From assembly GCA_947503785.1 (NCBI GenBank), contig CANNFB010000006.1:62001-126000 (forward strand): 64,000 nt of DNA, given 5' to 3'. Source of the DNA: an uncultured Campylobacterales bacterium (lineage in GTDB: Bacteria > Campylobacterota > Campylobacteria > Campylobacterales > Arcobacteraceae). Shown here piece by piece: positions 1 through 64,000 of this stretch (positions within the stretch are counted from its first letter, which is position 1; every line of letters begins with the position of its first letter). The translations under genes and the position numbers were made by a program. The notes beneath the pieces are model-generated. The model made no database searches. It was not told where the DNA came from and worked only from the letters and a program-made list of their open reading frames with translations.

Positions 1-844
1 CTTCATCTAATATTGGATTAGTATTATTAATGTGAATTAGTATCTTTCTTGGTTTTTCTAATTGGTCAAATATTTTAATTAAGCCATTTTCACCACTTAA
101 TGGTAGGTGTCCCATATCAGTTCCTAACTTATTTGAAAACTCACCTTTTATCATTTCATCATTTGTCCAAAGAGTTCCTTCAATTAATAGAACATCTGCT
201 TTCTTCATTTCTTCAAAAACATGGTCCTCTAAAACTCCAAGACCTGGTAGATAAAACAATCTTTTTCCTGTATTTTTATTTACTACAGTAATACCAATAT
301 TATCACCACTTCTAGGTTTATCTCTATAAGAAGAGTATGGTGGAGCATTTGAGATTAAGGCATGTGCATAAAACTCATAATTTGGCATTACTGGAATTTC
401 AAACTTTGTAGTACTATTGGGAATAATTTCATTCCACTTTGTACCTCCACCATCCCAGTGTTGTAACATCTTAAATAAAGGGAAAGAAGTATTCAGTTCT
501 TCATTTACTTCTTTAGTACAATAAACTTCATGAGGACAGCCTTCTCTTAACATTAAAAGTCCAGTTGTATGGTCTATTTGTCCATCATTAAAAACTATTG
601 CTTTAATTTTAGTTTCTCTTTTTTTTGTTGGATGTAAAAAAGGAGAATTATGTATTTGCTCTAAAATATCAGGGGATGTGTTAAATAACACCCAGTTTTC
701 ACCATCTTCACTAATAGTAATCGAAGATTGTGTTCTTCTTTTAATTGTTTTTTTACCTTCTCTATAACCTCTACAGTTATCACAGTTACAATTAAATTGA
801 GGAAGACCTCCTCCAGCACCTGAGCCTAAAACTTGAATTTTCAA
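1..844 (-). CDS. pqqB: PqqB, PQQ biosynthesis MBL-fold protein (3' end off window)
   Basis: PqqB is a metallo-beta-lactamase-fold protein of PQQ biosynthesis, generally held to act as an oxygenase on the PqqA-derived precursor. The translated N-terminus starts LKIQVLGSGAGGGLPQFNCN, the typical PqqB beginning (VLGS.AGGG.PQ.NC.C), followed by a second Cys pair (CDNC). The ORF track misses it because it starts with TTG (842-844), preceded by AAAGGA, and runs off the left edge. About 281 codons are present, close to the usual 300-310, so only the C-terminus is missing. It is downstream of pqqA on the same strand. pqqC, D and E are probably beyond the window edge. Identification is firm; the exact start is slightly less so. 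Confidence 0.93.
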   Translation of the reverse strand, partial: MKIQVLGSGAGGGLPQFNCNCDNCRGYREGKKTIKRRTQSSITISEDGENWVLFNTSPDILEQIHNSPFLHPTKKRETKIKAIVFNDGQIDHTTGLLMLREGCPHEVYCTKEVNEELNTSFPLFKMLQHWDGGGTKWNEIIPNSTTKFEIPVMPNYEFYAHALISNAPPYSSYRDKPRSGDNIGITVVNKNTGKRLFYLPGLGVLEDHVFEEMKKADVLLIEGTLWTNDEMIKGEFSNKLGTDMGHLPLSGENGLIKIFDQLEKPRKILIHINNTNPILDE

Positions 845-901
845 AATAAATCCTTTTATTTTTTCATTAAGATAAGCTCATATAAATAAGCCCATTTAAA
901 T

Positions 902-934
902 GAAAAAAAGATTAAAGCCGAAGCTCTAATCTTT
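902..934 (-). terminator. hairpin with U-tract between pqqA and pqqB
   Basis: On the minus strand AGATTAGAGC, loop TTCG, GCTTTAATCT forms a 10-bp stem with one wobble pair and a UUCG tetraloop, followed directly by TTTTTTT. It lies just after the pqqA stop. It looks like a partial terminator that would let pqqA be transcribed more than pqqB and the genes beyond it. Confidence 0.8.
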
Positions 935-950
935 TAAATCTTAAATGAAA

Positions 951-1025
951 TTATACTGTACAAATGTACATTGTAACTTCAAATCCAAATCTATTATCTA
1001 CGTAAGTTGGTTTTTTCCATTCCAT
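951..1025 (-). CDS. pqqA: PqqA, PQQ precursor peptide (24 aa)
   Basis: This 24-residue peptide, too short for the ORF track, is the ribosomally made precursor of PQQ. Its C-terminal part FEVTMYICTV carries the invariant Glu and Tyr (E16 and Y20, spacing E-x3-Y) that are cross-linked by PqqE and become the PQQ skeleton. The start ATG has a strong ribosome site (AAAGGAG) at normal distance. It lies 39 bp downstream of the PQQ dehydrogenase and upstream of pqqB, all on the minus strand, so precursor and apoenzyme are probably co-transcribed. Length and motif match PqqA family members (about 23-29 aa). Confidence 0.95.
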   Translation of the reverse strand: MEWKKPTYVDNRFGFEVTMYICTV

Positions 1026-1064
1026 AATAATCTCCTTTCATTAAGATTTTTTATATTTATACTT

Positions 1065-2831
1065 TTATTTGTGCAACTTAAACACGTGAACTGATCCACC
1101 TTGATTTAAATACTTAACAGTTTTTGCAACTTCACCACCCCATAAAGGAACAGCTCCACCCCAACCTGCAACGATTGCAATGTATTGTTCACCATCTTGT
1201 TTCCAAGTAATTGGAGAACCTACGATTCCAGTACCAACATTAAATTTCCAAACTATTTCACCAGTTTGATCATCAAATGCCATAAATTTACCTTCAGGAG
1301 TACCTGTGAATACAAGTCCACCACCAGTAGTTAAAACTCCACCCCATAATGGTGCATTGTTTTTATAAGTCCATTTAATCTCACCAGTTTTAGGATCAAC
1401 AGCTTTTAAAGCTCCGATATGATCTTCAAATGTTGGTTTAATAGTAAATCCAGCACCTAAGTAAGCAGCACCTTTTTTATATGCAACAGGCTTATTCCAA
1501 ATATCCATTCCCCACTCATTTGCAGGAACATAAAATAATCCTGTATCTTGTGAAAATGCCATTGGATTCCAGTTTTTACCACCTAAGAAAGATGGAGTTG
1601 CATAGACAGTTTTACCTTGTTTTTCACCAACTGGTTTTCCAGGTCTATTATCTTCATTTACAATTGGACGACCGTCTTTATCCATACCACTTGCCCAAGT
1701 AACATTTTCTACAAAAGGTACTGATCTAATATACTTTCCAGTAACTCTATCTAATACATAGAAGAACCCATTTTTATCGGCAGTAGCTCCAGCTTTTACC
1801 ATTTTTCCATTTTTGTCTTTATATTCAAAAGCTACAAATTCAGAAATACCATCATAATCCCAACCATCATTTGGAGTTGTTTGGAAATGCCAAACAATTT
1901 TTCCAGTATCTGGATTAATTGCTACTCTTGAAGCTGAATAAAGGTTATCACCTGGTCTATCATGTGAATTCCAAGGAGAAGGATTTCCTGTTGGAACATA
2001 AATTAAATCTGCATCGGGATCATAAGTAACACCATTCCAAGGAGCAGCACCACCATGTTTCCATAAATCACCCGGCCATGTAGCGTTTGTTTGCCCTGTA
2101 ATTCCATTATCTTTACCGTTTAAAGTACCCATATGACCTTCAACCATTGGTCTAGTCCATACTAGTTCACCTGTTAATGGGTTTCTTGCATCTAATTGTC
2201 CTACAACACCAAACTCACCACCAGAATTTCCAGTAATTAATAAACCTTTAACAATTAAAGGAGCTGCTGTATAAGAATAACCTTCTTTATAATTAGCAAT
2301 TTTCTTTTTCCATTTTACTTTTCCAGTTTTTCTATCAAGAGCAACTAGTTTTGCATCTAAAGTACCAAAAATAACAAGATTTTGGTATAATGCAGGACCT
2401 CTGTTTATTACATCACAACAAGGTAAAATAGCACCTGGAAGTCTGGCATCGTACTGCCATATCTCATCTCCAGTTGCTATATCAATAGCATACATTCTAG
2501 AATAAGAAGCTGTTACATACATAACTCCATCTTTAACTAAAGGTTGAGCTTCTTGCCCTCTTTGTTTTTCACCACCAAATGAAAAATTCCATACTGGAAC
2601 TAAATCTTTAATAGTCTTTTTATTAATCTGATCTAAAGATGAATATCTTTGACCTTTTTGACCTAAACCATACGTTACAACATCTTCAACAGTTTTAGCA
2701 TCATTAGCAATATCCGCATCAGTTACAGGCGCAAAACCAGCACTTGCAGATAACATTGTTACAGCACTTGCACTTAATAGTGTAGACAGTGTAACTTTAG
2801 CTACATTATTCAGAAATTTATTCTTTCCCAT
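1065..2831 (-). CDS. PQQ-dependent alcohol dehydrogenase, DxD (lanthanide) type
   Basis: Periplasmic quinoprotein alcohol dehydrogenase of the methanol/ethanol family (eight-bladed propeller, 588 aa). I start it at ATG 2831, residue 29 of the longer ORF, because AAGGAGAGAGG precedes it and a signal peptide follows (hydrophobic stretch ending near ASAGFA). Visible features are the vicinal disulfide CC at 138-139, metal-ligand Glu206 in GGEFG, Asn283 in TGNPSPWN, and catalytic Asp325 in WDYDG. Asp327, two residues later, is the extra ligand that marks lanthanide-dependent enzymes (XoxF, ExaF, PedH); calcium MxaF has Ala there. There is no C-terminal heme domain, so electrons must go to a separate cytochrome, probably the PedF-like one in this window. 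The natural alcohol cannot be read from sequence. Confidence 0.92.
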
Positions 2832-2880
2832 TCCTCTCTCCTTTAAGATTATCTTGGCAACTTTTCGTTGTCTAGTTGAA

Positions 2881-2913
2881 AGTATACATAAGAAATATAG
2901 CCTGAATATAGGC
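2881..2913 (-). promoter_or_regulatory. promoter of PQQ dehydrogenase with direct-repeat operator
   Basis: Read on the minus strand, GCCTATATTCAGGCTATA is followed by nine bases and a TATACT -10 box. The 18-bp element is one of five copies in the island (others at 5915, 5944, 10100 and 10137), all with the same nine-base distance to a -10. It contains two GCTAWA-like hexamers 11 bp apart. Transcription would start near 2873, about 40 bp before the dehydrogenase ATG. The regulator is unknown. Confidence 0.72.
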
Positions 2914-2949
2914 ATGAAAAAAAGAGTTATTTTTTGTTAATTTGAAGGA

Positions 2950-3732
2950 TTATCTTTTAAGTACATTCTTAGTGTTATAGCCGATAAAAGCGAGGCTTAG
3001 TGTAATTATAAAAATAGCAATTATAATTAAGAAAGAATTTAACTCAAACTTTAAATAAAGTGTAAATCTTACAAATTCTACTATGTAAGTAAAGGGATTT
3101 AGTACACAAACTTGATATAAAAACAAGCTTGAATCTTTTATTTTCCATAAGGGATATAAAGCAGAAGATAAAAAGAACATTGGAAAGATTACAAAGTTCA
3201 TAACTGAAGCAAAATTTTCAAGTTGTTTTATAACAGAAGAAATAAATAGAGCAAAGGCATTTAAAATAATAGAGGTAAATAAAATTGCAGGAATAGCAAG
3301 TAAATATCCTAAAAAAGACATTTCAATTCCATAAAAATATGCAATGATTAAAAATACAATAGCTTGAATTGTAGAAACAATTGCAGTTGCGAACATTTTA
3401 CAAAAAAGTAAATAAGATCTTGAAATATTTGAAGTTAAAAGAATTTTCATAGATCCCATTTCTCTATCAAAAATCATAGCAAGAGAACTTTGCATACCAT
3501 TAAAAAGTAAAATCATTCCAATAAGACCTGGAACTATATATGTTTCATAAGTAATATATGTTTCATATGGAGGAATTATTGCAAGTCCTAAAGCTGATTT
3601 AAAACCAACTGAAAAAATAAATAGCCATAAAAGTGGTCGAACGAGTGCAGAAAAAAATCTACTTTTTTGTTTTATAAAACGAAGTAGCTCTTTATAAATG
3701 ATTCCAAGTGCACAATAATATAATTTTCTCAT
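2950..3732 (-). CDS. ABC-2 type permease of PQQ-associated transporter (PedC-like)
   Basis: Integral membrane subunit of an ABC-2-family transporter, 260 aa with about six hydrophobic segments, starting MRKLYYCALGIIYKELLRFI and ending in a basic tail. It follows its ATPase by 17 bp in the same operon and completes a set (exported protein, propeller, ATPase, permease) typical of PQQ-dehydrogenase loci such as Pseudomonas ped. Homologous systems (PedA1A2BC, Lut) are linked to lanthanide uptake or use. Direction of transport is not evident, since ABC-2 proteins are often exporters. The family assignment is firm and the substrate is inference. Confidence 0.85.
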   Translation of the reverse strand: MRKLYYCALGIIYKELLRFIKQKSRFFSALVRPLLWLFIFSVGFKSALGLAIIPPYETYITYETYIVPGLIGMILLFNGMQSSLAMIFDREMGSMKILLTSNISRSYLLFCKMFATAIVSTIQAIVFLIIAYFYGIEMSFLGYLLAIPAILFTSIILNAFALFISSVIKQLENFASVMNFVIFPMFFLSSALYPLWKIKDSSLFLYQVCVLNPFTYIVEFVRFTLYLKFELNSFLIIIAIFIITLSLAFIGYNTKNVLKR

Positions 3733-3749
3733 TTTTCTACTTTCACTTT

Positions 3750-4469
3750 TTACTTTGTTAGGTGTTCAAAAACTTCTGTTAATGAATCTTTATTATTTTC
3801 TTTTATAACATCTTTTACAATTCCACTTGCAATTATTTCACCTTGTTTAATAATTGCAACATCATCTTCATTATCAACCTCATCAAAAAGATGAGTAATC
3901 CATAAAACAGAAATTCCTCTTTTTTTTACAATTTCTTTTACATAAGAAATAATTGAATACCTACTTTTTATATCAAGTCCTGAAGTTGCTTCATCAAGTA
4001 AAATTAATTTTGGGTTATCTATTAAAGCTCTTAATATTTCAACACGTCTACGATGTCCTCCATTTAAAGATCTTACTTTTACATCTAGTTTCTCTTCTAA
4101 TTCTAAAGCTTTTAACTCTTCTTGTATTGAAACCATTGTTTCTTTAAATGAGATTCCTTTTAAAGAACCATAAAAGATTAGATTTTGTTTTACTGTTAAA
4201 TCTAAATCTAGTGTTGGTTCTTGAAAAACAATACCAATGCTATCTAAAGCTTTTTTATAGTTTGAAATAGGAAATGAATTTATAAGTATTTCACCCTCTT
4301 GTAGTTTAAGTAATCTTGTAATTAAAGCAAAAAGAGTCGATTTCCCAGCACCATTTAGTCCTAAAAGGACTAAAAATGATGCCTGTTTTATATTTAAATT
4401 AATATTTTTTAAAATTAAATCTTTATCATATTTATAAGAAACATTTTTTATTTCAAGCTGATTTTTCAT
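3750..4469 (-). CDS. ABC transporter ATPase, PQQ-associated
   Basis: Cytoplasmic ATP-binding subunit, 239 aa. The Walker A is GLNGAGKST, the Q-loop lies in VFQEPTLD, the signature motif appears as LNGGHRRRVE (the usual SGGQ is altered to NGGH), Walker B is LILLDEATSGLD and the H-loop is WITHL. The NGGH variant and its position beside a propeller protein and an ABC-2 permease match the PQQ-dependent alcohol dehydrogenase-associated ABC ATPase family. It begins 5 bp after the propeller gene and is 17 bp from the permease, so the four genes from 5871 down to 2950 form one operon. Confidence 0.9.
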   Translation of the reverse strand: MKNQLEIKNVSYKYDKDLILKNINLNIKQASFLVLLGLNGAGKSTLFALITRLLKLQEGEILINSFPISNYKKALDSIGIVFQEPTLDLDLTVKQNLIFYGSLKGISFKETMVSIQEELKALELEEKLDVKVRSLNGGHRRRVEILRALIDNPKLILLDEATSGLDIKSRYSIISYVKEIVKKRGISVLWITHLFDEVDNEDDVAIIKQGEIIASGIVKDVIKENNKDSLTEVFEHLTK

Positions 4470-4474
4470 TTACC

Positions 4475-5434
4475 CTACTTTGTTGGTTTTACGGCAATTC
4501 CCCATGGGAATCTTCCTACTTTTATTGTTTTTTCAACTTTTAAAGAATCTACATCAATAATTGATACATCTCCACTAACACCGTTTGTAGTATACAATTT
4601 AGTTTCATTATTTGCTAAATCTAATTGCCAAACTCTTTTCCCAACTAATAAATACTTAATAACTTCATAAGTTTTAGCGTCAACTACTGCCACATGATTT
4701 GCAGGCCCAAGGGCTACAAAAGCATATTTTCCATCAGCTGTAAGTTTAATACCCACTGGCTGAATTTTATCTTTATATACACCTGGAATTTTAAAAGAGA
4801 TTTTTGAAATAGGTTCTTTCGTTTTTGAATCAAGAACAATTACCGTTCCACCAATCTCACTTGATGCCCAAACCTTATCTCCAGTTTTTGAAAACTCAAT
4901 ATGTCTAGGTCTTTCATCTACTAAAGTATTATGAATAATCTTTTTAGTTTTAGTATCAATCCAATGTAAGAAGTTTGATGTTTCAGATGAATTAATAGCA
5001 ACTGTTCCATCTGGACTTACAGCCATACCTTCAGGTTCAATACCAACCTCTATCTGTGTTATAACCGATTTATTAACAGTATCTACTACAGTTACAATAC
5101 CATCATCTTCATTTGATATATAAAGCTCTTTGCCATTTGGGTGCAAAGAAAACTGTTCTGGATCTTCTCCTGAAGGAAGATTATATAAGATTTTCCCAGT
5201 TTTTACATCCATAGCTTGTACAGTATCATCATCACTAGCACAAATATATAATTTTGAATAATCACTAGTAAGAGTAATCCCTCTAGGTCTTTGACCAACT
5301 TCATAAGTTTTTATAACTTTTTGCGTATTTGAATCAATAACAGAAATAGTATTATCTTTTTCATTTGAAACAAATATTGTATCTGCAAATATTACTGAAC
5401 TTAAAATAGTAAGTAATCCAATTTTCTTTAACAT
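4475..5434 (-). CDS. PQQ-associated periplasmic beta-propeller protein
   Basis: Exported 319-residue protein made of YVTN-type repeats (for example VSNEKDNTISVIDSNTQKV and VVDTVNKSVITQIEVGIEPE), each about 40 residues, giving a seven-bladed propeller. The first 17 residues form a signal peptide ending VIFADT. It matches the PQQ-dependent catabolism-associated beta-propeller family found beside this ABC pair. Its job is not established; a periplasmic partner for the ABC-2 transporter or for dehydrogenase activation is plausible. It lies 5 bp before the ATPase gene and 17 bp after the small exported protein, in one operon. Confidence 0.85.
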   Translation of the reverse strand: MLKKIGLLTILSSVIFADTIFVSNEKDNTISVIDSNTQKVIKTYEVGQRPRGITLTSDYSKLYICASDDDTVQAMDVKTGKILYNLPSGEDPEQFSLHPNGKELYISNEDDGIVTVVDTVNKSVITQIEVGIEPEGMAVSPDGTVAINSSETSNFLHWIDTKTKKIIHNTLVDERPRHIEFSKTGDKVWASSEIGGTVIVLDSKTKEPISKISFKIPGVYKDKIQPVGIKLTADGKYAFVALGPANHVAVVDAKTYEVIKYLLVGKRVWQLDLANNETKLYTTNGVSGDVSIIDVDSLKVEKTIKVGRFPWGIAVKPTK

Positions 5435-5451
5435 TTTATATATCCTTATAT

Positions 5452-5871
5452 TTATTCAACGATAAAAGTTGCTCTTTCTCTATCACTTTTAGCTGTAGGA
5501 AGACCTAAAGTGTAAGTACCTGGCTTAATAGGTATAAATGTAAGCTCTATAGAACCTTCATCATCAAATTCAAAACTATCTATTCCTAATGGTCTTACTT
5601 CAATATCATTAATAGATACTTGATTTACCCAGATATTTCTAAAAAAAGCAGCTCCAACAATAGGAACTTCTCTAGAACCATCACTTTTTAAAATAAGTTT
5701 GTAATATTTCCCAGCTTCTAATTTATAAGGTTCAGTAGCTAATGGCTCACCTGCACTAATATTAATAGGGGATAATGTTGTTCTTGAATGTAGTAAACCT
5801 TTTAAGTTCTTTGCAAAGGCAAATTCTCCTGTTAAAAATACCATCATTACAAATATTGCAATTTTTTTCAT
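5452..5871 (-). CDS. small exported beta-sandwich protein of the PQQ island
   Basis: 139-residue protein with a clear signal peptide (MKKIAIFVMMVFLTGEFAFA). The mature part is rich in predicted beta strands and ends in IKPGTYTLGLPTAKSDRERA, a layout that recalls cupredoxin-like domains, but the Cys and His copper ligands are missing. It is first in the operon with the propeller, ATPase and permease, and its promoter carries the island operator. I do not recognise a named family. A periplasmic accessory role in PQQ enzyme function or metal delivery is inference from position only. Confidence 0.75.
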   Translation of the reverse strand: MKKIAIFVMMVFLTGEFAFAKNLKGLLHSRTTLSPINISAGEPLATEPYKLEAGKYYKLILKSDGSREVPIVGAAFFRNIWVNQVSINDIEVRPLGIDSFEFDDEGSIELTFIPIKPGTYTLGLPTAKSDRERATFIVE

Positions 5872-5899
5872 TTTCTACTCCTTCGTTTTTAATTCTGAA

Positions 5900-5932
5900 A
5901 TTGTAGTTAATAATTATAGCCTGAGTTTAGCA
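5900..5932 (-). promoter_or_regulatory. promoter and operator for the exported protein-ABC operon
   Basis: On the minus strand TGCTAAACTCAGGCTATA, nine bases, then TACAAT as -10. The operator half faces a second copy (5944-5961) in opposite orientation, forming a large inverted repeat between the divergent operons. Start of transcription is expected near 5893, about 20 bp before the ATG at 5871. Confidence 0.72.
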
Positions 5933-5943
5933 GAATCTAAACT

Positions 5944-5976
5944 TGCTAAACTCAAGCTATAAAAGTTGTATATACT
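5944..5976 (+). promoter_or_regulatory. promoter and operator for the PQQ-associated binding protein
   Basis: TGCTAAACTCAAGCTATA (5944-5961), nine bases, then TATACT (5971-5976) as -10. Seventeen of eighteen operator bases match the divergent copy at 5915-5932. The start codon at 6000 follows the -10 by 24 bases, leaving a short leader with an AAGGA ribosome site. Confidence 0.74.
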
Positions 5977-5999
5977 TAAAGAAAAAAGAAGGAAAACTT

Positions 6000-7148
6000 A
6001 TGAAAGTATTACTATTTTTAGCACTTTTATTTTCATTTATAAAAGCAGATATTTTAGAAACAAATATCTTATACTTAGAACAAAAGATACAAAGACCTCC
6101 TGTATTGTCGAATGTTATCAAAACACCAGAAGACTTAGGAATACAAGGAGCCAAAATTGCTGTAAAAGATTCAAATAAGACAGCAAGATTTTTAAATCAA
6201 AAATATAATTTAATAGAAAAAATTTCATCTGATAAAAAAGAATTACTAAGTTCACTAGAAAAATTTGTAAATGAAAAAAACTCTTTTGTTTTATTAAAAG
6301 TTGAAGATGATTTTTTAAAAGAACTTATTAAAAATCCTTTATTTAAAAAAGCAATATTTTTTAATATTGCAAATAAAAACTCTAGTTTCAGACAAAATGT
6401 ATGTCAAAACAATCTTTTACATACTATTTCTTCAAATGCGATGTTATATGACGGATTAGTTCAATTTTTAATAAAAAGAGATTTTAAAGATATCTTTTTA
6501 ATCCACGGAACAAAAGAAAAAGATTTACAAATCCAAAAAGATATTAAAAGAGCAGTAAAAAAATTTAATGCAAAAATAGTAAAAGAAAAACAATGGGTTT
6601 ATGATGCAGATATTAGAAGAAAAGCTACTGCTGAATTACCTGCATTTACTCAAGCTAGTGATTATGATGTAATTGTAACTGCTGATAACTACGGAGACTT
6701 CGGAGAATTTATTTATTTTAACTCTTGGCTTCCTCGACCAGTAGCTGGGACGCAAGGGCTAAGACCTAAAACTTGGCATAAAGTAATTGAACAATGGGGT
6801 GCTGCTCAAATGCAAAAAAGGTTTGAAAAGTTTGCTTCAAGATGGATGGAAGATGAAGATTTTGCAGCTTGGGTTGCTATTAGAACTATAGTTAAAAGTG
6901 TAACAAAAACAAAAAACAATGATATGAAAACATCTCTAGATTTTATTTATTCAAAAGATTTTGAATTAGGTGCTTATAAAGGAAGGAAATTATCATATAG
7001 AGATTTTAATGGACAAATAAGAATGCCAGTAGCCCTAGTTCAACCAAGAGCTTTAGTTTCAACTTCTCCACAAGATGGTTTTTTACATCCAACAAATGAC
7101 TTAGATACTTTGGGAATTGCTTCATTTCAAGTAGAGTGTAAAAAATAA
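6000..7148 (+). CDS. periplasmic binding protein, PQQ-dehydrogenase ABC system
   Basis: 382-residue exported protein of the branched-chain-amino-acid-receptor fold, matching the family of ABC substrate-binding proteins associated with PQQ alcohol dehydrogenases. I place the start at ATG 6000 (residue 20 of the ORF) because AGAAGGAAAAC precedes it and MKVLLFLALLFSFIKAD is a good signal peptide. A conserved central part includes ASDYDVIVTADNYGDFGEFI and WLPRPVAGTQGLRP. It is divergent from the exported protein-ABC operon and shares its operator. Ligand unknown; related Ped/Lut systems suggest a link to lanthanide supply. Confidence 0.85.
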   Translation: MKVLLFLALLFSFIKADILETNILYLEQKIQRPPVLSNVIKTPEDLGIQGAKIAVKDSNKTARFLNQKYNLIEKISSDKKELLSSLEKFVNEKNSFVLLKVEDDFLKELIKNPLFKKAIFFNIANKNSSFRQNVCQNNLLHTISSNAMLYDGLVQFLIKRDFKDIFLIHGTKEKDLQIQKDIKRAVKKFNAKIVKEKQWVYDADIRRKATAELPAFTQASDYDVIVTADNYGDFGEFIYFNSWLPRPVAGTQGLRPKTWHKVIEQWGAAQMQKRFEKFASRWMEDEDFAAWVAIRTIVKSVTKTKNNDMKTSLDFIYSKDFELGAYKGRKLSYRDFNGQIRMPVALVQPRALVSTSPQDGFLHPTNDLDTLGIASFQVECKK

Positions 7149-7149
7149 A

Positions 7150-7620
7150 ATGAAAGTTTTCATTCTTCTTTTTACTTTTATAATCTTTTCATTAAATTTA
7201 CAAGCTGAGTATAAAAAAACAATATATTCTAATTACGTAATTTATGAAACAAAAGATAAGTATAAAGAAGTTATATTTACTTTAATTGATGAAATAAGTC
7301 AAAATGGATTTATACAATCATATAGAGCAAATATTGGAAATTCTGTAAAAAATATCTCATCTTTTTATAAAAAAGAACCTATTTTCTCAAATGCTGAAAA
7401 AATAGGTTTTTGCAGACAAACTCTAACTTTTGAAATGATGGAAGAAAACCCAAATAATTTAATGTTTTGTCCTTTATCAATAGCAATATACGAACTAAAA
7501 AATGAAAAAAATATTGTAAAAATAGTATATAGATTTGCAAAAATTTCAAGTTTAGAGAGTAAGGTTTTAAATAAAGTTAATCAAGAAATTTTACAGCTTA
7601 TTGAAAATAGTTTAGAGTAA
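7150..7620 (+). CDS. exported DUF302-like protein
   Basis: 156-residue protein with signal peptide (MKVFILLFTFIIFSLNLQAE). The mature region resembles DUF302: an N-terminal strand-helix (NYVIYETKDKYKEVIFTLID), then the block FCPLSIAIYELKNEKNIVKI near residues 117-136. It starts one base after the binding-protein stop codon, so the two are co-translated. DUF302 function is unknown; such proteins recur in quinoprotein and sulfur-oxidation loci. Family assignment is moderate, based on the overall pattern. Confidence 0.65.
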   Translation: MKVFILLFTFIIFSLNLQAEYKKTIYSNYVIYETKDKYKEVIFTLIDEISQNGFIQSYRANIGNSVKNISSFYKKEPIFSNAEKIGFCRQTLTFEMMEENPNNLMFCPLSIAIYELKNEKNIVKIVYRFAKISSLESKVLNKVNQEILQLIENSLE

Positions 7621-7625
7621 ACTGT

Positions 7626-8348
7626 TTAACTTAAAATTCCAGATAAAATACTAGGATATTTTTGTAAAATTTTTTCTTTAATTTTTTCTATTTCTAAGTT
7701 TTCTAGATTTGATGAAAAGTCATTTTTATTTTCATAATCCAAAACTATTTTCATAGGTTTTGAATCTAAAAAGATTATTCTTTGAGATAAGGAAACTGCC
7801 TCTTTTAAATCATGAGTTATAAAAACAACAGTTGGTTTGAATTTTTTATAAAACTCCACAAAATCACTTCTTAAAGCCTGTGCAGTTGGATAGTCTAAGG
7901 AAATGAATGGTTCATCAAGTAATAAAATATCAGGTTTATTGATAAAAGCTCGGACAAGTGCTGCTCTTCTTTGCATTCCACCTGATAACTCTTTTGCATA
8001 AGAATCCATATAGTTCTCTAAACCAACCTCATACAAAGATTGTATTATCCATTCTTCATCTTTTGTATTAGAAACAAGCATAATATTTTCAAAAATTGTA
8101 AGCCATGGAATTAGTCTTGAATCTTGAAACATTACTCCAATATTACTATTAATTATTTTTTTATTATCAAAAGATATAGAACCTAAATAATCTGTATCTG
8201 TATTTGATATTATATTTAATAATGTTGTTTTACCACAACCAGAAGGTCCTATAATTGATATAAATTCACTATTTTTTATTTCAAGTTTTAAATTCTCTAT
8301 AATTTTATTATCTTGATATTTCTTTGAATTTATATTTATATCTAACAT
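7626..8348 (-). CDS. ABC importer ATPase, SsuB/TauB-like
   Basis: 240-residue ATPase of the nitrate/sulfonate/taurine importer family. Walker A is GPSGCGKTT, the signature is LSGGMQRRAALVRAF, Walker B is ILLLDEPFISLD and the H-loop is FITHDL. It starts one base after the permease stop, within an operon reading binding protein, permease, ATPase. All three lie between PQQ-associated genes and are driven by a promoter with the island operator, which ties this importer to quinoprotein metabolism although its substrate cannot be read. Confidence 0.9.
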   Translation of the reverse strand: MLDININSKKYQDNKIIENLKLEIKNSEFISIIGPSGCGKTTLLNIISNTDTDYLGSISFDNKKIINSNIGVMFQDSRLIPWLTIFENIMLVSNTKDEEWIIQSLYEVGLENYMDSYAKELSGGMQRRAALVRAFINKPDILLLDEPFISLDYPTAQALRSDFVEFYKKFKPTVVFITHDLKEAVSLSQRIIFLDSKPMKIVLDYENKNDFSSNLENLEIEKIKEKILQKYPSILSGILS

Positions 8349-8349
8349 C

Positions 8350-9084
8350 TTATCTCCACTGATTTGTTTTTTTCTCTAAGGGTCTTAAAATATATGTTTC
8401 AATTAACAAAATCACAATAATAAATGCCATTGAGTAAGCCATAATACTTGTAATATCAAAAAACTGAAAAAACATAGATAATTGAAAGCCAATACCTGAA
8501 CTTCTACCCAATAATTCCACAACTAAAACAATCTTCCAAATTAAAGAAAGTCCTGTTCTTGCACTAGCCATTATATAAGGATAAATTTGAGGTAAATATA
8601 TTTTATTTAAAGTTTCTATTTTTGATACTTTATATATTTGTGCAATTTGCATATATTTTTGCTCAACAGTTCGAGCACCTTCTCGTACTGTTACAATTAC
8701 AGTTGGAACTTTGTTTAAAACTACTGCTAAAAGTGCCGCTGTATCTGTTAATCCAAACCAAATATAACATAGTATTATAGTTACAAGGGCAGGAATATTT
8801 AGACCTATTATAAGCAAGGTATCTAAAGCAGTATCAATTTTCTTATATGAGCCCATTAAAATACCAAATAAGACTCCAATAGCCATTGCAATAAAGAAAG
8901 TAATAGCAACTCGCAGTAAAGTAATACCCAAATGATAAAGAAGCTCTCCATCTTTTAAATGGAAAGCTAGACTTTTAAAAACATCAATAACACTTGGAAA
9001 AGTATCAGTATTTATTAATAAAGCAAAAGTCTGCCATAAAATAAATATAATTAGTATAGAAATAAATCTACTTTTTTCTGGCAT
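8350..9084 (-). CDS. ABC importer permease, SsuC/TauC-like
   Basis: Membrane subunit with about six hydrophobic segments and the EAA loop typical of importer permeases (region around YKVSKIETLNKIYLPQIYPY). The track start at 9135 would overlap the binding-protein gene by 44 bp. I prefer ATG 9084 (MPEKSRFISI), eight bases after the upstream stop, giving 244 aa and a normal first membrane helix. Neither start has a strong ribosome site, so translational coupling is likely. Confidence 0.85.
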   Translation of the reverse strand: MPEKSRFISILIIFILWQTFALLINTDTFPSVIDVFKSLAFHLKDGELLYHLGITLLRVAITFFIAMAIGVLFGILMGSYKKIDTALDTLLIIGLNIPALVTIILCYIWFGLTDTAALLAVVLNKVPTVIVTVREGARTVEQKYMQIAQIYKVSKIETLNKIYLPQIYPYIMASARTGLSLIWKIVLVVELLGRSSGIGFQLSMFFQFFDITSIMAYSMAFIIVILLIETYILRPLEKKTNQWR

Positions 9085-9091
9085 TAAAGTT

Positions 9092-10060
9092 TTACCACTT
9101 AATATCTGGATTAAAATCCCAGAATGTTTTAGCATTTAAAGAAGTACTCTTTCCTACTAGTTTTTCTCCACCCTCTTTATATAAAATTTCAAATACTTTT
9201 TTAGAGTTTTCAATATGTGCTGAAGAAAAGTTCTTAACAATGCCATTTATATAACCATTTTTTAAAGCTGTAAACATCTCTTCATTTTTTACTTTCATTA
9301 AAGGCTTAATTCTATTCCATTCATCTTCGGAAGTACTTAACAGTTTTTTTGTTTCATAAGATGCTTGTAAAAAACTATTAATTACTTTTTTATTTTTATT
9401 TGCAAAATCACGATTAAAAGTCCATCCAATTAGTGGAATATCACTATTTATTTTAAACTCTTCTAAAATTTCTTTAACTCCTAATAATCTTTTTAATCCT
9501 TTAGATTCCAACTTTGCATTAAAATGCCAAAAGTTTATTGAGGCACTTAAAGACTTATCTAACATCTTTTTATATAAAATCGGAGGTGCTGCAAATACAG
9601 GGTTTACCATATCTTTTAAATCTTTATTATATTTATTTTTGGAATAAGCTCTAAATAACAACCAAGTCTTATCCACACTACCACCTGCAATTCCTAATCT
9701 TTTTTTATCTAAATCTAAAAGAGATTTGATTTTGTTATCATTTACATATAAAGCACCAACAGCTTTTGAATAAGGATAAAAAGAAATATTTTTCCCACTA
9801 GCTCTTTGTCTATTTACCCAAACCCAATCATTCACAATAATATCAACACTATTTGATTGTAAGGCAATTGCAACTGCATTTTTTGAGGCTAATTTTACAA
9901 CTTCTACATCAATACCATGTTTTTTATCAAGCTTATTATGTTTTAAAACCTCTAATTCCCAATTTACTGTTCCAAAAGCCAATACACCAATTTTTATCTT
10001 TTCATTTGCATATAAATTTAGTAAAGTTACAAACATAAGTATAAATACTTTTAATTTCAC
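9092..10060 (-). CDS. periplasmic binding protein, NMT1/SsuA-like
   Basis: 322-residue substrate-binding protein of the NMT1/SsuA fold (IKIGVLAFGTVNWELEVLKH at the mature start, then LGIAGGSVDKTWLLFRAYSK). The true start is GTG at 10060, residue 26 of the track ORF, because AAGGAG precedes it at proper spacing and the signal peptide (KLKVFILMFVTLLNLYANE) follows at once. It heads an operon with the permease and ATPase. Its promoter has the island operator and is divergent from pedF. The ligand is unknown; candidates range from a sulfonate to a cofactor-related compound. Confidence 0.85.
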   Translation of the reverse strand: MKLKVFILMFVTLLNLYANEKIKIGVLAFGTVNWELEVLKHNKLDKKHGIDVEVVKLASKNAVAIALQSNSVDIIVNDWVWVNRQRASGKNISFYPYSKAVGALYVNDNKIKSLLDLDKKRLGIAGGSVDKTWLLFRAYSKNKYNKDLKDMVNPVFAAPPILYKKMLDKSLSASINFWHFNAKLESKGLKRLLGVKEILEEFKINSDIPLIGWTFNRDFANKNKKVINSFLQASYETKKLLSTSEDEWNRIKPLMKVKNEEMFTALKNGYINGIVKNFSSAHIENSKKVFEILYKEGGEKLVGKSTSLNAKTFWDFNPDIKW

Positions 10061-10084
10061 AATAACTCCTTGAATATTTTCACA

Positions 10085-10117
10085 ATTGTAATAGAAAATT
10101 GTAGCTTGACTATAGCA
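10085..10117 (-). promoter_or_regulatory. promoter and operator for the SsuABC-like operon
   Basis: Minus strand TGCTATAGTCAAGCTACA, nine bases, then TACAAT as -10 (10090-10085). It faces another copy at 10137-10154 that drives pedF, the same inverted layout as at 5915-5961. Confidence 0.72.
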
Positions 10118-10136
10118 AGATAAATTTCTACACAAG

Positions 10137-10169
10137 CGCTATAATCAAGCTATAAAATAAATATATACT
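10137..10169 (+). promoter_or_regulatory. promoter and operator for the pedF operon
   Basis: CGCTATAATCAAGCTATA (10137-10154), nine bases, TATACT (10164-10169). Transcription would begin near 10176, 23 bases before the pedF ATG, which has AAAAAAGG as ribosome site. Confidence 0.74.
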
Positions 10170-10198
10170 TCCATAACAAAAAGAAAAAAAGGATAAAA

Positions 10199-10615
10199 AT
10201 GAAAAGTTTAAAGAAAATTGCATTTGTTGTATTAGCAACATCTACACTAGCATTTGGACATGGAGATGTAACTCCTCAAGCTGTAGAAACTAAAGGTTTA
10301 GCAAAAATTTCAGAGGATGTGATTATTAATCCTTTTAGAGATAATGAAGTTGCAATTGAAATTGGTAAAGGCGCTTACAACACAAACTGTGCAAGATGTC
10401 ATGGATTAGGTGCAGTATCTGGTGGTGTTGCTCCTGACTTAAGAGCTCTTGATGCAGCAGATGATGACATTGACGAATATTTTATTACAAAAGTTAAAGA
10501 AGGTGCTGTAAGAAATGGAAATGTTTATATGCCTCCATTTGGTGAAGTATTATCAGCTGAAGCAATTTGGGCGATTAGATCATGGTTAGAAACATTACCA
10601 ACAGACGATTTATAG
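10199..10615 (+). CDS. pedF: cytochrome c-550 PedF-like, electron acceptor of PQQ dehydrogenase
   Basis: 138-residue periplasmic c-type cytochrome. It has a signal peptide ending TLAFG, then HGDVTPQAVE, the characteristic start of mature PedF proteins, one heme site CARCH near residue 62, and Met in VYMPPFGEVLS as likely sixth ligand. The C-terminal AIWAIRSWLET is also typical. In Pseudomonas this cytochrome takes electrons from quinoprotein alcohol dehydrogenases. The dehydrogenase here lacks its own heme domain, so this is its most likely partner. It is first in a four-gene operon. Confidence 0.88.
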   Translation: MKSLKKIAFVVLATSTLAFGHGDVTPQAVETKGLAKISEDVIINPFRDNEVAIEIGKGAYNTNCARCHGLGAVSGGVAPDLRALDAADDDIDEYFITKVKEGAVRNGNVYMPPFGEVLSAEAIWAIRSWLETLPTDDL

Positions 10616-10623
10616 GATAAATT

Positions 10624-11484
10624 ATGTTATATAAAATTACATTTCTGATCTTTATACTAATATCAAACCTAAATGCTAGGTCTATTGAAGAAATAAAAGA
10701 ATCTGGTGATATTATCATTGCAATATATGAGGATTTCCCTCCTTATTCATATATTGAAGATGGTGTGGCTAAAGGAATTGATATTGATTTAGGAAAAGAA
10801 ATAGCAAAATCAATGGGTGTAAAACCTACTTGGTATTGGACAGGTTCGGATGAAACATTAGATGATGATTTAAGAAATGTAATTTGGAAAGGGCATTTGA
10901 TCCACAAAACAAGAGCGGATGTAATGCTTCGTATACCTTATGATTATGAATTTATTAGAGAAAAAGATAAAAGTACAGGTGAACTAAACAATGAACTTGT
11001 AGTTATGAAAGCTCCATATCATGCTGAAAGTTGGGTAATTGCTACAAATAAAGAAAAAATTCCCGAGATAAATACTCTAGGGATTTTTATGTACAATAAA
11101 ATCGGTGTAGAATTAGACACTCTACCTGATGCACATTTTACTTCATCTTTTATGGGGAAATTAAGATCTAATGTAATTCATTACCCTTCGATTCTTACAG
11201 CAATTGAGGATTTAAAAAGTGGAAAAATTCAAGCAGTTGCAGGATTAAAATCACAATTAGAATATGCTTTAAACTATAATGAAAATAAAGACAAATACTT
11301 TATGACTAAAAAAATAGATTATGTAAAGTCTAAATGGGATTTAGGAATTGCTGTAAGAACTGACTATAGACCTTTAGGTTATGAAATTGAAGGCTATATT
11401 GAAGAATATATTCAAAAAGGTATATTAAAAGAAATATTTAAAAGATACAATGTTAATTATGAACTTCCACTTGCTTTACAATAA
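10624..11484 (+). CDS. quinoprotein dehydrogenase-associated binding protein (MxaJ/XoxJ-like)
   Basis: 286-residue exported protein with the family 3 solute-binding fold (ARSIEEIKESGDIIIAIYED after the signal peptide; GIDIDLGKEIAKSMGVKPTW). It matches the quinoprotein dehydrogenase-associated binding proteins to which MxaJ and XoxJ belong. XoxJ is thought to help activate lanthanide-dependent dehydrogenases. The motif WYWTGSDETLDDDLRN is typical of this group. It starts 8 bp after pedF. A transport role is unlikely since no permease is next to it. Confidence 0.85.
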   Translation: MLYKITFLIFILISNLNARSIEEIKESGDIIIAIYEDFPPYSYIEDGVAKGIDIDLGKEIAKSMGVKPTWYWTGSDETLDDDLRNVIWKGHLIHKTRADVMLRIPYDYEFIREKDKSTGELNNELVVMKAPYHAESWVIATNKEKIPEINTLGIFMYNKIGVELDTLPDAHFTSSFMGKLRSNVIHYPSILTAIEDLKSGKIQAVAGLKSQLEYALNYNENKDKYFMTKKIDYVKSKWDLGIAVRTDYRPLGYEIEGYIEEYIQKGILKEIFKRYNVNYELPLALQ

Positions 11485-11515
11485 GAATTAAAACTTAAAC
11501 TTTTAAAGGTAAGCT

Positions 11516-12274
11516 ATGAAAAAAAGTATTAAAAAAATAGTAAAAATATTCTTTTTACTATTAATAATCAACCAAGTAAGCTTCGCAAAAGACCCTCTTA
11601 ACTCCTCCGTTTGGACTGAAACAATAAAACAAATGATTGGAGATGACAAATACATCTTTGATGATGAAAACATCAAAATCGATGTTCCTAAATTTGCTGA
11701 CAATCCACTTCAAGTTCCTATATTTATTGATGCTACTAAAATAGAAAAAGCAAAAAGACTTTTAGTTTTTGCAGATATAAATGCTATTGTTAAAGTTGCA
11801 GATTACGACCTTGGACATATGAAGCCTATTTTATCTTTAAATATTAAAGTAGCACAAGGAACACCACTTCGGGCTGCTGTTTTAGATGAAAATGGTTTAT
11901 GGCATGTTGGAAGTGCCCATATAAATAGTTTTGGAGGAGGATGTTCAGTAGCTTCTGAAGCTAGTAAAATGGAAAGCTTTGAAGATTTAATAGGAAAAAC
12001 AAAAAGTAAAGTTTGGAAAAAAGAGAATACCTATAGAATTAAATGGTCTATTTTCCATCCAATGGAAACTGGACTTTTTGTAGGAAACCCATCATTTTAT
12101 ATATCAAAAGTTGATATAAGAATTGATTCACAAACTATTGGAAAAATCAGTTTGTACGGTTCAGTTAGTGAAAATCCAAGAATTACACTTGAAACAAATG
12201 TTGGTAATGGAGCTTATAAACTTTTTATAAGTGACACTGATGGCAATGAATTTGAATTAAAAACAAAAATGTAG
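11516..12274 (+). CDS. quinoprotein-associated fused SoxYZ-like carrier
   Basis: 252-residue exported protein in which a SoxY-like N-terminal half (ends in INSFGGGCSVAS, with the carrier Cys near residue 141) is fused to a SoxZ-like C-terminal half (IFHPMETGLFVG... FYISKVDIR). Fused SoxYZ-like carriers of this type are known beside PQQ dehydrogenases and are thought to carry an intermediate or electrons on the Cys. Here the Cys motif is internal instead of at the C-terminus as in SoxY. It lies between the XoxJ-like gene and its partner hydrolase. The chemistry is unknown. Confidence 0.85.
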   Translation: MKKSIKKIVKIFFLLLIINQVSFAKDPLNSSVWTETIKQMIGDDKYIFDDENIKIDVPKFADNPLQVPIFIDATKIEKAKRLLVFADINAIVKVADYDLGHMKPILSLNIKVAQGTPLRAAVLDENGLWHVGSAHINSFGGGCSVASEASKMESFEDLIGKTKSKVWKKENTYRIKWSIFHPMETGLFVGNPSFYISKVDIRIDSQTIGKISLYGSVSENPRITLETNVGNGAYKLFISDTDGNEFELKTKM

Positions 12275-12283
12275 GAGTATAAG

Positions 12284-13210
12284 ATGAAATTTAAACAACT
12301 ATTATTTTTGAGTTTGTTTTCAACAGTTTTATTTGCAAGTGATTATAACTATAATTTAAAACCTGAGAAAATTGCTGAAAATACTTATGTATTTATTGGT
12401 AAAAAAGAATTCTTTAATATACGAAATGGTGGAGATATTTCAAATACAGCTTTTATAGATACCAAGGAGGGTGTAATAGTTATAGATACAGGTTCTTCTG
12501 CAAAGTATGGAGAACAAATGATTAAAGCAATTAGAACAATTACCTCAAAGCCTATTATAACTGTAATAAATACACATCATCATCCTGATCATTTTTTAGG
12601 TAACTCTGCTTTTAAAGACTCCCAAATTTTAGCTACAAAATATACAAAAGATGATATTGCTAATAATGGAGATTTATACATAAGCAATCTTATGAATCTA
12701 ACTTATAAATGGATGGAAGGTACTGAAGTTAAAGCTCCAACAAAAGAGTTAGATGAGCTAAAAAACAAATACATCAAATTAGGGAAACATAAACTAAAAG
12801 TAATTTATCTAGATGGTCATACAAATTCGGATATCGCTTTATATGATGAATATACAAAAACTTTATTTGCATCTGACTTGATTTTTTATAATAGAATTGC
12901 AGCAACTCCTCATGCTAATATAAAAAATTGGATAAGTGCTTTAGAAGATTTAAGACAAGTAGATTTTAAAGTTTTAGTACCAGGACATGGTCCAATATCT
13001 ACACAAAAAGAGCCCTTTGATCAAGTAAAAAGATATCTTATTTATTTAGATGAAACTTTAAAAAATGCAGCAGAACAAGGGCTTAGTGTTTTTGAAATTT
13101 TACAACTTCCTAAACCAGTAGAATTTGTAAATCTAGCTATGATTGAAGATGAGTTTGAAAGATCAGTAATAAATCTTTATCCTCAATATGAAAATGCTTT
13201 AATGGAATAA
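12284..13210 (+). CDS. quinoprotein relay zinc metallo-hydrolase (SoxH-related)
   Basis: 308-residue exported metallo-beta-lactamase-fold protein. The zinc motif is NTHHHPDHFLGN (HxHxDH form), with further ligands in LDGHTNSDIALY, ASDLIF and VPGHGP. The signal peptide ends LFAS. SoxH-related hydrolases of this class are coupled to the SoxYZ-like carrier in quinoprotein loci. It starts 9 bp after that carrier and is the last gene of the pedF operon. A terminator overlaps its stop codon. Confidence 0.87.
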   Translation: MKFKQLLFLSLFSTVLFASDYNYNLKPEKIAENTYVFIGKKEFFNIRNGGDISNTAFIDTKEGVIVIDTGSSAKYGEQMIKAIRTITSKPIITVINTHHHPDHFLGNSAFKDSQILATKYTKDDIANNGDLYISNLMNLTYKWMEGTEVKAPTKELDELKNKYIKLGKHKLKVIYLDGHTNSDIALYDEYTKTLFASDLIFYNRIAATPHANIKNWISALEDLRQVDFKVLVPGHGPISTQKEPFDQVKRYLIYLDETLKNAAEQGLSVFEILQLPKPVEFVNLAMIEDEFERSVINLYPQYENALME

Positions 13211-13232
13211 ATAGTAGGAAAGCCTACTATTT
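13209..13232. terminator. bidirectional terminator between MBL gene and pepA
   Basis: AAATAGTAGG, loop AAAG, CCTACTATTT forms a 10-bp perfect stem that includes the stop codons of both convergent genes. T-rich and A-rich flanks are modest. Confidence 0.65.
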
Positions 13233-14663
13233 ATTTAAGTTTTTTATAAAATCTAATGTTATTCTAATTCCTGCACCAGTTCCCCCAAATGAGTTATATC
13301 CCCAAGGTGATTCACTGTATGCTGCACCTGCAATATCTAAGTGCAACCATTTTTTCTTATTCTCTTTTTTTACAAAATTATCCAGAAACAACCCAGCTGT
13401 AATTGAACCAGCTGCTCTTGAAGCTGTTGAGTTTACAATATCAGCAATTCCACTTTTTAACTGTTTTGGTAAATATCTATTAAATGGTAATATACCAATT
13501 AATTCTCCAGATGAATTCGCTGCTTTTTGCATTTTTGCTTTTAACTTTTTACTATGTCCCATAGTTCCAATAGTTTCATTTCCAAGTGCAACTATACAAG
13601 CACCTGTTAATGTTGCATAATCAAAGATGTAATCAATATCTGAAATCTCATCTTGTGCATAACATAAACAATCAGCAAGAACAAGTCTTCCTTCAGCATC
13701 TGTATTTCGTACTTCTATTGTTTTTCCATTTTTAGCTTTTAATACATCATCAGGTTTATAAGCATCTCCACCTATCATATTTTCAACTGCTCCAATAATT
13801 CCGTGAACTTCATATTCACAAGAAAGAGCTTTTAGTGTATTCATAATTCCTAATACTGCACTTCCTCCACCTTTATCACATTTCATTGAAACCATACCAC
13901 CACCAACTTTTAAGCTTAAGCCACCACTGTCATACGTTAAACCTTTTCCAACTAACACAATCTTACCTTTTGGTTCTTTTGGCTTATATGATAGATGTAT
14001 AAGCTGTGATTCATGTCTTGAAGCACGTCCTACATTAAACATTGCATTCATTCCATTTTCTATTAAGTAACCCTCACCATGAATAATACATTGTAGGTCA
14101 TTTTTACTTGCAATATTTTTAGCATCATTTGCCATAGTTGCTGGAAAATAATCTTCAGGTGGAGTATTAATAATACTTCTTACCATATTTACACTTGACG
14201 TAATTGCTAAAGTATTTGATAACTCTTTTTCTAAAATATCTTCATCTTTTTTTGAGTTTGATGTAGAAATTGTAATAATGATCTTTTTACTTTTTTTCTG
14301 CTCTGATTTGTATTTTGTAAATTCATAAGCTCCTAAAACTAAGCCTTCTACTATTTCATCTATCTTTAGTTCTTTTTCATTTTGAAGTAAATCAAACTTA
14401 ACACTTTTGATATTTAATTTTTTAATACTTCTAATAGCACTTGAGAAACTTAGTTTTAAATCTTCTTTTTTTAATTTTGGGCATGAAACATAAAACATGT
14501 TTGCATTTGCATCAAAATATGTATCAAATGATTTTAAATCAAATGATATTTTCTTTAAAAGCTTTTGTGTACCTTTCTCTAATTTTTTTAAATCTTTTAC
14601 AACAACTAATTCTATATCTGCTTCAATATTTTTTAAATCTTTTTTTGATAGTTTAATATTCAT
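13227..14663 (-). CDS. pepA: leucyl aminopeptidase (M17 family)
   Basis: 478-residue cytoplasmic aminopeptidase. The M17 catalytic block is complete: GKGLTYDSGGLSLKVGGGMV with metal-binding Lys and Asp, CDKGGG, and NTDAEGRLVLADCL, the M17 signature. The N-terminal domain (about 150 residues) is variable as usual. It removes N-terminal residues from peptides in protein turnover. The next gene, an M15 peptidase, ends right before its ATG on the same strand, so the two may be co-transcribed. Confidence 0.95.
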   Translation of the reverse strand: MNIKLSKKDLKNIEADIELVVVKDLKKLEKGTQKLLKKISFDLKSFDTYFDANANMFYVSCPKLKKEDLKLSFSSAIRSIKKLNIKSVKFDLLQNEKELKIDEIVEGLVLGAYEFTKYKSEQKKSKKIIITISTSNSKKDEDILEKELSNTLAITSSVNMVRSIINTPPEDYFPATMANDAKNIASKNDLQCIIHGEGYLIENGMNAMFNVGRASRHESQLIHLSYKPKEPKGKIVLVGKGLTYDSGGLSLKVGGGMVSMKCDKGGGSAVLGIMNTLKALSCEYEVHGIIGAVENMIGGDAYKPDDVLKAKNGKTIEVRNTDAEGRLVLADCLCYAQDEISDIDYIFDYATLTGACIVALGNETIGTMGHSKKLKAKMQKAANSSGELIGILPFNRYLPKQLKSGIADIVNSTASRAAGSITAGLFLDNFVKKENKKKWLHLDIAGAAYSESPWGYNSFGGTGAGIRITLDFIKNLNK

Positions 14664-15326
14664 TTATTTTCCTTTTTTTCTTTTATATTCGAAGTGTTGA
14701 TAATCTTTTATAGTAATCCAATCACCACCCCATTTCCATTCATACTTCTCAAATATTTTAACAGCTTTATCTTTTTTAAGTAATACTGCTTTATCTTTTA
14801 AAGTTTTGTTTTCATGTTTTCTAGTTCTATATTTTAGTGAATTTTTATGAGAAATATGACCTTTTCTTGAAATATATGGATTTTCTATTGGATTTATATC
14901 AATAGCTTTACCATACGCGTGTTTTGACCATTTGTTTTTTTTACCCGTTATTGCTCTACAATTAAAGGCAGAAGTATTATTGGCTTCAATTGATACCCAA
15001 TCATCACCTTTATACTCACTTACTAGTTTCATTTTATAAATTGGATATTTAATCTCATATAATTCATCAAATATTTTTATAGTATCACTTGCAATACTTT
15101 TGTGAACTATTAGCTCACCAATTTTATCTTTACCATCAAAACCTAAATGCTTTATACTTAAATATCTTAAATCTTCTAAAGGAACGGGGCAACCTTCTTT
15201 AAAAGAGTTTCCACCAAGCATTCGCTTCTCTATTTGCTTAGATATTTTTGATATTTTAAAAGGATTCGCATTTGATATTGATGTGCATATAAAGATAATA
15301 AAGAGGATAAAAAGAGGTTTTAGCAT
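14664..15326 (-). CDS. exported M15-family peptidase
   Basis: 220-residue protein with signal peptide (MLKPLFILFIIFICTSISNA). The zinc motif of M15 peptidases is visible as SKHAYGKAIDINPIENPY (S-x-H-x2-G-x-A-x-D) near residues 133-150 and the third ligand in YQHFEYKRK near the C-terminus. Family members cut D-Ala-D-Ala or L-Ala-D-Glu bonds in peptidoglycan. A role in cell wall trimming is likely; the exact bond is not readable. It abuts pepA. Confidence 0.83.
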   Translation of the reverse strand: MLKPLFILFIIFICTSISNANPFKISKISKQIEKRMLGGNSFKEGCPVPLEDLRYLSIKHLGFDGKDKIGELIVHKSIASDTIKIFDELYEIKYPIYKMKLVSEYKGDDWVSIEANNTSAFNCRAITGKKNKWSKHAYGKAIDINPIENPYISRKGHISHKNSLKYRTRKHENKTLKDKAVLLKKDKAVKIFEKYEWKWGGDWITIKDYQHFEYKRKKGK

Positions 15327-15337
15327 AGGTTTAAGCC

Positions 15338-15370
15338 TTTATAAACTAGTAAAGTTTACTAGTTTATAAA
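15338..15370. terminator. 33-bp near-perfect palindrome after fba
   Basis: TTTATAAACTAGTAAA, one base, then its exact reverse complement (16 bp per arm). It lies between the aldolase stop (15387, minus) and the start of the M15 peptidase on the same strand. AT content is high and there is no clean U-tract, so it could be a terminator, an RNA-stabilising hairpin or a protein site. Confidence 0.5.
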
Positions 15371-15386
15371 TTTGAATTTTTAGTTC

Positions 15387-16454
15387 TTAGTTTTTGTTGA
15401 TAGCACATAAATCAGAGAATGCAATTTCAAGTCTTGCAATCATTGATTCTTGTGAAGCTCTTAGCCATTTTCTTGGATCATAGTAAGATTTATTTGGCTT
15501 ATCAGGACATTCTGGATTTCCAATTTGACCTTGTAAATAAGCATGATTTTTTTCAACATAAGATTTTACACCATCCCAAGTTGCCCATTGAGTATCTGTG
15601 TCAATATTCATCTTAATTACACCATAATCAATAGCTTCTCTGATCTCTGAAAGTTCAGAACCAGAACCTCCATGGAATACAAAATCAACAGGCTCAAGTT
15701 CAGTACCATGTTTATCTTGAATATATTTTTGAGAATTATCTAAAATTTTTGGAGATAGTTGTACATTTCCTGGCTTATAAACACCATGAACATTACCAAA
15801 AGATGCAGCTATTGTAAAGTTTGGACTAACTTTTTTTAACTCTTCGTAAGCGTAAGATACTTCTTCAGGTTGAGTATATAATAACGCATTGTCAACTTCT
15901 GAATTATCAACACCATCTTCTTCTCCACCTGTAATTCCAAGCTCAATTTCAATCATCATATCAAGTTCGTTCATAGTTTTAAAGTAATCTACACAAGTTC
16001 CAATATTTTCTTCTAATGGCTCTTCGCTTAAGTCAAGCATATGAGATGTATATAAAGGACGACCAGTTTTTTTAAAGTGTTCTTTTCCAGCATCTAATAA
16101 ACCATCAATCCATGGTAATAACTTTCTAGCGGCATGGTCTGTATGTAAGATAACAGGGATACCATAAGCTTTAGCCATAGTATGAACATGATTAGCACCA
16201 CTTATTCCACCTAAAACTGCTGCATCTTCTGTTTTTAAACCTTTTCCTGCATAGTACCCTGCTCCTCCATTTGAGAACTGAATAATAATTGGAGAATTAA
16301 CTTTTGCTGCTGCTTCTAAAACTGCGTTTACTGAATCAGTTCCTACAACATTTACTGCTGGTATTGCAAACTTATTCTTTTTTGCGTAAGCAAATAATTT
16401 CTTTGCTTCACTTCCTGTTAAAACCCCTGCTTTTACTACTTCTAATACACCCAA
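15387..16454 (-). CDS. fba: fructose-bisphosphate aldolase, class II
   Basis: 355-residue class IIA aldolase that interconverts fructose-1,6-bisphosphate with DHAP and G3P, here probably mainly for gluconeogenesis. Zinc and substrate motifs are visible: HTDHAARKLLPW, EIELGITGGEEDGVD, NVHGVYKPGN and VFHGGSGS. The start MGVLEVVKAGVLTG has AAGGAGACTAG ahead of it. It is 18 bp downstream of the PpiC gene on the same strand. Identification is secure. Confidence 0.97.
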   Translation of the reverse strand: MGVLEVVKAGVLTGSEAKKLFAYAKKNKFAIPAVNVVGTDSVNAVLEAAAKVNSPIIIQFSNGGAGYYAGKGLKTEDAAVLGGISGANHVHTMAKAYGIPVILHTDHAARKLLPWIDGLLDAGKEHFKKTGRPLYTSHMLDLSEEPLEENIGTCVDYFKTMNELDMMIEIELGITGGEEDGVDNSEVDNALLYTQPEEVSYAYEELKKVSPNFTIAASFGNVHGVYKPGNVQLSPKILDNSQKYIQDKHGTELEPVDFVFHGGSGSELSEIREAIDYGVIKMNIDTDTQWATWDGVKSYVEKNHAYLQGQIGNPECPDKPNKSYYDPRKWLRASQESMIARLEIAFSDLCAINKN

Positions 16455-16472
16455 ACTAGTCTCCTTGAAAAT

Positions 16473-17282
16473 TTATTTAATTACGATTTTTGCTGTTTTT
16501 CTTAACTTGTCAGAAATTTCTTTTACTTTTTTATTGTAAGCATTTCCTATTAACATTTGTGAAATATTACCTTTTACTTCATTAAAAGATAATGATTTAC
16601 CAGCTTTTTTAGACTCTAAATAAATTACATGGTAACCAAATTGTGTCTTAACAGGAGACTTAGAATAAGAACCTGCACTCATTTTCTCTGCAGCTGCTGA
16701 AAATTCTGGAACCATTTGAGTTGCTGGAAATTCACCTAATTTACCACCATTTTTTCCTGTAGGTCCAATTGATTTAGTTTTTGCTAAGGCTTCAAATTTT
16801 ACTTTCTTATTTGAAGTAGAATTAATTTGTTTGATAATACTTTTTGCTTCTGATTCTTTTTCAAGTAAAATATGACTAGCTTTTAATGTTGTAGGAACTA
16901 CAAAGTTTGCTTTATTTTTTTCATAAAAACTTTTAATATCAGATTCAGATGGTTTATGTTTCGCAATTTCATTTTTTTGCCATACTTGAAATGCTAAATC
17001 TTGTTTCATTTTACTTAAGGCATCTTTGTAAGAAGCGTCATTTTCAATTCCATCTTTAATAGCTTGTTTAGCTAAAAGCTTTTTATTTATGATTTGTTCT
17101 AAAACTTGATTTTGAGCATTTTTTGGTAGTTTTGCAAAATCAATTCTTGGATCTTGTAATACTAAAGCAACATCTGCTTTTGTAATTTTATCACCATCTA
17201 CAGATGCATAATAATCAGCTGCATTTAAAGATAAAGATGTGATTGCTAAAGTTGCTACTAAACTTGAAATTATTTTTTTCAT
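16473..17282 (-). CDS. exported PpiC-type peptidyl-prolyl isomerase (PEB4/Cbf2-like)
   Basis: 269-residue periplasmic chaperone-isomerase with signal peptide ending LSLNAA. An N-terminal SurA-like helical part (residues 25-130) is followed by a parvulin domain (LKASHILLEKESEAKSIIKQ through QFGYHVIYLESKKAGKS). This matches PEB4 of Campylobacter, which helps outer-membrane protein folding. It lies directly upstream of fba, the same neighbourhood as peb4-fba in Campylobacter, which supports orthology. Confidence 0.9.
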   Translation of the reverse strand: MKKIISSLVATLAITSLSLNAADYYASVDGDKITKADVALVLQDPRIDFAKLPKNAQNQVLEQIINKKLLAKQAIKDGIENDASYKDALSKMKQDLAFQVWQKNEIAKHKPSESDIKSFYEKNKANFVVPTTLKASHILLEKESEAKSIIKQINSTSNKKVKFEALAKTKSIGPTGKNGGKLGEFPATQMVPEFSAAAEKMSAGSYSKSPVKTQFGYHVIYLESKKAGKSLSFNEVKGNISQMLIGNAYNKKVKEISDKLRKTAKIVIK

Positions 17283-17424
17283 TTTTTTCCTTAGAAAGTT
17301 TGTTTTTTGTTATTTTATCCTTTCTTGGTTAATAGAAGGTTAATTTAGCTATTTAAAGAACCGAAAATATACATAACTTAAACGAATTTTAAAATTTAGC
17401 TTAAAATAGCTTTAATTCTTTGAA

Positions 17425-17439
17425 TAATTATGCTACAAT
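17425..17439 (+). promoter_or_regulatory. extended -10 promoter of the CosR-like gene
   Basis: TTATGCTACAAT ends in TACAAT (17434-17439) with an upstream TG. The start codon is 45 bases further on, after TAAAGGATAG. A similar TATGCTACAAT-like element occurs at 22045 upstream of an unrelated gene. Confidence 0.5.
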
Positions 17440-17483
17440 TCCGACAAAATTTAAACTTAACTTAAATTTAAAGGATAGAATTT

Positions 17484-18203
17484 ATGAGAATATTAATTAT
17501 AGAAGATGAAATAACTTTAAATAGAACACTGCAAGAAGGCTTAGCTGACTTTGGCTACCAAGTTGATGCTGCAGAGAATTATAAAGATGCTGAATATTTT
17601 ATAGACATTAGAAACTATGACTTAGTTTTAACAGATTGGATGTTACCAGATGGTGATGGAATTGAATTATGTAAATTAGTTAAAAACAGAAGCTCAAGAA
17701 CTGCGGTTGTTATTATTTCTGCAAGAGATGATAAAGAATCTGAAATTGAAGCATTAAAATCAGGTGCTGATGATTACATCAAAAAACCATTTGATTTTGA
17801 TATTTTACTTGCAAGAATTGAAGCTAGATTAAGATTTGGTGGAACTAATGTAATTGAAATTGATGATTTAATAATCAATCCAGATGAAGAAAAAATTGAA
17901 TATGCTGGAAATGAGATTGAATTAAAAGGTAAACCTTTTGAAGTTTTAACTCACTTAGCTAGACATAGAGATCAAATTGTTTCTAAAGAACAATTATTAG
18001 ACGCAATTTGGGAAGAACCAGAATTAGTTACTCCAAATGTTATTGAAGTTGCGATTAACCAAATTAGACAAAAAATGGATAAACCATTACAAATTTCTAC
18101 TATTGAAACAATTAGAAGAAGAGGTTACAGATTTTGTTACCCTAATTTAACAGAAGAAGAAAAATCAGCTAAAGCAAAAGCAGCGCAAGCAGCACAAGCA
18201 TAA
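17484..18203 (+). CDS. cosR: OmpR-family response regulator, CosR/HsrA-like
   Basis: 239-residue regulator with an N-terminal receiver (residues 1-115) and a C-terminal winged helix (from about 130). The DNA-binding half, including LKGKPFEVLTHLARHRDQIV and RRRGYRFCYPN, closely follows CosR/HsrA, the essential stress regulators of Campylobacter and Helicobacter. Those orthologues are orphans that lack a phosphorylatable Asp. This one keeps Asp51 in LTDWMLPDGDG and has a histidine kinase 32 bp downstream. The tail is unusually rich in Lys and Ala (AKAKAAQAAQA). Confidence 0.88.
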   Translation: MRILIIEDEITLNRTLQEGLADFGYQVDAAENYKDAEYFIDIRNYDLVLTDWMLPDGDGIELCKLVKNRSSRTAVVIISARDDKESEIEALKSGADDYIKKPFDFDILLARIEARLRFGGTNVIEIDDLIINPDEEKIEYAGNEIELKGKPFEVLTHLARHRDQIVSKEQLLDAIWEEPELVTPNVIEVAINQIRQKMDKPLQISTIETIRRRGYRFCYPNLTEEEKSAKAKAAQAAQA

Positions 18204-18235
18204 TAAATTTTAACTAGTTTAAAATAGATTAAAAA

Positions 18236-19531
18236 ATGGAAGCGAAGAGCATATACAAACAGTTTTATACTAAACTAATCATTGCTACTTCGCTTTTTAT
18301 TATCGTTCTATCATTTATTTTTTATGAATATACAAGAAGTACTGTTTATGGAAATATAGAAAAAATAATGCTACAAGATGCAAAAGAAATTTACTTAGCA
18401 TCATTAAATAAAAAACTTACAAAAGACAACTTTAATCCTATACAAAATAACAATGTTACAATTGATTTAATTGATAATATAAAACTATCAAATTATAAAT
18501 TTTATACATATGAAAAAGAAAACAATTATTATATAAAACTAATTTATCCTATTAATATTAAGAAAAAACAATATTTACGTATAATTAAAAATATAAATTT
18601 TGAAAGAAATTTATTGTATTCTATAATTTTTAAAAATCTATTTATTTTAGCAATTCCTGGATTTATTTTGATGCTGTTATATTCACTAGCTGTTTCAAAA
18701 TCTTTGCTTAAACCTATTATTCAAATCAATAAAAAATTGTCCAATATGGATGAAAACTCTCTAACCCAAATTGATAAAAAAGATTTGCCAATTGAGTTTC
18801 ACTCACTATCTGATTCTATAAACTCATTAACAAATAGAATTGAAACCTATGTGAAGTTTAAAAAAGAGTTATTTATTGGTGCTGCTCATGAGTTGAAAAC
18901 TCCACTTGCAGTTATGAAACTAAAAAATGAAGTAACCTTACGCAAAAAAAGAGAAGTAGAAGCTTATGAAGAGACTTTAAAGCTAACAGTTAAACAAATA
19001 GATGATATGAATATAATGATATCTTCAATCCTAGATATAGGACGAGCTGAAGGTGCACAGTTTGAACAGACTATTGATATAGATTTAGTTGAGTATATGA
19101 AAAAGAAATCTAATGACTACAGAATGCTTAGTGCTCAAAAAAATATAATCATCACTTTTTTTTCAAATGTAAACATATTAAAAACATCACTTCAAATAAC
19201 ACTTTTCAATCAAATACTGCAAAACTTTGTACAAAATGCTATCAAGTTCACACCTAATGATAAATCCATTGCAATAAGATTAAAAAAGACAAAAGCTAAA
19301 ATCGTAATTACAGTTACAGATGAAGGTTTAGGAATTGATGAAAAGGTTGATGTGTTTGCACCCTTTAAAAGATATGGAAATCAAAGTGGCGTTGGATTAG
19401 GATTATTTTTAGCAAAGAATGCAGCTGATGCTCTAAGAGCTAGAATATCTTTAAAAAATAGAAAAGATGGAAAAACAGGATGTGTTGCTAAAGTAGTTAT
19501 AAACAACACATCTGATTTAGCAAAATCTTAA
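18236..19531 (+). CDS. sensor histidine kinase paired with CosR-like regulator
   Basis: 431-residue membrane kinase. Two membrane segments (about 13-31 and 131-153) flank a roughly 100-residue periplasmic sensor. A linker and HisKA domain follow with the phospho-acceptor His in GAAHELKTPLAVMKL, then the ATPase domain with N box QNAIKFTPND, D box DEGLGID and GVGLGLFLAKNAADAL. It follows the CosR-like regulator on the same strand and is its obvious partner. The ligand is unknown. Confidence 0.92.
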   Translation: MEAKSIYKQFYTKLIIATSLFIIVLSFIFYEYTRSTVYGNIEKIMLQDAKEIYLASLNKKLTKDNFNPIQNNNVTIDLIDNIKLSNYKFYTYEKENNYYIKLIYPINIKKKQYLRIIKNINFERNLLYSIIFKNLFILAIPGFILMLLYSLAVSKSLLKPIIQINKKLSNMDENSLTQIDKKDLPIEFHSLSDSINSLTNRIETYVKFKKELFIGAAHELKTPLAVMKLKNEVTLRKKREVEAYEETLKLTVKQIDDMNIMISSILDIGRAEGAQFEQTIDIDLVEYMKKKSNDYRMLSAQKNIIITFFSNVNILKTSLQITLFNQILQNFVQNAIKFTPNDKSIAIRLKKTKAKIVITVTDEGLGIDEKVDVFAPFKRYGNQSGVGLGLFLAKNAADALRARISLKNRKDGKTGCVAKVVINNTSDLAKS

Positions 19532-19546
19532 AATACTTTTTTTAAT

Positions 19547-19975
19547 TTAGAATAAGTTAGCGTGTTCTATCTTCGTACACTTGTTTTGAACTACTTTCAT
19601 TCCTGCATCACTAGCTTTTTGTGCAGCTTCATTATTTACTAAACCTAATTGAGTCCATACAGTATTAATATCACCTCTTGCGATACATTCATCAATAACA
19701 GATGCAATAACATCTGACTTTCTAAAAATATCAACCATATCAATCTTAAATGGAATTTCACTAAGACTTCTATAAACTTTCTCACCTAAAATAGTATCTT
19801 CTTTTGGATAGATAGGTACTATTTTAAAACCAGCATTTTGTAAATATTTTGCAACTCTATTTGAAGCTTTTTCTTCGTTAGGTGAGAGACCTGCTATTGC
19901 TATTGTTTTTGTATTTTTAAATATTTCTATAATTTCTTTATCATTTGAATTAACACTTGGAAATTCACAATCCAT
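19547..19975 (-). CDS. CoA-binding domain protein (YccU-like)
   Basis: 142-residue protein consisting of one CoA-binding Rossmann domain: TKTIAIAGLSPNEEKASNRV at the start of the fold, then YPKEDTILGEKVYRSLSEIP and VWTQLGLVNNEAAQKASDAG. Small proteins of this family bind CoA derivatives; their role is not defined. It converges on the histidine kinase gene with a gap of only 15 bp. Confidence 0.82.
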   Translation of the reverse strand: MDCEFPSVNSNDKEIIEIFKNTKTIAIAGLSPNEEKASNRVAKYLQNAGFKIVPIYPKEDTILGEKVYRSLSEIPFKIDMVDIFRKSDVIASVIDECIARGDINTVWTQLGLVNNEAAQKASDAGMKVVQNKCTKIEHANLF

Positions 19976-20049
19976 ATTTTTATCCTTTTTAATTATTTAC
20001 TCTAATTATAAATAAACTTCTTGAATATATAATAAAAGATAAGAGAAAA

Positions 20050-21105
20050 TTAAATTTTGTCTAATTTCCCTTGAACATATATTCGTACATCTTCATAGTT
20101 GATTGTTTCTTTAAAATCATTAAACTTAGCACCAGAGGCATTTACATGTCCTCCACCTTTTGCTAGTTTTGCTGCCATTTGCGCAACATCAACTTTTCCA
20201 TCTGCTCTAAAGCTTGAGTTTCCTTTTCTTCCTACATCAATAAAGAAATCAAAATCAGGGTTGGCTTTTAAGAAGGCATTTGCTGGAATAGAAATAGATC
20301 CTAAACAATATGTTAAAAGTCCTTTATGACCTTTATATACAACAGTGAGATCATTTTTTATATCTGCTAATGATTTTACTAAAAATTTTGCAGATAAGTT
20401 ATCTAAGGTATCATCTTTTTCATCTAGTTTTAAAAACTCTTTTTTCATATTATGTAAATTATTGTCAAGTAATATATTTCCATCTCTTTGCTCTAAATAC
20501 TTACATGATTCTTTTAATAGGTGAATTCGATATTCTCTATTTAAATCAGAGAAAAGTATATTATTTACTTCTCTTGCTTTTGAAACCATCATTAGTAAAA
20601 CTTTTCCAAACTCAAAGTTTTTGATTTCGTGATCTAACCAAATATCAACTGCATTTATAGCATCTACCAAAGGAGATAGCCAAGCTTTTTCTTCCTTAAA
20701 AGCATTAAACTCTGCACACATATAATCATATACTATTTTAGTAGCACATCTTGAAATATCTAAATAATACCAATCATACAAATCAGCACTAACTTGTCCA
20801 CTTGCATGATGATCTAAAACTTGAAGTTTAATATTAAAACCATTATCATTTAAGATATTTATATTTCTATCTAAATCTTTTGACTCTTGAGGTGTTAAGT
20901 TTAAATCAGAGATTAAAAAGAAAATCTCTTCATCTTTAAACTCTTCAATTTGTTCTAAAACTTTTTTAATAGTTAGCTTTACTTCATTTCCATAATTTGC
21001 ATTATAAAAAAAACCTTTTTCAAATTGTTCATTTAAAAGCATCTGTTTAGTAAGTAGCTGACATCCATATCCATCTAAATCTGTATGAGAAATATGAAAA
21101 AGCAT
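20050..21105 (-). CDS. DHH-family phosphoesterase
   Basis: 351-residue cytoplasmic protein of the DHH superfamily. Metal motifs are visible as HISHTDLDGYGC (DxD-like) and VLDHHASGQ, and a DHHA1-type C-terminal domain ends in AKGGGHVNASGAKF. Relatives hydrolyse short RNAs, pAp or cyclic dinucleotide products; the substrate here is open. I start at ATG 21105, which shares its A with the Rrf2 stop (TGATG); the track start is a GTG one codon earlier. The overlap implies translational coupling with the regulator. Confidence 0.82.
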   Translation of the reverse strand: MLFHISHTDLDGYGCQLLTKQMLLNEQFEKGFFYNANYGNEVKLTIKKVLEQIEEFKDEEIFFLISDLNLTPQESKDLDRNINILNDNGFNIKLQVLDHHASGQVSADLYDWYYLDISRCATKIVYDYMCAEFNAFKEEKAWLSPLVDAINAVDIWLDHEIKNFEFGKVLLMMVSKAREVNNILFSDLNREYRIHLLKESCKYLEQRDGNILLDNNLHNMKKEFLKLDEKDDTLDNLSAKFLVKSLADIKNDLTVVYKGHKGLLTYCLGSISIPANAFLKANPDFDFFIDVGRKGNSSFRADGKVDVAQMAAKLAKGGGHVNASGAKFNDFKETINYEDVRIYVQGKLDKI

Positions 21106-21506
21106 CACGAAGCAATATCTTTTAGTGTTAAATCTTCTAAAAATCCATTAATTTTTGATTGTAAATTATTTAATAAAGGCCAAATAGTACATAACATTCC
21201 TACTTGACTTGGACAATCATTTACAGAAGGTGAGCACTCAAAAACTGAAGGCATTTTTTCTTCTGCTGCTGTTGTGATTTCTAATATTGTAATTTGATCA
21301 TATGATTTTTTTAATGCAAAGCCACCATTTACGCCCCTATGAGACACTACTATTTGCTTCTTTGCTAGATTCTGCATGATTTTTGCTAAAAATGATTTTG
21401 ATATATTTAATTCTTTTGATAATTCATCTACATTCTTTGGTTCATTACTTCTTGCAATTGAAATCAAAGAAAGGAGTGCATATTCACTTTTTTTTGTTAA
21501 TAACAT
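21105..21506 (-). CDS. Rrf2-family transcription regulator
   Basis: 133-residue Rrf2 protein with an N-terminal winged helix (MLLTKKSEYALLSLISIARS, GGFALKKSYDQITILEI) and three cysteines in the C-terminal half (FECSPSVNDCPSQVGMLC) spaced as in iron-sulfur members such as IscR and NsrR. It may sense iron-sulfur status or NO, which would fit the denitrification genes nearby, but the target is not shown. It is coupled to the DHH phosphoesterase by a TGATG overlap. Confidence 0.85.
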   Translation of the reverse strand: MLLTKKSEYALLSLISIARSNEPKNVDELSKELNISKSFLAKIMQNLAKKQIVVSHRGVNGGFALKKSYDQITILEITTAAEEKMPSVFECSPSVNDCPSQVGMLCTIWPLLNNLQSKINGFLEDLTLKDIAS

Positions 21507-21578
21507 TTATATCCTGACATATTTTATTGATAGTATTTTACAAGAAACATTATTAAGATTTAATTTTTGAGTAAAAAA

Positions 21579-21607
21579 AAAGGCTTACAGTAAAACTGTA
21601 AGCCTTT
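21579..21607. terminator. bidirectional terminator after rpsO
   Basis: AAGGCTTACAG, loop TAAAA, CTGTAAGCCTT forms an 11-bp perfect stem with A-tract on one side and T-tract on the other. On the minus strand it ends the rpsO transcript. Confidence 0.88.
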
Positions 21608-21629
21608 TTTGTAGAAATGAAAACTAAAA

Positions 21630-21902
21630 TTATTTAGCTCTAATTCCTAATGAAGCAACTAATTCAGTAAAACCTGCAAAGTCAGTTCTTCTTAAGTATT
21701 TTAATAATCTTTTTCTTTTTCCAACCATTTTTAAAAGACCTAATCTTGAAGAGTGGTCTTGTTTGAAAACTTTTAAGTGGTCAGTTAATACTGAAATTTG
21801 CTTAGTTAATATAGCAATTTGTACTTGTGCTGAACCTGTATCACCGTCTTTTTTCGCGTATTTTGCAACAATCTCTGCTTTTAAATCCTGATCTAAAGCC
21901 AT
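21630..21902 (-). CDS. rpsO: 30S ribosomal protein S15
   Basis: 90-residue S15 of the small subunit, binding 16S rRNA helices early in assembly. The sequence has the full family pattern ([53 protein letters not shown]). Length is normal and a strong AGGAGGT site precedes the start. It is flanked by its own terminator. Confidence 0.98.
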
Positions 21903-22094
21903 AATGACCTCCTAATAGGTATATGTAATTTCACTTTACAATTTGTAAGTGGTCGCGTATTATAGACAAAAATACTTTAAAAAATCTTTAAGTAAAATAT
22001 AAAGTTGACAAATATATAAATTTTTGATATCTTCTTTAAAATAATGCTACAATTTATTTATCTAATAAAATACCTAATGAAAGGAAAAATTAAA

Positions 22095-22739
22095 ATGTTT
22101 AATACACCAGAATTATTAGAAAATCCTAATAACACAAACTTTAATTTAAAAGAATCAGAGATTTACTCTTTTAAAGAAGCTAACGAATTAATAAAAATTG
22201 AGAAATATACATATTGCTTATTTGCTATTTGGAATGGTGTTGTTATCAATTTACAAAGAAGAATAGAGAACTTTGGAATACAAAACTTATTTACAATAAT
22301 TGATGATAAGAGTAATTTCAATGACAAAGCTACAAACCTAAAAGATAGATGGCTAAATATAAATGAATATAAAATAATAGATTATGCAAAAAATTTAAAT
22401 ATTATAAACCATTCAACTCACAATATTATCACAACCTTATATTGGATGAAATCAAATAATAATGAAGAAGAAAATCAAGAACTTGATATGTATGAGATTT
22501 ATTCTATTGTTTATTTACTTCAAAAAAATCTTATTTCAAAAGAATTTAAAAAAGATTTACGAATAAATAAAATAAATACAGAAAATAGTTTTAAACGTAG
22601 AGAAATAGACAGATACAATGATTTAAACCTTGTACCTCAAACGCATCAAGAGATGCTTTTAAGATCGAGTATTGAAGCTTTTAAAAAAGATAGTGATGAA
22701 GACAATAATATGCCTTCATATATAGATAAGTATTGCTAA
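22095..22739 (+). CDS. hypothetical protein
   Basis: 214-residue soluble protein, probably cytoplasmic. I start it at ATG 22095 (residue 18 of the track ORF) because AAAGGAAAAATTAAA precedes it. An extended -10 (TGCTACAAT at 22045-22053) lies upstream and cannot be inside a translated region if the longer start were used. The protein is helical, Asn- and Lys-rich, has no signal peptide or membrane segment, and carries CLFAIWNGVVINLQRRIE as its most hydrophobic part. I do not recognise the family. Confidence 0.7.
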   Translation: MFNTPELLENPNNTNFNLKESEIYSFKEANELIKIEKYTYCLFAIWNGVVINLQRRIENFGIQNLFTIIDDKSNFNDKATNLKDRWLNINEYKIIDYAKNLNIINHSTHNIITTLYWMKSNNNEEENQELDMYEIYSIVYLLQKNLISKEFKKDLRINKINTENSFKRREIDRYNDLNLVPQTHQEMLLRSSIEAFKKDSDEDNNMPSYIDKYC

Positions 22740-22755
22740 ATACTTAATCTATAAA

Positions 22756-23727
22756 TCACCCTCCTGTTTCGTAAAATGCTCTAGTTGATATTTCACCTTT
22801 ATCTTCAGTAGACCATTTGTTTTTTTCTGGTTTATCTGCAAGTACTTTTTTCAAAATTGCTGTTGCTTCATCAATGTTATTGTTTCTAACAGCATCTTTA
22901 ATACTCATAGCTTCTTCAAAATATAAACAAGGAATTAAATTACCCTCAGCAGTTAATCTAATACGATTACACGCTGCGCAAAAATCATCTTTATGTGGTT
23001 CAATAATACCAAATTGATATCCATCTTCTAACTTATAATATTGTGCAGGTGAGCTTGTATCTCTTGGAACCATTTCAAAGTTTTTGTATTTTCTTGAAAC
23101 TATTTCTTTCATCTCATCAGAAGTGATACCTTTAGCACCATCTTTTGCATGATTATTTTCCATAAATTCAATAAATCTAATCGTGTATCCTCTCTCTTTA
23201 CAAAAGTCTAAAACCTCAACAATTTCTTGATCATTTATTCCCTTAATTGGCACACAATTAATCTTAATTTTTAATCCAGCATCATCTGCTGCTTGAATAC
23301 CTTTAAATACTGTTTTCAAAACATCTTTTTGTGCAATCTTAGCTGCAACGTCAGGTCTTAAAGTATCTAAAGATATATTTATTCTTTTTAATCCAGCATC
23401 TTTTAGCTTTTGAGCAGCTCCTGGAAGTAAAAATGCGTTTGTTGTAAGTGCTAAATCAATATCATTTTTATAATCATAAATCATTTTTATAAAGCCATCT
23501 AAGTTTTCTCTTAAAAGTGGTTCTCCACCAGTAATTCGAACTTTTTTTATACCTTCATCTATTGCTACTTTTATAAATTTAAATAAATCTTCGTATGAAA
23601 GTAAGTTCTCTTTTGGAACCCATGAAAAAGGTTTTTCAGGCATACAGTATTGACATCTAAAGTTACATCTTTCAGTAACTGACACTCTTAAGTAATCTAC
23701 TTTTCTACCATGTCCGTCTATTAACAT
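22756..23727 (-). CDS. moaA: GTP 3',8-cyclase MoaA
   Basis: 323-residue radical-SAM enzyme that makes the first intermediate of molybdenum cofactor from GTP. The N-terminal cluster motif is [11 protein letters not shown]. The C-terminal cluster Cys residues lie in [21 protein letters not shown], and a GG pair ends the protein (YETGG) as required for activity. Molybdenum cofactor is needed by NapA encoded in this window. A TrpD2-like gene lies upstream on the same strand with a 59-bp gap. Confidence 0.97.
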
Positions 23728-23786
23728 ATTTTTTCCTTCTATTCTTAATCTGAAAGATTAATATAATTTAACTTAAAAAGGTCAAA

Positions 23787-24704
23787 TTAATTTAACCTTT
23801 TCCAAGCTTCTTCTAAACTATCTACCCTTTGTGCAAATACTAAATACAATGCGATATTAAATTTTGCAAGTTTAAGTATCTCTTCATCTGGGTTTTTCAC
23901 AATTTCTAAAGCTTCTTCAAGCGTAATATTCTCATAAGTTTTATCATACGAAATTCCAAAATTGCTTAATGAAAAAGAAACTTCTTCAATCTCGTCATTT
24001 ATTTCTTTCCAATACTTTCCATCTTTAAATACTTCAGGACTTCCTTCACTTGCCTTTACAACTAGAACTTCTTTATAATACTCTTTAAACATTGCTAAAT
24101 ACTTTTTTACATAAGGTTTGTGAAATGCAGTAGTAACTCCATATTCACTTAAGCCTGGATTTAAAAGCTTTTCAACCGTATTAAATACACTTCTTAAACC
24201 TAATTCATGTCGTAAAGGTGTTAAATCACTTAATTCTTTTAGATATTTTACCCTATCAAAGAAATATACGTATTGCTTTATATCAAGTGAGTTAAATACA
24301 TCTTTTGTAGTTATTCCATTTTTTGCAGGTTGTAAAAGATCTCCTGAAATCACTAAATTTAATTCTTTTATGTCTTTATTCTTTTCAAAAAACTCTTTTA
24401 AAATATTTTCATATAATGGAAATAAAAATGGATTATTAGTTCTTCCATCAAATGAATAACCTAATTCTATTGAGTTTTCAACTTTTTCATATTTCATATA
24501 TTTTTTTAAAGCTTTAACAGCCACAGTTAATTCGCCATTTGTCTCAAGTTTTGTTCTCCAGCCTATTAAAAAAGCTCCAATTTGACTTTGAGTTACATTA
24601 TCATCTAAAATTGAAGTAAGTGCATCAATTACTTCTTCCTCTTCTAGCTCTCTATTTCCTTTAGGTCCCGTTCCAACTGCTTTAATATATTTTTTAAAAT
24701 TCAT
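23787..24704 (-). CDS. TrpD2/YbiB-like phosphoribosyltransferase-fold protein (copy 1)
   Basis: 305-residue member of the anthranilate phosphoribosyltransferase superfamily of the TrpD2 type (MNFKKYIKAVGTGPKGNREL at the start; LLNPGLSEYGVTTAFHKPYV centrally). The catalytic glycine-rich loops of true TrpD are not retained (it has GYSFDGRTNN), so tryptophan synthesis is unlikely; relatives bind nucleic acids. A paralogue with the same layout lies at 49593-50486. This copy is next to moaA, the other next to napA. Confidence 0.72.
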   Translation of the reverse strand: MNFKKYIKAVGTGPKGNRELEEEEVIDALTSILDDNVTQSQIGAFLIGWRTKLETNGELTVAVKALKKYMKYEKVENSIELGYSFDGRTNNPFLFPLYENILKEFFEKNKDIKELNLVISGDLLQPAKNGITTKDVFNSLDIKQYVYFFDRVKYLKELSDLTPLRHELGLRSVFNTVEKLLNPGLSEYGVTTAFHKPYVKKYLAMFKEYYKEVLVVKASEGSPEVFKDGKYWKEINDEIEEVSFSLSNFGISYDKTYENITLEEALEIVKNPDEEILKLAKFNIALYLVFAQRVDSLEEAWKRLN

Positions 24705-24804
24705 TTATTAACACCTTATTCTTCTATTATTTTGTATTACTTAATATGCTTTTACACAAGGATAATATAGAATTGCTTAAATAAAACAATTCTCAAGGAA
24801 AATA

Positions 24805-25470
24805 TTGCCTTCATTAAAAACTATAAACAAACTAAGTTTTTTTAAGACATTAACAAAACAACAAAAAGAAAAAATTGCATCAATATCTATAGTAAAAAAG
24901 TACCCAGAGAAAAGTATACTTTATTATGAAACTGAAACAAATAAAAATTTACTTTTTTTAGTTACAGGATTACTTAAAATTTATAAATTAGATAAGTTTG
25001 AAAATGAAATTTTTCTTTATCATATACATGAAGACTTTATGATTTCTGAGTTATCGTCTATTAAACAAAAAGACATATATTGTTTCTCTAATGCTGAGTT
25101 TATGAAAGATTCTATAGTTTTAGAAGTAGATTTTAAAAAGTTTCAGGAACAATTTTTATCTAAAAATATTTTGACAATGGAACTACTTGAGATATTACTT
25201 GAAAAAACACATCAATTACAATGTATCGTAAATAGAGAGTTAGTATTTGATGCTACCGCAAAAGTTGCATTTATGTTAAGTAACGACCTAGAAATGTTTA
25301 ATAAGTTGAAAAGACAAGAAGTCTCTTTTATGCTACATATTCAACCAGAAACTTTATCAAGAGTTTTAAAAAAATTATCAAGAAATGAGACTATACAAAT
25401 AAATAATAGTGAAATTATTATTAAAGATAAAAATGCTTTAGAGCATTCATTTAAAGGAATTAGTATATGA
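24805..25470 (+). CDS. Crp/Fnr-family regulator (first copy)
   Basis: 221-residue regulator with an N-terminal cyclic-nucleotide-like sensor domain and a C-terminal helix-turn-helix whose recognition helix reads IQPETLSRVLKKLS. It starts with TTG at 24805, preceded by AAGGAA. No FNR-type cysteine cluster is seen, so it may sense NO through heme (DNR/NsrR-like role) or another signal. Its stop overlaps the start of the PilJ/NarX-like gene (ATGA), and norCB follows, so a role in NO or nitrate response is likely. Confidence 0.85.
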   Translation: MPSLKTINKLSFFKTLTKQQKEKIASISIVKKYPEKSILYYETETNKNLLFLVTGLLKIYKLDKFENEIFLYHIHEDFMISELSSIKQKDIYCFSNAEFMKDSIVLEVDFKKFQEQFLSKNILTMELLEILLEKTHQLQCIVNRELVFDATAKVAFMLSNDLEMFNKLKRQEVSFMLHIQPETLSRVLKKLSRNETIQINNSEIIIKDKNALEHSFKGISI

Positions 25471-26477
25471 GTATGAAAACAAATACTATAAGTAGAAAGA
25501 TAAAACTAATAGGTATTTTATTTATAGTTTTAATGACAAGTATCATTCTTACTACAATATATTTAAATGATAAAAATAAAAAAGATGCATTAGTGACTAA
25601 TATTGTAGGTAAACAAAGGATGTTAACTCAAAAAATCTCAAAAAATATCTTTTATTTATATCACAATAGCAATAATGCTCTTTTTAATGAATTAGATACA
25701 GCTACTATTGAATTTATATATAATTTAAATTCTTTAAAAGATGGAAATGCGCTAACAGGTATTCAAAAAGTTCCAACAGATTTAATTGCTAAACAAATAT
25801 CAAAAGTAGACGTTTTATGGAATACTTTTCATATGAATATTAATCACTTTAAAGAACTTACAATAAATAGAAGCCCCAATAATGAAGCTTCTTTAAAAAA
25901 TATTGTTGATTCAATATATGCTACAAACAATACATTATTAGAAGAAGTTGATAAATTAGTTTCGATGTATACTTTATACAGTGAACAAAAAGCTGATTAT
26001 ATTGGATATCTTCAGTATATATTTGCATTATTACTAATTTCACTTATGTATTATAGTTTTTCTCAATTAAAATCTATGGAAGATAATGTAAAAAAATTCT
26101 TTGAGTTTTCAAAAAAACTAACTCAATCATCTGATAACAATCATCTCGAACCCATTAAAATTGAAGCAGAAAAAGAAATAGTTGAAGCTTCTGATACTAT
26201 AAATTGTTTTATTAGCAAAATAAATTCTGCAATGGACTACTCTTCAAATGCTATTGAACAATCGAAAAATGCATCTATTAAACTTGAAGAAATTACAGAT
26301 GAATTTAATAAAACAATTAATACTTTAAAATATTCAAGTGACATTACAAATAAGCTTGATAAAACTGAAAATATTGTTATTCAATCACATGAAGATCTTA
26401 TAAAAACTACAAAAAAACTTCAATTATTGAAAAATGAATTAGATAAACTTTTAGAAAGTTGTAATACAGAAAATTGA
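25467..26477 (+). CDS. membrane sensor with PilJ/NarX-type domain, no output domain
   Basis: 336-residue membrane protein. Two membrane segments (about 13-30 and 177-195) enclose a helical periplasmic domain with VGKQRMLTQKISKNIFYLYH, the pattern of PilJ/NarX-type sensing domains (P-box-like region). After the second segment there is a HAMP-like and coiled-coil stretch of about 140 residues, but no kinase or chemotaxis signalling domain. It overlaps the Crp/Fnr gene by 4 bp and precedes nor. A nitrate or nitrite sensor acting through an unknown partner is inference. Confidence 0.78.
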   Translation: MSMKTNTISRKIKLIGILFIVLMTSIILTTIYLNDKNKKDALVTNIVGKQRMLTQKISKNIFYLYHNSNNALFNELDTATIEFIYNLNSLKDGNALTGIQKVPTDLIAKQISKVDVLWNTFHMNINHFKELTINRSPNNEASLKNIVDSIYATNNTLLEEVDKLVSMYTLYSEQKADYIGYLQYIFALLLISLMYYSFSQLKSMEDNVKKFFEFSKKLTQSSDNNHLEPIKIEAEKEIVEASDTINCFISKINSAMDYSSNAIEQSKNASIKLEEITDEFNKTINTLKYSSDITNKLDKTENIVIQSHEDLIKTTKKLQLLKNELDKLLESCNTEN

Positions 26478-26663
26478 CATTATAAACTAAAAAATTGACA
26501 TAATATTATCAACAGACTGTTACTAAATATTTTCTAAGGACTATATATAGGACTTAGAAAATACACTTATTAAAAAATGTATTAGAAATCTTTCACAAAA
26601 TTGACATATATCCCCTCAAAATTGACATACATCATTTTTTTTCATCTCTCTTTAGACTAAAAT
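26470..26663 (+). promoter_or_regulatory. nor promoter region with four AAAATTGACAT repeats and Fnr-type box
   Basis: AAAATTGACATA-like 12-mers occur at 26470, 26491, 26597 and 26618, arranged as two pairs each 21 bp apart. The last overlaps TTGACATACATCAT (26622-26635), a TTGA-N6-TCA box whose start is 36 nt before TAAAAT (26658-26663), the expected -10 of a class II Crp/Fnr promoter. Transcription would start near 26670, 36 bp before the first nor gene. The 228-bp gap holds no other gene. Confidence 0.75.
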
Positions 26664-26705
26664 TTTTCTATAGTTCTTGCATCAGCAAAAGAGGAGAAAA
26701 AAAGT

Positions 26706-27032
26706 ATGGAACCTGTTTTAATTATTAGACCAGAAATTGCACTAGATGAATTCTTACCAATATTTTTATCATCTTCATTTGTATTGTTATTTGGACTGTT
26801 TTACGTAGCTATATATACGCTCGTGAAAATGGGTAAGATTAAAAATATATATATGCCTTTTGCATATATGTTCTGGGTTTTACAAACATATTGTACGTAT
26901 TATTTTGCAGATATGATTCAAAGTAATGCTTTCACAATGAAAGCTTTAATGGTAACAATGGTGTGTTACTTGATCCTTCCACACCTATATTATCACTTAA
27001 ATCAACGTTCAGAAGAACGATACGAACAATAA
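26706..27032 (+). CDS. small membrane protein upstream of norC
   Basis: 108-residue protein with three hydrophobic segments (about 18-40, 50-68 and 77-97) and charged ends (SEERYEQ). It is the first gene after the nor promoter, 16 bp before norC, so it is part of the nor operon. I do not recognise a named family. Assembly or electron-transfer support for NorCB is plausible by position only. The ribosome site GAGGAG is strong. Confidence 0.78.
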   Translation: MEPVLIIRPEIALDEFLPIFLSSSFVLLFGLFYVAIYTLVKMGKIKNIYMPFAYMFWVLQTYCTYYFADMIQSNAFTMKALMVTMVCYLILPHLYYHLNQRSEERYEQ

Positions 27033-27048
27033 AAAATAGGAGGAAAAA

Positions 27049-27723
27049 GTGTCAAAAAAAGTTGTTTCAGTATGGACAAGTATTCCTTTTTGGAGAAGAT
27101 CAGCAGGATGGGTTACTGGTTTTGCTTCAATATTACTAATTTGGTTAACATTTGATTCAATGAGTCAAATTAGTATGGGAACAGACGCAGACTTAAAATC
27201 TGGTATTACAAAAAGAGTACCAGGACCAACTGTAATTAATTATAAAATTACTTACGAGATGGATACAAAAAGAGGTCATGAGGTGCCAGTTATTGGTGAA
27301 AAAGAGAAGTTTTTTGGAAGAGACGATTGGTCTGAAGAAGAAGCTAGAGAATTACTTCACTTAGGTAAACTAGGTTCTCAAACAAAAAACTGTATGAACT
27401 GTCATACTTTACTTGGAAATGGTGCTTATTATGCTCCAGATTTAACTAAAGCATGGTTAGATCCAGCATGGGGACCAAATGGACCATATTTAGGAATGAC
27501 TAATTCTACTACTAAAGAAGAAGCTATGTCTAAATTTTTACAAGATCCATCTCAGTATCCAACTCATGAGAGAATGATGCCTGAGCTTGATATTACAGAA
27601 AAAGAAGCTATGGGACTTGTAGCATTCTTAAAACATATGTCTTCAATTGATACGAATGGTTTCCCTAGAAACTTCGGAAGAATGTCAACTGACGGTGTAA
27701 CAGGAGCAATTCATGGAAAGTAA
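27049..27723 (+). CDS. norC: nitric oxide reductase subunit C (cytochrome c)
   Basis: 224-residue membrane-anchored cytochrome c that delivers electrons to NorB. One N-terminal membrane anchor (WVTGFASILLIWLTF), then the heme site CMNCH near residue 118 in QTKNCMNCHTLLGNGAYYAP, and Met in RMMPELDI as axial ligand. It starts with GTG at 27049 after a perfect AGGAGG. It is longer than many NorC proteins (about 150 aa) because of an extended segment before the heme. It overlaps norB by 11 bp. Confidence 0.95.
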   Translation: MSKKVVSVWTSIPFWRRSAGWVTGFASILLIWLTFDSMSQISMGTDADLKSGITKRVPGPTVINYKITYEMDTKRGHEVPVIGEKEKFFGRDDWSEEEARELLHLGKLGSQTKNCMNCHTLLGNGAYYAPDLTKAWLDPAWGPNGPYLGMTNSTTKEEAMSKFLQDPSQYPTHERMMPELDITEKEAMGLVAFLKHMSSIDTNGFPRNFGRMSTDGVTGAIHGK

Positions 27724-29146
27724 TTTAAAATTTGAATCACAACAATTAGCAACTTGGTACTTTACTGTAGCTGCTGTATTATTTGGTGCTCAATTATTAA
27801 TGGGACTTATTGCTGCAGCTCAGTTTTTATATCCAAGTTTTCTTTTTGAAATCTTTGATTTCTCTGTTGCAAGAATGGTTCACATTAATGCACTTGTAGT
27901 TTGGATGTTATATGCAATGATTGGTTCAGTTTACTGGTTATTACCAGAAGAAACTGGCATTGAAACAGTTGGTATTAAAATTGCGAAACTAGGTTTCTTT
28001 ATTTTAACAGCTGCTGTAACTGTTGTTGTATTAGTATATATCATCGTTCAAATTGGGCCTGCAACTGAAGCATCAATTTGGTTAATTCACGAAGGTAGAG
28101 AATATATTGAAGCTCCAAGATGGGCTGATATTGGTATTGTAGTTGTTGTACTTGTTTTTGTTGCAAACCTTTTCTTAACTGCAATGAAAGGTAGACAAAC
28201 AGGAATCGTAACAGTATTAATGGCTGACGTTCTTGCACTTGCTGGTTTATACTTAGCTGGAATGTTCTTTACAGATAATATCTCTATGGATCAATACTGG
28301 TGGTGGTGGGTAATTCACTTATGGGTTGAAGCTACATGGGAAGTATTTGTTGGTTGTTTATTATCTTATGGTCTAATTAAAATTATTGGTGCAAGAAGAG
28401 AAGTAGTTGAAATGTGGCTATGGATTGAAGTTTCAATGTTATTTGGATCTGGTATCTTAGGTATGGGTCATCACTATTTCTGGATTGGTACACCTGAATA
28501 CTGGTGGGAAATTGGTGCTTTATTCTCAGCATTAGAACCTGTTCCATTAATTGCGATGTTTGTTCACGTTATTTATGACTGGGGAAAAGAAACTGGTCTT
28601 AAAGAAGCTGAATCTGCTGTAAGCGGAGAAGGTTATCATACTATGAATAACTCACCTGCATTTACTTGGTTTGTTATGAATGCCTTTGGTAACTTCTTAG
28701 GTGCTGGTATCTGGGGATTCTTCCACACATTACCACAAGTTAATATTTATACACACGGTACACAGTTTACATCTGCTCACGGACACTTAGCATTCTTTGG
28801 AGCTTATGCAACTATCTTAATTGGTATGTTCTACATGGCAATCCAAGGTAAAAATGGTATTAAAGTTTTAAAAGCTACTTTTGATTCAAAAATGGCTGTA
28901 TTCTTAATCTGTTTTGGTGTTATGGGTATGACAGTAGCTTTAACAATTGCTGGTTACGGTCAAGTTTTAGTTGAACGTGCTCAAATGGGTGCTACATGGG
29001 AAGGATTCTTCGTATCTCAAGATATGATGTGGTTCGTTCAAGGTATTGGATGGAGACTTGCGATGGGTATTGTAACTTTCGTTGGGTTTATTTACCTAAT
29101 CAAAGATTTATTAACTACATCTAAAAACTCTATTCACGTAAAATAG
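27713..29146 (+). CDS. norB: nitric oxide reductase subunit B
   Basis: 477-residue integral membrane protein with about 12 helices. It reduces two NO to N2O at a heme b3/FeB site. Metal-ligand regions are visible: MVHINALVVWMLY (heme b), WWWVIHLWVEATWEVF (FeB ligand and conserved Glu), HHYFWIGTPEYWW and AHGHLAFFGAYATI. It overlaps norC by 11 bp, showing tight coupling. The length and the cytochrome c partner mark it as cNOR. Confidence 0.97.
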   Translation: MESNLKFESQQLATWYFTVAAVLFGAQLLMGLIAAAQFLYPSFLFEIFDFSVARMVHINALVVWMLYAMIGSVYWLLPEETGIETVGIKIAKLGFFILTAAVTVVVLVYIIVQIGPATEASIWLIHEGREYIEAPRWADIGIVVVVLVFVANLFLTAMKGRQTGIVTVLMADVLALAGLYLAGMFFTDNISMDQYWWWWVIHLWVEATWEVFVGCLLSYGLIKIIGARREVVEMWLWIEVSMLFGSGILGMGHHYFWIGTPEYWWEIGALFSALEPVPLIAMFVHVIYDWGKETGLKEAESAVSGEGYHTMNNSPAFTWFVMNAFGNFLGAGIWGFFHTLPQVNIYTHGTQFTSAHGHLAFFGAYATILIGMFYMAIQGKNGIKVLKATFDSKMAVFLICFGVMGMTVALTIAGYGQVLVERAQMGATWEGFFVSQDMMWFVQGIGWRLAMGIVTFVGFIYLIKDLLTTSKNSIHVK

Positions 29147-29158
29147 AAAGGATATAAA

Positions 29159-29317
29159 ATGTTTGAACCAATGACAGACCTGATACCTAGCTTTTTTGCT
29201 ACATTAAATCAAGGTCCTTTAACATTAACACTATTTCTTCATACTTTTATTGTACTTCCAATGTTTTGGATTTATAAATCTGAAAAGAAGAGATTAGAAG
29301 ACGAACTAGAAGATTAA
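29159..29317 (+). CDS. 52-aa membrane protein of the nor operon
   Basis: Too short for the ORF track: MFEPMTDLIPSFFATLNQGP, one hydrophobic segment (LTLTLFLHTFIVLPMFWIY), then a charged tail KSEKKRLEDELED. It has a good ribosome site (GAAAGGATA) 12 bp after norB and ends just before the operon terminator. It looks like a real small subunit or accessory peptide. No family is recognised. Confidence 0.72.
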   Translation: MFEPMTDLIPSFFATLNQGPLTLTLFLHTFIVLPMFWIYKSEKKRLEDELED

Positions 29318-29321
29318 AAAA

Positions 29322-29347
29322 TGAGGGGAAGTCGTGTTCCCCTTTTA
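29322..29347 (+). terminator. terminator of the nor operon
   Basis: AGGGGAA, loop GTCGTG, TTCCCCTTTT: a 6-7-bp GC-rich stem followed by four T, immediately after the 52-aa ORF. Confidence 0.82.
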
Positions 29348-29370
29348 GAAAATAAGTTTACAAGAAACTC

Positions 29371-29413
29371 GCCGAGAGTATAGCTTACTTTGATTAAAAG
29401 CTAATGTCTTGGC
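29371..29413 (+). ncRNA. structured leader hairpin upstream of nirS
   Basis: GCCGAGA (29371-29377) pairs with TCTTGGC (29407-29413); inside, TAGCTT pairs with AAGCTA, separated from the outer stem by symmetrical three-base loops. The hairpin is in the 110-bp gap between the nor terminator and nirS, 44 bases before the start codon. It could be a leader element of the nirS mRNA or a protein-binding palindrome. No Fnr-type box was found for nirS. Confidence 0.4.
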
Positions 29414-29457
29414 CATAGAATAATTAATTTATATTTAAAATATAAAGGGAGAAGATT

Positions 29458-31176
29458 ATGAAATTAGGTAAAGTTTTAAGTTTAGCAGCATGTTCAGTAG
29501 TTACAGCAGGTTCTTTATTTGCAGGTACGTCAAATATGGATTTTCCAGAAGTTTATGAAAAAGAATGTCAAGGATGTCATGGACCAATTCACCAAGGTGG
29601 TGTTGGATCAGATTTAAGACCTGGTGCTTTAAAGAAACAAGAAAGACACGTATTAAGAGATGCTATTATTGCAGGTGTTCCAAATACTGCAATGCCTCAA
29701 TGGGATCACATGTTCTCTAAAGATGATGCTGATGGTATGGTTGATTGGTTAATGGGTTGGGAAGATAATACAAATTATAAATTAGATTTCAAACAAATTC
29801 ACGGAACTTGGACTAAATTAGCTGACAGAGAAGAATTAGCTAAAAAATATCCAAAATCACACGATACTAAATCAGTTCTTGATATTACATTTGCAACTGA
29901 AAGAGATGCATCTTTAGTTGACTTTATTGATTCAACAAATGGAAAAGTATTATCTAGACATAAAGCTGGATTTGCAGTTCACGTAACAGTAACTAATAAG
30001 AAAAACCCAAGATATGCTTACTCTATCTCTAGATCTGGTAGATTAACTATGTTTGATATCGCAGCACCAGGACAACCAGCACTTGCTTCAGTTCAAGTTG
30101 GATTTGAATCAAGAGGACTTGCAGTTTCTCCAGATGGTAAATATGTAATTGCTGGAAACTATACTCCAGGTGGAGCAGTTTTATGTGACGCGATGACTTT
30201 AGAGCCATTAAAAGCATACGATACATCTGCAGTAATTAACATGAAAGGTCAAATTGAAGCGTCAAGAGTTGCATCTTTAGCTGATACTCCTTATGGTCCT
30301 TACTTTGCAATGGCATTAAAAGATGCTGGTAGAGTATATATTATTGATTATTCTAAACCAGATTTCCCAATCGTTGGAGATGTTCCAAATATTGGTGAAG
30401 TACTTCATGATGCATTCTTAAATGAAGATGAAGGTAAAGATTTCGGTAGATATTACATGATTGCATCTCAAGGTTCAGATGTAATGGGAATCGTTGATTA
30501 CAAAGAGAAAAATTTAGCTGCAAAAGTTTATACAGGTAAAAAATCTAAGCCACATCCAGGTCAAGGATCTTCATGGTTTAACAAAAAAATGGGTAAACAA
30601 TTACATGCAACAGTTACTATGAACCAAGGTTCAGTAGTTATCTGGGATTCTAATTGGGAAATCGTTAAAAAAGTAGAAACTTCTGGTGGTGGATTATTCA
30701 TCGGTACGGCACCTCATACTCCATATTTATGGGCAGATACAGTTCTTGGTAAACCAGCAACTTATAATGAAGTTCACTTAATTAACAAAGAAACTTTAGT
30801 AACTGACAGAATTGTAAAAGTTGGTAAAAAAGAAGGTCAATTAATTGATGCTAAAACTAAAAAAGTATTACAAACTTGGGATGCAACTCAGTACAAAACT
30901 GTAACATTCCCAGAATCTAAACCACAAATTGGTAGAGATAAAGTTGTAGAATATACTTCAAAAGTTGGTGAAAAAGTTAAAGAACCAGTACAACCTAGAT
31001 TACTTCACGCAGAACCAGCAAACCATGGTAAATGGACTATGATTTCTGAATGGACAACTGGAAGAATTGGTATTTATGAATCTGAATCTGGTAAATTTAT
31101 TAAATATATTAATAACTTAACTACTCCTACATTTACTTATTCTGTTGAACACAGACAACATATTCCTGGTGCTTAA
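29458..31176 (+). CDS. nirS: cytochrome cd1 nitrite reductase
   Basis: 572-residue periplasmic enzyme reducing nitrite to NO. Signal peptide ends SLFAG. The c-heme domain has CQGCH near residue 40 (EKECQGCHGPIHQGGVGSD) and TAMPQWDHMF with a likely Met ligand. The rest is an eight-bladed propeller that binds heme d1 (starts ILDITFATERDASLVDFI; late motif HAEPANHGKWTMISEWTT). The start has AAAGGGAG. Heme d1 synthesis genes follow at 32.9-39.5 kb. Confidence 0.97.
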   Translation: MKLGKVLSLAACSVVTAGSLFAGTSNMDFPEVYEKECQGCHGPIHQGGVGSDLRPGALKKQERHVLRDAIIAGVPNTAMPQWDHMFSKDDADGMVDWLMGWEDNTNYKLDFKQIHGTWTKLADREELAKKYPKSHDTKSVLDITFATERDASLVDFIDSTNGKVLSRHKAGFAVHVTVTNKKNPRYAYSISRSGRLTMFDIAAPGQPALASVQVGFESRGLAVSPDGKYVIAGNYTPGGAVLCDAMTLEPLKAYDTSAVINMKGQIEASRVASLADTPYGPYFAMALKDAGRVYIIDYSKPDFPIVGDVPNIGEVLHDAFLNEDEGKDFGRYYMIASQGSDVMGIVDYKEKNLAAKVYTGKKSKPHPGQGSSWFNKKMGKQLHATVTMNQGSVVIWDSNWEIVKKVETSGGGLFIGTAPHTPYLWADTVLGKPATYNEVHLINKETLVTDRIVKVGKKEGQLIDAKTKKVLQTWDATQYKTVTFPESKPQIGRDKVVEYTSKVGEKVKEPVQPRLLHAEPANHGKWTMISEWTTGRIGIYESESGKFIKYINNLTTPTFTYSVEHRQHIPGA

Positions 31177-31187
31177 TTAGGAATAAT

Positions 31188-31220
31188 AAATATTCATCTC
31201 TTTTGAGATGAATATTTTAT
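31188..31220 (+). terminator. terminator of nirS, overlaps next ORF start
   Basis: AATATTCATCTC, loop TTTT, GAGATGAATATT then TTATTT: 12-bp perfect stem 12 bp after the nirS stop. The right arm contains the ATG at 31208 that the ORF track uses for the next gene. Confidence 0.85.
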
Positions 31221-31630
31221 TTACTCACATGTTTAAATTACTACTTTTACTTATTCTTCTAATTTCAAATTTATATTCAAGTAATATTTCGTGGCATTCA
31301 TCTTATGATAAAGCTTTACAAAAAGCTCATAAAGAACAAAAGAACCTAATGATTTTTATAACTTCTAGTAAAGTAAAAGAATCTAATATAATTCTTAAAG
31401 AGTACTTTATGAATAAAAATTATATAAAATATATAAATGAGAATTTTGTGAGTGTTTTAGTTAATATAGAATATAAAAGCTCTTATCCAATAGAATTATT
31501 CTATACAACTACGTTTCCAAGTCTGTTTTTTGCTTCATATAAAGATGAGTCATTTCTAACTCATCCTATTTATAAATTTACAAATCAAGAAGATTTTAAA
31601 AAAGTTTTATATTCAATCTATGATAAATAA
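31208..31630 (+). CDS. exported thioredoxin-fold protein without CxxC
   Basis: 140 residues from the track start; a more likely start is ATG 31229 (MFKLLLLLILLISNLYSS, 133 aa), because the first ATG sits in the nirS terminator stem. Neither has a strong ribosome site. After the signal peptide, DKALQKAHKEQKNLMIFITS and ELFYTTTFPSLFFASYKDES follow the thioredoxin-like pattern with a cis-Pro (FPS), but the active-site CxxC is replaced by SSKVKE-like sequence. A redox role is therefore unlikely; a binding or folding role near NirS is possible. Confidence 0.65.
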   Translation: MNILFTHMFKLLLLLILLISNLYSSNISWHSSYDKALQKAHKEQKNLMIFITSSKVKESNIILKEYFMNKNYIKYINENFVSVLVNIEYKSSYPIELFYTTTFPSLFFASYKDESFLTHPIYKFTNQEDFKKVLYSIYDK

Positions 31631-31634
31631 TAGA

Positions 31635-31820
31635 TTATAAGTAATATAATCCAAGTCCAACAATAAGCGATAATACAATAGTAAGTACTACTGTTAAAAT
31701 ATTATACATTTTATCACTTACATGCATTTTAGTTTCTAAAAATTCCACTATTTTCATAGAAGGATAAATCATAAAAACTAACATAACAGATGAAAAAACT
31801 AATGTCATTACAATTTCCAT
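31635..31820 (-). CDS. small two-helix membrane protein
   Basis: 61-residue protein with two membrane segments (about 4-20 and 40-60). The start has AGGAGTTAAAT directly ahead and lies 10 bp after the Sel1-repeat gene on the same strand, so it is a real second gene of that operon. Family not recognised. Confidence 0.7.
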   Translation of the reverse strand: MEIVMTLVFSSVMLVFMIYPSMKIVEFLETKMHVSDKMYNILTVVLTIVLSLIVGLGLYYL

Positions 31821-31829
31821 ATTTAACTC

Positions 31830-32447
31830 CTAATACTTTTCTAATTCAAACTGATCCCATAAAGATTGAGCCTTTAAGTTTCCAGTATCTTTTGCTTTTT
31901 TAATATACAGTGCAGCTTTTTTCATATCTTTTTTCACACCTTGAGAAGAGATATACATAAATCCTAAATTGATCTGTGCATCACTACTTCCAAGAGCAGC
32001 AGCTTTTTCATACCAATAAATTGCCTCTTTATTATCATGTTTTACAATAGTTCCTACTGTATACATAAACCCTAAATTATAGGCAGCTTCTTTACTATCT
32101 AATAATGCAGCTTCAGTAAACAATGCAACTGCTTTTTTATTGTCTTTTTTAACACCATATCCGCTTATATAGTTTTTTGCTAATTGTGTCATTGCTAAAG
32201 GGTTTTTAGAATCACTGGCGATTTTTAGCCACTTGATTGATTCTTCCATGTTTTTTTCAACACCATCTGCATTATTATACATAATAGATAGATTATGTGC
32301 AGCCTGAGAGTTTCCCTTTTTTGCACTTAAAACAAAGTACTCATAAGCTTTTTTAAATTCGTTGTTTTGATACGACTGCAAACCTAAATCATAGTTATTT
32401 GCAAATAGTATAGAGGCACAAGAAAGTGCTAACAATACTTTTTTCAT
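31830..32447 (-). CDS. exported Sel1-like (TPR) repeat protein
   Basis: 205-residue exported protein with signal peptide MKKVLLALSCASILFA. About five Sel1 repeats of 36 residues follow, for example AAHNLSIMYNNADGVEKNME and AAYNLGFMYTVGTIVKHDNK. Such proteins form alpha-solenoids for protein contacts; in Campylobacterota many are secreted Hcp-like proteins, though disulfide Cys pairs are absent here. It is divergent from the heme d1 operon. Confidence 0.85.
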   Translation of the reverse strand: MKKVLLALSCASILFANNYDLGLQSYQNNEFKKAYEYFVLSAKKGNSQAAHNLSIMYNNADGVEKNMEESIKWLKIASDSKNPLAMTQLAKNYISGYGVKKDNKKAVALFTEAALLDSKEAAYNLGFMYTVGTIVKHDNKEAIYWYEKAAALGSSDAQINLGFMYISSQGVKKDMKKAALYIKKAKDTGNLKAQSLWDQFELEKY

Positions 32448-32505
32448 TAGTATATCCTTTATTCTAAATATATATGTAATTTTATCTGATTATATACATA
32501 TAATA

Positions 32506-32547
32506 TTGATAGCAGTCAAGTGTTACATTTCTCATTTATGTTAACAT
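32506..32547 (+). promoter_or_regulatory. Fnr-type class II promoter of the heme d1 operon
   Basis: TTGATAGCAGTCAA (32506-32519) matches TTGA-N6-TCAA exactly, and TAACAT (32542-32547) lies 36 nt from its first base as -10. Start of transcription would be near 32554, 22 bp before the cytochrome gene, whose ribosome site is GAGGAG. Confidence 0.82.
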
Positions 32548-32575
32548 TTAATATAAAAAAAACGAGGAGTACAGA

Positions 32576-32905
32576 ATGTGTATATTAAAAAAAATACCTC
32601 TGATACTAATATTCTTTTGTTCATTTAGTTTTGCCCAAAATATAAGTGGTGAAAAAGTATTTAGAACATATTGCTGGGGATGTCATCATCAAACTTCTGT
32701 AGCCTTTGGACCATCATTTCAAGAAATTGCAAATGCTAGGGAAAAAGGAGAGATTCAAGGATATATAATAGCTCCTAAATCTTTATATGAGCAGTTTGGA
32801 CATAAAAGATCTGTAATGCCAAGTTTTAAAGACAAACTTTCACAAGAAGAGATAGATGCAATAACTAATTTTATCTATACTTACAAATCAAAAAAGGATA
32901 ATTAG
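32576..32905 (+). CDS. small cytochrome c of the nir operon
   Basis: 109-residue exported cytochrome c. Signal peptide ends FSFAQ, the heme site is CWGCH near residue 35, and Met in RSVMPSFKDKLS is the likely axial ligand. It could be the electron donor to NirS (as NirM) or the NirC-type cytochrome used in heme d1 maturation. Its place directly before nirJ and nirF favours a maturation or donor role in nitrite reduction; I leave the symbol open. Confidence 0.85.
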   Translation: MCILKKIPLILIFFCSFSFAQNISGEKVFRTYCWGCHHQTSVAFGPSFQEIANAREKGEIQGYIIAPKSLYEQFGHKRSVMPSFKDKLSQEEIDAITNFIYTYKSKKDN

Positions 32906-32906
32906 A

Positions 32907-34028
32907 ATGTTTAGACTTTCAAACCTAATTAAAACAACCCTAGAAAACGGAAAATCAAGAACACTTAATGGTTCTATCATGATTTGGAATTTTACAAATC
33001 GTTGTAATCTATTTTGTCATCACTGTTATAGTAAGGCTGATGCAAATGAAAAAGATACACTTACTTTTGAAGAAATTGAAGAAACAATCAAAAGACTTAA
33101 AAGTGGTGGTGTTAACTTTGTAATTTTTTCAGGTGGAGAACCACTTTTAAGAAAAGATATTTTTGATATTGCTCAAAGTATGAAAGATAATGGAATTATG
33201 ACTTATCTATCTACAAATGGTTTATATATAAATGAAAAGAATGTTGATCAAATAATTGAAACTTTTAATTATATTGGTATTTCTATTGATGGTATTGAAG
33301 AAGTTCATGACCAATTTAGAGGACAAAAAGGTGCTTATAAAAAATCTATTGATGCAATTAAACTTGTGCAAAAACATGGTGGAAACGCTGGAATTAGATT
33401 TACAATTACTAAAGAAACACAAGATAGTTTTTATCAAATGTTTGAATTATGTGAAGAATTAAACGTTGATAAGTTATATATTTCTCATTTAGTTTATTCT
33501 GGACGTGGGGAAGATAACCTTGAAATTGATATTACAAAAGACGAGCGAAGAAAATATGTTGATTTTATAATCGATAAAGCCTTTGAATATTATGAAAATA
33601 ATAGTAAGATTGATCTAGTAACTGGAAACATGGAAATGGATGCAATTATGCTATTAAATAGATTTAAAGAAAAATATCCAGAAAAAGTAGAATTATTAGA
33701 AAGTAAACTAAAAACTTGGGGTGGAAATTCTGCGGGTAATAGACTTGGAAATATGGATTGGGCTGGAAATGTCAAACCAGATCCATTCTTTCCATTTACT
33801 GTAGGAAATTATTTAGAAACTCCTTTTGATGAAATTTGGACATCAAAAGAGAATGAAATTTTAAATAAACTAAGACAATATCCTCGAATTATTAAGGGGA
33901 AATGTAGTGATTGTAAATACATAGATATATGTAATGGTGGTTCAAGATCTAGAGCTTATGCAATAAGTGGTGACTTATGGCAAGAAGATCCATCTTGTTA
34001 TTTAACGCACGAAGAAATAAGGAATTAA
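32907..34028 (+). CDS. nirJ: heme d1 biosynthesis radical SAM protein NirJ
   Basis: 373-residue radical-SAM enzyme with cluster motif CNLFCHHC (C33, C37, C40), GGEPLLR, and a C-terminal SPASM-type Cys set (CSDCKYIDICNGGSRSRAYA). NirJ replaces the propionate side chains of the tetrapyrrole during heme d1 synthesis. It starts one base after the cytochrome gene stop and ends one base before nirF. Heme d1 is used only by NirS, encoded just upstream. Confidence 0.93.
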   Translation: MFRLSNLIKTTLENGKSRTLNGSIMIWNFTNRCNLFCHHCYSKADANEKDTLTFEEIEETIKRLKSGGVNFVIFSGGEPLLRKDIFDIAQSMKDNGIMTYLSTNGLYINEKNVDQIIETFNYIGISIDGIEEVHDQFRGQKGAYKKSIDAIKLVQKHGGNAGIRFTITKETQDSFYQMFELCEELNVDKLYISHLVYSGRGEDNLEIDITKDERRKYVDFIIDKAFEYYENNSKIDLVTGNMEMDAIMLLNRFKEKYPEKVELLESKLKTWGGNSAGNRLGNMDWAGNVKPDPFFPFTVGNYLETPFDEIWTSKENEILNKLRQYPRIIKGKCSDCKYIDICNGGSRSRAYAISGDLWQEDPSCYLTHEEIRN

Positions 34029-34029
34029 T

Positions 34030-35124
34030 ATGAAACTTTTAAAAATATTTTTAATAGCAGCAATAACATTTACTTCTGTTTACGCAAAAGAAAAGTTTTT
34101 TGTTGTTGAGAGAGAAAGTTCATCATTAGCAACAATCTATAAAGGTTTAAAAAGAACTAACATAGAAGGCATGAGAAATATGAATCATGGTGTTGTAAAA
34201 TTTGAGGGTAAGGATGGTTATGTAATTTCAAGAGATGGTTATGTAATTAAGTTTGATCCTGAAGCTGAAAAAATATTAGCAGAATATAAAACTTCAAAAT
34301 CAGCGATTGGTTTTGTAATTGGGAAAAACTATGTTGCAGTTGCTAACTATGATGATAAGAGTGTTGATATTTTAGATAGAGATTTAAATCCTATTAAAAA
34401 AATAAAAACTAACTCTAAAAATGTTGGAATTAAAATATATAAAGATTACTTAATCTTTTCACAAATGGATAATGACATAATTTCTGTTTATAAAGATATG
34501 AGTTTAGGAAAAGGAACTGCAAACTTTGAAGTTTACAAAGAGTTTAAAGATGTAGGACAGTTACCTTTTGATGCAATGATAAAAGATAATAACTATATTG
34601 CAGGCTTCTTTACATCACCTCATTATGGAGTTGTTGATTTAGATACAATGACGTACAAAAAAATCAAAATCTTTTTAAGTGATGAAAGAAAAATGGTACT
34701 TAAAGTTCCTCACTTTGGTTTTTGGAGTATTGGTGGAGATAAAGTATTTGTTCCAGCAGTAGGAGATAACAAAGTTTTAGTTTATGATAAAGATTTTAAT
34801 TTTATTAAAAACATTGAAACACAAGGTTTACCTGTATTTACAAGTTTAAGTCCTGATAAAAAACATTTAGCAGTTACTTATTCAGGAAAAGATTTTCCTA
34901 CAATTCAAATAATTGATACAAAAACATTAAAAATAATACATACTTTTAATTTTGATGGAAAAGTTTTACACGTAAGATGGTCGAATGTATCTCCACAACT
35001 ATATGTATCTGTAAATGATACAAATAAAGTAGCAGTAATACATACAAAAGAGTGGTTTTTAAATAGAGAAATATTTAATATTAAAAAACCTTCAGGAATA
35101 TTTATATATGAGGATGGGAAATAA
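34030..35124 (+). CDS. nirF: heme d1 biosynthesis protein NirF
   Basis: 364-residue exported propeller protein of the NirF type. Signal peptide ends TSVYAK, and the body resembles the d1 domain of NirS (GKDGYVISRDGYVIKFDPEA; IKDNNYIAGFFTSPHYGVVD). NirF acts in the periplasm as the dehydrogenase-like step of heme d1 maturation. Its position between nirJ and nirE/cobA supports the call. NirN, another d1 propeller protein, is not seen. Confidence 0.88.
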   Translation: MKLLKIFLIAAITFTSVYAKEKFFVVERESSSLATIYKGLKRTNIEGMRNMNHGVVKFEGKDGYVISRDGYVIKFDPEAEKILAEYKTSKSAIGFVIGKNYVAVANYDDKSVDILDRDLNPIKKIKTNSKNVGIKIYKDYLIFSQMDNDIISVYKDMSLGKGTANFEVYKEFKDVGQLPFDAMIKDNNYIAGFFTSPHYGVVDLDTMTYKKIKIFLSDERKMVLKVPHFGFWSIGGDKVFVPAVGDNKVLVYDKDFNFIKNIETQGLPVFTSLSPDKKHLAVTYSGKDFPTIQIIDTKTLKIIHTFNFDGKVLHVRWSNVSPQLYVSVNDTNKVAVIHTKEWFLNREIFNIKKPSGIFIYEDGK

Positions 35125-35126
35125 AA

Positions 35127-35858
35127 ATGGGTAAAGTATATTTAACAGGAGCAGGTCCTGGTGCAATTGATTTAATGACAGTAAAAGCTGCAAGATTAGT
35201 TACAGAAGCAGATATTATTATATATGATAGATTAGCAAATCCAAAGATTTTAGAAACAGCAAAAGAAGGCTGTGAATTAATCTATGTTGGAAAACAAGAT
35301 GGGAAGCATTCTGTTCCTCAAGATGAAATAAATGAAATCATTTATCAAGCAGCACTAAAGCATGAAAAAGTAGTAAGACTTAAAGGTGGAGATCCTTTCG
35401 TATTTGGACGAGGTGGAGAAGAAGCTATTTATTTATTTGATAGAGAGATTAAGTTTGAAATTATTCCAGGTATCACATCATCTATTTCAGTACCTGCATA
35501 CGCTGGTATTCCTGTAACTCATAGAGGAGTTACAACATCATTTAGAGTTGTAACTGGACATGAATCACCAAATAAAAGAATTTCTCAAATTGAGTGGGAA
35601 AGTTTTTTAAATGATGAAACGTTAATTTTCTTAATGGGATTCCATAATATTGGATTAATTACTAGAAAACTTATGAAATATGGTAAAAGTAAAGATTACC
35701 CATGTGCAGTAATTTCTAAAGGTTCAACACCTGAACAAGAAGTTGTAGTTTCAACTTTAGAAAATATTGTAGAAGCCTCAAAAAATATGCCAACACCTGC
35801 AATTATTGTTGTTGGAGAAGTTGTAAAATTAAGAGAAAAGATTAAATGGACTTATTAG
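35127..35858 (+). CDS. nirE: uroporphyrinogen-III C-methyltransferase (NirE/CobA)
   Basis: 243-residue SAM-dependent methyltransferase that makes precorrin-2 from uroporphyrinogen III. The family motifs are GKVYLTGAGPGAIDLMTVKA (start), YVGKQDGKHSVPQDEI, VVRLKGGDPFVFGRGGEE and VTGHESP. It supplies precorrin-2 for siroheme and, in this operon, for heme d1. It follows nirF by two bases. Its last codons and stop lie inside a terminator stem that is duplicated 800 bp downstream. Confidence 0.95.
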   Translation: MGKVYLTGAGPGAIDLMTVKAARLVTEADIIIYDRLANPKILETAKEGCELIYVGKQDGKHSVPQDEINEIIYQAALKHEKVVRLKGGDPFVFGRGGEEAIYLFDREIKFEIIPGITSSISVPAYAGIPVTHRGVTTSFRVVTGHESPNKRISQIEWESFLNDETLIFLMGFHNIGLITRKLMKYGKSKDYPCAVISKGSTPEQEVVVSTLENIVEASKNMPTPAIIVVGEVVKLREKIKWTY

Positions 35859-35874
35859 TCCTTTAATCTTTTTT
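35819..35874. repeat. 56-bp repeat copy A: end of nirE plus terminator
   Basis: AGTTGTAAAATTAAGAGAAA... through CTTTTTT is repeated at 36618-36673 with one mismatch (T to G). Copy A includes the last 12 codons and stop of nirE. It contains the terminator stem GATTAAATGGAC/GTCCTTTAATC with one mismatch and a T-tract. Confidence 0.92.
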
Positions 35875-35959
35875 CACAAACTTCCAACTTCTTTTACCTA
35901 CCTACTAAATTCATAAATTATTTCAGTATACTTATCTCAATATAAAGAAAAGGATACTT

Positions 35960-36583
35960 ATGAATATTGAAATTTGGATTACCTTTGTTCTTACTGTATT
36001 AGTCTTTGCACTAATTCCTGGTCCAACAGTTATACTAGTTATATCACAAGCTATTAATCATGGTAAGAAATCTGTTATTCCACTAGTTACTGGTGTAATA
36101 TTAGGTGATATTGTTGCAATGATTTTATCCTTTATAGGATTAGGTGTAATTTTAGCAACGTCTGCTACTTTATTTTTTATAGTTAAATGGTTAGGTGTAG
36201 CATATTTATTTTATTTAGGAATAAAAACATGGAATGAAAAAATATCTTCAATTAAAAAAAACAAGAAAGTACTTCCTCTTTCCAAAGTCAAAATGTTTAG
36301 TTCTTCTTTTTTAGTTACAGTATTAAATCCAAAAGGTATAATGTTTTTTGTAGCTTTCTTGCCTCAGTTTATTTCTACTTCAACAGAGGTTTTACCACAA
36401 CTTTTAATACTAACAACTACATTTACTTGTATAACAGCAATGACTATTACTTCTTATGCGATGTTTGCTAGTCTAGCAAGCCAAAAAATACATAATTTTA
36501 AAGTAAGAAAAATGTTAAATAAAATAGGGGCAAGTTCTCTTATTCTTGCAGCTTTATTTACAGCAACTATGAAAAGAGCATAA
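35960..36583 (+). CDS. LysE/RhtB-family exporter (first copy)
   Basis: 207-residue membrane protein of the LysE amino-acid exporter family with about six helices. The family signature PGPTVILVISQAINHGKKS is near residue 20, and LVTVLNPKGIMFFVAFLPQF is the central motif. The likely role is efflux of an amino acid or homoserine lactone-like compound. It does not fit the heme d1 theme of its neighbours and is bracketed by the 56-bp duplicated terminator, which suggests it was inserted here. The start has AAAAGGA. Confidence 0.88.
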   Translation: MNIEIWITFVLTVLVFALIPGPTVILVISQAINHGKKSVIPLVTGVILGDIVAMILSFIGLGVILATSATLFFIVKWLGVAYLFYLGIKTWNEKISSIKKNKKVLPLSKVKMFSSSFLVTVLNPKGIMFFVAFLPQFISTSTEVLPQLLILTTTFTCITAMTITSYAMFASLASQKIHNFKVRKMLNKIGASSLILAALFTATMKRA

Positions 36584-36617
36584 AAAGTAAGAGTATATTT
36601 AAGTATAGGTTTAAAAA

Positions 36618-36673
36618 AGTTGTAAAATTAAGAGAAAAGATTAAAGGGACTTATTAGTCCTTTAATCTTTTTT
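36618..36673. repeat. 56-bp repeat copy B: terminator between LysE and Crp/Fnr genes
   Basis: One-mismatch copy of 35819-35874. The G in place of T makes the stem GATTAAAGGGAC/GTCCTTTAATC fully paired, so it is a good bidirectional terminator. The first part resembles the last nirE codons but is no longer coding. Confidence 0.92.
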
Positions 36674-37306
36674 TTAAGAAAAGAAAACTTTTAGTTTTTC
36701 TTTATCTACTGTTTTTGCCTTACTATCAATTAAACCATCGTCTTTAAATACTCTTAGCATTCTTGAAAGTGTCTCAGGTGAGATATTTAATATTTCTGCA
36801 ACCATAATATTTTTTGTATTAAAAAAGTCTTCTGTGTGTTCACATAAGTACTTTGCTATTCTTTCTTTTGAATCAAGAACAACATGTAAAGACACTAACT
36901 TTTCTAAATTTCTAATTTTTTTAATAAGTGAGGCCTGAATCATAAATGATAATTTTGGATCTTCATATATAATTCCTTTTAATTTTGCGAAATCTATTCT
37001 TAGAACTTCACACTCCATGAAACATTGAGCAGTTGCAGGATAAGGCATTTCTTCAAAGTTAGCAACCTCAGCTATTAACTCATTTGAATGAAAATATTTC
37101 ATAATAATTTCTTTATCATTTGAAGCTGTTTTATAAAGTTTTACTATACCACTTGTAAGTATATATAAATATTCTGCTTCATCACCTTCGTAAAAAAGGA
37201 TATTATCTTTTGATAATTTAAGTAATGTAGTAAATTCTTCGATTTGAGATAATGTATCATCACATAAATCTTTAAATAAAAAAATGTCTTTTAACTTAAT
37301 TTTCAC
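36674..37306 (-). CDS. Crp/Fnr-family regulator (second copy)
   Basis: 210-residue regulator with a cNMP-like sensor domain (SKDNILFYEGDEAEYLYILT) and a winged helix with recognition motif NISPETLSRMLRVF. The E-x2-SR pattern fits reading of TTGA half-sites. No FNR cysteine cluster is present. Its own promoter carries a class II box, so it probably controls itself and the nap, nir and nor promoters with the same layout. NO sensing by heme, as in DNR, is a plausible but unproven signal. Confidence 0.88.
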   Translation of the reverse strand: MKIKLKDIFLFKDLCDDTLSQIEEFTTLLKLSKDNILFYEGDEAEYLYILTSGIVKLYKTASNDKEIIMKYFHSNELIAEVANFEEMPYPATAQCFMECEVLRIDFAKLKGIIYEDPKLSFMIQASLIKKIRNLEKLVSLHVVLDSKERIAKYLCEHTEDFFNTKNIMVAEILNISPETLSRMLRVFKDDGLIDSKAKTVDKEKLKVFFS

Positions 37307-37341
37307 TTCGACTCCTAAAAATTTAGAATTGTTTTCATAAA

Positions 37342-37383
37342 AGTATAGTTAAAAAACTTTTTTATATACTTGACTTAAGTTAA
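37342..37383 (-). promoter_or_regulatory. Fnr-type class II promoter of the second Crp/Fnr gene
   Basis: Minus strand TTAACTTAAGTCAA (37383-37370), part of the near-palindrome CTTGACTTAAGTTAAG, with TATACT (37347-37342) 36 nt after its first base. It faces the Crp/Fnr gene and indicates autoregulation. Confidence 0.8.
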
Positions 37384-37393
37384 GAAAATAGAG

Positions 37394-37774
37394 TTATTTT
37401 AATTCAAAATAGCTTTTAACCCAAGTAAGTTCTTTATCATTATTTAGTATTATTTTTGTAATTTGTTTTTTATTTTTATCAAGTATAGATAAAGTAGTAC
37501 CCTCAAGTTTTAAAAACTCTTTTCCCCATTGCTTTTCTAACTGTTCTAATCTTCCATAAACAACTTTTGCAGGTGGCTTTTCTTTTATACCAGTAATTTT
37601 ACTTTTAATAGTCAATCCACCAGCTCTTTTTTCTATTACATATGGAATGTATTTTTGCAAAATTGGATAAACTCTTGCATCTTTTTCACTTGGCATTCCT
37701 TCTTTTAATGCCATTATTGCTAATAACATAAATACAGCAAAAAATGCTACTATTAATAATCTACTAATTTTCAT
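37394..37774 (-). CDS. hypothetical membrane-anchored protein
   Basis: 126-residue protein with an N-terminal membrane segment (LLIVAFFAVFMLLAIMALKE) and a small soluble periplasmic part (VYPILQKYIPYVIEKRAGGL, then strands). It overlaps the end of the precorrin-2 dehydrogenase gene by 4 bp (ATGA), so the two are coupled. I do not recognise the family. A role in siroheme or heme d1 handling is inference from position. Confidence 0.7.
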   Translation of the reverse strand: MKISRLLIVAFFAVFMLLAIMALKEGMPSEKDARVYPILQKYIPYVIEKRAGGLTIKSKITGIKEKPPAKVVYGRLEQLEKQWGKEFLKLEGTTLSILDKNKKQITKIILNNDKELTWVKSYFELK

Positions 37775-38343
37775 TTTTCTTCCTTAAAATTATTTATGTA
37801 ATCTTTAGCTTTTTTATCTAAAAATTCCATTCTTTTTTTACCTTTAGGCATTGTATCTCTGTATACTCTCATTTGCTTTAGAAAGCTTCCAATTGAATCG
37901 GGAATAATATTATTCAACCAAGATTTAAGATACTTTGACATTGAAGGAGAACTTCCTGATGTTGATATTGCAATTGTTAAATCACCTTTTTTAATATATG
38001 CAGGAAAAATAAAATCACAATACTCTTGAATATCTACACAAGAATATAAACAGTTAAATTCTCTAGTTTCATTATAAATTGATTTTTGCACTTGTATATT
38101 ATCAACTGCTGCAATTACTATATCAAAACCTTTTACATCACCTGTATTGTAATTTGCTTCTTTGAAAGATAAAGATTTACTCTGTATTAACTCTTTTACT
38201 TCCTTTGTATATTCACTCGAAATAAGAGTAATATTATTTGTAAACTCTAATAAGTATTTTAATTTTCGTAAAGCGATGTTTCCACCACCGATAATTAAAA
38301 TCTTTTTCTTATCAAACTTTATAAAAACGGGGAAATATGACAT
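37771..38343 (-). CDS. precorrin-2 dehydrogenase / sirohydrochlorin ferrochelatase-like (Met8/CysG-N)
   Basis: 190-residue protein with an NAD-binding Rossmann motif (ILIIGGGNIALRKLKYLLEF) and the siroheme synthase block IAISTSGSSPSMSKYLKSWL. It oxidises precorrin-2 to sirohydrochlorin and may insert iron. It links NirE to the siroheme decarboxylase encoded divergently at 38492, so it belongs to the heme d1 pathway and to siroheme supply in general. Confidence 0.88.
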   Translation of the reverse strand: MSYFPVFIKFDKKKILIIGGGNIALRKLKYLLEFTNNITLISSEYTKEVKELIQSKSLSFKEANYNTGDVKGFDIVIAAVDNIQVQKSIYNETREFNCLYSCVDIQEYCDFIFPAYIKKGDLTIAISTSGSSPSMSKYLKSWLNNIIPDSIGSFLKQMRVYRDTMPKGKKRMEFLDKKAKDYINNFKEEK

Positions 38344-38422
38344 TCAAATACCTTCAAGATTTATAATAGAAATTATAGTCAAATTTATATGGCAAATACT
38401 TAATATATATCAAGGTAAAAAG

Positions 38423-38464
38423 TTGTTTCAAATCAAGGCGTAAAAAAAGAATTGTTGATATACT
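38423..38464 (+). promoter_or_regulatory. Fnr-type class II promoter of the siroheme decarboxylase gene
   Basis: TTGTTTCAAATCAA (38423-38436) differs from TTGA-N6-TCAA at one base. TATACT (38459-38464) begins 36 nt from its first base, the same geometry as the other four promoters. Transcription would start near 38471, 21 bp before the ATG. Confidence 0.75.
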
Positions 38465-38491
38465 TTCTCAAAATTGATTATAGGAATAAAT

Positions 38492-39493
38492 ATGAAAGAT
38501 GAAATACTATATAGAGTACAGAAAAACTTTCCTCTTGTTATTAAACCTTTTGAGCATATTGCAAAAGAATTAAATACAACAGAAGATGCAGTAATAAAAA
38601 TTTTACAAGAAGAGAAAGAAAATAATATCATTAGACAAACATCTGCAATTTTTGATACAAAAAGGTTAGGTTATAAATCTTCTCTTGTTGCTTTTGAAAT
38701 TGATGCAGATAAAATTGATGATGCTGTAATCATTTTAAACTCTCATCCTGGTATTTCACACAACTATGAAAGAAACCACAAATATAATATCTGGTTTACA
38801 ATAGCAATATCACCAGAATCTAAATCAAACTTAGAAGATACTATTGAGCTTTTATCAAAACTTACAAAAGCAAGTGATTACATTCTATTACCTACTTTAA
38901 AACTTTTTAAAATATCTGTAAAATTAGATACTACTAATAAACAAGATAAAAAAGAAAAAGTTGAAAAAAAGAAATTTAAAAATATAGAATTGACTCCTTA
39001 TCATTATAAGATAATTAAAGAAGCTCAAAATGACATAGCAATAGTTTCAGAACCTTTTAAAGGAATCATTGAAAAACTAGATATTACATATGATGAGTTT
39101 TTTCAAGCCTTACAAGATTTTCAAGATGCTGGTGTTATGAGAAGATTTGCATGTATTTTAAATCATAGAAAAGCAGGATTTGGAGCAAATGCAATGGTAG
39201 CTTGGGATATAGAAGAAGGCGCTGAAGGTGAAAGAATTGGTGAAATTGCTGCTTCTTTCTCTGCTGTTTCTCACTGTTACTTAAGACCTAAGTACCCTAC
39301 TTGGAACTATAATCTATTTACTATGATTCATGGAAAAACAAAAGAAGATACACAAGCTGTAATTGAAAGTATTCAAAAAGAAATAACATATAAATCAAAT
39401 ATGCCACTTTATTCATCAAGAGAATTTAAAAAAATTAGAATTAAATACTTTAGTGACGAATTTAAACAGTGGGAAGAAAAATATATTAAATAA
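38492..39493 (+). CDS. fused siroheme decarboxylase (NirDL/NirGH-type, two Lrp-like halves)
   Basis: 333-residue protein from ATG 38492. The track start TTG 38474 is upstream of the AGGA ribosome site. Two AsnC/Lrp-like modules are visible: EILYRVQKNFPLVIKPFEHI... IIRQTSAIFDTKRLGY, and then NIELTPYHYKIIKEAQNDIA... VMRRFACILNHRKAGFGANA. NirD, L, G and H together decarboxylate siroheme to didecarboxysiroheme; here one polypeptide appears to supply both halves. The residues RNHKYN and RPKYPTWNYN are typical of the two sub-families. It acts before NirJ. Confidence 0.88.
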   Translation: MKDEILYRVQKNFPLVIKPFEHIAKELNTTEDAVIKILQEEKENNIIRQTSAIFDTKRLGYKSSLVAFEIDADKIDDAVIILNSHPGISHNYERNHKYNIWFTIAISPESKSNLEDTIELLSKLTKASDYILLPTLKLFKISVKLDTTNKQDKKEKVEKKKFKNIELTPYHYKIIKEAQNDIAIVSEPFKGIIEKLDITYDEFFQALQDFQDAGVMRRFACILNHRKAGFGANAMVAWDIEEGAEGERIGEIAASFSAVSHCYLRPKYPTWNYNLFTMIHGKTKEDTQAVIESIQKEITYKSNMPLYSSREFKKIRIKYFSDEFKQWEEKYIK

Positions 39494-39504
39494 GGAATAA
39501 AGAA

Positions 39505-39897
39505 ATGGAACTATTTATACAACTAGAAGCTGGCTATTTAGGAATTGGTTTATTTACGCTACTAATTACTTTATTTGTAACAACTAGGCCTTTTATGGCA
39601 AAAGGTTCAGTAGTAAAAGGATTGATTTTTGTAGGTCCTGCAATTGCTATGTTTATTGGTATGCACTATTACGTTACAAGTGATAGAATGGATGGCGTTG
39701 AAACTGCTTTTGAAAATGGAGAAAAAGTTATCTGTGAAAGTAGAGCAATTAGAAAAGTAGCTCAAAGTGTAACAATAGAGAAATCTAATGAATGGAATTT
39801 AAAAGACCATAATTTTAGTTCTCCAAATTATAGTAGAGAATTTTTCTCTGCAAGATGTATTAAATACGTTCCTATAGCAATTCCTCCTAAAAAATAA
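39505..39897 (+). CDS. conserved membrane protein next to nir genes
   Basis: 130-residue protein with two membrane segments (about 12-28 and 37-56) and a soluble C-terminal half holding two Cys (VICESRAIRK and SARCIKYVP) that could form a disulfide. It follows the siroheme decarboxylase by 11 bp on the same strand and so shares its Fnr-type promoter. Family not recognised. Confidence 0.72.
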   Translation: MELFIQLEAGYLGIGLFTLLITLFVTTRPFMAKGSVVKGLIFVGPAIAMFIGMHYYVTSDRMDGVETAFENGEKVICESRAIRKVAQSVTIEKSNEWNLKDHNFSSPNYSREFFSARCIKYVPIAIPPKK

Positions 39898-39906
39898 TCT
39901 CAATAA

Positions 39907-39945
39907 TTACAAATAGTTTAATTAAATTAAATTATTTGTAACTTT
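39907..39945 (+). terminator. terminator after the nir-linked membrane protein
   Basis: TTACAAATAGTTT pairs with AAATTATTTGTAA (one mismatch) and is followed by CTTTTT. The rest of the 227-bp gap before 40125 is AT-rich with no other gene seen. Confidence 0.65.
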
Positions 39946-40124
39946 TTCTGTAATTAAATAGAATAAAACAAGACATTTTAAGTATTTTATTTAATATTGT
40001 TTAAAAATTATACAAATATTGCTACACAAATGCTATCTTTTCCTTTTATACTAGTTTTGTTAGTTTATTTATAGCTTCCTATAAATAAAAAATTAAAATC
40101 AATTAAAAAGATAAGGATAGAAAA

Positions 40125-41141
40125 ATGAAATTATTAAAAACTGCCTCATTATCAGTTGCTGCTCTAGCATTAGCTTCAAGTTTTGCATCTGCTGATACAT
40201 TAGATTCAATTAAAAGTAAAGGTGCATTAAGTTGTGGTGTTTCAACTGGTATAGCTGGTTTCTCAGCTACTGATTCAAGTGGAGCGTGGAAAGGTTTAGA
40301 TGTTGATATGTGTAAAGCTGTTGCATCTGCTGTATTTGGTGATGCTACAAAAATCAAATATGTTCCTTTAACTGCAAAAGAAAGATTTACTGCTTTACAA
40401 AGTGGTGAGATTGACATGTTATCAAGATCTACAACATGGACAAATACTAGAGATACTTCTTTAGGTTTAAACTTTGCTGGTGTTAATTACTATGATGGTC
40501 AAGGTTTCTTAGTTTCTAAAAGTATCGGAGTTAAATCTGCTTTAGAATTAGATGGAGCAACTGTTTGTATTCAAGCAGGGACTACTACTGAACTTAACTT
40601 AACTGATTATTTCAAAGCTAACAAAATGACTTATAAACCAATTACTTATGATACATCTGGACAAACTATTGAAGGATTTAAATCAGGTCGTTGTGATGTT
40701 GTAACTTCTGATGCTTCTCAATTATATGGTTTAGTATTAAAAGTAAAAGATCCATCATCAGTTGAAGTATTACCTGAAATTATTTCAAAAGAGCCATTAG
40801 GACCAGTTGTAAGACAAGGTGATGATAAATGGTTTAATATTGTTAAATGGTCTCATATTGCAATGTTAAATGCTGAAGAATTTGGTATTACACAAGCAAA
40901 TGTTGACTCAATGAAAGGTAGTAAGAATCCTGGTATTAAAAGAATTCTAGGAGAATCTGGAGAATCTGGAAATAACTTAGGATTAGATGCTAAATGGGCA
41001 TACCATATTATTAAAAATGTTGGTAACTACGGTGAGTCATTTGATAGAAATGTTGGTAAAAATTCACCTCTTAAAATTTCAAGAGGGTTAAATAAACTTT
41101 GGAATGATGGTGGTCTTCAATATGGAGCACCAATTAGATAA
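40125..41141 (+). CDS. aapJ: amino-acid ABC transporter binding protein (AapJ-like)
   Basis: 338-residue periplasmic receptor of the polar or general L-amino-acid ABC family. Signal peptide ends SSFASA. Family motifs: LSCGVSTGIAGFSATDSSG, WKGLDVDMCKAVASAVFGD, and DMLSRSTTWTNTRDTSLGLN. The length and the neighbours (two permeases and an ATPase) match AapJQMP/BztABCD. It is likely to take up glutamate, aspartate or similar. It is separated from aapQ by an attenuator-like hairpin. Confidence 0.93.
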   Translation: MKLLKTASLSVAALALASSFASADTLDSIKSKGALSCGVSTGIAGFSATDSSGAWKGLDVDMCKAVASAVFGDATKIKYVPLTAKERFTALQSGEIDMLSRSTTWTNTRDTSLGLNFAGVNYYDGQGFLVSKSIGVKSALELDGATVCIQAGTTTELNLTDYFKANKMTYKPITYDTSGQTIEGFKSGRCDVVTSDASQLYGLVLKVKDPSSVEVLPEIISKEPLGPVVRQGDDKWFNIVKWSHIAMLNAEEFGITQANVDSMKGSKNPGIKRILGESGESGNNLGLDAKWAYHIIKNVGNYGESFDRNVGKNSPLKISRGLNKLWNDGGLQYGAPIR

Positions 41142-41175
41142 TAAATACTAATTTAGTTAGATTATTTAATAAAAT

Positions 41176-41200
41176 GGGGAGATTAAAATCTTCCCTTTTT
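41176..41200 (+). terminator. attenuator-like hairpin between aapJ and aapQ
   Basis: GGGGAGAT, loop TAAA, ATCTTCCC then TTTTT. Placed after the binding-protein gene, it would let aapJ be made in excess over the membrane subunits. Confidence 0.78.
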
Positions 41201-41220
41201 CAAATTACAAGGTAAAAAAA

Positions 41221-42405
41221 ATGAAAAAACACAAAAGGGCAAAGCAGCCAGAAGTTGCTTTTTATAATAACCCCGACAATAGAGCTATTATATATCAAAT
41301 AATAGCATTAGCCGCAATATTTCTTCTAACATATTTTGTTATCAATAATATGTTTATAAATATAGAGAAGCGTGGGATTAATACAGGATTCGATTTTTTA
41401 GGTTCAGAAGCTGGATTTGGAATTTTACAATCATTAATTGAATATGATGAATCTGATTCACATGGAAAAGTTTTCATTGTTGGATTATTAAATACAATAT
41501 TAGTTTCAATAATAGGTATTATATTTGCAACAATACTTGGACTTTTAGTTGGAATTGGTAGATTATCAAAAAACTTTATGGTTGCTAAATTATCTCTTAT
41601 TTATGTAGAGACTTTTAGAAATATTCCTATTTTATTACAAATTCTGTTCTGGTACAATGTTGTATTAGCTTCACTCCCAAGTCCCAAACAAAGTATTACA
41701 TTCTTTGATTCAATCTTCTTTAATAATCGTGGTTTATATATTCCAAGACCTATTTTAGAAAGTGGTTTTACAGCTGTTATCATTGCTTTTATTATTGCAA
41801 TTGCTTCAGTTATATATTTATCAAAATGGGCAAATAAAAAACAAGAAGATACAGGAAAAGTATTTCCAACTTTTTGGGTTTCTCTAGCTATTTTAATTTC
41901 TGCACCTTTACTTGTATTTTTTATAAGTGGAAGTCCAGCAACTTTAGAAATTGCAGCACTAAAAGGTTTTAACTTTAAAGGTGGATGGACTTTAATTCCT
42001 GAATTACTTGCACTTGCATTTGCACTTAGTATTTATACAGCAACTTATATAGCTGAAGCTGTTCGTGCTGGTATTGAAGCAGTTCCAAAAGGTCAAAAAG
42101 AAGCAGCTAGTGCTTTAGGATTAAAAGATTCTGTGATTTTAAAGAAAGTTGTTTTACCACAAGCACTTAGAGTTATTATTCCGCCTGTGATTAATCAATA
42201 TCTAAACTTAGTGAAAAACTCCTCACTTGCAACTGCAATTGGCTATCCAGAGCTTGTAACAATATTCTCTGGAACTTCACTAAATCAAGTAGGACAAGCA
42301 GTTGAAATTATTTTAATGACAATGGCTGTTTATTTAACATTGAGTATATTAATCTCTATTTTGATGAATTATATAAACTCTAGAATGCAAATAAAGGAGC
42401 GATAA
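41221..42405 (+). CDS. aapQ: amino-acid ABC permease (AapQ-like)
   Basis: 394-residue membrane subunit with the long N-terminal part typical of AapQ/BztB (NNPDNRAIIYQIIALAAIFL) and two groups of helices. The EAA loop is EAVPKGQKEAASALGLKDSV near residue 290. It forms the channel with AapM. It is followed one base later by aapM. Confidence 0.92.
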   Translation: MKKHKRAKQPEVAFYNNPDNRAIIYQIIALAAIFLLTYFVINNMFINIEKRGINTGFDFLGSEAGFGILQSLIEYDESDSHGKVFIVGLLNTILVSIIGIIFATILGLLVGIGRLSKNFMVAKLSLIYVETFRNIPILLQILFWYNVVLASLPSPKQSITFFDSIFFNNRGLYIPRPILESGFTAVIIAFIIAIASVIYLSKWANKKQEDTGKVFPTFWVSLAILISAPLLVFFISGSPATLEIAALKGFNFKGGWTLIPELLALAFALSIYTATYIAEAVRAGIEAVPKGQKEAASALGLKDSVILKKVVLPQALRVIIPPVINQYLNLVKNSSLATAIGYPELVTIFSGTSLNQVGQAVEIILMTMAVYLTLSILISILMNYINSRMQIKER

Positions 42406-42406
42406 G

Positions 42407-43486
42407 ATGGCAATTTATGAAAAACTAGAAACAAGACCAGCTCCTTTAGGTACAAAAGGTATAGTTCATTGGATAAAAGAGAATCTTTTCCCTTCAATTC
42501 TTAGTTCAATTTTAACAATAATATCTTTTTACCTTCTGTATATCACTATTCCTCCTTTACTAGATTGGATGATTTTTGATGCTACTTGGAGTGGTACAAA
42601 AGAAGAAATTACAAAAGAAGGTGCTAGATGGATTTTTATTTTTGAAAAATTCAATCAGTTCATATATGGTTTTTATCCAGAAGAACTTTATTGGAGACCA
42701 AACCTAGCACTATTTATTTTTGTTGCATATATAATTGCATTTAAAAAAATCCATAGTGTAAAAGTAAAAGCATTTATTCTTATCTCTTTTCCTATTATCT
42801 CATTTACTTTAGTATCTGGTGGTTTAGGATTAGAAGTTGTTGAAACAGAAAAATGGGGAGGATTACTTCTTACTATTATTGTAGCATCAGTTGGTATTAT
42901 TGCCTCTTTCCCTATAGGTATTTTATTTGCTCTGGGTCGTCAATCTAATATGCCAATTATTAGAACACTTAGTATTATTTATATTGAGTTTATTAGAGGT
43001 GTTCCTTTAATTACATTACTATTTATGTCTTCTGTAATTTTACCTTTATTCTTCCCTGAGGGAATGGATTTTGATAAGTTACTTAGAGCACTAATTGGTA
43101 TTACATTATTCCAAGCTGCATATATAGCAGAAGTTGTACGTGGTGGATTACAAGCAATTCCAAAAGGTCAATATGAAGCAGCTGATGCTTTAGGATTAAC
43201 TTATTGGAAAGCTATGGGATTAATTATTCTTCCACAAGCACTTAAAATTTCAATACCAAATATTGTTGGGTCGTTTATTTCTTTATTTAAAGATACAACG
43301 CTTATTTTAATTATTGGATTATTTGATATTTTAGCAATGGTTACATTAACAAATAGTGATACCAACTGGCTTGGTTTTGAAACTGAAGGTTATGTATTTG
43401 TAACAATGATTTATTGGCTTATTTGTTTTAGTATGTCTAGATATGCTAAATCAATTGAAGATAAATTTAATACAGATCACAAATAG
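42407..43486 (+). CDS. aapM: amino-acid ABC permease (AapM-like)
   Basis: 359-residue permease. The EAA loop reads QAIPKGQYEAADALGLTYWK near residue 250; IIYIEFIRGVPLITLLFMSS is the conserved helix before it. The N-terminal extension, ending near SGGLGLEVVETEKWGG, is as in AapM/BztC. It starts one base after the aapQ stop. Confidence 0.93.
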   Translation: MAIYEKLETRPAPLGTKGIVHWIKENLFPSILSSILTIISFYLLYITIPPLLDWMIFDATWSGTKEEITKEGARWIFIFEKFNQFIYGFYPEELYWRPNLALFIFVAYIIAFKKIHSVKVKAFILISFPIISFTLVSGGLGLEVVETEKWGGLLLTIIVASVGIIASFPIGILFALGRQSNMPIIRTLSIIYIEFIRGVPLITLLFMSSVILPLFFPEGMDFDKLLRALIGITLFQAAYIAEVVRGGLQAIPKGQYEAADALGLTYWKAMGLIILPQALKISIPNIVGSFISLFKDTTLILIIGLFDILAMVTLTNSDTNWLGFETEGYVFVTMIYWLICFSMSRYAKSIEDKFNTDHK

Positions 43487-43507
43487 CACAAGAGAATAGG
43501 AAAAATT

Positions 43508-44254
43508 ATGAGTGAATTAGAATATATGATAGAAATGAATGAAGTTAACAAATGGTATGGAGATTTTCATGTACTTAAAAATGTTAACTTAAAAGTTAAA
43601 AAAGGTGAAAGAGTTGTAATTTGTGGACCTTCTGGTTCTGGAAAGTCTACTACTATTAGATGTGTTAATAGACTTGAACCTTTCCAAGAGGGACAAATTA
43701 TTGTTAATGGATTAGAATTAACTGAAGATGTAAAAAGAATTAGAGAAGTTAGAACTCATGTTGGAATGGTATTCCAACACTTTAATCTTTTTCCACATCT
43801 TTCAATTTTAGAAAATCTGATTTTAGCACCTACTTGGGTTGGAAATAAGCCAAGAAAAGAAGCTATTAAAACTGCAATGCATTATTTAGAGCGAGTTAAG
43901 ATTGCCGATCAAGCAGATAAGTATCCAAACCAACTATCAGGTGGTCAACAACAACGTGTAGCAATTGCTAGATGTTTATGTTCTGACCCTGAAATTATGC
44001 TATTTGATGAACCAACAGCAGCACTAGATCCTGAAATGATTGGAGAAGTTCTTGATGTTATGACAGAATTAGCAAATGATGGTATTACTATGGTTTGTGT
44101 TACACATGAAATGGGCTTTGCAAAAAAAGTTGCTGATAGAGTAATTTTTATGGATCAAGGTCAAATCGTTGAAGAAAATACTCCACATGAGTTTTTTGAC
44201 AATCCACAATCTGATAGATTAAAATTATTCCTAGAACAAATTTTAGACCACTAA
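43508..44254 (+). CDS. aapP: amino-acid ABC ATPase (AapP/GlnQ-like)
   Basis: 248-residue ATPase of the polar amino-acid importer family: Walker [11 protein letters not shown]-loop [11 protein letters not shown], signature [13 protein letters not shown], Walker [14 protein letters not shown]-loop VTHEM. It closes the aapJQMP operon. Confidence 0.95.
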
Positions 44255-44275
44255 AACTAAACAAATACAATATTA

Positions 44276-44305
44276 ATACGAATACTCAAGTAAGAGTATT
44301 CGTAT
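44276..44305. repeat. 12-bp perfect inverted repeat between aapP and sdaA
   Basis: ATACGAATACTC, loop AAGTAA, GAGTATTCGTAT. There is no T-tract on either side, so it is either a weak terminator or a protein-binding palindrome before sdaA. Confidence 0.7.
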
Positions 44306-44354
44306 CTACAGTTATATTCAAAAACTTTTAAACACTTTATCTCAAGGCTATCAA

Positions 44355-45716
44355 ATGACTATACTCAATCTTTTTAAAATAGGAATTGGACCATCAAGTT
44401 CTCATACAGCAGGACCCATGATAATTGCAGAAAACTTCTGTACTTTAATAAAAGAGCAAAATTACTTTCCAAGTATAACAAGACTTAAAATAGAACTTTT
44501 TGGTTCTCTTGGATCTACTGGAATTGGACATCATAGTGATATTGCTGTTTTATTAGGATTACTGGGACATCATCCAAAAACTATTGATACAGAAAAAATA
44601 GAACACATAATCAAAGACATAAAAGATTCTTCACAAATTAAACTATTAAATGAAAAAAGTATTAACTTTTCAATAAAAGATGATTTAATATTACATCAAA
44701 GAAAAGCCTTGCCTTTTCATCCAAATGGAATAAAAATATCAATTTATAATGAAAAGGTAGAATTATTCTCAAAAATCTATTATTCTATAGGTGGAGGAGA
44801 AGTTATAAGTGAAGAGGAAATAGGCTTAAAAAAAACAGATAAAAAATCTCTACCTTATAACTTTTCTAGTGCTAAAGAGCTACTAAAACTATGCAAAGAA
44901 AATAATCTTACTATTGCACAATTAGTCTATGAGAATGAAAAAGCATATAGAGATGAAGAGCAAACAAAAGATTCTCTTTTAGAAATTTGGCAGGTTATGA
45001 ATACTTGTGTTAGCAATGGATTAAATAGCGATGGTATTTTACCAGGTGGCTTAAATGTAGCTAAGAGAGCTTATAAAATACATCAAAAATTAAAAGATAA
45101 AAGAACAATAGATCCTTTAGCTTTTGTTGATTGGATTAATTTATATGCCTTAGCAGTAAATGAAGAAAATGCTTCAGGAAAAAGAGTAGTAACTGCCCCT
45201 ACAAATGGAGCTGCTGGAATTATTCCTGCAGTACTTCACTATATAATTAATTTTTTAGTAAACAAAGAAGATAAAGAAAAAGTTATAATTGATTTTTTAC
45301 TAACAGCAGGAGCAATTGGTCTTTTATACCAAAGAAATGCTTCTATTTCAGGTGCTGATGTTGGATGTCAAGGTGAAGTAGGAGTTGCTTGTTCAATGGC
45401 AGCTGCGGCAATGGCTGATTTTTTAGGTGCTACAATTGAACAAATAGAAAATGCTGCAGAAATTGGAATGGAGCATAATTTAGGACTTACTTGTGATCCT
45501 ATAGGTGGACTTGTACAAATACCTTGTATTGAAAGAAATGCAATGGCTGCAATGAAAGCAGTAAATGCTGCAAGAATGGCCGTAAATGGAGATGGGACAC
45601 ACTATGTATCTTTAGACTCTGTTATTAAAACAATGTTTATAACAGGAAAAGATATGCAAAATAAATATAAAGAGACATCTAAAGCTGGTCTTGCTGTTCA
45701 TTATGTTGAATGTTAA
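44355..45716 (+). CDS. sdaA: L-serine ammonia-lyase, single-chain iron-sulfur type
   Basis: 453-residue enzyme that deaminates L-serine to pyruvate and ammonia. The N-terminal beta domain begins with [17 protein letters not shown] and the alpha domain has GANVGCQG-like cluster residues ([20 protein letters not shown]), [16 protein letters not shown] and a third Cys near the C-terminus. A 4Fe-4S cluster is bound by these Cys residues. It follows the amino-acid importer; serine or related amino acids feed pyruvate. The start codon has a CAAGGC ribosome site. Confidence 0.95.
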
Positions 45717-45878
45717 AAGTATAAAAATTAAATTATTTAATAGAATTATATTTTTAAGATACGATATTAATTCATCATATTCTTATTCTAATCACGCTAA
45801 TATAAAATAAAAAGAGGAAAAAATGAAAAATTCAAGTTTTGGAAAAAATTATTATTATCAATTCTAGGTATTACATTA

Positions 45879-48215
45879 TTGGTTTTTGGTCTTACAATGT
45901 TTTTGGTTAGTAAGTTCTCATATGAATCAGCACAAGATGCGGTAGAATTATTTATACAAGAATCTACGGGTAAGTATTCAGCAAAAATAGAAGCTACTTT
46001 AAACCACTCAATTACAGTATCAAAAATGATGTCATCAAAATTTGAATCAGCATTAGTAAATCATATAAAATTAGATGAACAAGAAACAATTCATTATTTT
46101 AAATCCATATTGGAAGATAATAAAGGAATTGTAGGAATTTGGTTTAAAAATAAACCTAAAGAATTATTTTTTAAAGAAAACAATGGTTCAAAGGGTAAAA
46201 ATGGATATGACAAGACTGGTCAATTCAACCCTTATGTAGTTAGATCAAATGGTGCACTTAAAGTAGACTCAGGTTCTCCTTATTCTAATGAATTAGAATG
46301 GATTGCAGGACCTAGAGAAGCCGGAAAAGAATATATTACAAAACCATATTTATATCCAGTTGATGGTGTAAAAATCATGATGACTACAATTGCAGTTCCA
46401 ATGTATTATAAAGGTGATTTTATTGGTTCTATTGGTGTGGATATTGCATTAGATGCTATTAACAAAATGACAAGTTCAATTAAAATATTTGATAATGGAT
46501 ATGCTTTTATAACAGATAGTTTTGGAAAGATAATTTCTCATCCAGAGAAAAATTTTTTAGGTAAGGATTTATTATCAATAATAAATAATGATAAAAATTA
46601 TGTAACAATGTTAGAAAAATCCAAAGAAGAGAAAAATCATATTTTCTATAAAGAATCTCAACAAGATAATATAGATTCAATGTATTATAGTAAAGGATTT
46701 GGAATAGCAGGTACTGGTCAAAATTGGACATTTACTATTACGGCACCTGTATCTGAGTATTTAGCTAATGCAATATTTATTAGAAACTTTTCTATAATAG
46801 CATCAATAGTAGGTCTACTTCTTATTGCCTTGGTAATTTTCTTTATAGTTAGAAAACTAAATACAAATTTGGCATCAATATCAACAGGACTTGACTCATT
46901 CTTCAAATATTTAAATAAAGAAACTTCAAATAGTAAGCCAATAGAGATTCACTCAAATGATGAGTTTGGAATAATGGCACAGTCAATTAATGAAAATATT
47001 TCTAAAATCCAAAAATCTATTAATGAAGATAATGATTTAATTGATGATGTAAAAGAAATAGTAAACAAGGTTAGTAAGGGTAATTTAGATTCAAGAATTT
47101 TAAAAGAGACATCTACAGAATCATTAAATGAATTAAAAAACCTTTTAAATGATATGTTAAATAATTTAGAAAAACTGGTTGGAATAGATTTAAATAAAAT
47201 TACAGCAGTACTTACAAAATATTCAGAAAGAGATTTCAATGGGACATTAGATGCGCAAACCTCAGGAGAAATTGGTAATAAAATCATCGAAATGAATAAG
47301 ATGATTACGGAAATCTTACAAACCAATCAAAAGGATGGTATTACATTACAAAACAGTGCAAATGAATTGTTATCAAATGTAGATTCACTATCAAGTAACG
47401 CTACAAATCAAGCTGCATCATTAGAAGAAACGGCTGCATCAATTGATGAAATCACTAGTAATATTCAACAAACAAATCAAAAAGCGCAAGAAATGTCAAG
47501 TATTTCTAATGATACAAAATCTTCTGCAGATGAAGGGCAAAAGCTAGCAAATGATACAGTAAAAGCTATGGATGAAATAAATGACACTGTTATTAATATT
47601 AAAGAATCAATTACAGTAATTGATCAAATCGCTTTCCAAACAAATATTCTTTCACTTAATGCAGCCGTTGAAGCTGCAACTGCAGGTGAAGCAGGTAAAG
47701 GATTTGCAGTCGTTGCAGCAGAAGTACGAAATCTAGCATCAAGATCAGCAGAAGCAGCAAAAGAAATTAAAGATTTAGTAGAAAATGCCACATCAAAAGC
47801 AGATAATGGTAAAGAAATTAGTCAAAAGATGATTCAAGGTTTTGCACAATTAGAAAGTAAAATTACACAAACAAATGAATTAATAGATGACGTAACAAAT
47901 GCAGCAAAAGAACAAAGTATTGGTATGACTCAAATATCTGATGCTATTAATCAATTAGATAGATTTACACAACAAAATGCTTTAGTAGCCGATAAAGCAA
48001 AAGGCATTGCACAAGAAACAAATAGTATTGCATCAGCAGTGGTAGCAAATGTTGCAAAAAATAGTTTTCAAGGAAAAGATGTTTCTCAAAAACCATTAAA
48101 AAAACCTATAGATAATTCCACAATTGTTCTAAAAGAAGCACCCAAACAAGTAAAGAAAAATGTAGAAGTAATTACGGCAAGTAAAGAGGCTAAGGATGAA
48201 TGGGAAAGTTTTTAA
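45879..48215 (+). CDS. methyl-accepting chemotaxis protein, N-terminus frameshifted
   Basis: Chemoreceptor of about 797 residues if intact. A dCache-type periplasmic sensor (about 40-290; [35 protein letters not shown]) is followed by a second membrane segment ([17 protein letters not shown]), a HAMP-like region and the MCP signalling hairpin ([20 protein letters not shown]). It ends DEWESF, a probable CheR/CheB tether. The natural start at 45823 (ATG after AGAGGAAAA) is out of frame by one A in a run of five; restoring it would give [20 protein letters not shown]. The open frame otherwise starts at TTG 45879, which would cut the first membrane segment. Confidence 0.88.
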
Positions 48216-48235
48216 AATTAGTTGACAAATATTAT

Positions 48236-48270
48236 GTATACAAAGAGAAAAATAAGCTCTCTTTGTATAA
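48236..48270. terminator. inverted repeat between MCP and LysE genes
   Basis: TATACAAAGAG pairs with CTCTTTGTATA around an AAAAATAAGCT loop, between two convergent genes. The T-tract is weak. Confidence 0.6.
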
Positions 48271-48275
48271 AACTT

Positions 48276-48902
48276 CTAGCTTGATGCTAACCAAACTCCT
48301 ATACCCATCATTAAACTACCTGCTACTTTATTTACTAATCTTACATTAGAACTATTTTGTAATAATTTACGAAGAGTCTTTCCCCCTGTTGCATAAATAA
48401 CTAAGCATGTAAATTCTAAAATTAGAATCATAACTATTAAGACTATCAACTGAGAAGTCATCGGTAACTTTTCATCTATAAAAGGTGGTAATAGTGCTAT
48501 AAAAAAAGCCCAACCTTTTGGATTTGCAATTGCTGTAACAAAACCTTGAATAGCTAAACTTTTTTTAGAAACATCAAAATTACACTCTTCTAAATTTATT
48601 GCCATTTTACCACGTGATAACCACATTTGAATTCCAAGGTAAAATAAATAAGCACCACCTGCATATTTTAAAACTAGAAATATACTTGGATATTTAAGCA
48701 TTATTGTAGCAACACCAATAACTGAAGCAGTAGCAACTAATCCAACACCTACTAACTCTCCATACATCATATAAAATGTTTTCTTTAAGCCAATACTCAT
48801 TCCCATGCTAAGTGAAAGTGTCATACACATTCCAGGTGTAATTGATACAACAAAAAAAGTAGGTATAAAAACAGCAAGCAATGCAAAATTTACAAAATCC
48901 AA
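48276..48902 (-). CDS. LysE/RhtB-family exporter (second copy)
   Basis: 208-residue exporter with about six helices, family motif TPGMCMTLSLSMGMSIGLKK near residue 22 and VTAIANPKGWAFFIALLPPF near 115. It likely exports an amino acid or related small solute. It is divergent from an XRE-cupin regulator, which is a usual control arrangement for such exporters. It is not closely similar to the other LysE protein in this window (35960). Confidence 0.9.
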   Translation of the reverse strand: MDFVNFALLAVFIPTFFVVSITPGMCMTLSLSMGMSIGLKKTFYMMYGELVGVGLVATASVIGVATIMLKYPSIFLVLKYAGGAYLFYLGIQMWLSRGKMAINLEECNFDVSKKSLAIQGFVTAIANPKGWAFFIALLPPFIDEKLPMTSQLIVLIVMILILEFTCLVIYATGGKTLRKLLQNSSNVRLVNKVAGSLMMGIGVWLASS

Positions 48903-49017
48903 AATAATCCTTTAAAAAAAATTATTATATACAAAAAAGAATAAAAGTACTGCTATATTAAAATCAAAGAACACTTTTGATAATCTAAACATAATATTAA
49001 ATAAAAAGGTAAACCTT

Positions 49018-49596
49018 ATGCCAAAAGAATTAAGCCTTGGAAAGAAAATAAAAGATTTAAGAATACAAAAAGATATGAATGCAAAAGAGTTAGCCCATAG
49101 TGCTAAAATTTCTGTAGGAATGTTATCTCAACTAGAAAATGGTCTAACGCAAGGATCGGTTGAAACTTTACGAAAAATAGCAAAGGTTTTAGATACAACT
49201 TTAGCTATTTTATTTACTGACGATGAAGAAATGGAAAATTCACAAATAACTAATGAAGAAGAACATGTAGTAAGAAAAGTAAACAGAAAAAAAATATCTT
49301 TTCCAGACTCTTTATATACTTGTGAATTATTAGTACCTGATTTGCAAGGAGAAATAGAATTTTCCCTAATAAGATTATCTTCAAATAGAAGTAGTGAGGA
49401 AACAGTTTCAAGTGAAAAAGGTGAACATTGTATATATGTTCTGGATGGAGAGATTGTAGTTACTTTAAATAAACAAGAGTATGTACTTCAAAAAAGAGAT
49501 TCGATTAGACTCAATCGCCAAACTCCCCATAAAATTGAAAATCGAAGCCTTAAAAAGGCTTCTTATATTTCAGCAATAACGCCTATTTCTATTTAG
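49018..49596 (+). CDS. XRE-family regulator with cupin sensor domain
   Basis: 192-residue regulator. An N-terminal HTH_3 domain (LGKKIKDLRIQKDMNAKELA, ISVGMLSQLENG) is followed by a C-terminal cupin (GEHCIYVLDGEIVVTLNKQE, LNRQTPHKIENRS) near residues 140-180. Such proteins sense a small ligand in the cupin and control amine or amino-acid genes. The divergent LysE exporter is its likely target. The last four bases overlap the convergent TrpD2-like gene. Confidence 0.9.
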   Translation: MPKELSLGKKIKDLRIQKDMNAKELAHSAKISVGMLSQLENGLTQGSVETLRKIAKVLDTTLAILFTDDEEMENSQITNEEEHVVRKVNRKKISFPDSLYTCELLVPDLQGEIEFSLIRLSSNRSSEETVSSEKGEHCIYVLDGEIVVTLNKQEYVLQKRDSIRLNRQTPHKIENRSLKKASYISAITPISI

Positions 49597-50486
49597 TCAA
49601 TCATCTCAAAAGCTTCTTTAATATCAGTAGATTTTTTTGAAGCTATTAAAAACATTGCAGCATTTAATTTTGCAAGTTTTTCTAAATCACTACTTGGATT
49701 TCTAGTCATATTTAAAGAATTTTCTTTACTTATAACCGTAGTAGATTTTTTATAATTTATTCCAAAATATTCAGGATCTATTAAATGTTCTGATATCTCA
49801 CGATCATTATTCAACCAATATTTACATTTAGAGAAAATCTCAGGCGTACCTTCATTTCCTTTTACAATTACTAAATGATCATAGTTTTTACCAAATAATT
49901 CATTATATTTTACAACATAGGGTTTATGAAAGGCTGCATTAATTGCATATTTTGAGTTTCCTGGATTTAATAGTTTTTCTACTGTATTAAAAGCAGTTCG
50001 TAAACCTAAGATATTTCTAATTTTTGTAAGATCACTTAATTCTTTAAAATAATCTGCTCTATCAAAATAATGAATATTATCATCAAACACAATATTTGCA
50101 TTTAATTCTTTAAGTGTTAAACCTTTTTTTGCAGGCTGTAATTCATCTCCACTTACAACAATATTTAAATCAAATTTCTTTAAATACTTTGCAATCAATG
50201 GTAAAATGTACGGATTATCCGCTTTTCCATCAAAGGGATAGCCTAACTCAATTGAGTTTTCTACAGTTTGTCTTTTAATATATTTTTCACATACTTCAAA
50301 TGTAGTTTTTAATTCTGCGTTAGTTTCAAGTCTTACTCTCCAACCTAGTAAGAATGCTGCAATTTGCTCGGAGTGAACACTTTGATTAAGTATACATTCC
50401 ATTGCATCTGCCATTTCAACATGAGTTAACTCTCTATTTGATTTGGGTCCTGTTCCTACTGCTCTAATATATTCATGAAAAGCCAT
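49593..50486 (-). CDS. TrpD2/YbiB-like phosphoribosyltransferase-fold protein (copy 2)
   Basis: 297-residue paralogue of the 23787-24704 gene: MAFHEYIRAVGTGPKSNREL, ELGYPFDGKADNPYILPLIA, LLNPGNSKYAINAAFHKPYV. The same order of motifs is kept over the full length. The TrpD catalytic loops are altered, so it is unlikely to make tryptophan. It is divergent from the nap operon with 200 bp between, in which the Fnr-type box lies. Confidence 0.72.
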   Translation of the reverse strand: MAFHEYIRAVGTGPKSNRELTHVEMADAMECILNQSVHSEQIAAFLLGWRVRLETNAELKTTFEVCEKYIKRQTVENSIELGYPFDGKADNPYILPLIAKYLKKFDLNIVVSGDELQPAKKGLTLKELNANIVFDDNIHYFDRADYFKELSDLTKIRNILGLRTAFNTVEKLLNPGNSKYAINAAFHKPYVVKYNELFGKNYDHLVIVKGNEGTPEIFSKCKYWLNNDREISEHLIDPEYFGINYKKSTTVISKENSLNMTRNPSSDLEKLAKLNAAMFLIASKKSTDIKEAFEMID

Positions 50487-50611
50487 TTTATTTCCTTAAA
50501 TTATTTATTTTAAAATAGTATCTTAATAATTTTTGCTCGTGAATGACATGTATCAATTTTAAAAATTAATTTAAATAGGACAATTTTTATCTTAATTAAA
50601 ACTTAAAATAC

Positions 50612-50653
50612 TTGACTTTAGTCAACATTTAGTACCATCTATGATGATATAAT
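50612..50653 (+). promoter_or_regulatory. Fnr-type class II promoter of the nap operon
   Basis: TTGACTTTAGTCAA (50612-50625) is a perfect palindromic TTGA-N6-TCAA box. The -10 is TATAAT (50648-50653) with an upstream TGA, 36 nt from the first base of the box. Transcription would start near 50660, 31 bp before the napA ATG. Confidence 0.87.
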
Positions 50654-50690
50654 TTCCATGTAAAACATTAACTTGATTAAAGGAGAAAAT

Positions 50691-53513
50691 ATGTCGCTAT
50701 CAAGAAGAGATTTTCTAAAAAGCTCAGCAGCAGCATCAGCAGCAGCAGCAGTAGGTATGAGTGTACCTGCTGAACTAGCAGCTAAAGCAAATGCAGCCGA
50801 AGGTGGATGGAGATGGGATAAAGCAGCCTGTCGTTTCTGTGGAACTGGATGTGGAATTATGCTTGCTACTAAAGCTGGTAAAATTGTTGCCGTTAAAGGT
50901 GATCCTGCAGCCCCTGTAAATAGAGGACTTAACTGTATTAAGGGTTATTTTAATGCTAAAATTATGTATGGTGCTGATAGATTAAAGCAACCATTACTAA
51001 GAGTAGATGCAAAAGGTAACTTTGATAAAAAAGGTAACTTTGCACCAGTTTCTTGGGAAAGAGCTTTCGATGAAATGGAAGTTAATATCAAGAAAGCACT
51101 TAAACATGCAGGTCCTGAAGGTGTTGGTGTATTTGCATCAGGTCAATACACTGTTATGGAAGGATATGCTGCTCAAAAAATGATGAAAGGTGGATTTAGA
51201 TCAAACGCTATTGATCCAAATGCTAGACACTGTATGGCATCTGCCGTTGTTGGTTTCTACCAAACTTTCGGAATTGATGAGCCATCTGGTTGTTATGATG
51301 ATATTGAACTTACTGATACTATTGTATCTTGGGGTTCAAATATGGCAGAAATGCACCCAATATTATGGTCAAGAGTTACTGATAGAAAGTTATCTGATCC
51401 TAAAAAAGTAAAAATTATCAACCTTTCTACATATAGACACAGAACTTCTGATATAGCTGACACTGAAATTATTTTCAAACCTAATTCAGATTTAGCATTA
51501 TGGAATTATATTGCTAGAGAAATTGTTTATAATAATCCAGAATCAATTGATTGGGATTTCGTTAAAGAACACATCGTATTCGCTGCATCACCTGTAAATA
51601 TGGGTTATGGTATGAGAAGAGCTGGTGAAAAGTCACTAGTAGATGGTAAATATACTGATCTTGAAATGGAAACAATTGATAAAGAAATGAAAAAAGTTGT
51701 TTCTAAAGATGAAGCACCTGCTTTAGCGCCTTATGGTTATAAAGAAGGCGATGTTATGGTTAATAAACCAGCTGGTCTTAAACACTGGGAAATTTCTTTT
51801 GAAGAGTACAAAAAATTCTTGAGCCCATATACTGCTGAATATACTACACAAGTTTCTAAAGGTAATCCTGACGAATCTGATGCTGATTTCATGAAAAAAA
51901 TCAAAGAAATGGCTGATTTATATATTCAAAAAGGACGAAAAGTAGTTTCTTTCTGGACTATGGGTATGAACCAACATACAAGAGGAACATGGGTTAACAC
52001 ATTAGCTTATAATGTTCACTTTTTATTAAATAAACAAGCTAAGCCAGGTTCTGGTGCATTCTCATTAACTGGTCAACCATCAGCTTGTGGAACTGCAAGA
52101 GAAGTTGGAACATTTGCACATAGATTACCAGCTGATATGATGGTAGCAAATCCTAAGCATAGAACAATTACAGAAAATGCATGGAAAGTACCTGAAGGTA
52201 CTCTAAATCCTGTTGGAAACCAACATATCATGAAAATTCATAGAGATATTGAAGATGGTGTTATTAAGTTTGCATGGGTAAATGTATGTAATCCTTACCA
52301 AGATACTGCATCTGCATCACACTGGATTAAAGCTGCAAGAGAAATGGATAACTTTATTGTAACTTCTGATGGGTACCCAGGTATTTCTGCAAAAGTTTCT
52401 GACCTTATCTTACCATCTGCTATGATTTATGAAAAATGGGGAGCTTATGGAAATGCTGAAAGAAGAACTCAACATTGGAGACAACAAGTATTACCAGTAG
52501 GTGATTCTATGTCTGATACATGGCAATGGGTTGAACTTTCAAAAAGATTTACAGTAAAAGACGTATGGGGTGAACAACCATTACGAGGTAAAAATAAAGA
52601 CGGAAGTCCTAAAAAATTACCAGATGTTATCGCAGCAGCTAAAGCTATGGGATATACTGAAGATACAACAATGTATGACATTCTTTTTGCAAATGAAAAA
52701 GCTAAATCTTATAAAGTTGATTTAGAAGATCCAATTCAAGCTGGTTATGATAACTCTGAAGCACTTGGTGATTCAAGAAATGTTGTTGGTTCAGATGGAA
52801 AAGTATTTAATGGATACGGATTCTTTATTCAAAAATACTTATTTGAAGAGTACGCAGAATTTGGTCGAGGTCATGCACATGATTTAGCTGACTTTGATAC
52901 ATATCACAAAGTAAGAGGACTTAAATGGCCAGTTGTTGATGGTAAAGAAACTCAATGGAGATTTAATACTAAATACGATCCATATGCTAAAAAATATGGA
53001 AAAGCTGGAACTGATTTTGCCTTCTATGGTACATTAGCAAAAGCATTAGCACAAGGTGATTTAAAAGGTATTACTGATAAAAACAAAAAACCTTTAAAAA
53101 ACAAAGCTAAAATCTTTGCTCGTCCTTACATGGATGCACCAGAAATGCCAGATGAAAGATACCCAGTATGGTTAAGTACAGGTAGAGTTTTAGAACACTG
53201 GCATTCAGGTACTATGACTATGAGAGTTCCTGAACTTTATAGAGCAGTTCCTGAAGCATTATGTTATATGCATCCTGAAGATGCTAAAAAATATGGTGTT
53301 AAACAAGGTGCTTTAGCATGGGTTGAATCTAGAAGAGGAAAAGTTAAAGCAAGAGTTGAAACTAGAGGTAGAAATAGACCATCTAGAGGATTAGTATTTG
53401 TACCATGGTTTGATGAGAAAGTATTTATCAACAAAGTATGTGCAGATTATACTTGTCCACAGTCAAAACAAACTGACTTTAAAAAATGTGCAGTTAAAAT
53501 TTATAAAGCATAA
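50691..53513 (+). CDS. napA: periplasmic nitrate reductase catalytic subunit
   Basis: 940-residue molybdenum enzyme reducing nitrate to nitrite. The start is ATG 50691 (residue 7 of the track ORF), after AAAGGAGAAA; a Tat signal follows ([20 protein letters not shown]). Cluster Cys residues are in CRFCGTGCG and GLNCIKGYF, the Mo-ligand Cys is in [12 protein letters not shown], and the nitrate-reductase C-terminal block has [13 protein letters not shown]. As in other Campylobacterota, there is an insertion giving 930-950 residues. It needs molybdenum cofactor from the MoaA pathway. Confidence 0.98.
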
Positions 53514-53515
53514 TT

Positions 53516-53558
53516 AAGGAGGGTATGTTGTCGCAAGCATACTTAATCCTCAAATAAT
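53516..53558 (+). other. intercistronic hairpin and 10-codon ORF between napA and napG
   Basis: AAGGAGGG is followed two bases later by ATG (53525) of a ten-codon frame (MLSQAYLILK, stop). The same bases form a hairpin GTATGTTG/CAAGCATAC (one bulge). It may stabilise the napA mRNA end or act in translation control; no peptide function is claimed. Confidence 0.35.
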
Positions 53559-53574
53559 TAATAAAGAGTCAAAA

Positions 53575-54378
53575 ATGAACACTGGTAAAAAAAGTCCTAT
53601 AAGTGATAGAAGAAGATTTTTCTTAAACATTGCAAGAGCTACGGGTCTTGCAATTTTAGGGGGTCTTACTTGGAGTGCGTATGTTAGTGAAGTAATAGCT
53701 ACTAAACTAATATTAAGACCTCCTGGTGCTCTTAGCGAAGAAGATTTTTTAGCTACTTGTATTAAATGTGGTATGTGTGTTGAAGCATGTCCTTTTGATA
53801 CATTGAAACTAGCAAAACCAGGTGATAATAAACCTCTTGGAACTCCATTTTTTGAGCCAAGAGAAATTCCTTGTTATATGTGTCCAGATATTCCTTGTGT
53901 TCCTGTATGTCCTACAGATGCACTTGATATTTTCTCGGTACAAAATGATAAGAAAGAGTTAGATATAAACAAAGCAGATATGGGTGTCGCAGTTATTGAT
54001 GATAATAGTTGTATTGCTTTTTGGGGAATTCAATGTGATGCTTGTTATAGAGCTTGTCCTTTATTAGGAGAAGCAATTAGCATTGAATACACAAAGAATG
54101 AAAGAACAGGTAAACATGCATTTATGAAACCAGTTGTACACGCGAACGTATGTACGGGTTGCGGAATGTGTGAAAAAGCTTGTGTAACTGATAAAGCAGC
54201 AATCTTCGTACTTCCAAGAGTTGTAGCAGAAGGTAAAGCCGGTGATTATTACATCAAAGGCTGGGACAAAAATGATGAAAAAAGACTTGAAAATGCAACA
54301 AGTGAAAGAACAAGAACAGAAATAAGTAAAGATTCTGCAATAGATTCTTTAAATAGTTCAATGGAGGATTTATACTAA
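53575..54378 (+). CDS. napG: NapG, periplasmic ferredoxin-type quinol dehydrogenase subunit
   Basis: 267-residue iron-sulfur protein. A Tat-type signal (SDRRRFFLNIARATGLAILG) is followed by four 4Fe-4S motifs: CIKCGMCVEACP, CYMCPDIPCVPVCP, CDACYRACP and CTGCGMCEKACV. With NapH it passes electrons from menaquinol to NapB/NapA, which explains the lack of napC in this operon. Its ATG is 62 bp after napA and its stop overlaps the napH ATG. Confidence 0.96.
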   Translation: MNTGKKSPISDRRRFFLNIARATGLAILGGLTWSAYVSEVIATKLILRPPGALSEEDFLATCIKCGMCVEACPFDTLKLAKPGDNKPLGTPFFEPREIPCYMCPDIPCVPVCPTDALDIFSVQNDKKELDINKADMGVAVIDDNSCIAFWGIQCDACYRACPLLGEAISIEYTKNERTGKHAFMKPVVHANVCTGCGMCEKACVTDKAAIFVLPRVVAEGKAGDYYIKGWDKNDEKRLENATSERTRTEISKDSAIDSLNSSMEDLY

Positions 54379-55208
54379 TGAAAAATTTATTAGATAAATA
54401 TAGATTCTTAATAGCTAGAAGAATTTCACAGATTTCGATTATGGTTTTGTATGTAATTGCAAATGTATATGGAATAAATTTTCTAACAGGAAATTTATCT
54501 TCATCACTTTTAGTAGGAATTATTCCTTTAAGTGATCCGTATGCTGTATTACAAATGTTCGTAGCTGGTGCAGTATTGTCCTTTGACATACTTTTAGGTG
54601 CTTTTATAATCACAATTTTTTATATGACTATTGGTGGTCGTGCGTTTTGTTCTTGGGTTTGTCCTGTAAATATAATTACAGATTTGGCAAACTATTTACG
54701 AAGGAAATTTGGTTTTAATCAAATTCAGAAAAAACAACCAGCCTCTAGAAATATAAGATATTGGGTAATTGCGATAAGTTTAGTTATATCTTTTTCAATG
54801 GGAATTGCAGCATTTGAGTTTATTTCACCTATCTCTATGGTTCATAGAGGGATTATATTTGGTCTAGGTTTTGGATGGGCAGCAATACTAGTAATATTTC
54901 TTTTTGATTTATTTGTTTTAAAAAATGGCTGGTGTGGTCATATCTGTCCTCTTGGTGGAGCATATTCACTAATAGGTAAATTTAGTTTAATTAGAGTTCA
55001 TCACAATGCACCTAATTGTACAGCTTGTATGAAGTGTAAAGAAGTTTGTCCTGAAAGCCATGTTTTACATATGGTTACAAAAACTTCTATTCCTGTATTA
55101 GATGGGGAATGTACAAATTGTGGAAGATGTATAGAAGTGTGTGATGATGATGCTCTTAATTTTTCAATTAAGAATTTTAAAAAAGGAAAAGATAATGAAG
55201 TTAGGTAA
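54378..55208 (+). CDS. napH: NapH, membrane quinol dehydrogenase subunit
   Basis: 276-residue membrane protein with about four helices, two CxxxCP loops (FCSWVCPVNI, GWCGHICPLGGA) thought to take part in quinol oxidation, and two C-terminal 4Fe-4S motifs on the cytoplasmic side (CTACMKCKEVCP and CTNCGRCIEVCDDD). It overlaps napG by one base and napB by 14 bp. It is NapG's membrane partner. Confidence 0.96.
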   Translation: MKNLLDKYRFLIARRISQISIMVLYVIANVYGINFLTGNLSSSLLVGIIPLSDPYAVLQMFVAGAVLSFDILLGAFIITIFYMTIGGRAFCSWVCPVNIITDLANYLRRKFGFNQIQKKQPASRNIRYWVIAISLVISFSMGIAAFEFISPISMVHRGIIFGLGFGWAAILVIFLFDLFVLKNGWCGHICPLGGAYSLIGKFSLIRVHHNAPNCTACMKCKEVCPESHVLHMVTKTSIPVLDGECTNCGRCIEVCDDDALNFSIKNFKKGKDNEVR

Positions 55209-55797
55209 ATTAGCTTTAACAATCGTTACTGCAGCAACAGTATTTACTGTTGGATGTACAGCGAGCAAAATGGTAAGTGAAGAATCTTTAGGATTAAGAA
55301 CTACAAATTTATATACTGAAGATACTACAACTGGTGATAAAACTATGTACAGTACATCTGCAGCAGGGGAAAGTAAAAAAATTGCAAGAGCATTTGAAAA
55401 TGCACCTCCAATGATTCCTCATGATGTAGATGGAATGCTACCAATTACAATTGATAATAACTCTTGTACTGGTTGTCATGAACCTGCAGTTGCAACATCA
55501 ATGGGAGCAACTCCAATTCCTAAATCTCACTTTACAAACTTTAGACCGGCAACGGCTTTAGATAAAAATGGTAAGATTACTAAAGAAGGGAAAATGGTAG
55601 TAAATACAAGTGACTTTAAAACTGTAGCAACTCCATTAGAAACATTATCAGGTACTAGATTTAACTGTAGTCAATGTCATACTCCACAATCAGACAGTAA
55701 AATGGTTCCTAAGAACAATTTCCAATCTGAATTCAGAACGGAAGGTCTTAATAGTGAATCAAACTTAATTGATACAATCAATGAGGGTGTTAAATAA
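55195..55797 (+). CDS. napB: NapB, diheme cytochrome c of periplasmic nitrate reductase
   Basis: 200 residues from ATG 55195 (residue 19 of the track ORF), chosen for the AAAAGGAAA site and the signal peptide MKLGKLALTIVTAATVFTVG. Two heme sites, CTGCH and CSQCH, and the NapB pattern PMIPHDVDGMLPITIDNNSC are present. The signal ends in TVGCTAS, which resembles a lipobox, so it may be lipid-anchored. It passes electrons from NapGH to NapA. Overlaps napH by 14 bp. Confidence 0.94.
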   Translation: MKLGKLALTIVTAATVFTVGCTASKMVSEESLGLRTTNLYTEDTTTGDKTMYSTSAAGESKKIARAFENAPPMIPHDVDGMLPITIDNNSCTGCHEPAVATSMGATPIPKSHFTNFRPATALDKNGKITKEGKMVVNTSDFKTVATPLETLSGTRFNCSQCHTPQSDSKMVPKNNFQSEFRTEGLNSESNLIDTINEGVK

Positions 55798-55800
55798 TAC

Positions 55801-56277
55801 ATGGAAAGAAGAGAACTTTTTAGTTCTCTTGCTTCTTCTTTTAAAAAAGATGAAAAGCAAGAGATTATATTAAGACCACCCTACTTTGATGATGAATCAA
55901 TTTTTTTGACAAACTGTATAGAGTGCGATGGAATATGTGGTACTGTTTGTGAAGAAAATATCATTATAATACAAGATGATAAAACACCAAAGCTAGATTT
56001 TTCTATAAATGGCTGTACTTATTGTGATGAATGTGCAAATGCATGTCCAAATGAAGTTTTAACAATAGAGAATAAAAAGAATATTACTGCCAGAATTCAA
56101 ATAGATACAAGTGAATGTTTAGCATGGAATGATACAATGTGTTTCTCATGTAAAGATCCATGTTTTGATGATGCAATAGATTTTGTTGGAATGTTTAATC
56201 CTACAGTAAATGATAACTGTACCTCATGTGGTTTTTGCATAAAAGTATGTCCAACTCAAGCAATAAAAGTTATCTAA
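55801..56277 (+). CDS. napF: NapF-type ferredoxin
   Basis: 158-residue cytoplasmic iron-sulfur protein (MERRELFSSLASSFKKDE at the start). Cluster motifs: CIECDGICGTVC, CTYCDECANACP, CFSCKDPCFDDA and CTSCGFCIKVCP. NapF is thought to help NapA mature by contact with its cluster before export. It starts three bases after napB. Confidence 0.92.
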   Translation: MERRELFSSLASSFKKDEKQEIILRPPYFDDESIFLTNCIECDGICGTVCEENIIIIQDDKTPKLDFSINGCTYCDECANACPNEVLTIENKKNITARIQIDTSECLAWNDTMCFSCKDPCFDDAIDFVGMFNPTVNDNCTSCGFCIKVCPTQAIKVI

Positions 56278-56288
56278 AAAGGGAAACT

Positions 56289-57245
56289 ATGAAACTATTA
56301 AAAGCTATTTTATTTATAACTTTACTTTTAAATATTTTAAATGCAAAAGATATAAATCCATTTTTTACATATATTGCAAGTGGAAGTGTTACTGATATTG
56401 TATTAAAAAATGAAAAGATTTATGTAGGAACAGCAGCTTCAAAAGTAGATATCTTTGACATAAAAACACAAGAACTAATTGACTCTATCACTATTCCAAA
56501 GATAAAAGATTTTATGGGTGATGAAATTGACTCTAAAATTTATAGTATTGATGTTTTAGAAGATATGATATTAATACTTTCTCAAGGAAGTAAAGGTGGA
56601 AGAGCAATTAATATCTATAAAGATTCAAAACTTACAGAAGTAATCTCTGCAAATAAAAGAATGTTTATAGCACGGGCAAAGTTTCTTGATAAAAAAAGCA
56701 TACTATTTTCTTTATTATCAAATGAATTGTATTTATATGATTTAGAAAATAATAAAAAAATTCTTGAAACTCAAATATCACAATCTAAGTTTTCAAACTT
56801 TGTATTAAGTGAAGATAAAAAGCGTATTGTAATTGCAGATGAAAGTGGTATATTACAAATGCTTGATACAAGTAATTTAAAAGTTTTGGAAGTATTTAAA
56901 AAACAAAATCTTGATAATGTATTTCAAGTTGATTTAAAAAATGATATTATACTAACAGCAGGACAAGATAGACGAGCTGCAGTATTTTCAATTAAAGAAA
57001 AAACTGCATACCACAAAGATGGAAGCTTTTTAATATATAGTGCAGGTCTTAGTCCAAGTGGAAAACTTGCAGGAATTGCAAGTAATGAAGATAATGAAGT
57101 AATCATTTTCAATACAAAAACAAAAAAAGATTTGTCTTTGCTAAAAGGAAATAGAACTACATTAACAAATATTATATTTATTAATGAAAAAGAAGTTTTA
57201 GTTTCAAGTGATGATGAAAGAATAAACTATTATAAAATTGATTAG
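56289..57245 (+). CDS. napL: NapL, exported propeller protein
   Basis: 318-residue exported protein with WD40/YVTN-like repeats (VDIFDIKTQELIDSITIPKI, LQMLDTSNLKVLEVFKKQNL). The start is ATG 56289, after AGGGAAACT and with signal peptide MKLLKAILFITLLLNILNAK; the track start is inside napF. NapL occurs in nap operons of Campylobacterota; its role in nitrate respiration is not defined. Confidence 0.88.
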   Translation: MKLLKAILFITLLLNILNAKDINPFFTYIASGSVTDIVLKNEKIYVGTAASKVDIFDIKTQELIDSITIPKIKDFMGDEIDSKIYSIDVLEDMILILSQGSKGGRAINIYKDSKLTEVISANKRMFIARAKFLDKKSILFSLLSNELYLYDLENNKKILETQISQSKFSNFVLSEDKKRIVIADESGILQMLDTSNLKVLEVFKKQNLDNVFQVDLKNDIILTAGQDRRAAVFSIKEKTAYHKDGSFLIYSAGLSPSGKLAGIASNEDNEVIIFNTKTKKDLSLLKGNRTTLTNIIFINEKEVLVSSDDERINYYKID

Positions 57246-57276
57246 AAGTAATTAATTAAAACCTAAAGGATTATAA

Positions 57277-57663
57277 ATGAACGTTTCAAGTATCGTAGTA
57301 TCAACATTACCAAAATATCTAGATGAAGTAGTAGAGTCATTAAAAAACTGTGATGTTTGTGATTATCATATGCATGATGAAAAAGGTCGAATCATTATTA
57401 CTATTGAAGGTGCTGGAGTTGAAGAAGAATTAAAAAAGCTAAAAGTTATTGAAGGTATTCCTCACGTAGCAGCTGCTGAAATGCAAATGGCTTATAGTGA
57501 AGATGAATTAAGTTCACATATGGAAGTTCTTGCCAATGCAGATGTTGTTCCAAAAGCTTTAAATGACCATGATATGGATCCAAAAGATATTGTTTATAAT
57601 GGCGATTTAAAGAAAAAAGATTTAGAAGGTTTCGCAAGAACATTTGATAAAACAGGAAAATAA
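57277..57663 (+). CDS. napD: NapD chaperone
   Basis: 128-residue cytoplasmic protein with the ferredoxin-like NapD fold (MNVSSIVVSTLPKYLDEVVE, CDYHMHDEKGRIIITIEGAG, IPHVAAAEMQMAYSEDEL). It binds the Tat signal of NapA until cofactor loading is done. The C-terminal part from about 90 on is longer than in E. coli (87 aa), as in other Campylobacterota. Confidence 0.92.
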   Translation: MNVSSIVVSTLPKYLDEVVESLKNCDVCDYHMHDEKGRIIITIEGAGVEEELKKLKVIEGIPHVAAAEMQMAYSEDELSSHMEVLANADVVPKALNDHDMDPKDIVYNGDLKKKDLEGFARTFDKTGK

Positions 57664-57665
57664 TT

Positions 57666-58121
57666 ATGGAGTATAACTCAAGTAACTTTTTATTAGAAAC
57701 TATCGTGCCAGATGAAGAGCTAATCGTATCTAGAACAGATTTAAAAGGTAATATTACTTATGTAAATGATACTTTTGCACAAATTTCAGGATATGAACCT
57801 AGTGAACTTATTGGAAATCCACATAGTATAGTAAGACACCCAGATATGCCAAAAGCTGTATTTAGTGACCTATGGGAAGAACTAAAGGCAAAAGGTAAAT
57901 GGTCTGGCTATGTAAAGAATTTACGTAAAGATCAAGGTTACTACTGGGTTTATGCTGAAGTTTCAGAAGTACATAAAGATGGAAAAGTAGTTGAATATAA
58001 ATCAATTAGAAGTCCTATGAGTTTTGAAAAAAAAGTTGAGTATCAAGTTAAATATGATCAACTAAAACTAACTTCAGGCGAATTAGTTCGTCATATAAAT
58101 TATAATGAATATAAGAAATAA
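57666..58121 (+). CDS. single PAS-domain protein
   Basis: 151-residue cytoplasmic protein of a single Aer-type PAS domain (residues 15-130): VSRTDLKGNITYVNDTFAQI, NPHSIVRHPDMPKAVFSDLW and KNLRKDQGYYWVYAEVSEV. The sequence matches FAD-binding PAS domains of energy-taxis proteins. It starts two bases after napD, so it is co-expressed with nap. It could report redox state for taxis; no signalling domain is attached. Confidence 0.88.
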   Translation: MEYNSSNFLLETIVPDEELIVSRTDLKGNITYVNDTFAQISGYEPSELIGNPHSIVRHPDMPKAVFSDLWEELKAKGKWSGYVKNLRKDQGYYWVYAEVSEVHKDGKVVEYKSIRSPMSFEKKVEYQVKYDQLKLTSGELVRHINYNEYKK

Positions 58122-58156
58122 CAAAAAATACACAAATATATAGTAAAGTTATAACT

Positions 58157-58546
58157 ATGAAAAATATATTTATACTGATAGCTTTACTAGCACTTATCTT
58201 AACAAACTCAAATGCTTACTCAACACAAATAAAAAATGCACATGCAATTGGTATCTTTCATGAAAATGGAAACGGTGAAAATATTCAGCATGTAAGAAAA
58301 ACAAAAGATGATTATAATGGTATATGCTTTTCAAAAATAGTAGTATTTGGAAAATTAAATAACATCAAACCAGAAGTAAAAATAGGCAACTCCAAAGGTA
58401 GTTTCATAAAAGCGATATCTATTTATAATAAAAATAAAATAAAAATTGCCCAAGAGATGACCTATAAACATTATAACGTTACAAAAGGCTATATTGAAGT
58501 AAGAGTTGCTAATAAATTATATGATTCAAAAGTCTTCGTAAAATAA
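58157..58546 (+). CDS. small exported protein after nap operon
   Basis: 129-residue protein with signal peptide MKNIFILIALLALILTNSNA. The mature region is rich in strands (ICFSKIVVFGKLNNIKPEVK, GYIEVRVANKLYDSKVFVK), with one Cys. No family is recognised. It follows the PAS gene by 35 bp on the same strand. Confidence 0.7.
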   Translation: MKNIFILIALLALILTNSNAYSTQIKNAHAIGIFHENGNGENIQHVRKTKDDYNGICFSKIVVFGKLNNIKPEVKIGNSKGSFIKAISIYNKNKIKIAQEMTYKHYNVTKGYIEVRVANKLYDSKVFVK

Positions 58547-58590
58547 AAGAAATCTTGATTTATATCATTAACTTAATTTTTCATTCCTTG

Positions 58591-58681
58591 TATACTTACA
58601 CCATAACAAGAAGCTTTATCTTTCCCCTCCTTTTAAAATAAAAGTCAAATATAAGATTTTTCATGATAAAGCTTCTTTTAT
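58591..58681 (+). ncRNA. candidate small RNA, copy 1 (anti-SD loop)
   Basis: An extended -10 (TGTATACT, TATACT at 58591) precedes a predicted RNA of about 79 nt. AAGAAGCTTTATC (58608-58620) pairs perfectly with GATAAAGCTTCTT (58665-58677), followed by TTA. The enclosed region holds CCCCTCCTTTT, complementary to a Shine-Dalgarno sequence. No ORF is present. A homologous unit lies about 208 bp downstream (58817). Confidence 0.55.
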
Positions 58682-58801
58682 ACTTTCTTTAAAATAATCT
58701 CAAACTTGTCAATTTAACTAGTAATTTATAGTGAAAATTCCATTAATTTACAAATTTTAAAAATATTTTACAACGTAGCATTAAAATAGCATTTTTTATG
58801 A

Positions 58802-58895
58802 TATACTTTCAGCAATAGAAGTTTTATCTATTATCTCTCCTTAGTAAAAGAATTACGTAGCTGTAAAATTTTTTTCAGGATAAGACTTCTTTTAA
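58802..58895 (+). ncRNA. candidate small RNA, copy 2 (anti-SD loop)
   Basis: TATACT (58802-58807) precedes a unit with the same build as copy 1: AGAAGTTTTATC (58817-58828) pairs with GATAAGACTTCT (58879-58890), followed by TTT. The C-G pair at stem position 6 of copy 1 is T-A here, a compensatory change. The loop has TCTCTCCTT at the same place. The remaining intergenic space (58547-59008) is AT-rich with nothing else seen. Confidence 0.55.
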
Positions 58896-59007
58896 TTACT
58901 CATTGTTGTAAAAAATCAAAATTTTTATAATGTTAAAATAATTTTTATTTTTGAATATATTTGAATGTTTTTTATATAAATAAAATTAGAGTGTGCGAAC
59001 AAAAAAA

Positions 59008-59040
59008 AAGGATTAGTTAAATAACTAATCCTTTTTTTTT
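59008..59040. terminator. bidirectional terminator before membrane J-protein gene
   Basis: AGGATTAGTTA, loop AA, TAACTAATCCT: a near-perfect stem with A9 on one side and T10 on the other. It ends the J-protein gene on the minus strand and anything read from the sRNA region on the plus strand. Confidence 0.9.
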
Positions 59041-59052
59041 AGTCAATATTTT

Positions 59053-59748
59053 CTAAGTACTAGGTTTTATATAATCTAGTAGAAAGTTATATGATAGATT
59101 AATTGATGCAAACTTATCATCTTCATTCCCATCATAAACATCTGGGTGATACTTTTTTGCCATTAATCTATATTGTTTTTTTATCTCATTTCTAGTTAAT
59201 TGTTTTTCATCTATAGTAGCTTCAAATAAATTCATTATATGTTTTTTTACTATATCTTTTGACGAGTAATTACCTTCACCAAATTGCTTTTTAAACTCTT
59301 CTTGTTCTTTTTGTCTATTGATTTGATTTATAATAAAAACATAAAGCCCATAGTTTATAAAGAAAATAAATATAAAAGATAGAGAGAATAAAAAGGATAC
59401 AAATAGCCAGTTTGCTATAAATAAAAGTAAAGATACTTTTTTAATCATTCTAATTATTTTAGCTTGCTTCTCTTTTACTTTTAACATCTCAGGATTGAAA
59501 TACCTTATTATTAAAACAAATTGTAAAAATAATAATACATAAAGTAAAGTGTTAAGAGAATACTCTTGTATATGTATATCTAATAATGATAGATATAGAA
59601 AAGAGAAAGAACTAAGAATGAAAGTAGAATGTAATTTATTGGCAAGAGAATCCATGATCTTGTGCGCAACTCTATTTTTTCTAACAAATATTTTTTTGAT
59701 TAGTAACAGTATTATAGCTAGAAATATTTTTAGTATTTTTTTTATCAT
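59053..59748 (-). CDS. membrane protein with C-terminal J domain
   Basis: 231-residue protein with three to four membrane helices (about 5-17, 42-58, 65-82, 107-138) and a C-terminal J domain: LTRNEIKKQYRLMAKKYHPD with the HPD motif, then KFASINLSYNFLLDYIKP. Such proteins recruit DnaK to the membrane. The J domain at the C-terminus makes it a DjlA/DjlC-like membrane J-protein; the exact type is unknown. Confidence 0.85.
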   Translation of the reverse strand: MIKKILKIFLAIILLLIKKIFVRKNRVAHKIMDSLANKLHSTFILSSFSFLYLSLLDIHIQEYSLNTLLYVLLFLQFVLIIRYFNPEMLKVKEKQAKIIRMIKKVSLLLFIANWLFVSFLFSLSFIFIFFINYGLYVFIINQINRQKEQEEFKKQFGEGNYSSKDIVKKHIMNLFEATIDEKQLTRNEIKKQYRLMAKKYHPDVYDGNEDDKFASINLSYNFLLDYIKPST

Positions 59749-59772
59749 TATCTCAATCTTTTATTTTAAAAA

Positions 59773-59792
59773 CTAGCTCAGAAGAGCTAATT
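59773..59792 (-). terminator. hairpin after serS
   Basis: On the minus strand TTAGCTC, loop TTCT, GAGCTAG then TTTTT, starting 8 bp after the serS stop. Confidence 0.8.
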
Positions 59793-59796
59793 TAAT

Positions 59797-61041
59797 TTAC
59801 ATATATTTTTTAAGTACTTCTGGAATTCTTACGCTTCCATCTTCATTTTGATAGTTTTCCATGATAGCCACTAATGTTCTACCAACTGCAAGTGATGAAC
59901 CATTTAATGTATGAGTTAATACATTTTTCTTTCCATCTTTATATCTAATTTTCGCACGTCTAGCTTGAAATTCTCTTGTATTTGAAATTGAAGAAATTTC
60001 TCTATATTTATTTTGTCCAGGTAACCAAACTTCTAAATCAATTGTAGTTGCAGCACTAAAACCTAAATCTCCTGTACACAATTGCATTTTTTGATGAGCA
60101 AGGCCTAATGAAGTTAATAAATCACTTGCACAATTTACCATTTTAAGAAATACTTCTTCACTTTGTTCAGGTTTTGTAATAGCAACCATTTCAACTTTAT
60201 CAAATTGATGTTGTCTAATTAACCCTCTAGTATCTCGACCAGCACTTCCAGCTTCCTTTCTAAAACAAGGAGTATAAGAAGTAAGTAACATAGGAAGTTC
60301 TTCAGCATTTAATATCTCATCACTTACTAAGTTTGTTAATTGTACTTCTGCTGTTGGAATTAAGTATAAATCTTCACCTTCAATTTTAAATAAATCATCT
60401 TCAAACTTTGGTAATTGTCCTGTTCCTTGAAGTGTATTAGTATTTGCCATAAAAGGAACATACCACTCTTCAAAACCTCTTTTTGAATTAAAATCTAACA
60501 TATAGTTGATTAATGCTCTCTCCATTTTTGCAGCCTGCCCTCGCATAGCTACAAATCTAGATTTTGCTAGTTTTACACCTCTTGGAAAATCTAAAGAGCC
60601 ATCAATTTCACCTAAATCCCAATGCTCTTTTGGTTCATATGAAAACTTTGGTTTTTCCCCAATAGTTTCTAAAATAACATTTTCATTTTCATCGGCACCA
60701 TCAGGAACACAATCATCAGGAAGATTTGGAACGCCAAGGGCTATTGAAGTAAGTTCTTCTTCTAAAACTCTTACTTCATCTTCTAAAATTTGTTTATTAT
60801 TTTTAAGTTCGTTGATATTAGCTTGAAGTGGTGCTATATCTAAGCCCTCTTTTTTATATCTTCCAAACTCTTTTGATAGTTTATTCTGTTCAGCCGTAAC
60901 ATTTTCCATGTCTTGTCTTTTAAGCTTCGCATTTTCTGAGATAGATTTTATCTTGTCTAAAATTTCTTGAGCTACACCTTTTCTTTTTAAAGCGCTAGCC
61001 ACAGTATCAAAATCTTTTTGTAGTAGTTTTATATCAATCAT
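59797..61041 (-). CDS. serS: seryl-tRNA synthetase
   Basis: 414-residue class II synthetase that charges tRNA-Ser. An N-terminal coiled coil (residues 30-100) is followed by the catalytic domain with motif 1/2 pieces ([35 protein letters not shown]) and motif 3 ([20 protein letters not shown]). Length and order are standard. Identification is secure. Confidence 0.98.
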
Positions 61042-61116
61042 CTTTTCTCTTTGTATTTATATTTTTTTGCATTATATCTAAAAATTGCTACAAAGAGATT
61101 AGATGAAAGAAGAATA

Positions 61117-61323
61117 TTATCCGTTCATAACCATTTTAATTAGAACTTCACCCTCAACATATTCAGTTTTAAATCTATGTTTCTCACAAAATTCTTCATT
61201 CATAACTGTACACATTTCATTTGCTTTTTCTAATGCATCATCAATTGTTTCACATTCAGTAACTTGTTCAAAGTCTGAATTTCTAAAACAACCACATGCT
61301 CTTTCAACTCTTACTATAGCCAT
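61117..61323 (-). CDS. conserved small protein
   Basis: 68-residue protein MAIVRVERACGCFRNSDFEQ with three Cys in the first half (ACGC and ECE) and a fourth and fifth in EMCTVMNEEFCEKHRF. The start has AAAGGAAATA. Its antisense ORF (61103-61381) is longer on the track but has no ribosome site and codes for a shadow. The Cys pattern might bind metal; family not recognised. Confidence 0.72.
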   Translation of the reverse strand: MAIVRVERACGCFRNSDFEQVTECETIDDALEKANEMCTVMNEEFCEKHRFKTEYVEGEVLIKMVMNG

Positions 61324-61441
61324 AATATTTCCTTTAAATTTTCGCGAATTGTATCATAAACATATTTTAATTAGCTTTTAGTGTTTTCTTATATTAGTTT
61401 TTATAAAGTTTTGTATAAGATATAAATAAAAAAGATATCAA

Positions 61442-62734
61442 ATGAAAAATAAATTTTTAATAGTCTCACTTTTAACTTTTGTATTTATAATTGTAGTATT
61501 TTATATAACTATTCAGTTTATACAACCGCCATCTAAAAAAGAGTTTGTCATTGCAAGTGGTTCAATTAATGGCCAATATCATAAAACAGCATTAATGTAT
61601 AAAGAAATACTAGAAAAACAAAAAGTAAAAGTAAATATTGTTACATCAAATGGTTCTATTGATAATCTTAAATTATTAAAAGATAAAAAAGTTGATATGG
61701 CATTTGTTCAAAATGGAATTGATTATGATCAAAAAGATATTCAAATAAGATCACTAGCTTCTACATTCTATGAACCTCTATGGATATTTTATAAAAATGA
61801 AAAATATTCTATGAATTATATTGTTGAATTAACTTCAAAAAAAATATCAATAGGTAAAGAAGGAAGTGGTTCTTATGATTTAGCTTCAAAAATATTAAGT
61901 GATAGTAATATTGATAATGAAAATTCAAAGATTTTTAACTATTCAACAGAAGAAGGAAAGAATAAACTTTTAAAAGGAGATATTGATGCTATTTTTCTTG
62001 TTAGCGCGCCAAGTTCTTCTGTAATAAAAGAACTATTAGAAAACCCCAATATAAATCTTTTTAGTTTAAAAAGGGCCAAAGCATATAGTAGAAAGTATAG
62101 TTTCCTTGAATCAATAAAACTTTATGAAGGAACTATTAATTTATATAAAAATGTTCCTTCTGAAGATATCAATTTATTAACTACCACCGCTTCACTTGTT
62201 GTAAGAGATGATTTTTCTGAAGAATTAACAAGATTAGTTTTAAAAAGTATTAAAGAACTTCATAATAAAAAAAATCTTTTTGAAGCAGAAAACCAATTTC
62301 CAAATATAGATAATATTGCAATTCCTGCAAGCGAAGAAGCTCAAAGATATTTTACTTATGGAGATACATGGTTAGAAAAAATCTTTCCTTATTGGATTGC
62401 TTCAAATCTTGATAGATTAAAAATTTTAATAATCCCTTTATTAACACTTCTAATACCTTTAATAAAAGGTGGTTTTCCTCTTTATACTTGGAGTGTACGT
62501 TCAAAAATATATAGATGGTACGATGAACTTCAAGCACTTGATTTATCTCTTGAGACATTAAACAATGAGGATTTAAAAGCTAAACTTTTAGAAATTGAAG
62601 AATTAAAAAAAGAGATTAAGAAAGAAACAAAGGTTCCTCTTTCTTATATGGGGGAATATTATGATTTAATCATGCATTTGGAACTTGTAATCTCAAAGTT
62701 AAATACTAAAATAAATAACTTAAAAGGGATTTAA
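61442..62734 (+). CDS. TAXI-family TRAP solute-binding protein with C-terminal membrane anchor
   Basis: 430-residue protein of the TAXI type: after an N-terminal membrane segment, FVIASGSINGQYHKTALMYK and DMAFVQNGIDYDQKDIQIRS are typical of this family. A second membrane segment near residue 318-336 (ILIIPLLTLLIPLIKGGFPL) is followed by a cytoplasmic helical tail of about 80 residues. TAXI proteins normally serve TRAP transporters, but none is next to it, so it may signal or act with a distant transporter. Confidence 0.8.
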   Translation: MKNKFLIVSLLTFVFIIVVFYITIQFIQPPSKKEFVIASGSINGQYHKTALMYKEILEKQKVKVNIVTSNGSIDNLKLLKDKKVDMAFVQNGIDYDQKDIQIRSLASTFYEPLWIFYKNEKYSMNYIVELTSKKISIGKEGSGSYDLASKILSDSNIDNENSKIFNYSTEEGKNKLLKGDIDAIFLVSAPSSSVIKELLENPNINLFSLKRAKAYSRKYSFLESIKLYEGTINLYKNVPSEDINLLTTTASLVVRDDFSEELTRLVLKSIKELHNKKNLFEAENQFPNIDNIAIPASEEAQRYFTYGDTWLEKIFPYWIASNLDRLKILIIPLLTLLIPLIKGGFPLYTWSVRSKIYRWYDELQALDLSLETLNNEDLKAKLLEIEELKKEIKKETKVPLSYMGEYYDLIMHLELVISKLNTKINNLKGI

Positions 62735-62742
62735 TCCCTTTT
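62722..62742 (+). terminator. terminator overlapping the TAXI gene stop
   Basis: AAAAGGGAT, loop TTA, ATCCCTTTT. The stem includes the stop codon at 62732-62734. Confidence 0.75.
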
Positions 62743-62918
62743 CTTCTCCGAATATTACTATTATTTCAATCTTTAAAATACAAAATCTAGCTACCAAATT
62801 ACAAAAAAGTCTTTTTTATATCCTTTTACTACTGTTATAATTCTTTCTATAAATAGATATTTATAAAAAGCTGACGTTTAAGTTTAATTTTTAAAATCTA
62901 AGAAAAAAAGGATTACAG

Positions 62919-63701
62919 ATGAGCAACCTAATTGAAGGTTATTTAGGTGAAACTACAAACAGAAAAAAAAGTAAAGTTCCTGCAAAGCTTGATTATATTC
63001 AAAGTGCAACAGGATTGATTTTAGGTTTATTTATGTGGGGACATATGTTATTTGTCTCAACTATTTTAATTAGCAAAGATTTTATGTATACCGTTACAAA
63101 AATTTTTGAAGCAGATTTTATTTTTGATGGAGGAAGCCCTATTATTGTATCACTAATAGCATTAGCAATATTCATTATATTTATAGTTCATGCTGCGATG
63201 GGAATTAGAAAACTTCCTATTAATTTAAAGCAATATCAAGTTATGAAAGCTCATAGTGAATATATGAATCATGAAGATACTAAGCTTTGGTTTATTCAAG
63301 CTTTTACTGGTTTTGCTATGTTCTTCCTAGGTTCTATTCACTTATATATTATTATGACAAACTCAGCTGATATTGGTCCTTATGCAAGTGCTGATAGAGT
63401 TTGGTCTGAGTGGATGTGGCCTTTATATATTCTTTTATTATTAGCAGTTGAATTTCATGGAACAATTGGCCTTTACCGATTATGTGTTAAATGGGGTTGG
63501 TTTGATGGTAAAGATCCTAAAGCTACAAGAATTAAACTTAAAAAAATCAAAAAGATAGTGACGTGGTTTTTCTTAATTCTAGGATTTACAACATTATTAG
63601 CTTATATGAAAATAGGTTATGAGCATGCTGATAAAGTTGGCGAAAAATATACTCCAACTGCATGTATGGAATATCAAATTAGCGTAAAAGGAGTTGCGTA
63701 A
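62919..63701 (+). CDS. frdC: fumarate reductase cytochrome b subunit
   Basis: 260-residue membrane protein of the diheme cytochrome b type found in Wolinella and other Campylobacterota. Five helices are visible, with heme-ligand His in [37 protein letters not shown] and [13 protein letters not shown]. It carries electrons between menaquinone and FrdAB. Its TAA stop overlaps the frdA ATG by one base. Confidence 0.95.
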
Positions 63702-64000
63702 TGAAAATTAATTACTGTGACGCATTAGTTATTGGTGGAGGATTAGCAGGTTTAAGAGCTGCTGTTGCTGCACAGAAAAAAGGATTGAGTACTGTTGTTT
63801 TATCTTTAGTTCCGGTAAAAAGATCTCATAGTGCCGCTGCTCAAGGTGGTATGCAAGCATCAGTAGGTAATGCAAAGATGTCTGATGGAGACAATGAAGA
63901 TTTACACTTTGCAGATACTGTAAAGGGAAGTGACTGGGGATGTGATCAAGTAGTTGCAAGAATGTTTGTACATACTGCACCAAAAGCAATTAGAGAATTA
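63701..64000 (+). CDS. frdA: fumarate reductase flavoprotein subunit (3' end off window)
   Basis: First 100 codons of FrdA. The FAD-binding motif [20 protein letters not shown] and the FAD-attachment region [16 protein letters not shown] are present; the His in RSHS is the expected covalent FAD ligand. It overlaps frdC by one base. The order frdC-frdA is as in other Campylobacterota; frdB should follow outside the window. Confidence 0.95.

Follow-up and report, generated by a model that had tools for sequence, protein, structure and literature searches.

In Pseudomonas putida, a Ser/Asp difference at a single position sets the calcium-dependent PQQ alcohol dehydrogenase PedE apart from the lanthanide-dependent PedH, and PedH is inactive with calcium under the published conditions (PMC5487730). 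The importer PedA1A2BC is required for growth of P. putida at low lanthanum, in an organism without a close homologue of the known lanthanide receptors (PMC6839425). The Methylorubrum counterparts of PedA1A2BC are likewise required for lanthanide-dependent methanol growth (PMC7391723). A 2025 ocean survey has described some metal heterogeneity within the alcohol dehydrogenase type (2b) that corresponds to PedH and ExaF, and found lanthanide-type quinoproteins in ocean genomes from 14 out of 33 phyla (PMC11996626).

The locus analysed here lies within a stretch of 64,000 nucleotides (the window; G000:C6:62001-126000) of a 2.76 Mb genome. The evidence described below indicates that the locus very probably encodes all parts of a lanthanide-dependent alcohol oxidation module of the PedH type. 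Its features are as follows.

1..844, minus strand: pqqB, 3' end beyond the window (TIGR02108)
951..1025, minus strand: pqqA, PQQ precursor peptide MEWKKPTYVDNRFGFEVTMYICTV with an E...Y pair (from sequence, a Shine-Dalgarno and the same peptide beside the ADH in related loci)
1065..2831, minus strand: PedH-type PQQ alcohol dehydrogenase (ADH), predicted Ln3+-dependent, ligands E206, N283, D325 and D327 (TIGR03075, alignment, tree, model)
2950..3732, minus strand: PedC/LutF-like ABC permease (TIGR03861, 353 bits, cut-off 241)
3750..4469, minus strand: PedB/LutE-like ABC ATPase (TIGR03864, 288 bits, just under the cut-off of 302)
4475..5434, minus strand: PedA2, PQQ-associated beta-propeller protein (TIGR03866, 494 bits, cut-off 287)
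5452..5871, minus strand: small exported protein, predicted cupredoxin-like fold, conserved in lut/ped clusters
6000..7148, plus strand: PedA1/LutA-like periplasmic binding protein (TIGR03863, 421 bits, cut-off 413.6)
7150..7620, plus strand: exported DUF302 protein (PF03625, 26 bits, cut-off 23), also found by calcium-type loci
7626..8348, minus strand: second ABC transporter, ATPase of the nitrate/sulfonate/taurine type, conserved in lanthanide-type loci
8350..9135, minus strand: second ABC transporter, permease, conserved in lanthanide-type loci
9092..10075, minus strand: second ABC transporter, NMT1/SsuA-like binding protein (PF09084; start codon unsure)
10199..10615, plus strand: PedF-type cytochrome c-550, probable electron acceptor (TIGR04494, 176.6 bits, cut-off 122)
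10624..11484, plus strand: PedG/XoxJ-like periplasmic protein (PF00497), a family-3 solute-binding protein beside PedF
11516..12274, plus strand: quinoprotein dehydrogenase-associated fused SoxYZ-like carrier (TIGR04557, 155 bits, cut-off 140)
12284..13210, plus strand: quinoprotein relay system zinc metallohydrolase 1, SoxH-like (TIGR04558, 383 bits, cut-off 300)
Beyond the window, in L003: pqqC, 9170-9907 (TIGR02111); pqqD, 8929-9198 (TIGR03859); pqqE, 7833-8936 (TIGR02109)

The dehydrogenase and its metal site

The ADH reading frame specifies 588 amino acids from an ATG at 2831, with a strong Shine-Dalgarno (AAAGGAGAGAGGAATG) upstream of the start, and its product carries an export signal. 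A score of 770 bits against TIGR03075 (cut-off 480) places it in the PQQ methanol/ethanol dehydrogenase family. The original prediction had read a lanthanide-type metal site from a WDYDG motif (D325 and D327) together with E206 and N283. All four residues are where it located them, and an alignment of 119 PQQ-ADHs places them at E199, N281, D323 and D325 of PedH; the pairing of D327 with PedH D325 puts it in the lanthanide-ligand column and rules out a shift of register. At this diagnostic column PedH and XoxF have D, MxaF has A, and ExaA and every PedE-type row have S, in agreement with the earlier statement that calcium enzymes carry a small residue there. The adjacent cysteines of the disulfide ring (C138-C139) are conserved. 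The alignment also recovers the full ligand set in Rhodobacterales rows, although a regular-expression motif search missed them.

Overall similarity points in the same direction. The ADH is 65.6% identical to lanthanide-dependent PedH and 56.8% identical to the calcium enzyme ExaA, and a ranking of solved structures by sequence gives PedH 859 bits and ExaA 689, with XoxF, MxaF and others below half. An AlphaFold model built from 42 sequences (pLDDT 83, pTM 0.87) finds its best structural match in PedH (6zcw; TM 0.91/0.95, 65% identity), and ExaA is matched with a TM of 0.90. In the tree, the ADH groups with PedH and with Methylobacterium enzymes of the ExaF type, apart from the calcium ExaA/PedE clade (support 100/100). 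Ligand set and tree position together assign it to the PedH/ExaF group, or ADH type 2b, a label taken from PMC11996626 and applied here with the Methylobacterium rows standing in for ExaF; Asp327 in place of Ser and a position outside the clade separate it from the ExaA/PedE calcium type. Bit score and tree position also exclude membership of the XoxF/MxaF methanol dehydrogenases, and with it methylotrophy.

No other PQQ-ADH is encoded in the window genome, which thus has no calcium paralogue. The closest named relative of the enzyme, at 97% identity, is from Poseidonibacter lekithochrous A1R12; the host, a marine bacterium, is Poseidonibacter or a close relative within the Arcobacteraceae, as the suggestion of a Campylobacterota-like genome had anticipated.

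Cofactor synthesis, uptake and partner genes

Downstream of the ADH lies a PQQ biosynthesis operon in which pqqA, B, C, D and E are all present and intact; TIGR02108, TIGR02111, TIGR03859 and TIGR02109 were all matched above their cut-offs. This operon formed no part of the original prediction and is added here. Three copies of pqqA occur in one related genome (G324; L143 and L144), one by each ADH and another further downstream. On the far side of the pqq genes (L003) are an ExaC-type aldehyde dehydrogenase, about 9 kb from the ADH, a DUF779 gene, and a histidine kinase that carries fused FIST N and C domains (L003:2285-4860, equivalent to G000:C6:54285-56860) together with an OmpR-type regulator. 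The FIST-kinase and OmpR-type regulator lie next to pqq and the ADH in calcium-type as well as lanthanide-type loci. NosP belongs to the FIST proteins. The Pseudomonas ped cluster encodes NosP and the kinase PedS1 as separate neighbouring genes (PMC12997753).

Upstream of the ADH, all four components of a PedA1A2BC/Lut importer were found, three scoring above their family cut-offs and PedB just below, which bears out the proposal that the neighbouring ABC set is related to these systems. PedC shares 55% identity with its counterparts in the Methylorubrum thiocyanatum lut cluster and in Pseudomonas, and the lut/ped copies of PedB and PedA2 are 42-47% and 57-64% identical, respectively. The small exported protein matched no Pfam or NCBIfam family. 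Copies of it (also L159:9902-10363 and L160:13126-13476) are kept in lut/ped clusters of Alphaproteobacteria, Gammaproteobacteria and Campylobacterota; the protein is conserved in these clusters and has been little described. In M. thiocyanatum the order is PedA1, PedA2, small protein, PedB, PedC; in Pseudomonas all five genes lie together. Neither a TonB-type receptor nor lanmodulin was seen in the surroundings of the locus.

The partner genes on the far side of the importer include the PedF-like cytochrome and the MxaJ/XoxJ-like protein that the original prediction had listed as neighbours, and both identifications stand. The PedG-like protein matched none of the NCBIfam MoxJ models; its name therefore comes from context and from homology to copies beside PedF, where a family-3 binding protein adjoins the cytochrome in quinoprotein ADH loci. 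A PedS2/PedR2 pair was not recognised. Between PedA1 and PedF sits a second ABC importer spanning about 7626-10135. Of 72 pseudomonadotal loci, 14 have two or three of its components beside a lanthanide-type ADH. Five of the 26 matches to its binding protein (in G453, G452, G292, G431 and G122) span a stop codon, possibly because the query overruns the true end or start of the gene.

Distribution, origin and alternative readings

A PQQ-ADH is encoded in 31 of 104 Arcobacteraceae genomes. The DxD, or lanthanide, type accounts for 27 of these, 26 seen directly and one (G411) counted from 70% identity since a contig end cuts the gene before the motif. A separate DxS, or calcium, type similar to ExaA/PedE occurs in seven of the 104 (for example L138:5813-7720, L136:10954-12846, L014:1489-3381 and L013:1462-3375), alone in G373, G406, G415 and G430 and together with DxD in G452, G454 and G324; in the two-enzyme genomes a lanthanide switch is possible. 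In the tree, all 27 Campylobacterota rows of the PedH-type clade, the window included, keep D in the diagnostic column, and S stands there without exception in the seven Arcobacteraceae rows of the other clade.

The accessory genes divide along the same line. PqqE and PedF are each present in 30 of the 31 PQQ-ADH genomes and in none of the remaining 73. Counted by genome, units that are phylogenetically non-independent, PedA1 is found in 23 of 27 DxD genomes (the other four are fragmented drafts) versus none of the four DxS-only genomes (Fisher p 0.002); for the PedG-like protein, and again for the binding protein of the second ABC transporter, the figures are 26 of 27 versus none of four (Fisher p 0.00016 for each); all three are absent from the 73 genomes without a PQQ-ADH. 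PedC occurs in two of the four DxS-only genomes, so PedB and PedC are linked less strictly to metal type. The DxS-only genomes belong to three genera that also hold DxD members (g2, g4 and g10), and the contrast is therefore drawn within at least three genera. Among the loci read, PedF adjoins the ADH whichever its type, and SoxYZ and SoxH do so in most loci of either type; PQQ synthesis and PedF are retained in the four calcium-only genomes, which lack PedA1, PedG and the second ABC transporter. Because the second importer tracks the lanthanide type and not the calcium type in this family, it may, as a tentative and somewhat doubtful reading, be a component of lanthanide-dependent alcohol metabolism that has not been described before, for instance importing a lanthanide-chelator complex or serving another need of the lanthanide-type enzyme.

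These patterns bear on what metal the enzyme uses. A calcium-dependent ethanol dehydrogenase of the ExaA/PedE type, its second Asp incidental, would share family and fold with the ADH, as the 57% identity and TM of 0.90 to ExaA attest, and could draw on the metal heterogeneity reported in type 2b (PMC11996626). Such an enzyme is nonetheless very unlikely to be the one encoded here, given a fully supported position outside the ExaA/PedE clade, the strict partition of D and S between the two Campylobacterota clades, the association of PedA1, the PedG-like protein and the second ABC transporter with D and not S, and the failure of PedH itself to work with calcium (PMC5487730). The lack of a calcium paralogue in the window species implies either lanthanide dependence or a tolerant enzyme, and if the ADH accepted both Ca2+ and Ln3+ in vivo that lack would cost little. 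This promiscuity is highly improbable, however, in an enzyme whose ligand set and close surroundings are those of PedH, inactive with Ca2+ under published conditions (PMC5487730), and in a genome that retains the full lanthanide uptake set. The original lanthanide-type reading is thus upheld by the ligand column, the PedH/ExaF clade and uptake genes that track enzyme type, with metal dependence as its prediction.

The origin of the gene was addressed by phylogeny. In the first tree the outgroup was disturbed by the long branch of one distant row (L105), so a second tree was built with the calcium clade as outgroup. In this careful tree the Campylobacterota DxD rows come out as a single clade (100/100). 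Its sister is the gammaproteobacterial PedH group (100/97), and it lies nested in pseudomonadotal diversity; the ExaA/PedE group contains the DxS rows as another clade (100/100 in the careful tree, and with a wider set in the first). A single clade for all pseudomonadotal PedH-type rows is rejected marginally, with a p-AU of 0.036 in a test framed after the tree was inspected; transfer is therefore graded as likely. The simplest reading is one horizontal acquisition from a gammaproteobacterial source, its position and direction drawn from one gene tree. The Campylobacterota DxD clade also encloses G308, a genome from a different family of the order (f7), and this suggests a later transfer within the order. 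Across a phylum-wide sample, 10 of 397 genomes carry the enzyme family, all of them in the Arcobacteraceae and f7. The G+C content of the locus equals that of the rest of the window (28.9%), and this host-like composition indicates that the acquisition is not recent.

Gammaproteobacterial contamination of a draft genome might also place such a contig here, and the nearest relatives outside the phylum are indeed marine Gammaproteobacteria. The base composition just noted, the separate and fully supported clade of the Campylobacterota copies, and the occurrence of the same cluster in family members assembled as a single contig (G342, G310, G122, G324, G453 and G401) refute this explanation, which has practically no probability left. 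A label does look wrong elsewhere: a 1.8 Mb MAG assigned to Klebsiella pneumoniae (L055, CAMDGF010000006.1) carries a Rhodocyclaceae-like lanthanide-type ADH locus.

Proposed pathway and comparison with described systems

With lanthanide dependence as the preferred reading, a pathway can be proposed. The ADH would be exported to the periplasm and there take up the PQQ that the neighbouring pqqA-E operon produces. One Ln3+ ion would be held by E206, N283, D325 and D327, the positions given by alignment and the identity of the metal predicted. By analogy with PedH, the enzyme is expected to turn ethanol and other short alcohols into aldehydes; PedH itself favours ethanol over methanol by a factor of more than ten. 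Electrons would pass to the PedF-type cytochrome c-550, judging from its gene family, and PedA1A2BC would import Ln3+ at low supply, as its tested Pseudomonas and Methylorubrum orthologues suggest. The PedG/XoxJ-like protein probably assists enzyme loading, and the ExaC-like aldehyde dehydrogenase probably completes the oxidation in the cytoplasm. As the window genome has no calcium counterpart, the alcohol pathway should require lanthanides in this species, and P. lekithochrous A1R12 and two others may switch between ADH types as P. putida does. At the level of sequence, the enzyme class, ligand set, cofactor operon, partner genes and absence of a calcium paralogue are established.

Best known among the Campylobacterota are pathogens and marine bacteria that oxidise sulfur and hydrogen. 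Predicted lanthanide-dependent alcohol oxidation, with its uptake genes and cofactor synthesis, can now be placed in this phylum from gene content. The Arcobacteraceae also amount to a natural experiment, in which close relatives carry the lanthanide type only, the calcium type only, or both; the contrast separates general PQQ-enzyme genes from metal-associated ones and singles out the second transporter and the PedG-like protein as parts linked to metal type. The open-access literature searched yielded no report of lanthanides or PQQ for Arcobacter, Poseidonibacter, Campylobacterota or Epsilonproteobacteria. The earlier description of the case as notable for its phylum is fair, but the novelty is modest given the 14 of 33 phyla already recorded (PMC11996626). 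The main parts are all of known kinds and the phylum is new, within the open-access literature searched; the second ABC transporter is the part that could itself be new.

The nearest described system is PedH of Pseudomonas putida/alloputida KT2440 (PDB 6ZCV, 6ZCW), which shares the four ligands, the adjacent cysteines and the clade with the ADH, and whose locus likewise contains PedA1A2BC, PedF, PedG, SoxYZ, SoxH and an ExaC/PedI-like aldehyde dehydrogenase; the parts list of the Pseudomonas ped cluster equals that of the window locus (PMC12997753). The two differ in phylum and in the pqq operon, which here directly adjoins the ADH. Unlike KT2440, the window genome has no PedE-type partner, although some relatives do, and instead of a recognisable PedS2/PedR2 pair it has the fused FIST-histidine kinase and OmpR-type regulator nearby, as well as the extra ABC transporter. 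The ExaF-type enzymes of Methylobacterium and Methylorubrum are lanthanide-type ethanol dehydrogenases of the same clade with adjoining PedF- and PedG-like genes, but in Methylorubrum the ADH and lut genes lie apart, and the published lut set includes the TonB receptor LutH (PMC7391723), of which the window locus has no counterpart nearby. More distant are the methanol dehydrogenases XoxF and MxaF, which share the fold, and in XoxF also the second Asp, but fall far outside the ADH clade with less than half the bit score; the locus bears no sign of methylotrophy. The calcium enzymes ExaA and PedE (PDB 1FLG) resemble the ADH in fold, PQQ site, adjacent cysteines and cytochrome c-550 partner, and differ from it in forming a separate clade and in carrying Ser where the ADH has Asp327.
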